Shown here in pieces: positions 1 to 34,276 of a stretch of DNA of 34,276 nt. The stretch lies in the NCBI GenBank assembly GCA_009777275.1, contig WRME01000004.1, forward strand, positions 1 through 34,276. The letters run 5' to 3'. The notes below the pieces were generated by a model. The model saw nothing but the letters and a program-made list of their open reading frames with translations. It did not search any database and was not told the origin of the DNA. Source of the DNA: Oscillospiraceae bacterium (GTDB lineage Bacteria > Bacillota > Clostridia > Oscillospirales > Ruminococcaceae). The number at the start of each line of letters is the position of its first letter. The first letter of the stretch is position 1. Both the position numbers and the translations under genes were made by a program.

Positions 1-17
1 TGCGAGGGCACCCCGCA

Positions 18-292
18 GCAGACCACCCCGTCAAACACTATCGCAACTTTGTTGCGAGTGTTTGCCACCCCTCCCCAGAGGGGAATGATGCCAATTGACA
101 ATGAACAATGCACAATGGACAGTTACGGGGCTTGAAATTATAGAAATCTAATTCTATTTTTGCCAGCAAATTTATATTTACAATAATTGTCAATTGTTCA
201 TTGTCAACTGTTAATTGCCGTCGGGGTGCCGCCGCAGCGGCGGGGTGGTCTGTAGGGATGACCGCCCTCGGTCATCCGTGGTTATCGCAGCG
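18..292 (+). repeat. MITE-like structured repeat, copy 1
   Basis: This 275-bp segment recurs almost unchanged, in inverted orientation, at 16058-16333; I count only a handful of substitutions and one 1-nt indel. A 12-bp terminal inverted repeat, CAGACCACCCCG at 19-30 and CGGGGTGGTCTG at 241-252, bounds a 234-bp core. Inside lie a second pair of inverted arms (about 92-108 against 194-210, 15 of 17 matching), the hairpin CGCAACTTTGTTGCG, a GC-rich hairpin near 229-244, and a further hairpin at 256-277. No transposase is encoded, so any mobility would be in trans. It holds no credible gene; the two ORFs on the track here are repeat translations. Confidence 0.85.
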
Positions 293-307
293 GCGGGTGT
301 TTTCTCC

Positions 308-338
308 CGTAGGGTACGCACCCCTGTGCGTACCGTCC
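308..338 (+). repeat. Short hairpin repeat, TAGGGTA family
   Basis: Perfect 9-bp stem GGTACGCAC (313-321) / GTGCGTACC (326-334) with a CCCT loop, preceded by GTAGG and followed by GTCC. Sister copies at 8221, 16019 and 16366 keep the outer frame while changing stem bases in pairs. A related hairpin with one mismatch lies at 366-384, and a perfect palindrome-like CCGCAA/TTGCGG lies just before it at 349-361. Confidence 0.7.
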
Positions 339-428
339 TATGTGTAAACCCGCAAATTGCGGTAGGGGCGGCAATCTGCCACCCGTGGCATAACCGAGAA
401 CGGCATGAAAAAATTTTTCTCACAGGGG

Positions 429-457
429 TTGACAAGGCGGGATAGACGTGATAGAAT
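429..457 (+). promoter_or_regulatory. Sigma-A-type promoter for infC operon
   Basis: TTGACA at 429-434, a 17-nt spacer, and TAGAAT at 452-457 give a near-consensus vegetative promoter. Transcription would start near 464, placing about 160 nt of leader ahead of infC. It lies downstream of repeat copy 1, so the repeat does not separate promoter and operon. Confidence 0.8.
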
Positions 458-463
458 GTGTTG

Positions 464-612
464 TATAAATAAAGAAGGATATTTTATTCTCACCTGTGAT
501 TTCTTGCAGTCACACGGTTAATACGGTGTTTTTGCCATTGCGTAGTTGCCGCAAAGGTCTTGCCGGGTGCAGAATGAGTATTCTGTGCTTTTTATTTTAT
601 TCTAAATTATTT
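464..612 (+). promoter_or_regulatory. Probable L20-type leader/attenuator of infC operon
   Basis: The untranslated leader between the promoter and infC is unusually long and structured. It contains TTGCG/CGCAA pairing around 538-554 and ends in an intrinsic terminator before the start codon. In Firmicutes the infC-rpmI-rplT operon is controlled by an L20-binding leader that ends in a terminator, so the position and architecture fit. I assign it by context and layout; a covariance-model search (Rfam L20_leader) would decide. Confidence 0.6.
567..600 (+). terminator. Leader terminator ahead of infC
   Basis: Nine-pair stem GTGCAGAAT (567-575) / ATTCTGTGC (580-588), two pairs being wobbles, loop GAGT, followed by a run of T (TTTTTATTTTAT). 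It ends about 15 nt before the infC ribosome binding site, as expected for an attenuator that must be read through for expression of the operon. Confidence 0.75.
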
Positions 613-628
613 AACGGAGGTGCCGGAA

Positions 629-1150
629 ATAAACAATAAAGATCTGCTCATTAATGAAAATATCCGTGACAAAGAAGTGAGAGTTGTGGGAGACGATGGC
701 AGTCAGCTGGGAATTATGAGCGCTAAAGAGGCGATGCAGCTTGCCGGTCAGCAGAATCTCGATCTTGTCAAAATCGCGCCGATGGCTTCGCCGCCGGTTT
801 GCAGGATTATGAACTATGGTAAGTATAAATTCGAGCAGTCGAAACGAGAGAAGGAAGCGAGAAAGCATCAAAAGATCATCGAGGTTAAAGAAATCCGTCT
901 CTCGCTTAACATCGATACGCACGATTTTAACACCAAGCTTAATCATGCTATAAAGTTTTTACAAGCCGGAGACAAAGTAAAGGTGTCCATACGATTTAGG
1001 GGCAGGGAAATGGCACATACCAATCTTGGGTCCAACACGATGAACCGATTTGCAGAGGCTATAGCGGAACACGGAACATCGGAAAACAGACCAAAACTCG
1101 ACGGCAGAAGCATGACCATGCTTATATCGCCGAAAGCAGCCAAAGGTTAG
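629..1150 (+). CDS. infC: Translation initiation factor IF-3
   Basis: IF-3 binds the 30S subunit, prevents premature 50S joining and polices start-codon choice. The 173-residue product has the two-domain layout of the family: an N-terminal domain opening with KDLLINE and DKEVRV, a lysine/arginine-rich linker (QSKREKEARKHQ) and a C-terminal domain with VKEIRLS and KVSIRFRGREM. First gene of infC-rpmI-rplT. The start is notable. The ORF track begins at GTG 620, but that codon lies inside the only Shine-Dalgarno (GGAGGTG, 616-622). The codon correctly spaced (8 nt after GGAGG) is ATA at 629. IF-3 genes classically use rare non-AUG starts that let IF-3 repress itself, so I choose ATA. Confidence 0.95.
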   Translation: MNNKDLLINENIRDKEVRVVGDDGSQLGIMSAKEAMQLAGQQNLDLVKIAPMASPPVCRIMNYGKYKFEQSKREKEARKHQKIIEVKEIRLSLNIDTHDFNTKLNHAIKFLQAGDKVKVSIRFRGREMAHTNLGSNTMNRFAEAIAEHGTSENRPKLDGRSMTMLISPKAAKG

Positions 1151-1187
1151 GATTATTAAAATAATTATAAGAACGGAGTAAAGACAA

Positions 1188-1385
1188 ATGCCAAAAATAA
1201 AGACGCACAGCGGAGCAAAAAAGCGTTTCAGTCTGACTAAATCAGGCAAGGTAAAGCGGTCACACGCCAACAAGTCTCACATACTGAACAAGAAGACGAC
1301 AAAACGCAAGAGGGGTCTCCGAAAGGGAACCTATGCCGACAAGACAAATGAAGCGGCTATCAAATTATTAATACCGTATAAATAA
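1188..1385 (+). CDS. rpmI: 50S ribosomal protein L35 (bL35)
   Basis: A 65-residue, strongly basic protein of the large ribosomal subunit. It begins [14 protein letters not shown], the conserved L35 N-terminus, and carries the expected KSHIL and KRKRGLR segments. ATG at 1188 follows an AACGGAG ribosome binding site by a normal distance. It sits between infC and rplT in the conserved translation operon, with a 37-nt gap upstream and 28 nt downstream. Length and composition are standard for the family. Confidence 0.97.
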
Positions 1386-1413
1386 AAAACAAATTTTTTG
1401 GAGGAATATAATC

Positions 1414-1770
1414 ATGGCTCGTGTAAAACGCGCGGTTACTACGCGCAAAAGAAGAAATAAGGTATTAAAATTAGCCAAAGGATATTTCGGCGGCAAGAGT
1501 AAACTTTTCAGGACCGCCAAACAAGCCGTTATGAAATCCGGGCAGTATGCCTATGTTGCTCGCAAGCAAAAGAAGCGTGATTACAGAAAACTGTGGATAA
1601 CAAGAATTTCTGCCGCCTGCAAGCTCAATGAGATGAACTACTCGACCTTTATTAACGGACTTCGCAAGGCAGGAATAAATCTCAACCGCAAAATGCTCAG
1701 CGAAATAGCTATAAATGATGCGGCAGGATTTACCGAAATCTGCAAAAAAGCAAAGGCCGCTCTATCATAA
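1414..1770 (+). CDS. rplT: 50S ribosomal protein L20 (bL20)
   Basis: A 118-residue basic protein needed for assembly of the large subunit; in Firmicutes L20 also represses its own operon by binding the leader. Family hallmarks are MARVKRAV at the start, [19 protein letters not shown], and [21 protein letters not shown] at 1414 follows TTTGGAGGA. Last gene of infC-rpmI-rplT, with a hairpin just downstream. Nothing unusual in length or sequence. Confidence 0.97.
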
Positions 1771-1785
1771 TTTTTTACCATCTAT

Positions 1786-1820
1786 CCCCACACTACCTTG
1801 TAATGTGGGGACAGTATTTT
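1786..1820 (+). terminator. Possible terminator after rplT
   Basis: CCCCACA (1786-1792) pairs with TGTGGGG (1804-1810), extended inward by two more pairs across a mismatch, around a short loop. The following ACAGTATTTT is only weakly U-rich, so termination may be partial and the next gene may receive read-through. Confidence 0.5.
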
Positions 1821-1838
1821 AAACGGGGTGCAGAGTGA

Positions 1839-2612
1839 TTGGAAATAATAACAAGCGCCGTCAATGAGAAAATAAAGCAATACAATCTATTACGCACCGA
1901 CAAGAAATACCGCAGACAATGCGGTCTGTATGTCTTTGAGGGGCTGAAGTTGTTTTGGGAAGCGGTAAATAGCGGAGCCGACATAGAGCAGGTCTTTGTA
2001 ACCCAAGACTGCCTCGAAAAACACAAGCAGCTCCTGTCTTCGGGAGCCGCTGTCACCTGCATTGGCGACAATGCCGCCAACAAGCTCAAGTCAACGGTAA
2101 ACTCCGAGGGCATATTCACCGCCGCAAAAATCCCGGTCAGCATAGAGCCGGATTTGTCGCAGGGATATTGGTTAGCCCTCGACCGAATCGGCGACCCGGG
2201 CAACATGGGGTCTATAATAAGAACGGTTGAGGCGATAGGCTTTGCCGGGGTTATAGCCGGAGAGAATTGCTGTGATATTTGGGGCGAAAAGGTAGTCAGA
2301 GCGGCAATGGGATCTTCTTTCAGAGTTCCTGTAGTTTGCGGCCGTAATCTGCCCGATCTTTTTGGACAGCTAACCGATATGACGGCGATATTTGCCGCAG
2401 TACCGGACAGTTCCGCAAGATCGATAACAGAGGTGGATTTCCCGCAATCGGGAATTGTCGTGCTGGGAAACGAAACCCATGGGATCAGTCGGGACGTGCT
2501 GGAAAAATGCCAACACACAATCACCATTGATATGCTGGGAAACTCCGAATCGCTGGGCGTAACATCGGCCGCCGCAATAGTAATGTGGGAGATAAAGAGG
2601 AGGAGCGTTTGA
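1839..2612 (+). CDS. TrmH/SpoU-family RNA 2'-O-methyltransferase
   Basis: Predicted S-adenosylmethionine-dependent ribose methyltransferase acting on rRNA or tRNA; the exact target cannot be read from sequence. The N-terminal ~95 residues resemble the substrate-binding domain (YVFEGLKLFWEA). The SPOUT knot follows with the family motifs LDRIGDPGNMGSIIRT (motif 1), IVVLGNETHGIS (motif 2) and ESLGVTSAAAIVMWE (motif 3). Length (257 aa) is normal. The start is TTG at 1839, eight bases after GGGGTG; no better ATG precedes the conserved region. Often found ahead of phenylalanyl-tRNA synthetase or infC-cluster genes in Clostridia; here it leads directly into dprA, the two genes overlapping or nearly touching. 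Confidence 0.88.
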   Translation: MEIITSAVNEKIKQYNLLRTDKKYRRQCGLYVFEGLKLFWEAVNSGADIEQVFVTQDCLEKHKQLLSSGAAVTCIGDNAANKLKSTVNSEGIFTAAKIPVSIEPDLSQGYWLALDRIGDPGNMGSIIRTVEAIGFAGVIAGENCCDIWGEKVVRAAMGSSFRVPVVCGRNLPDLFGQLTDMTAIFAAVPDSSARSITEVDFPQSGIVVLGNETHGISRDVLEKCQHTITIDMLGNSESLGVTSAAAIVMWEIKRRSV

Positions 2613-2614
2613 GC

Positions 2615-3856
2615 ATGAACGAGTATTACATTTGGTTGTCGCAGTGTTTTGCATATGGCAGCGATAAGCCAAAGATGATTTTAGAAGAGTATAGTGACAT
2701 AGAGGAGTTCTATAACGGCGGTGTGGCCGAGTTTGAAAAGGCAGACTTTCTCACAAAAGAAGAGATTGCTAAAATGACCTCCGTGTCCCTTTCTGCCTGT
2801 CAGGAAATAGCGGGAAAATGCAGCAGGCTGAATATAGATATAGTCGCATATAACGATGACCTCTATCCCGAAAGATTGCGTGATATATTTAATCCTCCCT
2901 CTGTTCTGTATGTAAAGGGCGACATAGGCGGGCTTGACGAGAGACTTGCCTTCACCGTTGTGGGTACAAGAAGCATGACCGATTATTCCAAGAAGGTCAC
3001 GGGGAATCTCTCATACCAGCTTGCTAAAGCAGGGGCGGTCATCATAAGCGGATGCGCATCGGGTCTTGACACATATGCACACATGGGCGCACTAAAGGCG
3101 GGCGGAACGACCATAGCGGTATTAGCCTGCGGTCTTGATGTAAACTATCCTGCCGAGAACCGAGAACTCAAACAGCAGATTCTCAAACACGGCGGGGCTC
3201 TTATCAGCGAACTGCCGCCATCTGCTCAGACATGGCCGAGCATAATACCGGTGCGTAACCGAATCATGGCGGCTTTGGGAACCGCTACGGTAGTGACCCA
3301 TGCCCCTGTCAAGAGCGGAAGTCTTATAACGGCCAATCATGCTCTTGAGATGGGCAAGGATGTATTTTGCGTTCCTCCCCATGATATTTATGATGAGCAG
3401 TATACAGGAGTTAATCGTCTGATTTTAGACGGAGCATGGCCTGCTCTGTCTGCAAATGATATGCTGCAGGTATATATATCAGAGTATGCGCATAATATTA
3501 CACTCGAAAAACCAAAAGAACAGGACGAAACCAAAGCTGAAACTCCGTCCGATTCTAATAAAAACCCTGTAGAACCCACCGAGAAACCACCGCAAAAGCA
3601 ACCCCAAAAACCACCGCAAAAGCAGACCACGGCTCCCAAAAAGAAACCGGGCGAAAAACCCCCGGCGCCCGATGACCTATCCTCTGACGAGAGGGCGATT
3701 TATGACATCCTTACCTATGACCCAATCCATATAAACCAACTCACCGAAAAATCAGGACTTACCGTTCCCTCTTTGCTGTCGGCATTGACCAATCTCGAGG
3801 TTAGAGGATTGCTGACGGCCATACCCGGGAAAAAATTTATGTTATATCAGGAGTGA
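2615..3856 (+). CDS. dprA: DNA-processing protein DprA
   Basis: DprA binds incoming single-stranded DNA during transformation and loads RecA; many non-competent Clostridia also keep it. Layout: N-terminal helical region (about 1-85), Rossmann-like core with VVGTRSMTDYS and SGCASGLDTYAH (the latter usually SGGARGID, so two positions deviate), IPVRNRIMAALG and SGSLITANHALEMGKDVF, then a Pro/Lys/Gln-rich linker (about 300-345) and a C-terminal winged-helix domain ending KKFMLYQE. The linker is long and low in complexity. ATG 2615 follows GAGGAGG by 11 nt; TTG 2609, which overlaps the stop of the previous gene, or GTG 2585 are alternatives. Next gene topA starts 4 nt after the stop, the classic dprA-topA pairing. 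Confidence 0.95.
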   Translation: MNEYYIWLSQCFAYGSDKPKMILEEYSDIEEFYNGGVAEFEKADFLTKEEIAKMTSVSLSACQEIAGKCSRLNIDIVAYNDDLYPERLRDIFNPPSVLYVKGDIGGLDERLAFTVVGTRSMTDYSKKVTGNLSYQLAKAGAVIISGCASGLDTYAHMGALKAGGTTIAVLACGLDVNYPAENRELKQQILKHGGALISELPPSAQTWPSIIPVRNRIMAALGTATVVTHAPVKSGSLITANHALEMGKDVFCVPPHDIYDEQYTGVNRLILDGAWPALSANDMLQVYISEYAHNITLEKPKEQDETKAETPSDSNKNPVEPTEKPPQKQPQKPPQKQTTAPKKKPGEKPPAPDDLSSDERAIYDILTYDPIHINQLTEKSGLTVPSLLSALTNLEVRGLLTAIPGKKFMLYQE

Positions 3857-3860
3857 TTGT

Positions 3861-5933
3861 ATGTCAAAATTAGTTATAGTTGAATCTCCGGCAAAATCAA
3901 AGACCATAAAAAAATATCTCGGCAGGGGTTATGAGGTCATGGCGTCTATGGGGCATCTGAGAGACCTGCCAAAATCCACGCTGGGGGTTGATATCGAGAA
4001 TGATTTTACGCCTAAGTATATAAACGTGCGGAAACAATCGGCGCTAATAAAAGAGTTGGTGAAGAAGGCCAAGAAAGCCGACAAGGTCTATCTTGCTACC
4101 GACCCTGACAGAGAGGGCGAGGCTATCTCGTGGCATCTGTCGCATATACTGGGACTTGATATAAACGATGCCAACCGTGTTTCGTTCAACGAAATCACCA
4201 AGACCGGAATAGTTAAAGGAATGAAGAACCCCCGCAAGATCGATATAGATCTCTTTCATTCACAGCAGGCGAGAAGAATACTCGACAGAATCGTGGGGTA
4301 CAAACTCAGCCCGTTTTTGTGGCGGAAGGTGGCGAGCGGTCTTTCGGCGGGACGGGTGCAGTCGGTAGCCGTGCGTATAATTGTTGACCGAGAGAATGAG
4401 ATAAACGCATTTATACCCAAAGAATACTGGAGCATAGACGCTCTGTTGTCGGCCAAGACCAAAAAGCAGTTTGCCGCAAAGTTTTACGGGAAAGACGGCA
4501 AAAAGCTCGAAATAGAGGATGAGAAGACGACCAACGACATTCTTGCAGGGATAAAGGGCAAGGACTTTGTTGTAGACAAGGTAAAGAAAGGTACTAAAAA
4601 GCGTTCGCCCGCACCGCCATTCATAACCTCTACACTACAGCAGGACGCATCACGCAAGCTGAATTTTCAGACGCACCGCACCATGAGAGCCGCTCAGCAG
4701 CTCTATGAGGGAGTCCCCACCGAAGAATACGGCGAGATAGGTCTTATTACCTATATGCGTACCGATTCGCTGAGAATATCGGACGAGGCTCGTGCCGAGG
4801 CGGCCGAATATATCACCCAGGTATACGGCAAGGAATATCTTCCCGCAAACCCGAATGTATATAGGTCAAAGTCGGGCGCACAAGATGCCCACGAGGCTAT
4901 AAGACCGACAATGCCCTCACTCTCTCCCGATAGGGTCAAGGCGGGATTAACGGCCGATCAGTATAAGGTCTACAAACTTATATGGGAGCGGTTTATAGCA
5001 AGCCAAATGACCGTAGCTGAAATGAATACCGTACAGGCCGAGATAAAGGCCGCTGATTATAACTTTAGAGCATCGGGAAGTACCATAAAATTTGCGGGAT
5101 TCTTGGTACTCTATGAAGAGGGCAAGGATGTAAAGGAGGACGACCCCAAGGAACTCCCAGTTTTGACCGAGGGTGAGATTCTAAAACTCCACAAACTTGA
5201 GGGAAATCAGCATTTTACCGAACCGCCGCCGAGATACACAGAGGCTACCCTTATAAAGATGCTTGAGGAAAAAGGAATCGGCAGACCCTCTACCTACTCT
5301 CCCGTAATCTCTACTATTACGCAGAAAAACTATGTCGAGCGGGAGGGAAAGGCGCTCAAGCCCACCACTCTGGGCGAGGTTACGACAACGCTGATGAAGG
5401 AGCATTTCGACACGGTCATAGATATAACCTTTACTGCGGGCATGGAGAATCAACTCGATTTGGTTGAAGCGGGCGAGCAGAAATGGGTAGATGTTCTGCG
5501 TGAGTTTTACGGAGGATTCGATACCCTGCTGCAGAATGCCGAGAAGGCGATGGAGGGAGTTTTTATGAAGATCCCCGATGAAGAGACCGATGAGGTATGC
5601 GAAAAATGCGGCAAACCCATAGTCATAAAGATGGGCAGATTCGGCAAATTTAAGGCCTGCACAGGATTCCCCGAGTGCAAAAACGCCAAACCGCTTGCCG
5701 ACCCTACCGAGGGCAAGTGTCCCGTCTGCGGCGGAATGATATATCAAAAAAAGTCTAAAAGAGGCAAGGTGTATTTTAGCTGTGAGAACTTTAAGGAGTG
5801 CAAGTTCTGGATATGGGATACCCCTATAAAAGACCTATGTCCCAGTTGCAGCAGCACCATGTTTAAAAAAGGCGGCAAAAACGCCAAGACATACTGCGCT
5901 AAACAAGACTGCGGTTATGAAGTCAATGAATAG
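3861..5933 (+). CDS. topA: DNA topoisomerase I (type IA)
   Basis: Relaxes negative supercoils by cutting one strand through a 5'-phosphotyrosine. The 690-residue protein starts with the TOPRIM domain (VIVESPAKSKTI; acidic triad region DPDREGE at 81-87), continues with SQQARRILDRIVGYKLSP, and places the catalytic tyrosine at about residue 298 in LITYMRTDS. Three C-terminal zinc ribbons of the CxxC type follow (from about 590: CEKCGKP, CPVCGGM, CPSCSS), the last ending at CGYEVNE. Length and ribbon count are usual for Firmicutes. It overlaps the start of trmFO by 8-17 nt, so the two are translationally coupled. Confidence 0.97.
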   Translation: MSKLVIVESPAKSKTIKKYLGRGYEVMASMGHLRDLPKSTLGVDIENDFTPKYINVRKQSALIKELVKKAKKADKVYLATDPDREGEAISWHLSHILGLDINDANRVSFNEITKTGIVKGMKNPRKIDIDLFHSQQARRILDRIVGYKLSPFLWRKVASGLSAGRVQSVAVRIIVDRENEINAFIPKEYWSIDALLSAKTKKQFAAKFYGKDGKKLEIEDEKTTNDILAGIKGKDFVVDKVKKGTKKRSPAPPFITSTLQQDASRKLNFQTHRTMRAAQQLYEGVPTEEYGEIGLITYMRTDSLRISDEARAEAAEYITQVYGKEYLPANPNVYRSKSGAQDAHEAIRPTMPSLSPDRVKAGLTADQYKVYKLIWERFIASQMTVAEMNTVQAEIKAADYNFRASGSTIKFAGFLVLYEEGKDVKEDDPKELPVLTEGEILKLHKLEGNQHFTEPPPRYTEATLIKMLEEKGIGRPSTYSPVISTITQKNYVEREGKALKPTTLGEVTTTLMKEHFDTVIDITFTAGMENQLDLVEAGEQKWVDVLREFYGGFDTLLQNAEKAMEGVFMKIPDEETDEVCEKCGKPIVIKMGRFGKFKACTGFPECKNAKPLADPTEGKCPVCGGMIYQKKSKRGKVYFSCENFKECKFWIWDTPIKDLCPSCSSTMFKKGGKNAKTYCAKQDCGYEVNE

Positions 5934-7236
5934 ACCGATATGTGTTATAGGAGCGGGATTGGCAGGATGTGAGGCGGCAAATCAGATAGCAAGCAGAGGG
6001 ATTGCGGTCAATCTGTACGAGATGAAACCGCTCAAATATTCACCCGCTCATAAGCATGACGGGTTTGCCGAGCTTGTATGCTCAAATTCGCTCAAGGCCG
6101 ACAGACTTTGCTCAGCGGCAGGACTGCTCAAGGCCGAGATGCGGATCTTGGGCTCAATATCTCTCGAGTGTGCCGAACAATGCACCGTTCCGGCGGGCGG
6201 AGCCTTAGCCGTTGACCGAGACAGATTCTCCGCTCTTGTTACCGAAAAGATACGGAGCAATCCTAATATAAATGTTATCACAAAGGAAGTAGAAACCATC
6301 GGCGATACAGAGGGAAGCCCGGTCATAATAGCCACGGGCCCTCTCACCTCCGACCGATTTTCCGCCGAGATAGAGCGGCTGTGCGGCAGGGAGCATCTCA
6401 GCTTTTACGATGCCGCCTCCCCTATTGTAACGGCCGATTCGATAGATTACGACAAGGCTTTTTTTGCGGCAAGATATGACCGTGGAACGGCCGATTATAT
6501 AAACTGCCCCATGCAAAAGGATGAATATGAGAGATTCTACGACGCTCTTGTATCGGCCGAGTCGGCGCAACTGCATGAGTTTGACAGGCCTCCCTCATAC
6601 TATGAGGGTTGTATGCCTGTAGAGGTCATGGCAAAACGGGGTGTGGACACCCTGAGATTCGGCCCGCTAAAGCCTGTGGGATTATCCAAGGGTCAAGAGC
6701 GATTCTATGCCGTTGTTCAGCTGAGAAGAGAGAACATCAGCGGAACTCTCTATAATCTTGTCGGATTCCAGACTAATCTCAAGTTTGCCGAGCAAAAGCG
6801 GGTTTTGGGCATGATACCCGGGCTTGAGAAGGCGGAGTTTGTGAGATACGGCGTTATGCACCGCAATACCTTTATCGACAGTCCCCGGGTTTTGGATATA
6901 CACATGAATCTGAGATCGACCGACATATATTTTGCGGGACAGATCACAGGGGTAGAGGGATACATGGAATCGGCGGCAAGCGGCATATATGCGGGTATAA
7001 ACGCCGCCAAAAGAGCGCTTTGCAGACCTCCGATCACCCTGCCGTCTGACACAATGATCGGGGCGTTGATGGGATATGTGAGCGATAGCGGCATACCTGT
7101 CTTCCAGCCGATGGGCGGCAACATGGGGATTATAGGCAGCAAGGTGCGGATCAAAAACAAGCAGGAACGGTATCAGGCAATAGCGGAACAGGCAATCGAG
7201 TCACTAAATAAAATAATGAACGAGGTAACCGAATGA
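5926..7236 (+). CDS. trmFO: tRNA (uracil-54-C5) methyltransferase, folate/FAD dependent
   Basis: Makes ribothymidine at position 54 of tRNA using methylene-tetrahydrofolate and FAD. The dinucleotide-binding motif VIGAGLAGCEAA opens the protein and the TrmFO-specific region follows (YEMKPLKYSPAH, ELVCSNSLKAD with the conserved cysteine, PAGGALAVDRD). The C-terminal half has GQITGVEGYMESAASG and MGGNMGIIG, standard for the family. Two in-frame ATGs exist, 5917 and 5926; I choose the second because it matches the usual short N-terminus, but neither has a strong ribosome binding site and translation is probably coupled to topA. The dprA-topA-trmFO order is conserved in Firmicutes. ATGA overlap with plsX downstream. 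Confidence 0.95.
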   Translation: MNRPICVIGAGLAGCEAANQIASRGIAVNLYEMKPLKYSPAHKHDGFAELVCSNSLKADRLCSAAGLLKAEMRILGSISLECAEQCTVPAGGALAVDRDRFSALVTEKIRSNPNINVITKEVETIGDTEGSPVIIATGPLTSDRFSAEIERLCGREHLSFYDAASPIVTADSIDYDKAFFAARYDRGTADYINCPMQKDEYERFYDALVSAESAQLHEFDRPPSYYEGCMPVEVMAKRGVDTLRFGPLKPVGLSKGQERFYAVVQLRRENISGTLYNLVGFQTNLKFAEQKRVLGMIPGLEKAEFVRYGVMHRNTFIDSPRVLDIHMNLRSTDIYFAGQITGVEGYMESAASGIYAGINAAKRALCRPPITLPSDTMIGALMGYVSDSGIPVFQPMGGNMGIIGSKVRIKNKQERYQAIAEQAIESLNKIMNEVTE

Positions 7237-8216
7237 AACTAATAGTAGACGGACAGGGCGGCGACAATGCGCCGAGAGACATACTCAGAGGATGCGCTTT
7301 AGCCTTAAAGCAGTATGATGACATTGAGATTCTGCTGACCGGAGAGAGGGAGATATTGGAGGAATGTGCCGCCAAGCACGACATAGCTCTTGACCGCATT
7401 GAGCTGATTCCCTCTAACGGTGTTATCGAGATTGAGGACGATCCCATGCTGATTAGGAGCGAAAAGTCTGATTCATCTATGGGGATGGGGTTCAGATTGC
7501 TGGGAGACAACGCAGGAGAGGCATTTATCAGCGCAGGAAGCACATCGGCGCTTGCCGTAGGCTCAACCCTGCTTGTACGCAGGATAAAGGGCGTTAAACG
7601 CCCGGCTCTTGCCCCCGTTCTGCCCTCTTCTACAGGATGCTACATACTGCTCGATGCCGGAGCCAATCTTGAGTGCCGTCCCGATATGCTCATGCAGTTT
7701 GGAATCATGGGCAGTATATACATGAACAAGGTTATGAAGATAGACAATCCTCGTGTCGGTCTTGTAAACGTGGGAACAGAACCCAACAAGGGCGGCGAAA
7801 GCCTGATAGAAGCATACAAGCTCCTTTCGGATGCTCCCATAAACTTTATAGGAAACATAGAGGCAAGAGACCTGCCGTTAGGCGGGTGCGACGTCGCCGT
7901 TACCGACGGATTTACGGGTAACATCATACTCAAGCTGAAAGAGGGCATGGGAAAGCTGTTCGGAGCGGAACTGCGGGATATATACTCCAAAAACACCGTG
8001 TCGAAAATATCGGCCGTCTTTATAGCGGGGTCTCTAAAGAGATTCAAGAAGAAGATGGACTATACCGAATACGGCGGAGCGGCATTTTTAGGAGCGCTCA
8101 AGCCCGTGATAAAGGCGCATGGCAGTTCCAATGCCATAGCATTCAAAAACGCCATACGCCAGGCCCGCGAATTTGTGATGGGTCGGGTATCGGATGAAAT
8201 AAAATCGAAAATATAA
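7233..8216 (+). CDS. plsX: Phosphate acyltransferase PlsX
   Basis: Converts acyl-ACP to acyl-phosphate, the acyl donor for the first step of phospholipid synthesis. The 327-residue protein starts MKLIVDGQGGDNAP, equivalent to the family's DxMGGD region with M replaced by Q, and has SAGSTSALAVGS, RPALAPVLPS, VGLVNVGTEPNKG, VTDGFTGNIILK and GGAAFLGALKPVIKAHGSS, all typical. ATG overlaps the trmFO stop (ATGA). In most Firmicutes plsX is followed by fabD/acpP and then rnc; here acpP is absent from the gap and only a 71-nt spacer with a hairpin repeat separates it from rnc. Confidence 0.96.
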   Translation: MKLIVDGQGGDNAPRDILRGCALALKQYDDIEILLTGEREILEECAAKHDIALDRIELIPSNGVIEIEDDPMLIRSEKSDSSMGMGFRLLGDNAGEAFISAGSTSALAVGSTLLVRRIKGVKRPALAPVLPSSTGCYILLDAGANLECRPDMLMQFGIMGSIYMNKVMKIDNPRVGLVNVGTEPNKGGESLIEAYKLLSDAPINFIGNIEARDLPLGGCDVAVTDGFTGNIILKLKEGMGKLFGAELRDIYSKNTVSKISAVFIAGSLKRFKKKMDYTEYGGAAFLGALKPVIKAHGSSNAIAFKNAIRQAREFVMGRVSDEIKSKI

Positions 8217-8220
8217 AACC

Positions 8221-8248
8221 TGTAGGGTAGGCACTCTGTGCCTACCGC
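8221..8248 (+). repeat. Short hairpin repeat, TAGGGTA family
   Basis: GGTAGGCAC (8226-8234) / GTGCCTACC (8238-8246), loop TCT, in the frame TGTAG...GCTCC. Relative to the copy at 313-334 two stem bases on each side differ in a way that preserves pairing. It occupies most of the plsX-rnc gap. No T-run follows, so it is unlikely to be a strong terminator. Confidence 0.7.
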
Positions 8249-8287
8249 TCCATCACAGGATAAATAATATAAAAGGAAGTTATTTGT

Positions 8288-8983
8288 ATGGATGCCAACT
8301 TTTCCTCCTGTTTTTATGACAAAACGGGGTACAAATTTAATGATGAAAGATTACTCAAACAGGCGTTGACCCATTCCTCCTTTACCCACGAGGGTAAAAA
8401 CGGCTACAACAACGAGCGGCTGGAGTTTCTGGGCGATTCGGTGCTTTCGGTGATCGTATCGGCCTATCTTTATCACAACTATCCCAATCTCAGCGAGGGT
8501 GATCTCTCTAAATTCAGAGCATCGCTGGTGCGGTCTAAGTCTCTTTCGGACTTTGCCCTTTCTATCGATCTTGGCAGTATGCTGTTTTTAGGCAAAGGTG
8601 AGGATCAGTCGGGAGGCAGATTCAGAAAATCGCTTTTAGAGGATGCCTTTGAGGCGGTCATAGGAGCGATATATCTCGACAGCGGATATGAAGATGCAGA
8701 AAAATTTATAATGAGATTTATCCCTGAGGCTATAAAAAAAATAGGCGGCAAAACCGCCGTGTATGATTACAAAACCATGCTGCAGGAGATTATACAGCAA
8801 AACCCCGAAGAAAAAATATCCTATGTGCTAATCGGCCAAAAAGGGCCAGACCATGATAAAGAGTTTTCGGTAGAACTGCGGCTCAACTCGAATGTTATCA
8901 GCAAAGGAACCGGCAAGAGCAAAAAATCGGCAGAACAAAACGCCGCCAAACAAGCCCTGGTGCTTATGGGAGAGGATGTTTGA
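8288..8983 (+). CDS. rnc: Ribonuclease III
   Basis: Double-strand-specific endonuclease that matures rRNA and processes mRNAs. Residues 1-150 form the catalytic domain with the signature NERLEFLGDSVLS and the second acidic motif LLEDAFEAVIGAIYLDSG; residues about 155-231 are a double-stranded RNA binding domain (DYKTMLQEIIQ to KSAEQNAAKQAL). Length 231 aa is usual. ATG 8288 follows AAAAGGAAG. It begins the conserved rnc-smc-ftsY cluster; smc starts 35 nt downstream. Confidence 0.96.
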   Translation: MDANFSSCFYDKTGYKFNDERLLKQALTHSSFTHEGKNGYNNERLEFLGDSVLSVIVSAYLYHNYPNLSEGDLSKFRASLVRSKSLSDFALSIDLGSMLFLGKGEDQSGGRFRKSLLEDAFEAVIGAIYLDSGYEDAEKFIMRFIPEAIKKIGGKTAVYDYKTMLQEIIQQNPEEKISYVLIGQKGPDHDKEFSVELRLNSNVISKGTGKSKKSAEQNAAKQALVLMGEDV

Positions 8984-9018
8984 TCTTCTCCAAATAACCG
9001 CAGAAAGAAGTGTAGAAT

Positions 9019-12000
9019 TTGATTTTAAAGTCACTGATTATGCAAGGCTTTAAATCGTTTCCCGATAAGATAAAACTCGATTTCAACGATGGTCTCACCG
9101 CAGTTGTCGGGCCCAACGGCTCAGGTAAGAGCAATGTTTCCGATGCCATAAAGTGGGTAATGGGGGAGCAGTCTACAAAGGCTCTCCGAGGCGACAAGAT
9201 GGAGGACGTTATTTTCGGAGGAACGGCCAACCGCAGACCGCAAGGGTTTGCGGAGGTTACTCTTGTTTTCGACAATACCGCACGAGCCTTTGCCGTCAAC
9301 GATGATGAGTGCGCCGTTACCCGAAAATATTACCGATCGGGTGAGAGTGAGTATTTGATCAACGGCGGAACCGTCCGTCTTAAAGACATAAACGAGATGT
9401 TTATGGACACAGGTCTTGGCAGGGATGGGTATGCCACGGTTGGACAGGGCAGGATAACCGAGATAGTATCGGCAAAATCCACGGCTCGCCGTGAGATATT
9501 TGAAGAGGCATCGGGAATCACAAAACATCGCTACCGCAAGGAGGCGGCACAGAAGCGGCTTGCCGATGCCGAGGAGGCGTTGGTGTGGCACCGTGCCGAC
9601 CTAACCGAACTTGAGGACCGAATCGGGCCATTGAAGAGCCAGAGCGAAAAGGCCATGAAGTATATCGAGATGGCGGCAAAAAAGAAGACGATAGAGGTTT
9701 CGCTGTGGCTGAAAACTCTTGATAAATACAAAATATCCTTGCGGGAGATGGACGACAAGCTGCTTATAGCGCAGGATGATTATGCCAAATGCCAGCATGA
9801 GATAGCCGCCATAGAAAAGACCATTGAAGATGTATATAAAAAAATGCAGTCGAAGGATATTGATATAGAACAGATCCGCAGGCAAAAGGAATCGGCCGAG
9901 GCGGGGCTTTCCGACAGCCTGACCGGTATAGCCGTGTATGAGACAAACATAGACAATCTTAACGCTAATATACAGCGTATTGACAAAGAAGAGGAGAACC
10001 ATCGGCTGTCGGCCCAATCTATTGCCGAAAAAATATCCGAGAATGAGCAGGCGATAGAATCAGCAGAGGCTGAAATAGACAGCCTATCGGTCAAGATCGG
10101 CAGACTTACCGAAGAACTGTTACGGCTGAATGCCGAATCAAAGGTTAGTGATGATAACCTGGCGGCGCTCAACTCTGAGCTGAATCAACTCACCCTTGCC
10201 CTGCAAAAATCAGAGATGACGGTCATATCGGGTGAGGAATCCTACAGAGAAACAGAAGAGGCTATAATCCGTCTTGAAGAGAGCACGGCAAAGAACCAAA
10301 GCACACTGGAGGAGAATGACAAAAATCTGCGGGAACTGACCAAGCTCATAACCGAGTTTGATGAAAAAGAGCAGGAACTGCTCAATCAAAAGAAGGGTTA
10401 CGAGCTAAAACTGAACAGCCGCAGGGAAAAGCAGAAGGAACTGTCGGCCGCTCAGGATAGGATCATACTCGCCATAAAAGAAAGAGAACAGAGGGTGCGG
10501 CTGCTACAGGGTCTTGAGCAGAGCATGGAGGGATTCCAGGGCAGCGTAAAGGCGGTTATGAAGAACAAGGCGGCGCTGAGGGGAGTTCTCGGAACGGTAG
10601 CCGAAATAGTACAGACAGACAGTCAGTATTCGGTTGCTATCGAGACGGCTCTGGGAGCGGCCTTTCAGCATATCGTAACCCAGGATGAACAGACGGCCAA
10701 AAACGCCATACGATTCCTAAAGGAAGAAAAGAGCGGACGGGCGACATTCATGCCGCTGACATCGGTTAAACCGAGAAGCCTGAATGTGCGGGGAGCCGAA
10801 GACTGCGTCGGATTTGTGGGAATAGCGGCAAACCTTGTGCGTTGCCGAGACGGATACGAGGTTATAGCCGATAATCTGCTGGGCAACATAGTTGTAGCCG
10901 AGGATCTCGATTCGGCCGTAGAGATAGCCAAGAGATATGAGTACAGATTTAGGATCGTTACTCTCGATGGGCAGTCGGTGAATGTCGGCGGAACCATGAC
11001 AGGAGGAAGCCAGAACAGAAACGTAGGTATACTCAGCAGAAAAAACGAGATAGAGCGATTCAAAAACGAGATAGAAGAGTTTAATTCTAAAAAAGAAGAA
11101 TCGGGCAGAAGATTGTCCGAGATAACGGCCGAGACCGAGAGGTTAGCGGCCGATCTGACCGCCTTTGACGCCGAGCTGAAGGTGATCTCTGAGGATAGAA
11201 TCAGATTCGGGGCCGAATGTAAAAACCTGCAAAACTCCATCGACAGTCTGAGCAGATATATAACAGAGGCTCAGCAAGAGAGGTCAAGGCTTGACGGTAA
11301 GCAATCGGCATCGCAGGAGATTACCCGGGAAGCAAGACAGCAGATAGCCAAGATGACTGAACAGTCGGCAAAAACAACGGCCGAGATAGAAAAGATAACA
11401 GGCGATCTCGGAGAAACGGGCAGGGAACGCACCCGGCTCAGCGAGGAAATATCATCGCAGGAAATCAGCCTGATAGAAAAGAAAAAGGATATACAGAACT
11501 ATAATAATATCATCGAGGCATTGCAAAACAGCCGCCGTGACACAGGAGAGGTAATATCAGGGCTTAGGGAGGACAGGGAGAAATCTCAGAGCGATATAAA
11601 AGAGCTGATGGATAAAATATCGTTATCAAAATCTGATATGGAACAGGTCAAGGAATCTATAGAAAACTTAGGCAGCCGCATAGAATCACTCCAGACCGAG
11701 CGATCGGTCTTGGAGATGAGTATAGGCGACATACGAAAGAACGAGCGTGGGTTCTCCGATACAAAGGAGGATATATCACGGGAACTCGTCCGTCTTGATG
11801 AGCAGAAGCTATCACTGCAAAAGGAGTATGACACCATAATATCAAAGCTATGGGAGGAATATCAGCTGACACGGTCGGAGGCGCAGACCACCGCCGAGGA
11901 GATCGGCGACATAGCTGCGGCGGCAAAGGAACTGGCCCGTCTAAAATCGGCCATAAAGGCTCTGGGTGATGTAAACGTAAACGCCATAGAGGAATATAAG

Positions 12001-12570
12001 GAACTGAGCGCGAGGTATATGTTTAAAAGGGCGCAGGTCGAAGACATAGAGCGGGCAAAAAAAGAGCTGACCTCCATGATAGACGAGTTTACACGGGAGA
12101 TGACGCTGTCGTTCAGAGAAAACTTTAACAAGATCAACGATTATTTCGGCAAAATCTTTAACCAGCTGTTCGGCGGGGGAAAGGCCTATCTCTATCTCAC
12201 CAACCCCGAAGACATTCTTGAAAGCGGCATAGACCTCTTTGTACAGCCGCCCGGCAAGATCATACATAACCTGTCGGCGCTGTCCGGGGGTGAGCAGGCG
12301 CTTGTGGCCATTTCGATTTATTTTGCCATACTGCGGGTTCGTCCGTCGCCATTCTGCCTGCTTGACGAGATCGATGCCGCCCTTGATGATGTCAATGTTA
12401 CCCGCTTTATAAATTATCTTCGTTCATTATGTCATAAAACTCAATTCATAGTTATTACACATAAGCATGGTACAATGGAATCAGCAGATATATTATACGG
12501 AGTTACAATGCAGGAAAAAGGCGTATCAAAGATACTAAAACTGCACATATCAGAAATTGCGGATATGTAG
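9019..12570 (+). CDS. smc: Chromosome segregation ATPase SMC
   Basis: Forms the ATP-driven ring that, with ScpA and ScpB, organises and separates chromosomes. The 1183-residue protein has an N-terminal Walker A GPNGSGKSNV (31-40), long coiled coils (about 170-500 and 670-1015), a central hinge around 505-660 (GFQGSVKAVM, TVAEIVQTDSQY, GGTMTGGS), and the C-terminal ABC signature LSALSGGEQALVAIS followed by Walker B CLLDEIDAALDD. The start is TTG 9019, giving the canonical opening LKSLIMQGFKSF; AGAAAGAAG lies upstream. Many antisense ORFs over this gene are shadows of the coiled-coil codon pattern. It is separated from ftsY, its usual next neighbour, by an inserted MNT cassette. Confidence 0.97.
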   Translation: MILKSLIMQGFKSFPDKIKLDFNDGLTAVVGPNGSGKSNVSDAIKWVMGEQSTKALRGDKMEDVIFGGTANRRPQGFAEVTLVFDNTARAFAVNDDECAVTRKYYRSGESEYLINGGTVRLKDINEMFMDTGLGRDGYATVGQGRITEIVSAKSTARREIFEEASGITKHRYRKEAAQKRLADAEEALVWHRADLTELEDRIGPLKSQSEKAMKYIEMAAKKKTIEVSLWLKTLDKYKISLREMDDKLLIAQDDYAKCQHEIAAIEKTIEDVYKKMQSKDIDIEQIRRQKESAEAGLSDSLTGIAVYETNIDNLNANIQRIDKEEENHRLSAQSIAEKISENEQAIESAEAEIDSLSVKIGRLTEELLRLNAESKVSDDNLAALNSELNQLTLALQKSEMTVISGEESYRETEEAIIRLEESTAKNQSTLEENDKNLRELTKLITEFDEKEQELLNQKKGYELKLNSRREKQKELSAAQDRIILAIKEREQRVRLLQGLEQSMEGFQGSVKAVMKNKAALRGVLGTVAEIVQTDSQYSVAIETALGAAFQHIVTQDEQTAKNAIRFLKEEKSGRATFMPLTSVKPRSLNVRGAEDCVGFVGIAANLVRCRDGYEVIADNLLGNIVVAEDLDSAVEIAKRYEYRFRIVTLDGQSVNVGGTMTGGSQNRNVGILSRKNEIERFKNEIEEFNSKKEESGRRLSEITAETERLAADLTAFDAELKVISEDRIRFGAECKNLQNSIDSLSRYITEAQQERSRLDGKQSASQEITREARQQIAKMTEQSAKTTAEIEKITGDLGETGRERTRLSEEISSQEISLIEKKKDIQNYNNIIEALQNSRRDTGEVISGLREDREKSQSDIKELMDKISLSKSDMEQVKESIENLGSRIESLQTERSVLEMSIGDIRKNERGFSDTKEDISRELVRLDEQKLSLQKEYDTIISKLWEEYQLTRSEAQTTAEEIGDIAAAAKELARLKSAIKALGDVNVNAIEEYKELSARYMFKRAQVEDIERAKKELTSMIDEFTREMTLSFRENFNKINDYFGKIFNQLFGGGKAYLYLTNPEDILESGIDLFVQPPGKIIHNLSALSGGEQALVAISIYFAILRVRPSPFCLLDEIDAALDDVNVTRFINYLRSLCHKTQFIVITHKHGTMESADILYGVTMQEKGVSKILKLHISEIADM

Positions 12571-12645
12571 CGGGAAAAACACCCGCCGCTGCGGCGGCAC
12601 CCCGACGACAATGGACAGTTGACAATTTACAATGGACAATTACGG
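12571..12645 (+). repeat. Partial, rearranged copy of the 275-bp repeat
   Basis: About 31 nt from CCGCCGCTGCGGCGGCACC into GACGACAAT match copy 2 (near 16106-16136), continuing into the AT-rich ACAGTTGACAAT arm before diverging. The first bases (CGGGAAAAACACCCGCC) match the sequence flanking copy 1 at 286-308, on the opposite strand. So it is a mosaic fragment rather than a clean copy. It begins right after the smc stop codon. Confidence 0.7.
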
Positions 12646-13031
12646 AGGGTCAGATTGATGAATGTTGAAATTTTAACCATTAAAGATAAGATAATCAACG
12701 CTGTTCCTGTTGAAAAGCTTTATTTGTTTGGCTCATATGCAAACGGAACCCCCAACGAAAACAGTGATTATGATTTCTATATGGTCATTCCTAACGATAG
12801 CATACGGCCGCTCGATGCAATAAACAAGGCTTATATGTCAATGCGCGGGTTAAAGCGAAGGCCTGTCGATATATTAGCAGGCACAGCCGATGTTTTTTCT
12901 CGCAGAGCAAAAGGGATTACATTAGAACGCAAAATCGCAAGAGAAGGAGTTGTGTTGTATGAGCGTAAGTAACGAAATGTCCGAATGGATCAAATTGTCC
13001 GAAGAAAAGCAAATTAAAACACGGAGGGTCA
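12642..13031 (+). repeat. 11-nt direct repeats flanking the MNT cassette
   Basis: ACGGAGGGTCA occurs at 12642-12652 ahead of the nucleotidyltransferase gene and again at 13021-13031 ahead of ftsY, 379 nt apart. Both copies serve as Shine-Dalgarno sites. The cassette therefore starts with a duplicate of the ftsY ribosome binding region. Confidence 0.7.
12658..12972 (+). CDS. MNT-type nucleotidyltransferase, orphan antitoxin
   Basis: A 104-residue member of the minimal nucleotidyltransferase fold (pol-beta superfamily). The signature GSYANGTPNENSDYDFYMV gives the G-S and paired D-x-D metal ligands; a third acidic residue is probably in RRPVDILAG. In known MNT/HEPN modules the MNT protein is the antitoxin that adds AMP groups to the HEPN RNase toxin. 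Start ATG 12658 is chosen over the track's TTG 12619 because CGGAGGG lies 8 nt upstream. The gene is more AT-rich than smc and ftsY, consistent with transfer. Its partner survives only as a stub. Confidence 0.8.
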   Translation: MNVEILTIKDKIINAVPVEKLYLFGSYANGTPNENSDYDFYMVIPNDSIRPLDAINKAYMSMRGLKRRPVDILAGTADVFSRRAKGITLERKIAREGVVLYERK

Positions 13032-13066
13032 TATGGGTATATTTAACAAAATTGCGAGCGGGTTGA
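12959..13066 (+). pseudogene. HEPN toxin gene remnant
   Basis: An ATG at 12959 overlaps the end of the MNT gene and has its own GAAGGAG nine bases upstream. It opens a frame reading NEMSEWIKLSEEK, which resembles the start of HEPN-domain partners (typically a W followed by an acidic A/S-EE segment). After about 20 codons the sequence becomes the ftsY ribosome binding site and the frame runs into ftsY, stopping at 13066 after 35 codons. HEPN toxins are normally around 110-140 residues with an RX4-6H motif, absent here. I read it as a 3'-deleted toxin gene; the similarity is short, so identity is tentative. Confidence 0.55.
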
Positions 13067-13938
13067 AAAAGACCAAAGAATCGATGGTCAAGCGAATTGA
13101 GACTATGCTTAATTCGTTTACAAAGATCGATGAGGAGCTTTTTGAACAGCTGGAAGAGCTGCTCATTCTTGCCGATGTGGGTGTTCCGACATCCGAGAAG
13201 ATCTGCAGTATGCTCAGAGACAGGGTCAAGGAAAAGGGAATCACAGACCCATCAGAGGTAAAGGGACTGCTCAAAGAAATAATCACAGAGCTTTTAGGAG
13301 AAGATAATAGTCTTAATACAAATTCGCCGCTGTCGGTCATTCTTGTGGTTGGTGTAAACGGAGTGGGAAAGACTACCACTATAGGCAAGCTGGCAAACAA
13401 TCTGCAGTCACAGGGCAAGCGGGTAATATTAGCGGCCGGTGATACCTACAGAGCGGCAGCTATAGAACAGCTTGAAATCTGGGCGCAAAGAGCGGATGCC
13501 GTGATTGTAAAACACGCTCAGGGTACCGATCCCGCCGCCGTTATATACGATGCTCTCACTGCGGCAAAATCACGCAAGGCCGATGTGCTTATCTGCGATA
13601 CGGCAGGAAGACTGCACAACAAGCAGAACCTGATGAGCGAGCTTGCAAAGATCTCCCGAGTTATAGAACGTGAGGGTGAGGGCTGCGACAAAGAGGTTTT
13701 ATTAGTTCTCGATGCCACTACGGGTCAAAACGGTATAAATCAAGCTCGTGAGTTTAAACAGACGTCAGGCATAACCGGAATAGTGCTGACAAAACTTGAC
13801 GGAACGGCAAAGGGCGGAGTGGTTATCTCGATAAGGGATCAGATCGGTCTTCCCGTAAAATATATCGGCGTCGGCGAAAAGCTCGATGACCTGCGTCCCT
13901 TCGACCCTGTAGAATTTGCAAACGCATTGTTTGATTGA
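13033..13938 (+). CDS. ftsY: Signal recognition particle receptor FtsY
   Basis: SRP receptor GTPase that delivers ribosomes translating membrane proteins to the Sec translocon. The 301-residue protein has the N domain (1-95, with EQLEELLILADVG) and the G domain: G1 GVNGVGKTTTIGKLA, the insertion-box region AAGDTYRAAAIEQL, G3 CDTAGR, G4 TKLDGTAKGG and the closing DDLRPFDP. It lacks the long acidic N-terminal extension of E. coli, normal for Firmicutes. ATG 13033 follows ACGGAGGGTC by a short spacing. Last of rnc-smc-ftsY, with the CPBP-RdgB gene 15 nt downstream. Confidence 0.96.
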   Translation: MGIFNKIASGLKKTKESMVKRIETMLNSFTKIDEELFEQLEELLILADVGVPTSEKICSMLRDRVKEKGITDPSEVKGLLKEIITELLGEDNSLNTNSPLSVILVVGVNGVGKTTTIGKLANNLQSQGKRVILAAGDTYRAAAIEQLEIWAQRADAVIVKHAQGTDPAAVIYDALTAAKSRKADVLICDTAGRLHNKQNLMSELAKISRVIEREGEGCDKEVLLVLDATTGQNGINQAREFKQTSGITGIVLTKLDGTAKGGVVISIRDQIGLPVKYIGVGEKLDDLRPFDPVEFANALFD

Positions 13939-13953
13939 AGGAGAGATTTACAC

Positions 13954-15384
13954 ATGAAAATTTTAAAAAACATATGGCGGGTTATCTGTTACCCTTTGAT
14001 GCACATGGGTGTGATGCAGCTGTTGGCGATCGGATTTATGGTCGTAACAATAATCGGGCTTGTCATTAACAATCCGGGGATGGAGTATGATGAAATAGTA
14101 GAGATTGCAGGGAAAACACTCGTTTCGCTCTCAAATGTGATTATGCTGTTTGCCGTGGTTGTGTCTTTTCTGATAATGTGGCTGATTCTGCGTAAGGAAT
14201 GGCGGCGTGAAGATACATGGAATATCAAGGGGTTTTCTGCGGGTCTGTGCCTGCTCTGTCTCGTTGTTGCGGTTCCGTTAAGTTTGAGCATAAGCGGGAT
14301 TATTCAGTTTCTCCCCTTTGATCGGTTTATTCCTTCCCATGAACAACTGATGGAACAACTGATGGGCAAGAACATATTTGTAGAAATATCGGTTGTGGGC
14401 CTGGCCGTTCCGATAGTTGAGGAACTCATATTCAGAGGGATTGTGCTAAAACGATTCTTGAGAATGTCTATGGCGGTACCGATGGCGATATTCCTGCAAG
14501 CGCTCATGTTCGGCATCTTCCACATGAATATTTTGCAAGGATTTTATACATTCCTGCTGGCGATAATATTAGGACTGGTCTATGTATGGTTCAAGACCGT
14601 TTGGGCTCCGATATTCCTGCATATAGGGTTTAATATGTTCAGCGTGCTGTTATCAAATCTGCCTGATTCCATTCAATCCGATCTTCCCGAACAAACAGTG
14701 CAATCGGATATTGTTTTCGCTGTAATAGTGATTTTGGCAACGGCAATATCGGCCATACTGCTATGGCTGTTATGGATGAATCGGGTCAAGCAGATTCAGA
14801 TTCTTGCCGCTACCAACAACAGGGATAAGATAGAAGAGTTTAAGCGTATATTCAAGCCGCTCGGCTATACCATCGTGACACCCGATGAGCTGGGAATAGA
14901 CATTACCGTAGAAGAAACGGGAGACACATTCGAGCAAAACGCCGCACTCAAGGCAATAGCTTTCCGAAATGTCTCTAACCTGCCTGTTATCGCAGACGAC
15001 AGCGGTCTTGCCATAGATTATATGAACGGTGCTCCTGGCGTACATTCGGCAAAATATTGCGGTGAAAACGCAGGATATGATGTCAAGATGAACGCCATAC
15101 TCGATAATCTGCGGGATCTTCCTATGGAAAAGAGGACGGCGAGATTCATCTGCTGTATCTACTGTATTCTCGGAGAGGGAAAGATTATAACCACAAGCGG
15201 GGTTTGTGAGGGGCATATAGGATACAGACCGCAGGGTCAAAACGGATTTGGATACGACCCGATATTTATAGCGGGCGGCGGATACCTCACAACGGCCGAA
15301 ATGTCATCCGAACAAAAGGATGCTATCAGTCACAGAGGAAAGGCGTTAAGAGAGCTTGAGTATATCCTCAAAACCGTGCAGTGA
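13954..15384 (+). CDS. CPBP intramembrane protease fused to RdgB NTP pyrophosphatase
   Basis: One uninterrupted 476-residue frame contains two proteins normally separate. Residues 1-275 are a membrane domain with roughly eight hydrophobic segments and the CPBP (CAAX-protease/bacteriocin-processing) motifs: EELIFRG (E156, E157, R161), FGIFHMN (H190) and HIGFN (H223). From about 281 to the end is a RdgB/HAM1 inosine/xanthosine triphosphate pyrophosphatase: ILAATNNRDKIEEF, ADDSGLAIDYMNGAPGV, GQNGFGYDPIF and SHRGKALREL. An even number of segments and the basic WMNRVKQ junction place RdgB in the cytoplasm. There is a Met at the junction (14776) but no ribosome binding site before it, so separate translation looks unlikely. 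GAAGGAGAG precedes ATG 13954. rdgB next to nadD is common; the fusion is not. Confidence 0.88.
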   Translation: MKILKNIWRVICYPLMHMGVMQLLAIGFMVVTIIGLVINNPGMEYDEIVEIAGKTLVSLSNVIMLFAVVVSFLIMWLILRKEWRREDTWNIKGFSAGLCLLCLVVAVPLSLSISGIIQFLPFDRFIPSHEQLMEQLMGKNIFVEISVVGLAVPIVEELIFRGIVLKRFLRMSMAVPMAIFLQALMFGIFHMNILQGFYTFLLAIILGLVYVWFKTVWAPIFLHIGFNMFSVLLSNLPDSIQSDLPEQTVQSDIVFAVIVILATAISAILLWLLWMNRVKQIQILAATNNRDKIEEFKRIFKPLGYTIVTPDELGIDITVEETGDTFEQNAALKAIAFRNVSNLPVIADDSGLAIDYMNGAPGVHSAKYCGENAGYDVKMNAILDNLRDLPMEKRTARFICCIYCILGEGKIITTSGVCEGHIGYRPQGQNGFGYDPIFIAGGGYLTTAEMSSEQKDAISHRGKALRELEYILKTVQ

Positions 15385-15398
15385 ATGGGAGGAATCGT

Positions 15399-15998
15399 AT
15401 GAAAACCGCAATTTTCGGCGGGACATTTAACCCTCCTCATGCAGGACACAAAAGGCTTGCTTTAGCGGCGCGTTCCTATGCCGACAAGGTTCTTGTGATA
15501 CCTGCATTTATCCCTCCTCACAAGAAAGAATCGATCGTCTCACCCGAGCATCGGCTGAACATGACAAGGCTTGCTTTTGAGAATACAGATAAAATCGAGG
15601 TAAGCGACATTGAGATCAAAGCCGCAACGGTAAGCTATACTATAGATACACTGGAAAAACTCAAGGACACCCACGGCGAACTGTTCCTGCTTATAGGAGA
15701 CGACCTGATCTTCTCATTCCCCGATTGGCACAGGTATGAAGATATATTAAAACTCGCTAAGCTGCTGGTCTGGAGAAGAACCCGCAAAAAGATCCACAGC
15801 ACCCCCCTTTCGCAGGGATACGGAATCCCCGTCGCCGCTGTTTTTCCAAACTTTGAGCCTATAGAGATTTCATCCGAACAAATCAGGAAGAATATACAGA
15901 GCGGAACTAATCCCGAACAATATCTCGACAGCAAGGTATATGATTATATAAAGGAGAATGGGCTGTACGAACACAGTCACCGCACCCCGCTTTTTTGA
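15399..15998 (+). CDS. nadD: Nicotinate-nucleotide adenylyltransferase
   Basis: Adenylates nicotinate mononucleotide in NAD synthesis. The 199-residue protein opens with AIFGGTFNPPHAGHKRLA, the nucleotidyltransferase GxFxPxHxGH motif, and has FIPPHKKE, FLLIGDDLIFSFPDWHR and the C-terminal ISSEQIRKNIQSG (ISxxxIR motif). ATG 15399 is chosen over GTG 15381 because GGGAGGA lies six bases upstream. It follows the CPBP-RdgB gene closely. The C-terminal tail after ENGLY is short and runs into GC-rich repeat-like DNA; the HD-domain gene yqeK, usually next in this operon, is missing. Confidence 0.95.
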   Translation: MKTAIFGGTFNPPHAGHKRLALAARSYADKVLVIPAFIPPHKKESIVSPEHRLNMTRLAFENTDKIEVSDIEIKAATVSYTIDTLEKLKDTHGELFLLIGDDLIFSFPDWHRYEDILKLAKLLVWRRTRKKIHSTPLSQGYGIPVAAVFPNFEPIEISSEQIRKNIQSGTNPEQYLDSKVYDYIKENGLYEHSHRTPLF

Positions 15999-16015
15999 TA
16001 GCAATCCGCAATAAC

Positions 16016-16045
16016 CACGGTATGCACGGGGGTGCATACCCTACA
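16016..16045 (-). repeat. Short hairpin repeat, TAGGGTA family (reverse)
   Basis: GGTATGCAC (16019-16027) / GTGCATACC (16032-16040) with loop GGGG; on the reverse strand it reads TGTAGGGTATGCAC. Two stem positions differ from the copies at 313 and 8226, again as paired changes. It adjoins repeat copy 2. Confidence 0.7.
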
Positions 16046-16057
16046 CGCCCTCTCAGT

Positions 16058-16333
16058 CGCTGCGGTAACCACGGATGACCGAGGGCGGTCATCCCTACAG
16101 ACCACCCCGCCGCTGCGGCGGCACCCCGACGACAATTAACAGTTGACAATGAACAATTGACAATTATTGTAAATATAGATTTGCTGGCAAAAATAGAATT
16201 AGATTTCTATAATTTCAAGCCCCCGTAACTGTCCATTGTACATTGTTCATTGTCAATTGGCATCATTCCCCTCTGGGGAGGGGTGGCAAACACTCGCAAC
16301 AAAGTTGCGATAGTGTTTGACGGGGTGGTCTGC
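16058..16333 (-). repeat. MITE-like structured repeat, copy 2 (inverted)
   Basis: Reverse complement of 18-292 with very few differences. Terminal inverted repeats CAGACCACCCCG (16098-16109) and CGGGGTGGTCTG (16321-16332) bound a 235-bp core. It fills much of the 537-nt gap between nadD and the first PIN module. The rest of the gap holds the hairpin at 16016, part of the CTCTCAGTCGGC element at about 16343-16364, the TAGGGTA hairpin at 16366-16394 and the promoter at 16457. No gene is credible in the gap. Confidence 0.85.
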
Positions 16334-16365
16334 CCCGAAATGCCCTCTCAGTCGGCGTTGCCGCC

Positions 16366-16394
16366 TGTAGGGTACGAACCCCTGTGCGTACCGT
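16366..16394 (+). repeat. Short hairpin repeat, TAGGGTA family, imperfect
   Basis: GGTACGAAC (16371-16379) / GTGCGTACC (16384-16392), loop CCCT, one stem mismatch relative to the copy at 313-334, with the same TGTAGG and GTCCT flanks. It directly follows the partial CTCTCAGTCGGCGTTGCC element. Confidence 0.65.
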
Positions 16395-16456
16395 CCTTAA
16401 CAAACATTTCGTGATTTTTGTGTATTTCGTGGTTAAAAAAGAACGAACAACCTCTA

Positions 16457-16485
16457 TTGCATTTTGTAAAAACTTGTAGTATAAT
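16457..16485 (+). promoter_or_regulatory. Promoter for PIN toxin-antitoxin module
   Basis: TTGCAT (16457-16462), 17-nt spacer, perfect TATAAT (16480-16485). It lies after the repeat cluster and about 50 nt before the antitoxin start, and may also serve the LCP-rsfS-leuS genes downstream now that the operon is interrupted. Confidence 0.7.
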
Positions 16486-16535
16486 AGCGATAGAGCAACG
16501 TAAAGAAATTAATATTTTATGTAGGAGAATGTATT

Positions 16536-16745
16536 ATGTCGGTAAAAGAGCAGTTAATAAATGATATAAAGTTTTTGCCTGAACATACCTTACAGATTAT
16601 CAGTGTTCTTGTAGAAGAATTTGTTATGCTCCACTCAAAAACAAAAGAATCGTTGCGGCCTGTTTTTGGTTCAGGTAAAGGGCAAATGTGGATTGCAGAC
16701 GATTTTGATGCACCGCTTGAGGAATTAAGGGAGTATATGGAATGA
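16536..16745 (+). CDS. Antitoxin, DUF2281/VapB-like
   Basis: A 69-residue protein resembling DUF2281-type antitoxins. The N-terminal part (SVKEQLINDIKFLPEHTLQI) would be the dimer/DNA-binding segment, and the C-terminal part, FGSGKGQMWIADDFDAPLEE, matches the toxin-wrapping tail seen in this group. ATG 16536 follows GTAGGAG. It overlaps the PIN toxin by ATGA, the normal antitoxin-first order, and has its own strong promoter. Base composition is clearly AT-richer than the housekeeping neighbours, suggesting horizontal arrival. Confidence 0.8.
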   Translation: MSVKEQLINDIKFLPEHTLQIISVLVEEFVMLHSKTKESLRPVFGSGKGQMWIADDFDAPLEELREYME

Positions 16746-17116
16746 AAAATCTGCTCGATACACATGCTGTACTATGGTTTTTGAACGGCGAAAAAATGCC
16801 GGAAAACATAAAAGAAATGATAACAGACGGAGAAAATTATATAAGCGTTGTTTCGCTTTGGGAAGTCGCTATCAAAATGAATATAGGCAAGTATACTTTT
16901 AACGGCGGTTTCTCGAAGTTTAGAGAATTAGTAAGAAATAACGGATTTAAATTATTACCGATTAAGGATGAATATATGGAGCAATTGTTCAGATTACCTC
17001 TTATTCATCGTGACCCATTTGACCGTCTGATTATTGCAACTGCGATTGATGAAAAACTGACGCTTATTACCGCAGACGAAAATATACAGAAATATGACGT
17101 AAAATGGGAATGGTGA
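16742..17116 (+). CDS. PIN-domain toxin, VapC-like
   Basis: A 124-residue PIN-fold RNase; VapC-type toxins cleave tRNA or rRNA to stop translation. The four-acid active site is visible: D in LLDTHAVLWFL, E in SLWEVAIK, D in HRDPFDRLIIATA and D in LITADENI. This is the HRDPFDR subgroup that usually pairs with a DUF2281-like antitoxin, as here. Length is standard and the gene looks intact. It sits with its antitoxin between nadD and the LCP gene, at the place where yqeK is normally found. Confidence 0.87.
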   Translation: MKNLLDTHAVLWFLNGEKMPENIKEMITDGENYISVVSLWEVAIKMNIGKYTFNGGFSKFRELVRNNGFKLLPIKDEYMEQLFRLPLIHRDPFDRLIIATAIDEKLTLITADENIQKYDVKWEW

Positions 17117-17155
17117 AGTAAAAACCGAAGACTCGAAATAGTGAAGGAGACTTGT

Positions 17156-18316
17156 ATGAAAGAAATATATTCTGATAGCCGAGGAAGACGCCCCGCATAT
17201 TCTGCTGCGTCAAACTCGAGAGATATATACTCTAATGTGAGGGTGAAACGCAGAAAACGCAGAAAGACCTTGAAAGAAAAGCTTGTATTATCCATGTCGA
17301 TATTGGTGATAGTCGCTTCTATTTTGTCGATAAGCGTTTTTGCCGCTATACATGGACAGTGGCTCGATAAAGAAAACCTACCGGCTCTTCCGGGGGGCTT
17401 TATAAACAAAAGCGATCGGAGCAAGGTAGAGTATATACTAATAGCGGGGATCGATTTTGAGGAGGGCAACAATGTACGCGGAGCAAACCAACTTACCGAT
17501 ACCCTGATGATGCTCTGCTTTGACCGAGAGAACAATACTATGAATTTCTTACAGTTTCCGCGCGACACCTTTGTGGGAAGTTCCACACAAGCATGGACGG
17601 GCAAGATAAACAGTATCTACACAAACGGTTCAAAGAACGGGAAGAAAGGCATAGAGGGATTGAACGAAGTTATCGCAGAAGCCTTTGACATACACGCAAC
17701 AAAATATGTCACCGTGAACATGGGCGGGTTTAAATCGATAATCAGCGCTCTTGGCGGAATAGAGGTTGATGTCCCGTCAAACTTCCCCACCATACGGCTG
17801 GACGGTGTTACGATAAGACCGGGAAAGCAAACCATGAACGGTCTTCAGGCAGAAAAGTTTGTCCGTGCGCGTAACGAATATTCCGATGCAGACTACGGCA
17901 GAATGAGAGCGCAACGGATATTTATGAGCGCATTGTTCGAGCGGTTCTTTTCGCTCAGCAAGACCGAAATCGCCCGTCTCGCCCCGTCTATGATAAGATA
18001 TGTCGCTACAGACCTCACGATCAGCGAGATACTAAGCCTATCTGATGATGCGAGAAAGGTTGACAAGGCTGATATACGGTTCTTTTCGTTAGAGGGCAGG
18101 TATTATTCCTATGTCCCGTCTGGGAACTATCCCAATCAGTCAACCCTTGAGGTCAACAAGACCTCTACAATGGAGCTGTTAAATACGCATTTTCGTCCCT
18201 ATTCAGAGAAGAAAGGTCTCGACAAACTAAAGATATGGGGCAACAATCTAAACAGATCAGACCTGAAAAACGAGGACACTGCGGTTGACGACCCATTTTC
18301 TGCAAATAAAAAATAA
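17156..18316 (+). CDS. LytR-CpsA-Psr (LCP) family cell-wall ligase
   Basis: LCP enzymes transfer undecaprenyl-linked polymers such as teichoic acid or capsule onto peptidoglycan. The 386-residue protein has a basic cytoplasmic N-terminus, one membrane segment (LSMSILVIVASILSISVFAA, about 46-65) and an extracellular LCP domain: LTDTLMMLCFD, FLQFPRDTFV, KINSIYTNG, GGFKSIISALGGIEVDVP, VRARNEYSDADYGRMRAQR. The arginines and aspartates that bind the pyrophosphate lipid are present. ATG 17156 is preferred to GTG 17141 because GAAGGAG sits six bases upstream. Position ahead of rsfS is the conserved Firmicutes order. Confidence 0.92.
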   Translation: MKEIYSDSRGRRPAYSAASNSRDIYSNVRVKRRKRRKTLKEKLVLSMSILVIVASILSISVFAAIHGQWLDKENLPALPGGFINKSDRSKVEYILIAGIDFEEGNNVRGANQLTDTLMMLCFDRENNTMNFLQFPRDTFVGSSTQAWTGKINSIYTNGSKNGKKGIEGLNEVIAEAFDIHATKYVTVNMGGFKSIISALGGIEVDVPSNFPTIRLDGVTIRPGKQTMNGLQAEKFVRARNEYSDADYGRMRAQRIFMSALFERFFSLSKTEIARLAPSMIRYVATDLTISEILSLSDDARKVDKADIRFFSLEGRYYSYVPSGNYPNQSTLEVNKTSTMELLNTHFRPYSEKKGLDKLKIWGNNLNRSDLKNEDTAVDDPFSANKK

Positions 18317-18329
18317 AGGAGATGTAAGC

Positions 18330-18680
18330 ATGGATTCATTACAAGCGGCAAAGGTTATCGTAAAGGCGCTCGATTCTAAAAAGGCGGAAGACATCAGGGT
18401 TATCGGAATTGGCGAGCTTTCGGTAATCGGCGATTATTTCATCATAGCAAGCGGCAGGAGCGGAGTTCAGGTAAAGGCTCTTGCAGACGAGATCGAAACA
18501 AAGATGAGCGAAAAGGGAGTCACACCAAAGCGAATCGAGGGATACTCCTATGCCAACTGGGTAATTCTCGATTACATCGATGTTATAGTACACCTCTTCC
18601 ACAGCGACACCCGTGAGTTTTATTCGCTCGAAAGACTATGGTCAGACGGAGAACAGATTGACATCGCAAATTTATTATGA
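18330..18680 (+). CDS. rsfS: Ribosomal silencing factor RsfS
   Basis: RsfS binds L14 on the large subunit and blocks subunit joining in starvation. The 116-residue protein shows the family core: KKAEDIRVIGIGELSVIGDYF, IIASGRSGVQVKALADEIE, EGYSYANWVILDYIDVIVHLF and FYSLERLWSD. ATG 18330 follows AAAGGAG. Gene order LCP-rsfS-leuS is normal for Clostridia, but here leuS is pushed 640 nt away by a YafQ-type cassette. The last codons and stop lie within a 24-nt sequence repeated exactly on the far side of that cassette. Confidence 0.95.
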   Translation: MDSLQAAKVIVKALDSKKAEDIRVIGIGELSVIGDYFIIASGRSGVQVKALADEIETKMSEKGVTPKRIEGYSYANWVILDYIDVIVHLFHSDTREFYSLERLWSDGEQIDIANLL

Positions 18681-18708
18681 TAGGATAATATATGGGAGTT
18701 GATGATCT

Positions 18709-18939
18709 ATGGAAACAGCTAATTATAATCTTGCGATTGACCCTGTTATAAAAACAAGTAGGAGACATAAATTTCCGTTTGATGTAAGAGTACCAAATTC
18801 AAAACTTATTCAAGCAATGCAAGAAACCGAACAGATTTTAGAGGAATACGCAAACGGCACTCGCATTTCACAGCCATACACAAATATACACGATATTCTT
18901 CAAGAAATCCTAAACGAGGAGAATGACGACGATGTATGA
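18709..18939 (+). CDS. Antitoxin partner of YafQ-like toxin
   Basis: A 76-residue acidic protein of unrecognised family. The assignment rests on context: it immediately precedes and overlaps a YafQ/RelE-like toxin. The middle segment PNSKLIQAMQETEQILEEYANG resembles the helical toxin-binding part of RelB/DinJ antitoxins, and the C-terminus is very acidic (NEENDDDV). ATG 18709 follows GGGAG with a longish spacing. AT-rich compared with rsfS and leuS. Confidence 0.7.
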   Translation: METANYNLAIDPVIKTSRRHKFPFDVRVPNSKLIQAMQETEQILEEYANGTRISQPYTNIHDILQEILNEENDDDV

Positions 18940-19216
18940 TATTGATCGTTCTGTCAAATCATTTCGTCGAAGTGTTCGCAAGGTTGCCAAACGTGGATAT
19001 GACATATCAAAACTGGAGAATACCATCGAATTATTAGCAGAGGGTAAACCTATGCCGCCTGAATACCAAGATCATTCATTAAAAGGCAAATACATCCGTT
19101 ATCGTGAATGTCATGTAGGCGGGGAGGGTGATTGGTTGTTGATCTATAGAAAAGACCATAGTCGTCTTATCCTTGTTTTGACCGAAACAGGCACTCATTC
19201 GGATTTATTTGAGTAA
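18932..19216 (+). CDS. YafQ/RelE-family mRNA interferase toxin
   Basis: A 94-residue RelE-fold protein; YafQ-type toxins cut mRNA at the ribosomal A site. Recognised by SFRRSVRKVAKRG near the start, LKGKYIRYRECHVGGEGDWLL in the middle (His and the D-W pair of the YafQ active site) and the C-terminal THSDLF with its catalytic histidine. Start ATG 18932 is favoured over the track's 18923 because GAGGAGA sits nine bases upstream of it. It overlaps the antitoxin by 8 nt. Looks intact and therefore probably active. Confidence 0.87.
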   Translation: MYDIDRSVKSFRRSVRKVAKRGYDISKLENTIELLAEGKPMPPEYQDHSLKGKYIRYRECHVGGEGDWLLIYRKDHSRLILVLTETGTHSDLFE

Positions 19217-19230
19217 TTTTATTATACTTT

Positions 19231-19256
19231 AATTCTGCGTCAGTAGGCGCAGAATT
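19231..19256 (+). terminator. Hairpin after the YafQ-like toxin
   Basis: AATTCTGCG (19231-19239) pairs perfectly with CGCAGAATT (19248-19256) around an 8-nt loop. The downstream TGTGGC is not a U-tract, so it may be a weak terminator or an mRNA-stabilising end that isolates the cassette from leuS. Confidence 0.45.
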
Positions 19257-19318
19257 TGTGGCATTACGCAAAATGGTATGACATCGCAAATTTATTATGA
19301 TATAAAGGAATTTTTAAC

Positions 19319-21727
19319 ATGAGTTATGAGTATACGAGGATAGAGAAAAAGTGGCAGGACAGATGGGACGAATTGCAGCCTTTTAAGGCTGTCGACGACT
19401 ATACCCTCCCGAAATTTTATGCGCTCCTTGAGTTTCCATATCCATCGGGGCAGGGACTGCACGTTGGTCATCCCCGGCCCTATACGGCGCTTGATATTGT
19501 AGCGCGAAAACGCCGAATGCAGGGATACAATGTACTCCTGCCTATGGGCTGGGACGCATTCGGTCTGCCTACAGAGAACTATGCCATACAAAATAAAATA
19601 CATCCCAAGAAGGTTACAAAGGATAATATAGCGAGGTTTAAATCCCAACTAAAGTCTCTGGGGCTTTCATTCGACTGGAGCCGTGAGGTTGATACAACCG
19701 ACCCCGCCTATTACAAATGGACACAGTGGATATTCCTGCAATTATTCAAGCAGGGTCTTGCCTATAAAAAAGAAATGAAGGTCAACTGGTGCAGCGAGTG
19801 TAAGGTTGTTCTTGCCAATGAAGAGGTTGTAAACGGTCAATGCGAGCGTTGCGGAGGTGAGATAGTCCGCAGGGTAAAGTCGCAATGGATGCTTGCCATA
19901 ACCGAATATGCACAGAAGCTCATAGACGGTCTTGCCGATGTTGATTATATCAACAGCGTCAGGCTGTCTCAGATAAACTGGATAGGACGTTCCGAGGGAG
20001 CAAGGGTTGTTTTTGCAACGACAGCGGGTGATGATATTACCGTCTTCACAACACGTCCCGACACCCTTTTCGGTGCTACCTATATGGTAATCTCACCCGA
20101 GCATCCGCTTGTGGAAAAATGGGCCGACAAAATAACCAACATACAGCAGGTGCGTGATTATCAGGAGAGTTCGTCAAGAAAGTCGGATTTTGAGCGGACC
20201 GAAATAGCCAAGGATAAAACAGGGGTCAGACTTGAGGGAATCAGCGGTATAAACCCCGTAAACGATAGCGAGATACCTATATATATATCTGATTATGTTC
20301 TCATGTCATACGGCACGGGCGCTATAATGGCGGTACCGGGACATGATACACGAGATTACGAATTTGCCAAGACCTTAGGACTTCCTATAATCGAGGTTGT
20401 CAGCGGAGGAGACATAACAAAAGAAGCATTTACCGACTGTGACACGGGAATCATGGTCAATTCCGGTTTTCTAAACGGTATGAGCGTACAGGATGCCAAG
20501 GAAAAAATCACATCCTTTTTAGAGCAAAACGGTAAGGGTGAGGCTAATGTTACCTACAAACTGCGTGACTGGATTTTTGCCCGCCAACGCTATTGGGGCG
20601 AACCTATACCCATCGTGTTTTGCGACAAATGCGGAACCGTACCTCTCGATGAAAGCGAACTGCCCCTAACACTGCCTGAGGTTCAGACATATGAACCCAC
20701 AGGTGACGGAAGTTCTCCGCTTGCCGCTATAGAGGATTTTGTCAACACCACCTGCCCAAGCTGCGGAGGAGCGGCACGCAGAGAGACCGATACAATGCCG
20801 CAATGGGCGGGATCATCCTGGTATTTCTTGCGATACTGCGACCCGAATAACAACGACATTCTTGCTTCAAAGCAGGCACTCGACTACTGGATGCCGGTTG
20901 ATTGGTACAACGGCGGCATGGAGCATAACACCCTTCATCTGCTCTATTCACGGTTTTGGCACAAGTTCTTGTACGACATAGGAGCGGTCAGCTGTCCCGA
21001 ACCCTATTCCAAACGCACAAGCCACGGAATGATACTGGGCGAAAACAACGAGAAGATGAGCAAATCTAGAGGTAATGTGGTTAATCCCGATGATATTATC
21101 CGTGATTACGGAGCCGATACAATGCGGCTATATGAGATGTTTATCGGCGATTTTGAAAAGGCCGCCCCCTGGAACTCAACCTCGATAAAGGGATGCAAGC
21201 GATTTCTCGACAGAGTATGGAATCTGCAGTCAATCTCTTCGGACAAAGCAGGATACTCCGCCGCTCTTGAGACAAAATTTCACAAGACGATAAAAAAGGT
21301 TTCTGCCGATATAGATTCGCTGAAATTCAACACAGCAATATCGGCAATGATGACCCTGCTTAACGATATATATGACACAGGAACCGTCACTAAGGACGAA
21401 CTGCGTGATTTTATAATACTGCTAAGTCCGTTTGCTCCCCATATATGCGAAGAACTCTACGAACTTTGCGGCTTTGGAGGAATGGTACACGAGCAGAAGT
21501 GGCTGACATATGATGAGGATAAGTGTATAGATGATTCGGCCGAGATCGCCGTTCAGATAAACGGCAAGATCATATCCCGTATCACAGTGAGCATGGATGA
21601 TGATGAGGACAGCGTTGTTGCCGTCGCATTAGCAGACCCAAAGGTTGCCGCTGCTGCCGCTGCGGGCAAAAACATTATTAAAAAAATCTATGTTAAAGGA
21701 AGTCTGCTTAACATAGTGGCGAAGTGA
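19319..21727 (+). CDS. leuS: Leucyl-tRNA synthetase
   Basis: Class I synthetase charging tRNA-Leu. At 802 residues it has the usual bacterial length. The HIGH-type motif is [12 protein letters not shown] near residue 48, a zinc-binding pair of CxxC motifs occurs around 157-180 (CSECK, CERCGG), the CP1 editing domain is represented by [14 protein letters not shown] and [15 protein letters not shown], and KMSKSRGN lies near 579. The C-terminal anticodon domain follows. ATG 19319 follows AAAGGAA. Neither a T-box leader nor another riboswitch is visible in the 102 nt upstream, which derive from the inserted cassette and the duplicated rsfS end. Confidence 0.97.
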
Positions 21728-21774
21728 TCTCTTTGAGGATTTAAGAGCATAATATTTTATAGGAGGCGTTTATT

Positions 21775-21975
21775 TTGGCAGGAACAATAAATTTTAACAT
21801 TGAGGTTGCTCAAGATATACAAGATCAAATCGAAGAGAGCATGACAATGTTTAAAGCAAAGGAATCTCTAAAAAGTATGCAGGAACAATCGATGAATAAC
21901 AAGGTTTCAGAAATGAGCTTAGAAGAAATAAATGCCGAAATTTCGGCCTATAGACAGGAACGGTTAAATGCGTAG
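21775..21975 (+). CDS. Antitoxin of COG1569-type PIN module
   Basis: A 66-residue protein with no family I can name. It is largely helical and charged (FNIEVAQDIQDQIEESMTMF, then SLEEINAEISAYRQER), consistent with a small antitoxin whose C-terminus binds the PIN toxin that it overlaps by 8 nt. The start is TTG 21775, following ATAGGAGG at good spacing. Placed between leuS and metK in the same orientation; AT-rich. Confidence 0.65.
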   Translation: MAGTINFNIEVAQDIQDQIEESMTMFKAKESLKSMQEQSMNNKVSEMSLEEINAEISAYRQERLNA

Positions 21976-22369
21976 AATAGTTGTCGATACGAATGTTTTA
22001 ATTTCTTCTGCTATTTCTGATAAAGGAAGTCCTGCAAAAATCATGGATTTAGTGCTGGATGGGTTGATAAAAACTTGTTACAGCCATCAAATAATATTGG
22101 AATACAAAGAGGTTCTTTCAAGACCGAAATTTGACTTTGATTACAAAAAACAACAAAGTCTTATAGCGGGAATAAAACGATCCGGAATTTTAATTGATCC
22201 CGATACAAGCACAATAAAAATACCGGATGAAAGCGACCGTGTTTTTTATGACACTGCATACGAGAGCGGCTCTATCCTTGTAACGGGTAATATAAAGCAT
22301 TATCCCGATAAATGTTTTATAATGACACCTACAGAATACATATATAATATTTATAATATTTTAAAATAG
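21968..22369 (+). CDS. PIN-domain toxin, COG1569-like
   Basis: A 133-residue PIN-fold protein, predicted RNase toxin. It begins [19 protein letters not shown], with the first catalytic aspartate, and has [13 protein letters not shown], the acidic [15 protein letters not shown] and the [10 protein letters not shown] segment that marks this subgroup, which differs from the VapC-like protein at 16742. The gene looks complete and overlaps its antitoxin by 8 nt. metK begins 14 nt downstream. AT-rich relative to leuS and metK. Confidence 0.83.
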
Positions 22370-22383
22370 GAGGAAGATTTATT

Positions 22384-23574
22384 ATGTCTAAGTTTTTATT
22401 CACATCAGAATCGGTTACGGAGGGGCATCCGGATAAGGTCTGCGACCAAATTTCCGATGCTGTTCTTGACGCAATTATCGAACAAGACCCGACGGCTCGG
22501 GTAGCCTGTGAAACGACCTGCACTACAGGAATGATTCTTGTAATGGGCGAAATCTCCACCAACTGCTACATAGATATACCAAAGGTAGCAAGAAATGTCG
22601 TTAAAGAAATCGGGTATGACGACAATTCTTATGGATTTGACGGAAACACCTGCGCTGTTATAACCAGCATTGACGAACAATCACCCGACATCGCTCTGGG
22701 CGTGGATACAGCTCTTGAGGCAAAGTCAGGCTCCGAGAACAAATACGATTCAACCGGAGCAGGTGATCAGGGCATGATGTTCGGTTATGCCTGCGATGAT
22801 ACCCCTGAGTTTATGCCTATGACCCTCTCGTTAGCGCATAAACTAACAAAAAAACTAACACAGGTTCGCAAGGACGGTCTTCTTGATTATCTGCGGCCGG
22901 ACGGAAAGTCTCAGGTTACCATAGAGTATATCGATGGCAAGCCCGCAAGAGTAGAGGCCGTTGTTGTTTCCAGCCAACATTCTCCTAATGTCAGTCTCGA
23001 TGTTATTCGCCGGGATATAATAGAAAAGGTTATAAAAACCACCATCAGTCCGGAACTAATGGATGACAATACAAAGATATTTGTTAATCCTACAGGGCGT
23101 TTTGTAGTCGGCGGCCCTCAGGGTGACAGCGGACTTACCGGACGCAAGATAATCGTTGACACCTATGGCGGATTCGGCAGACACGGCGGCGGATCCTTCT
23201 CAGGAAAAGACCCTACCAAGGTTGACCGCAGCGCCGCATATGCCTGTCGTCATATAGCCAAGAATGTCGTTGCGGCGGGACTTGCCGCCCGTTGCGAGAT
23301 TCAGCTGGCATATGCGATAGGAGTTTCCCGTCCCGTTTCTGTAATGGCAGAAACATTCGGTACAGGCAACTACCCCGATGATAAAATAGCACAGGCGATA
23401 CAAAAGGTCTTCGACCTTCGTCCGCTTGCATTAATAGATTCGCTGGATCTACGCAAGCCTATATACAGACAGTTGGCCTCATACGGACACATGGGAAGAG
23501 AAGAGCTGGGCGTTAGATGGGAGCTTATCGACAAGGCGGAAGAATTAAAGAAAGCAATTAACGGTATTTGTTAA
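22384..23574 (+). CDS. metK: S-adenosylmethionine synthetase
   Basis: Makes S-adenosylmethionine from methionine and ATP. The 396-residue protein opens with [21 protein letters not shown] and carries the signatures [12 protein letters not shown] and [19 protein letters not shown], diagnostic of MetK. ATG 22384 follows AGGAGGAAG. No SAM riboswitch is present upstream, where metK is often regulated in Firmicutes; the space is taken by the PIN cassette. The stop codon abuts the ATG of the cysteine desulfurase (TAAATG). SAM made here would feed the SpoU methyltransferase in this window among many others. Confidence 0.97.
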
Positions 23575-24690
23575 ATGAGTATTTATCTCGACAACAGCGC
23601 TACTACTAAGGTTTGTGATCAAGCCGTTGCCGCCGCCGTATATGCTATGCAAACCTGTTACGGCAATCCCTCTTCACTGCACGGAATGGGTCTGAGCGCA
23701 GAAAAGCTCTTGACCAACTCCAGAGAAACGGTTGCACACGCTCTAAACTGCAAACCCGCTGAGATAATCTTTACATCGGGAGCTACCGAGAGCAACAACA
23801 TAGCTATTTTAGGAGCGGCGGATGCGGCTAAACGCCGAGGGAACAGGATAATCACGACCAAGACCGAGCATATTTCTGTCCTGCGTCCGCTTGAGTATTT
23901 GGCGGGTAAGGGCTATGAGGTTGTATACCTCAGCCCCAACGCAGAGGGGAACTATGACCCAGCAGATATTATAAGCAGTATAGACAGCCAGACCATACTT
24001 GTCTCGCTATCCTCTGTAAACAGCGAAACAGGCGCCGTGATTCCGATCAAAGAGATTGCGACGGGCATAAAAAACGCCAACAAAAACACACTCATTCATA
24101 TAGACGCCTGTCAGTCCTTTTGCAGACTAAGGTCTGTCTTAGGCCCTGTCGATATGATAAGCGTTAGCGGACACAAGATACAAGCGCCAAAGGGAGTCGG
24201 GGCGTTGTATGTTAAAAAGGGCGTTAATCTGCGGCCCGTTTTGCATGGAGGAGACCACGAGAACAAACTGCGGCCGGGAACCGAAAGCGTGCCGCTTATT
24301 GCGGCATTCGGCAAGGCAGCAGAATACACATCGGGAATCATGGCAGGTCAGTATGACAGGTATCTTAGCCTAAACAAATATCTGAGAACTAACCTGCCCA
24401 ACGATGTTGTGATAAACTCATCTATAGATGCAGTGCCGTATATCATCAACATTTCAACCACAATAAAGTCTGAAATAATGATGCACTTTCTTGAGAACCA
24501 CGGCATCTATGTTTCGAGCGGATCCGCCTGCTCCAAGGGTGCAAAAAGCCATGTGCTTTCGGCTATGGGGATTCCTATGGCACGAATAGATACGGCGCTG
24601 AGGATAAGCATGGGTGCTGATACAACCCAAGACGATCTTGACCAGCTGCTGTCGGGTCTAAGACAAGGGATGGAGAGATTGAGAAGATGA
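23575..24690 (+). CDS. Cysteine desulfurase, NifS/IscS type
   Basis: PLP enzyme that removes sulfur from cysteine as a persulfide. The 371-residue protein begins IYLDNSATTKV, has FTSGATESNNIAILG, SVNSETGAVIPI, the PLP lysine in SVSGHKIQAPKG and the catalytic cysteine loop SSGSACSKGAKSH. It lies directly before thiI with a 4-nt overlap. This pairing matches Bacillus subtilis NifZ-ThiI, where a dedicated desulfurase supplies sulfur for 4-thiouridine in tRNA. No iscU-like scaffold is nearby, so tRNA thiolation is the likeliest role. Confidence 0.93.
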   Translation: MSIYLDNSATTKVCDQAVAAAVYAMQTCYGNPSSLHGMGLSAEKLLTNSRETVAHALNCKPAEIIFTSGATESNNIAILGAADAAKRRGNRIITTKTEHISVLRPLEYLAGKGYEVVYLSPNAEGNYDPADIISSIDSQTILVSLSSVNSETGAVIPIKEIATGIKNANKNTLIHIDACQSFCRLRSVLGPVDMISVSGHKIQAPKGVGALYVKKGVNLRPVLHGGDHENKLRPGTESVPLIAAFGKAAEYTSGIMAGQYDRYLSLNKYLRTNLPNDVVINSSIDAVPYIINISTTIKSEIMMHFLENHGIYVSSGSACSKGAKSHVLSAMGIPMARIDTALRISMGADTTQDDLDQLLSGLRQGMERLRR

Positions 24691-25850
24691 CAAATAGAAT
24701 CATTCTCGGAAAATACGGTGAAATTGTTCTAAAAGGACTAAACAAGAGGGTTTTTGAAGAGATATTAGTAAACAATATAAAGCAGAGGCTTGTATCGCTA
24801 AAAGGTCAATACCTGAGTGATTACAGCATAAAGAGAGCGCAGTCTACCCTTTATATAGACCTCGACCCCGATGCTGATTTTGAGCAGACCGCCGCCGAAA
24901 CGGCTAAGGTTTTCGGGCTTGCGTCTGTATGCGTTGCCTATAAGGCTAAAAAGGACATGGAGCATATAAAAGAGATTGCGGCAGACTGCTTTAGAGATCA
25001 GCTGAGTATGGCAGGTTCCTTTAAGATAGCGGCAAAGCGATCGGATAAAGAATTTGCATACAACTCCCCTGAGATATGCAATATAATAGGCGGTCATATA
25101 TTAGACAAGTTCCCGCATCTTCAGGTTGATGTACACACCCCCGACATAACCGTCCATGTTGAGATACGAGATTTTGGGGCGTATATACACGGTGATGCCA
25201 TTCCTGCGGCAGGGGGTATGCCTGTCGGCTCAAGCGGCAGGGTGCTGCTCATGCTGTCGGGAGGTATAGACAGTCCCGTTGCGGGATACCTGATGGCAAA
25301 GAGGGGTCTGACACTTGAGGCGGTGCATTTTGCAAGCCCGCCCTATACGGGGCCAAAGTCGCTCGAGAAGGTCAAGAACCTCTGCAAAGCGCTCATGCCC
25401 TATACAGGTGAGATAAAACTGCACATTGTAGGATTTACAGAAATGCAGGAGGCCATAAACAAACACTGCCGAGACGATCTGTCGACCGTTATAACCCGCC
25501 GCATGATGATAAAGGCCGCCAATGCAATCGCAGCCGAGTCAGATTGTGATGCAATGGTTACGGGAGAAAGTCTTGCTCAGGTTGCCAGCCAAACCCTGCG
25601 TGCCATCAGATGCACCGACCAAGCGGCAGAGATTCCTGTGCTGCGTCCGGTTGTGGGAATGGATAAAAGAGAGATCGTTGATATAGCAAGAAGAATCGGA
25701 ACATATGAAATCTCGACACTACCCTATGAAGACTGCTGTACCGTCTTCACCCCAAAACACCCGAGGACAAAACCCGAATTAAAATATGTCCTGCAAGAAG
25801 AAAGCAAATTCGATTATGATGGAATATTAAGAAGAGGTGATTCAGTTTGA
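24687..25850 (+). CDS. thiI: tRNA 4-thiouridine synthase ThiI
   Basis: Adenylates U8 of tRNA and installs sulfur. Layout of the 387-residue protein: N-terminal ferredoxin-like domain (ILGKYGEIVLKGLNKRVFE), THUMP domain (about 60-165), PP-loop ATPase with LLMLSGGIDSPVAGYLMAKRG near 187-207, and the conserved DCC cysteines in PYEDCCTVF. The C-terminal rhodanese domain of the E. coli enzyme is absent, typical of Firmicutes, which explains the adjacent dedicated desulfurase. ATGA overlap with that gene; its own stop overlaps the TTG start of the next. Confidence 0.95.
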   Translation: MTNRIILGKYGEIVLKGLNKRVFEEILVNNIKQRLVSLKGQYLSDYSIKRAQSTLYIDLDPDADFEQTAAETAKVFGLASVCVAYKAKKDMEHIKEIAADCFRDQLSMAGSFKIAAKRSDKEFAYNSPEICNIIGGHILDKFPHLQVDVHTPDITVHVEIRDFGAYIHGDAIPAAGGMPVGSSGRVLLMLSGGIDSPVAGYLMAKRGLTLEAVHFASPPYTGPKSLEKVKNLCKALMPYTGEIKLHIVGFTEMQEAINKHCRDDLSTVITRRMMIKAANAIAAESDCDAMVTGESLAQVASQTLRAIRCTDQAAEIPVLRPVVGMDKREIVDIARRIGTYEISTLPYEDCCTVFTPKHPRTKPELKYVLQEESKFDYDGILRRGDSV

Positions 25851-27457
25851 CCAAAGATTATTTACAAACCTTTGAGCCAAAGGTTATAGATGATTTGAAG
25901 ATACTTACCGATATTTTGCAGGACAGACGTGTCAAGATAGCTACAGCCGAGAGCTGCACGGCAGGACTGCTTGCGGGACTGCTAACCGCATCTCCCGGAG
26001 CGAGCAAATATTTTGACATGGGTCTTATCTGCTATTCCAACCAATCTAAGACCGAGCTGCTGGGTGTTCCTGTGTCGGCACTGGAGGAACACGGAGCCGT
26101 TAGCGAGACGGTTGCCGCTATGATGGCCGAGGCGGTAAGGGTAAAATCCGGAGCCAATATAGGGGTAAGCATAACCGGAATCGCAGGGCCCGGAGGAGGT
26201 ACCGAGGATAAGCCGGTGGGAACGGTATATGCCGCAATCAGCATACCGTCAAAAATGTGGGTGTCCAAGATAGAACTGAGCGGGCAGGATCTCACGAGAG
26301 CGGGCATAAGACGGGAAACGGTTGCGGAGGTTGTGGGTATGCTAAAGAGCCTCTCGACAGGCAATGCCGACGACAACTTTGCCGACTATGGTGAGCAGCA
26401 AGAGAGAGAGCCTGTCAAAAAGGGCATTAAAGGCAGATTAGTGGGTATAGTAAAAACGATAATACCCTGGAAGGGCGACCGTCCTGCCGAGATAGTACCC
26501 AAATGTATATTTATAGCGGCCATTATCCTTTTTGTCTTCAGCATTGCCTATATATCAAACTATGTCCGTATCAATTACACATCGGGAGCCGCCCACGATC
26601 TGCACATCGATGATATAGAAAGAACTCAGCCTCCTGAGCTGGTAGCACAGCTTCCTGCGGGTTATCTTGAGAAGTTCGCAACATTATACAGCCAGAACAA
26701 AGACATTGCGGGATGGATAGACATTCCCGGAACGGCTATCAGGTACCCCGTTGTCAAGACGACAAACAACTCCTTTTATCTTGATAACGATTTCTTTAAA
26801 CGGCCCAACCCTTACGGAGTTCCGTTCATGGACTACAGAAACAAGGTAGGCAGACAGGGTCAGCTGAGCCAAAACACCATGCTGCACGGACACGCTGTTC
26901 GGGTCAATACCCATTTCAATCAGCTAACCAGCTATGACAGGGTTTCTTTCTATAAAGAAAATCCCATCATCACCTTTGATACCGTCTATGAGGAAATGAA
27001 GTGGGTGGTTATAGGCGCATATTTGGTTACTGTCCTAGAAAAAGACGGGCCTGTCTTTAGGTACCACGATGTTGTGGATACCACAAGCAGATGGCATTTC
27101 GATTGGTATGTCAATCAGATCAAAATGCGTTCGGTCATTACAACAAACGTCGATGTCAGGCATACCGACAAACTCTTGACGCTCTCGACCTGTGCGTATA
27201 ACTTAGGACGCAACACCGATGCCCGCTATGTAGTAGTAGCAAGGCTCCTGCGTCCGAATGAAGACCCCAGTGACAAATCTATAGGGGCAAGAGCTATCCA
27301 AAACCCCGAGCCGTGGAGACCCGATATATGGTATACACGCAACAACTCTGTTATGCCTGAGCGTTTTCGCAATACACCTGCGGTATACCCGGGTGATCCC
27401 GTCAATCCCGGAAACGACCGCCCCCCTGTTGATTTAAACCCTGATATAATACAGTAG
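25847..27457 (+). CDS. PncC (CinA C-terminal) amidase fused to class B sortase
   Basis: One continuous 536-residue frame holds two normally unrelated enzymes. Residues about 20-168 are a nicotinamide-nucleotide amidase of the CinA C-terminal/PncC family: TAESCTAGLLAGLL, GLICYSNQSKTELLGV, SITGIAGPGGGTEDKPVGTVY. A charged linker leads to one membrane segment (about 219-238, CIFIAAIILFVFSIAYISNY). Residues 270-470 form a sortase of class B type: IAGWIDIPGTAIRYPV, the His in MLHGHAV (H349), the Cys in TLSTC (C449) and the Arg in DARYVVVARL (R460). A Pro/Asn-rich tail follows. Topology fits: amidase inside, sortase outside. TTG 25847 has GAAGAGGTG eight bases upstream and overlaps the thiI stop. 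PncC would recycle NMN to nicotinate mononucleotide, feeding NadD; no sortase substrate motif is present in the window. Confidence 0.9.
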   Translation: MTKDYLQTFEPKVIDDLKILTDILQDRRVKIATAESCTAGLLAGLLTASPGASKYFDMGLICYSNQSKTELLGVPVSALEEHGAVSETVAAMMAEAVRVKSGANIGVSITGIAGPGGGTEDKPVGTVYAAISIPSKMWVSKIELSGQDLTRAGIRRETVAEVVGMLKSLSTGNADDNFADYGEQQEREPVKKGIKGRLVGIVKTIIPWKGDRPAEIVPKCIFIAAIILFVFSIAYISNYVRINYTSGAAHDLHIDDIERTQPPELVAQLPAGYLEKFATLYSQNKDIAGWIDIPGTAIRYPVVKTTNNSFYLDNDFFKRPNPYGVPFMDYRNKVGRQGQLSQNTMLHGHAVRVNTHFNQLTSYDRVSFYKENPIITFDTVYEEMKWVVIGAYLVTVLEKDGPVFRYHDVVDTTSRWHFDWYVNQIKMRSVITTNVDVRHTDKLLTLSTCAYNLGRNTDARYVVVARLLRPNEDPSDKSIGARAIQNPEPWRPDIWYTRNNSVMPERFRNTPAVYPGDPVNPGNDRPPVDLNPDIIQ

Positions 27458-27501
27458 CCCTCTCAGTCGGCGTTGCCGACAGCTCTCCCAAAGGGAGAGC
27501 C
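27457..27501 (+). repeat. Double-hairpin repeat, CTCTCCCAAAGGGAGAG family
   Basis: GTCGGC/GCCGAC hairpin followed by GCTCTCCC AAA GGGAGAGC. The reverse complement, with three extra bases in the first loop, occurs at 31545-31595. It begins at the last base of the PncC-sortase stop codon and fills the first half of the 82-nt gap before the RING gene. The second hairpin could stall polymerase but lacks a T-run. Confidence 0.75.
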
Positions 27502-27539
27502 ACGATGGTGATGATATAAATAAATGGAGTGATTTATAT

Positions 27540-28448
27540 ATGAATAAGTTTGCCGGACACGCCTGTCCGGTCTGTGAAAAGGAGTTCGGTCAAGACAGCT
27601 TTAATATAGCGGTCTGCCCCGAATGTGGTACGCCCCATCACCGCAAATGCTATCAAAAGACAGGCAGTTGTTTTTACGCAGATAAACATGAAGAAGGTTT
27701 TGTGTCGGATATTTATGCCAAAGAGACCGAACCTACCCGCAAAGCCCATGACCGCTGCCCCGAATGTGGTAACGAGAGTTTTCGTACACGCAGCGGATCC
27801 TGTGCCGTCTGCGGAATCAACATGGCTCAGGAGAATCGTGAATCCCGTCCTCTCGATGCACTTGGCGGGGTTGAGATTGGTGAGCTGAAGATATTTGTTG
27901 ACAAAAATCAACCCTATTATATGTCTAATTTTTTAGATATAGAGAAAAACAAAATGACCAAATTCAACATTGCGGCATTTATGTTTACCCATTCCTATTT
28001 TTTCTATCGCAAGATGTACGGGTTGGGGGCATTGCTGTTTGTGTTTATGATAATAATAACATCACCATCGCTCCTTATATTCGCTATACGAAACGACTAT
28101 ATTCTCGATCATAATATCATAGAAAGCATAATGTCCTTTATAACCGCAACGTCATTTACAATATCATCTTCGGTACCCCTTATAGGAGGGCTTGAAATAT
28201 CGTATATCTCGATAATTCATTATATAGTCATGTTCTTGACCGGAAAATATGCCAACCGAATCTATTTTAACAAATGCGTAAGTTCGGTTAAATTCATAAA
28301 ATCCACAAGCGGCAAGAATGAGTACAAGCAGATTTTAGCGCAAAAAGGCTCGGTCAACTATATTGCGGCAGTCATTTCTACCGTTCTGGCCTTTATCATT
28401 CCGATAATGGCAATGTCATACGGATTCGGGATAAAATTGTTAGCGTAG
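27540..28448 (+). CDS. Prokaryotic RING-finger / DUF2628-like membrane protein
   Basis: A 302-residue protein of unknown function. Residues 9-44 form a treble-clef zinc domain resembling prokaryotic RING family 1: CPVC, then CPECGTPHHRKCYQKTGSC. A second zinc ribbon (CPECGN...CAVCG, about 75-95) follows. The C-terminal half is a membrane domain of about three or four segments, opening FNIAAFMFTHSYFFYRKMYG, like DUF2628 proteins. Bacterial RING-like domains have been proposed to act with ubiquitin-like systems or as protein-binding modules; nothing here identifies a partner. ATG 27540 follows AATGGAG. It precedes galU in the same orientation, perhaps co-transcribed. Confidence 0.78.
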   Translation: MNKFAGHACPVCEKEFGQDSFNIAVCPECGTPHHRKCYQKTGSCFYADKHEEGFVSDIYAKETEPTRKAHDRCPECGNESFRTRSGSCAVCGINMAQENRESRPLDALGGVEIGELKIFVDKNQPYYMSNFLDIEKNKMTKFNIAAFMFTHSYFFYRKMYGLGALLFVFMIIITSPSLLIFAIRNDYILDHNIIESIMSFITATSFTISSSVPLIGGLEISYISIIHYIVMFLTGKYANRIYFNKCVSSVKFIKSTSGKNEYKQILAQKGSVNYIAAVISTVLAFIIPIMAMSYGFGIKLLA

Positions 28449-28478
28449 ATTATTATACAGAAAGGAATGTTATATAAA

Positions 28479-29345
28479 ATGATCAAAAAGGCTGTTATAC
28501 CCGCTGCGGGGCTTGGGACAAGGGTTCTGCCCGCAACAAAATCCACCCCCAAGGAGATGCTCCCCATTGTTGACAAACCCGCTATACAATATATTGTCGA
28601 GGAGGCCGCCGCAAGCGGAATCACCGATATACTTATCATAATCAGCCGTGGTAAAACCACGGTGGAGGATCATTTCGACCGCTCTCCCGAACTTGAGGAG
28701 AGACTGCTGAGCGGCGGCAAGACAAAGGTGTATGACGAGATCACCGCTATCTCAAATCTTGCCAACATAACCTATGTTCGTCAGCATACACCTCTAGGAC
28801 TGGGTCATGCCGTGCTGTGCGCCAAGAGCTTTATAGGCAGCGAGCCCTTTGCGGTGTTGTACGGCGATGATGTTATCATCGGCAAGAACCCCGTCTGCAA
28901 ACAGCTGATGGATGCCTATGATAAATACGGACTGGCCTCTGTCGGTATAAAAGAGGTTTCGCCCGAGGATATAGTAAAATACTCATCCATGCAGGTAGAG
29001 AGGATAAAGGACAATCACTATAAGATAACAGATATGATAGAAAAACCGTCGCCCGATAAAATTATGTCGCTCTTCTCGATATTGGGAAGATGCGTTCTAC
29101 CCCCTGAGATATTCGGCATACTTGAGACACTGCCACCCGGAGCAGGCGGAGAGATTCAGCTGACCGATGCTATGAAAAAGCTTGCCGTCAGAGACGGCAT
29201 GACGGGCGTGGATTTTATAGGAAAGAGATATGATATGGGCAGCAAACTCGGTATACTCCAGGCTATCGTGGAGGTTGGCCTTGACCATAACGAGATCGGC
29301 CGAGAGTTTAGGGATTATCTCAAGCAGATAGCGGTAGGGTTATGA
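28479..29345 (+). CDS. galU: UTP-glucose-1-phosphate uridylyltransferase
   Basis: Makes UDP-glucose for cell-surface glycans and glycolipids. The 288-residue protein starts IKKAVIPAAGLGTRVLPATK with the nucleotidyltransferase G-x-G-x-R loop, then PKEMLPIVDKPAIQYIVEEA, PLGLGHAVLCAK, VLYGDDVI and GGEIQLTDAM, all standard GalU. ATG 28479 is preferred to 28467, because the latter overlaps the AAAGGAA ribosome binding site. The stop overlaps the ATG of the U32 gene (ATGA). Confidence 0.95.
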   Translation: MIKKAVIPAAGLGTRVLPATKSTPKEMLPIVDKPAIQYIVEEAAASGITDILIIISRGKTTVEDHFDRSPELEERLLSGGKTKVYDEITAISNLANITYVRQHTPLGLGHAVLCAKSFIGSEPFAVLYGDDVIIGKNPVCKQLMDAYDKYGLASVGIKEVSPEDIVKYSSMQVERIKDNHYKITDMIEKPSPDKIMSLFSILGRCVLPPEIFGILETLPPGAGGEIQLTDAMKKLAVRDGMTGVDFIGKRYDMGSKLGILQAIVEVGLDHNEIGREFRDYLKQIAVGL

Positions 29346-30547
29346 TCGAGCTGCTATCTCCTGCCGGAGACCTTGAGTGTCTTGAGGCGGCGGTTCGATT
29401 CGGGGCCGATGCCGTTTATACCGGAGCCGATATGTTCAGCATGAGAGCCGCTACAGGGTTTGATGCCGAGGGTCTTGCCAAGGCCGTTAGCTATGCGCAT
29501 GACAAGGGCGTCAGGCTCTATCTTGTCTGCAACACACTCCCCCGAAATGATGATATAGACAATCTCGCAGACTTTGCGGCGATGGCCGCAATGGCAGGGG
29601 TCGATGCCATGATCGTCTCTGATTTAGGCGTGATGAGCATACTAAAAAAAACCGTACCCGGAGTGGAGATACATATATCAACCCAGGCGGGTATAGTTAA
29701 TTATGCGGCCGCATCCGAGCTATACAGGCTTGGGGCAAAGCGGGTCATACTTGCCCGAGAGCTATCGCTTGACGAGATAGCGGTTATACGCAGAAACACA
29801 CCGCCCGAATTGGAGCTTGAGGCATTTGTCCACGGCTCTATGTGCGTGTCTTTTTCGGGACGCTGTCTTCTCTCAAATTATCTCACGGGTAGGGACGCTA
29901 ACCGAGGTCAATGCGCTCAGCCATGCCGATGGAGCTATAACATCACCGAGATCGGCAGACCGGGGGAGACATATACCGCACAGGAAGACGAGGACGGAAC
30001 ATATATCCTAAACGCAAAGGATCTCTCTATGCTTGAGCATATCGACCGACTTGCCGAGGCAGGTGTTACCGGATTCAAGATAGAGGGCAGGGCAAAATCG
30101 TCATACTATGTTTCGGTCATAACAAACGCATACAGAGCAGCCATCGACAGTGTCGGCAGGGGCGACATTCCGCAATGGGTCAAGGATGAAGTCGGCAAGG
30201 TGAGCCACAGGCAGTACGGCACGGGTTTTTACTTTGGCAGGGACGGTGCCGAACAGTTTCACGAAAACGCAGGATACATCCGTGATTGGGATGTTGTTGC
30301 GATTGTAGAATACAGCCATGACGGCTATCTAAAATGCAGTCAGCGGAACAAGTTTGAGCTGGGGGAGAGTGTCGAGGTCTTGGAGCCGGGCAAGGAGCCA
30401 TGGATGCTCGAGGTAACCGAGCTGCTCGATAACAGCCGCAGTCCCGTCCAATCGGTACCCCACTCTAAGATGGATTTCTATATAAAATGCGATAAAACCG
30501 TCCCAACCGGAACGATATTACGAAAAAAAAGGAGCATGCCCATATGA
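29342..30547 (+). CDS. U32 peptidase-family protein (RlhA/TrhP-like)
   Basis: Member of the U32 family, once called peptidases; characterised bacterial members (RlhA, TrhP) hydroxylate cytidine in 23S rRNA or uridine-34 of tRNA, using prephenate-derived chemistry. The 401-residue protein opens IELLSPAGDLECLEAAVRFG, has STQAGIVNYAAA, and carries the family signature around VHGSMCVSFSGRC and GQCAQPCRW, whose cysteines probably bind an iron-sulfur cluster, followed by LNAKDLSMLEHI and FKIEGRAKSSYYV. Closest in layout to TrhP-type proteins, so tRNA wobble hydroxylation is the best guess. Overlaps galU and the following lipoprotein gene, each by 4 nt. Confidence 0.88.
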   Translation: MIELLSPAGDLECLEAAVRFGADAVYTGADMFSMRAATGFDAEGLAKAVSYAHDKGVRLYLVCNTLPRNDDIDNLADFAAMAAMAGVDAMIVSDLGVMSILKKTVPGVEIHISTQAGIVNYAAASELYRLGAKRVILARELSLDEIAVIRRNTPPELELEAFVHGSMCVSFSGRCLLSNYLTGRDANRGQCAQPCRWSYNITEIGRPGETYTAQEDEDGTYILNAKDLSMLEHIDRLAEAGVTGFKIEGRAKSSYYVSVITNAYRAAIDSVGRGDIPQWVKDEVGKVSHRQYGTGFYFGRDGAEQFHENAGYIRDWDVVAIVEYSHDGYLKCSQRNKFELGESVEVLEPGKEPWMLEVTELLDNSRSPVQSVPHSKMDFYIKCDKTVPTGTILRKKRSMPI

Positions 30548-30912
30548 AAAAGATATTTGCAATTATAGCCATATTCGTCCTGATACTGTCGGGATGCGGG
30601 TCAAGCAAACCGACAGAGGGGGAGAAGGAGTTTAGAGTAGAGGTTGTCTATGAGGGTGACACAACCCTGCATGAGCTAAAGACCTCACAAGACTATCTCG
30701 GAGACGCATTGCTGGAGCTTGGGTTGGCCGAGGGTGAGCAGGATCCGATATTCGGGCTTGACATAAAAAAAATAGACGGAATCAGGGCTGATTACGATCT
30801 CGACAAGGCGTATTGGGCGTTTTATGTAGACGGCGATTATGCCATGTCGGGAGTGAGCGCCACCCCTGTAGAGGATGGAAAAACATATGCGTTTATATAT
30901 ACCGAGGCCTAA
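30544..30912 (+). CDS. DUF4430-like lipoprotein
   Basis: A 122-residue exported lipoprotein. It has a basic start, a hydrophobic signal and a lipobox LSGC at about 16-19, so the mature protein would be anchored on the outer face of the membrane. The mature part, with YLGDALLELGL, GIRADYDLDKAYWAFYVDGDYA and DGKTYAFIYTE, matches the DUF4430/transcobalamin-like beta-grasp domain. Such domains occur beside ECF transporter components, as here. AAAAGGAGC gives a good ribosome binding site. The binding ligand is not shown by the sequence. Confidence 0.82.
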   Translation: MKKIFAIIAIFVLILSGCGSSKPTEGEKEFRVEVVYEGDTTLHELKTSQDYLGDALLELGLAEGEQDPIFGLDIKKIDGIRADYDLDKAYWAFYVDGDYAMSGVSATPVEDGKTYAFIYTEA

Positions 30913-31420
30913 GATAACAATACTCGAAACGGCCGAGTTTGCCATGTTAGGCTCATTGATGTTCTTAACAAAGTTTCTCATGCAGAATATACCGAATATT
31001 CATCTATTGGGATTGTTTATCGCCGTTGCCGCCGTATTGTATCGCACAAAAGCGCTGATCCCGCTATACATCTATGTCACGCTCGATGGGATAGTACATG
31101 GATTTGCGTTGTGGTGGGTTCCCTATCTGTATATATGGCTGCCATTGTGGGGAATGATTCTGTTAGCGGAAAAGCTGAAGATACCCACAAAAATAAAACC
31201 CGCAGTATATATGTGCATCTGCGGGATTCACGGGTTATCCTTCGGTCTGCTCTACGCACCATTTCAGGCGCTGGTTTACGGGCTCAGTCTCAATCAAACC
31301 ATAGCATGGGTCATAGCGGGACTGCCCTTCGACATAACCCACGCCATCAGCAATTTCATAGCAGCATCGCTGACCCTGCCGATATGTCGGACAGTGAGCA
31401 ATGTAACAAAGAACAATTAA
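30887..31420 (+). CDS. ECF transporter S component-like membrane protein
   Basis: A 177-residue protein with about six hydrophobic segments, the size and style of energy-coupling-factor substrate-binding (S) subunits. Features include EFAMLGSLMFLTKFLMQ in the first segment, LIPLYIYVTLDGIVHGF and FDITHAISNFIAASLTLPIC at the end. S components capture a vitamin or cofactor and use a shared EcfA-EcfT module encoded elsewhere. The start at 30887 (ATG after GAGGATGG) overlaps the DUF4430 gene by 26 nt; 30875 is the alternative. The pairing with an extracellular beta-grasp lipoprotein suggests joint uptake of one ligand, possibly a corrinoid. Confidence 0.72.
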   Translation: MRLYIPRPKITILETAEFAMLGSLMFLTKFLMQNIPNIHLLGLFIAVAAVLYRTKALIPLYIYVTLDGIVHGFALWWVPYLYIWLPLWGMILLAEKLKIPTKIKPAVYMCICGIHGLSFGLLYAPFQALVYGLSLNQTIAWVIAGLPFDITHAISNFIAASLTLPICRTVSNVTKNN

Positions 31421-31463
31421 CAATTATATCAATGCAGAATTAAGAATGCAGAATGCAGAATGT

Positions 31464-31595
31464 CGCCCTCTCCGTCATGCTAACGCATGACACCTCTCCC
31501 AAAGGGAGAGGCAAGGTGACACACGGAGTTTGTATAGGACACTCTTGGCTCTCCCTTTGGGAGAGCTGTCGGCGGCAACGCCGACTGAGAGGGCG
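31464..31595. repeat. Palindromic composite of two double-hairpin repeats
   Basis: Two half-elements face each other, bounded by perfect 9-bp inverted ends CGCCCTCTC (31464-31472) and GAGAGGGCG (31587-31595). Left half: GTCATGC/GCATGAC hairpin, then CCTCTCCC AAA GGGAGAGG. Right half, read on the minus strand: GTCGGC/GCCGAC hairpin, then GCTCTCCC AAA GGGAGAGC. The halves and the copy at 27457 differ in stem sequence but keep pairing. It lies at the convergent junction between the ECF gene (+) and the dockerin gene (-), and overlaps the end of the latter. A short tandem AGAATGC tract lies just before it (31443-31461). Confidence 0.8.
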
Positions 31596-32082
31596 TTTCG
31601 GAGAGGGCGTTCCTCAATATCACATCCCTAATCGTCAGCATATCGAATATATTTATCACGCCATCGCTGTTGGCGTCGGCGGCCCAAAGGGCGAGTTGAT
31701 CGGTTAGACGGGCCGTTCCGAGGATGTGGTCTCTGATTACGATAATGTCTGCGACATTGATTCTTCCGTTGTGATCGGCATCACCCTTTTCGGGCGGATT
31801 ACGCTCCAATCGGCTGATGGCGAGTTCTAACGAATAGATCGCATTGTCCACCTCATGCGGATATACAAAATCATAGAGCAGGACCAGTTTTGCTTCAAAG
31901 AGTGTGTTTCTGTATACATACACAGAAACGGCGGTGTATCGGCTCAGCTCTTCTTCGGTATAATAGGATTCTGCCCATGTCACCAGATCTTGCAGAGCGG
32001 TCTTGTCTACTGCGGCAGACTGCATACTAAATGCAAATACCGCAAACAAAGCAACACCTATGTATCCCGCAAGAGATTTCAT
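31480..32082 (-). CDS. Secreted FIVAR-dockerin protein with repeat-derived tail
   Basis: A 200-residue exported protein. Residues 1-24 are a signal peptide (GVALFAVFAFSMQSAA). Residues about 27-93 match the FIVAR pattern (ALQDLVTWAESYYTEEELSR ... HEVDNAIYSLELAISRL), a small helical module of surface proteins. Residues 100-157 form a type I-like dockerin with two calcium-binding loops, DADHNGRINVAD and DANSDGVINIFD, each followed by an IRD helix; dockerins bind cohesins in cellulosome-like assemblies. The last 40 residues are translated from the repeat at 31464-31595. No enzyme domain is present, so it may be an adaptor or decoy. It overlaps the upstream endonuclease-like gene by 4 nt. Confidence 0.8.
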   Translation of the reverse strand: MKSLAGYIGVALFAVFAFSMQSAAVDKTALQDLVTWAESYYTEEELSRYTAVSVYVYRNTLFEAKLVLLYDFVYPHEVDNAIYSLELAISRLERNPPEKGDADHNGRINVADIIVIRDHILGTARLTDQLALWAADANSDGVINIFDMLTIRDVILRNALSETPSQSALPPTALPKGEPRVSYTNSVCHLASPFGRGVMR

Positions 32083-32930
32083 AACAAATCCTCATATTTT
32101 TCTTTCATCCAAAGAGCATCCTTCGATTGGGTTCCGTCCGATTCGCAGATGATAACGGGTGAGAGATTTCTTTTTGCGATAATGGCGGCAAGCGGCATAA
32201 ATTCGGGTCCGTATATGGTATCCGCAAAGGTGAGGTGCTTTTTTTCGCCGCCGGATGTATATTCGATTTTGCTGAAATGGATATGAATGTTCTTTACCCT
32301 ATCTATACCAAGTTTTCTCTCGATAGCCTCAAAAACAGCGGCATAATCGGATTCGTTCTTGATTCCGCCCTGAGTGCGGGCGTTAAGATGACCGAAATCC
32401 ACACAGGGAATAAGCCGCTCATCTATAAGACACAGCTCCAAAACTTCGTCAAGATCGCCCAGCTGATTTATCTTCCCCATCGTTTCAGGGCAGATACGCA
32501 TGGACGAGTAACCCTCATTATCGGCGGCGCTGACCGCTTTTTGCAGTGTGTCCTTTGCGAGGGTCATTGCCTGCTGTCTTGTTATTTTAGCACAGGAACC
32601 CGAGTGTACCACGATTCGCTCGGCTCCCATCATACCTGCCGCCTTGAGAGAGGCGAGGATGTAGCCTATGCTTGCGTCACGCTTGGCGGGGTCGATGCTT
32701 GAGAGTGATATAAAATAGGGAGCGTGCAGCGACAGGGTTATGTTGTGCCGTTTGGCGGCCTGTCCGAATTGTTCGGCCGAATCATCGCTGATATTCACTC
32801 CCCGTCCGCATTGATACTCAAAGGCGCTAAGCCCCATCTTGCTCAGATATTCGGGGATGTCGTCCCGATTCTTGTATTCTGATTGCTTAAACCCGTTATC
32901 GGTTCCCGCCGGACCGAATATTGCCGCCAT
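32079..32930 (-). CDS. Endonuclease IV-like TIM-barrel protein
   Basis: A 283-residue protein of the xylose-isomerase-like TIM-barrel/AP endonuclease 2 family, related to endonuclease IV (Nfo), which cuts abasic sites with three zinc ions. Candidate metal ligands lie in SLHAPYFI, VVHSGS, CPETMGK, CVDFGHLNA, NIHIHFSKIEY and ICESDG, close to the Nfo pattern. The start is taken at ATG 32930, eight bases after GGAGG, rather than GTG 32936. Placement after rnhA suggests a DNA-repair role, though sugar-phosphate isomerases share the fold. Confidence 0.8.
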   Translation of the reverse strand: MAAIFGPAGTDNGFKQSEYKNRDDIPEYLSKMGLSAFEYQCGRGVNISDDSAEQFGQAAKRHNITLSLHAPYFISLSSIDPAKRDASIGYILASLKAAGMMGAERIVVHSGSCAKITRQQAMTLAKDTLQKAVSAADNEGYSSMRICPETMGKINQLGDLDEVLELCLIDERLIPCVDFGHLNARTQGGIKNESDYAAVFEAIERKLGIDRVKNIHIHFSKIEYTSGGEKKHLTFADTIYGPEFMPLAAIIAKRNLSPVIICESDGTQSKDALWMKEKYEDLL

Positions 32931-32932
32931 AA

Positions 32933-33379
32933 TCACAACCTCCGACCCTTGATTTTGCTCTGCTCTACCGCCATCTCATCGCACCGCTCGTTATACCGAT
33001 GCCCTGCATGACCCTTTATCCAGACAAAGGTAACCTTATGTCTGCCGATCAAATCGAGAAGTTCCTGCCACAGATCCACATTCAGAGCGGGGGACTTGTC
33101 CGATTTCCGCCATCCGTTTCTCTGCCAGCTATATACCCAGCCTTTGTTTATGCTGTCGGTTATGTATTTTGAATCGCTGTACACGGTGACATGGCAGGCT
33201 TGATTTAGGTTCTTCAGCCCCTCGATTATGCCTGTCAGTTCCATGCGGTTGTTGGTGGTCTGGGGTTCTCCTCCGCTTAGCTCTTTCTCATATCCTCGAC
33301 ATTCCAAGATGGTACCCCATCCTCCCGGGCCGGGATTGCCGCTGCAGGCACCGTCTGCGTATAGATTAACCTTGTTCAT
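32933..33379 (-). CDS. rnhA: Ribonuclease HI
   Basis: Degrades RNA in RNA-DNA hybrids. The 148-residue protein begins NLYADGACSGNPGPGGWG and shows the four catalytic acids: D9, E47 (NNRMELTG), D69 (YSDSKYI) and the aspartate in NERCDEMA, with the WIKGHAGHRYNE loop before it. Length and layout match E. coli RnhA. ATG overlaps the hflX stop (ATGA) and its own stop overlaps the region of the next start, so hflX-rnhA-endonuclease-dockerin form a tight minus-strand operon. Confidence 0.95.
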   Translation of the reverse strand: MNKVNLYADGACSGNPGPGGWGTILECRGYEKELSGGEPQTTNNRMELTGIIEGLKNLNQACHVTVYSDSKYITDSINKGWVYSWQRNGWRKSDKSPALNVDLWQELLDLIGRHKVTFVWIKGHAGHRYNERCDEMAVEQSKIKGRRL

Positions 33380-34276
33380 GCTATCTCACACTCTCCGAGT
33401 TCCTTGATTATCATAACATCTACGATTGCCTTGGTCAACACTCCGCTTGGGGTAAATTCTTCCGACAATACCTTGCCGTTTGCCCGTATCAAAGCACCCA
33501 AAGACCCCTTTGAATAGGGAATGTTTATCTCTATCTGCACCGTTCCCGACAGTTTGCCTGCTATCTTTTGCAGCAGCTCATCTATGCCCTGTCCCGTCTT
33601 GGCACTGATGGCGGCGCCCTGTGATCCTGTAATGATTCCGTCCCGGGCTATATCGCATTTGTTGAATACATTTATTAAAGGAATGCTTCCGCATCCCAGT
33701 TCTTCTAACAATTTATCACAGACCTCCATCTGAGATAAGCAATCTACGCTCGAGGCATCGCAGATATGGAGGATAAGATCGGCGCTGCTCATCTCACCCA
33801 GAGTTGACTTGAACGCCTGAATCAGATGGTGGGGCAGACGCCGTATTAGCCCGACTGTATCAATAAGCATGACCTCTCGTCCGTCAGGCAGGAGCAAGGA
33901 TCTCGATGTTGTGTCAAGGGTGGCAAAGAGCTTGTTTTCGGCAAGAACACCCGCACCCGTGAGGGTGTTGAGCAGTGTTGACTTGCCCGCATTGGTGTAT
34001 CCGACAATGGCGACTGTCGTTACCATGTCTTTCTTGCGGCGTTCTCTGCGGAGACGGCGGCGTTTGTCGAGTTCTTCAAGCTCTTTGGAGAGAGCATCTA
34101 TCCTCCGTCTGATATGACGGCGGTCGCTCTCGAGTTTTGTTTCTCCAGGACCCCGTGTCCCTATTCCGCCGCCCAATCTTGACAGAGAGGTTCCAAGGCC
34201 CGACAGCCGGGGGAGATAATACCTCTGTTGGGCGAGTTCTACCTGGAGCTTGCCCTCTTTAGAATGGGCCCGTCCC
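33376..34276 (-). CDS. hflX: GTPase HflX, 5' end outside window
   Basis: Ribosome-associated GTPase that splits stalled or heat-damaged ribosomes. The frame runs off the window edge; the TTG at 34176 on the track is internal, because upstream codons still read HflX sequence (RAHSKEGKLQVELAQQRYYL, then GLGTSLSRLGGG). Visible parts are the end of the N-terminal domain, the glycine-rich GGGIGTRGPGETKLE, a coiled arginine/lysine-rich helix, and the G domain: GYTNAGKSTLLN (G1), DTVGLIRRLP (G3), NKCD (G4) and AISAKTGQG (G5). The C-terminal ~60 residues form the usual small domain. About 300 residues are visible. Confidence 0.95.
   Translation of the reverse strand, partial: GRAHSKEGKLQVELAQQRYYLPRLSGLGTSLSRLGGGIGTRGPGETKLESDRRHIRRRIDALSKELEELDKRRRLRRERRKKDMVTTVAIVGYTNAGKSTLLNTLTGAGVLAENKLFATLDTTSRSLLLPDGREVMLIDTVGLIRRLPHHLIQAFKSTLGEMSSADLILHICDASSVDCLSQMEVCDKLLEELGCGSIPLINVFNKCDIARDGIITGSQGAAISAKTGQGIDELLQKIAGKLSGTVQIEINIPYSKGSLGALIRANGKVLSEEFTPSGVLTKAIVDVMIIKELGECEIA

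Follow-up and report, generated by a model that had tools for sequence, protein, structure and literature searches.

A toxin-antitoxin (TA) pair of the YafQ type that lies between rsfS and leuS in an Oscillospiraceae genome probably entered this junction by a sequence-unspecific event that copied 24 bp of the target, that is, by an insertion with a long target duplication. The footprint that this reading explains best consists of an exact duplication, a cassette that holds a TA pair alone, the absence of the cassette in relatives, and the recurrence of the same arrangement with other TA types. The duplications are long and variable, exceeding the usual target duplications of transposons, and the addiction modules carry no mobility genes between the repeats. 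The stretch of DNA analyzed (34,276 nucleotides; "the window") corresponds to contig 4 of a genome of 1.8 Mb, which is assembled in 186 contigs.

The YafQ cassette between rsfS and leuS

An intact rsfS gene ends in a sequence, TGACATCGCAAATTTATTATGATA, that comprises its final seven codons, the stop codon, and two further bases, and this 24-nt sequence is repeated without mismatch just upstream of leuS at a spacing of 620 nt, as an earlier note on this DNA had described (Table 1). For a 24-nt repeat, zero matches are expected by chance with up to three mismatches allowed, and a search of the whole 1.8-Mb genome at the same tolerance found TGACATCGCAAATTTATTATGATA at two places only. The sequence is therefore not a dispersed repeat; this explanation, whose confirmation the note had held would speak against its proposal, was rejected. 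Removal of the cassette together with one repeat copy leaves the rsfS stop codon, TATAAAGGAATTTTTAAC, and the ATG of leuS, which is the normal short junction that the note had expected.

The 596-bp insert holds two open reading frames of note, an antitoxin and a toxin that overlap by 17 nt, and nothing else was found between the repeats; in particular, no recombinase gene was present among the open reading frames there, in agreement with the note on both counts. In a profile search the toxin scored 100.1 bits against PF15738 (cut-off, 30), while its score under TIGR00053 fell below the cut-off of that model. The toxin is 40% identical to E. coli YafQ, and H51, H64, D70, W71, H92, and F96 are invariant in the alignment. 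These residues align with H50, H63, D67, W68, H87, and F91 of E. coli YafQ, which we take to be catalytic. Judged from a profile score above the cut-off and from the active-site residues, the protein is assigned to the YafQ family. Homologues of the weakly RelB/DinJ-like antitoxin are paired with YafQ toxins in two genomes (G161 and G394). The promoter-like sequence across the left junction is a weak candidate that could drive the antitoxin, sites of that kind being common by chance (2.8 expected in the shuffled region). In the 3' tail of the cassette a hairpin was read from the sequence, and the terminator scan did not flag it.

The G+C content of the insert (38%, against 47% in the window) is in keeping with a foreign origin. 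In a search for a vehicle, no match was found in phages. Since the nearest plasmid-borne relatives of the toxin are at most 58% identical to it, there is no donor among them.

Table 1. Features of the window and repeat-flanked units elsewhere in the genome. Positions are those of the window unless a contig is named.
Feature	Location	Strand	Basis or flanking repeat
MNT-type nucleotidyltransferase cassette, smc-ftsY	12642..13034	+	near-copy of ftsY ribosome-site region (14 nt, 1 mismatch) at both ends
rsfS (ribosome silencing factor), intact	18330..18680	+	Pfam RsfS 5.4e-34; NCBIfam rsfS equivalog 4.9e-34
Promoter-like TTGACA-17-TAGGAT, TG ahead of second hexamer, across left junction	18658..18686	+	weak
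24-nt direct repeat TGACATCGCAAATTTATTATGATA, copy 1, rsfS 3' end	18659..18682	+	exact repeat
Antitoxin ORF, 76 aa, weakly RelB/DinJ-like	18709..18939	+	NCBIfam RelB_DinJ E=0.026, below cut-off
YafQ-family mRNA interferase toxin, 97 aa, intact	18923..19216	+	Pfam YafQ_toxin 8.7e-29
8-bp hairpin ATTCTGCG-N8-CGCAGAAT, 3' tail of cassette	19232..19255	+	read from sequence
24-nt direct repeat TGACATCGCAAATTTATTATGATA, copy 2	19279..19302	+	exact repeat
leuS (leucyl-tRNA synthetase), next gene downstream	19319..21727	+	
PIN-domain toxin pair, leuS-metK	21749..22373	+	near-copies (indel) of metK upstream/ribosome-site region on both sides
YafQ pair	rsfS-leuS, window		24-nt repeat
VapBC	C6, between glnQ and mtnN		23-nt repeat
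VapBC	C51, after permease gene		repeat of at least 17 nt
HicBA	C56		repeat of at least 17 nt
HigB/Gp49-type pair	C19, upstream of rplS		repeat of at least 17 nt
MNT-HEPN	C31		repeat of at least 17 nt
DNA methyltransferase	L149 8199-9244 (G000:C52), between cupin and acyl-CoA ligase genes	-	17-nt repeat
VapBC	C97, outside scanned part, between gyrA and proS		21-nt repeat

On the syntenic contig of G001, a genome of the same genus, rsfS and leuS overlap by 4 nt and no cassette is present; the MNT and VapBC modules that lie upstream of rsfS in the window are absent from that contig as well. In relatives that keep the two genes side by side, the intergenic distance mostly ranges from -4 to about 55 nt, and the larger gaps contain other sequence and no YafQ. 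Because little or no space separates rsfS from leuS in relatives, the YafQ cassette is an insertion, and the view of the earlier note that rsfS stayed intact through duplication of its 3' end is supported. No relative yielded an empty allele that carries exactly this 24-mer, the closest RsfS proteins found being about 64% identical, and the rsfS tail is strongly variable between genomes, even within the genus. From these comparisons we infer an empty site that would have carried a single 24-mer. The note had also suggested a search for the same cassette at other rsfS ends, and none turned up at the rsfS loci read in 29 relatives or in another 39 genomes.

Allelic exchange is common, and the cassette might instead have come by homologous recombination from a conspecific strain that carried it at rsfS-leuS, the duplication having arisen earlier and elsewhere. 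The repeats, being identical, look recent, as such an exchange would allow; however, this account would only place the founding event in a different strain, no conspecific strain with the cassette at rsfS-leuS was found in the relatives searched, and we regard it as quite unlikely.

Several other features of the window were recorded. A VapBC module at 16536-17116 also lies between core genes. The region 15998-16440 belongs to a family of dispersed intergenic repeats whose modules include CCGCCGCTGCGGCGG and GCCCTCTCAGTCGGCGTTGCCGCC; members occur on many contigs across the genome and often lie close to the end of a contig. By eye, 13954-15384 appears to encode a fusion of a CPBP-type membrane protease with an RdgB-like nucleotidase (the RdgB-like gene stands alone in G001), and 25847-27457 an apparent fusion of a CinA-like domain with a class B-like sortase.

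Repeat-flanked modules in the genome and the family

Exact direct repeats were scanned in 1.19 Mb of the 1.8-Mb genome, and rare pairs that were 17 nt or longer and spaced 250-1600 nt apart were retained. This census returned 49 rare repeat pairs, of which 13 were isolated after removal of tandem gene copies: three with a spacing of about 260-300 nt, one in a repeat-rich gene region, and nine others. TA modules lie between the copies of six of these nine isolated intergenic repeats, and they belong to the YafQ, VapBC, HicBA, HigBA, and MNT-HEPN types. A seventh repeat surrounds a DNA methyltransferase gene, and the last two lie around an MFS-like transporter and around a segment adjoining a serine recombinase gene. 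Outside the scanned part, a further VapBC module is flanked by a repeat between gyrA and proS, an adjacency that is not conserved in relatives. Genes in the repeat-flanked units match the PIN, HicA (just below the cut-off), Gp49, nucleotidyltransferase, and N6/N4 methylase families; the neighboring glnQ, mtnN, gyrA, proS, permease, asnS, and subunit genes were named by eye from their translations. The same anatomy thus recurs around unrelated TA modules at unrelated genes, which supports the second of the two options in the note, a duplication-mediated insertion. In G001, half of which was covered, no TA module with such repeats was seen among the inspected repeat pairs. Two further observations were made in passing: a 1.4-kb region beside a serine recombinase gene is bounded by a 28-nt palindromic repeat, TTTTATAGAATACAATCTATAAAAGGGG (L097 1873-3364, G000:C2), and a paralogous cupin-ligase gene pair on C32 (L129) stands without the DNA methyltransferase.

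The genome is fragmented and the repeat at rsfS is known from the assembly alone, which could point to an assembly artefact or a chance repeat in a metagenome-derived contig. Against this, the chance expectation for a 24-nt repeat is zero, and six further TA loci of this genome, as well as relatives whose assemblies are independent, show the same anatomy, making such an origin extremely improbable.

Across the family, repeats of at least 18 nt were found near seven of 28 VapBC loci (three of the nine loci here and four of 19 in relatives); in G161, the repeat surrounds a second VapBC module that adjoins the one searched. The family has about 45 YafQ loci, and besides the rsfS-leuS cassette two of these carry repeats of 17 nt or more; one of the two lies within a TA array. 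Repeats of at least 17 nt occur at 0.5% of random positions in this genome and 0.3% in a same-genus genome, rates that come from few contigs, which hold repetitive genes. No clear repeat was found at many TA loci of this genome, for example at six of the nine VapBC and three of the four YafQ loci, and the TA loci of E. coli K-12 (MG1655), taken as a positive test, showed the footprint in none of nine cases. Age and decay could be the cause of repeat-less TA loci. As judged from these counts, the footprint is strongly enriched at TA modules here, though not universal. The nine VapC toxins of this genome (G000) belong to one family, members of which were found in only 12 of 249 family genomes searched. 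On a contig of G161 (L083, G161:C16), short co-directional TA cassettes form an array in which pieces recur and antitoxin 5' ends are duplicated.

Duplication lengths across loci were 17, 18, 19, 21, 21, 22, 23, 24, 33, 37, and about 57-80 nt, and in five related genomes VapBC and YafQ loci had duplications of 18 to about 80 nt. The duplicated piece is usually a control element of the junction that the neighbors need, be it a promoter or terminator, a ribosome site, or a start or stop codon. The repeat between glnQ and mtnN comprises the glnQ stop codon with the ribosome site and start of mtnN, such that copy 1 starts the antitoxin and copy 2 starts mtnN, and that between gyrA and proS comprises the final six gyrA codons and the stop, the proS ribosome site included. 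At a VapBC locus in G080, an 18-nt repeat corresponds to the junction at which one subunit gene stops and the next starts, with the antitoxin start lying within copy 1 and the stop codon of the toxin within copy 2. Upstream of asnS in G164, about 78 nt with terminator-like and promoter-like stretches are duplicated around VapBC with three mismatches, and in G128 the 33-nt terminator-like hairpin that follows an upstream vapC is duplicated around a YafQ pair. The duplications at C19 (rplS), in G121, and in G161 are intergenic sequence without an assigned role. Within the window, the near-repeats at the MNT cassette possibly represent a decayed duplication, and the near-copies around the PIN-domain pair may be another.

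Routes of insertion

The ends of eight tested cassettes share no common motif, and terminal inverted repeats in these cassettes were not above those of shuffled sequences, with one marginal case (P = 0.048). Target sequences are unrelated between loci and have no common core, and the insertions are single and scattered over unrelated loci. The lack of common ends, the unrelated targets, and the variable lengths fit the footprint of a long target duplication and speak against both an att recombinase and a classical transposon.

The earlier note had compared the event with site-specific integrators at tRNA ends. In such a case a recombinase of the tyrosine or serine type, supplied in trans, would have integrated the cassette as a nonautonomous element at the 3' end of rsfS, or the cassette would be what is left of a larger integrative element between attL and attR. 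The repeat does cover and restore a gene 3' end, as att sites do, and a serine recombinase gene is present elsewhere in this genome. However, the rsfS tail is not conserved even within the genus, the targets of the other TA insertions are unrelated, differ in length (17 to about 80 nt), and have no common core, the cassettes share no ends, and TGACATCGCAAATTTATTATGATA has no exact match among 2.9 million viral contigs. The analogy is not supported, and site-specific integration, for which neither a recombinase nor an att core was found, was rejected on the unrelated targets and the nonconserved rsfS tail as very unlikely.

Transposition by some transposase acting in trans that makes long target duplications was also considered. 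Target duplications of the IS1202 group are about 24-29 bp, and in this genome repeats of 17-24 nt are common around units of about 450-830 bp. Against a transposase stand the lack of clear terminal inverted repeats and of a common end motif in the eight cassettes, a duplication length that varies from 17 to about 80 nt, and the different genes carried by every cassette examined. The cassettes do not show the terminal inverted repeats or common ends of an insertion sequence or MITE, and we consider transposition of this kind unlikely.

Under the preferred reading of a sequence-unspecific insertion, short incoming DNA would join the chromosome by illegitimate recombination, through end joining at offset breaks or template switching, and selection would then retain those events that leave both neighbors intact. 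The insertions would lie mostly at gene junctions because both essential neighbors are spared only where the duplication supplies a second stop, start, ribosome site, promoter, or terminator, and the TA pair would be kept because its loss is toxic. In tight operons the cassette may borrow the host junction, either the antitoxin taking its start from the duplicated ribosome site or start codon, or the toxin ending at the duplicated stop codon. An enzyme with a long, loose stagger is a possible agent. More tentatively, and with considerable doubt, a single machinery might move minimal addiction cassettes, comprising many TA families and a DNA methyltransferase, into junctions, copying 17-80 bp of the target while the neighbors keep their control elements.

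Relation to known systems

Restriction-modification systems are described in PMC3874152 and PMC1643837 as inserting with long, variable target duplications (Nobusato et al. 2000, Gene 259:99; Furuta et al. 2010; both cited in PMC3874152), the duplications being in the order of 100 bp (PMC3874152). The present loci resemble these insertions in consisting of an addiction module without a mobility gene and with a long direct repeat of variable length derived from the target. They differ in that the modules are type II TA pairs and that the duplications, which in most cases measure 17-24 nt but can reach about 80 nt, fall on intercistronic control elements. In the literature searched, long target duplications were found for restriction-modification systems and none for TA modules; such a duplication has apparently not been described before for TA modules.

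In E. coli, TA pairs absent from sister strains lie between core genes, namely, mazEF in relA-mazG, yafNO in dinB-yafP, and ccdO157 in folA-apaH (PMC7167474). The YafQ cassette shares this placement between core genes but is flanked by a duplication, which was found at none of the nine MG1655 loci. As in the YafQ/DinJ family, the toxin has the conserved motifs and the antitoxin is upstream and overlapping, whereas this antitoxin is only weakly RelB/DinJ-like. With cis-mobilizable or att-flanked integrative elements the cassette shares direct repeats that restore a gene 3' end; it differs from them in having no conserved att core and no recombinase, with other cassettes at unrelated targets.

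How TA pairs move and integrate was still described as unelucidated in a 2020 review (PMC7167474). Readable boundaries of recent-looking insertions, involving unrelated TA families in several genomes, now provide a testable footprint for TA integration and link the mobility of these modules to the long target duplications known from restriction-modification genes. Such a duplication explains how a selfish pair could enter a tight essential operon, such as rsfS-leuS or gyrA-proS, without harm. Were a single machinery at work, it would represent a general route by which TA modules colonize operons in this bacterial family. The recurrence with unrelated TA pairs suggests how these pairs settle in chromosomes without a transposase.
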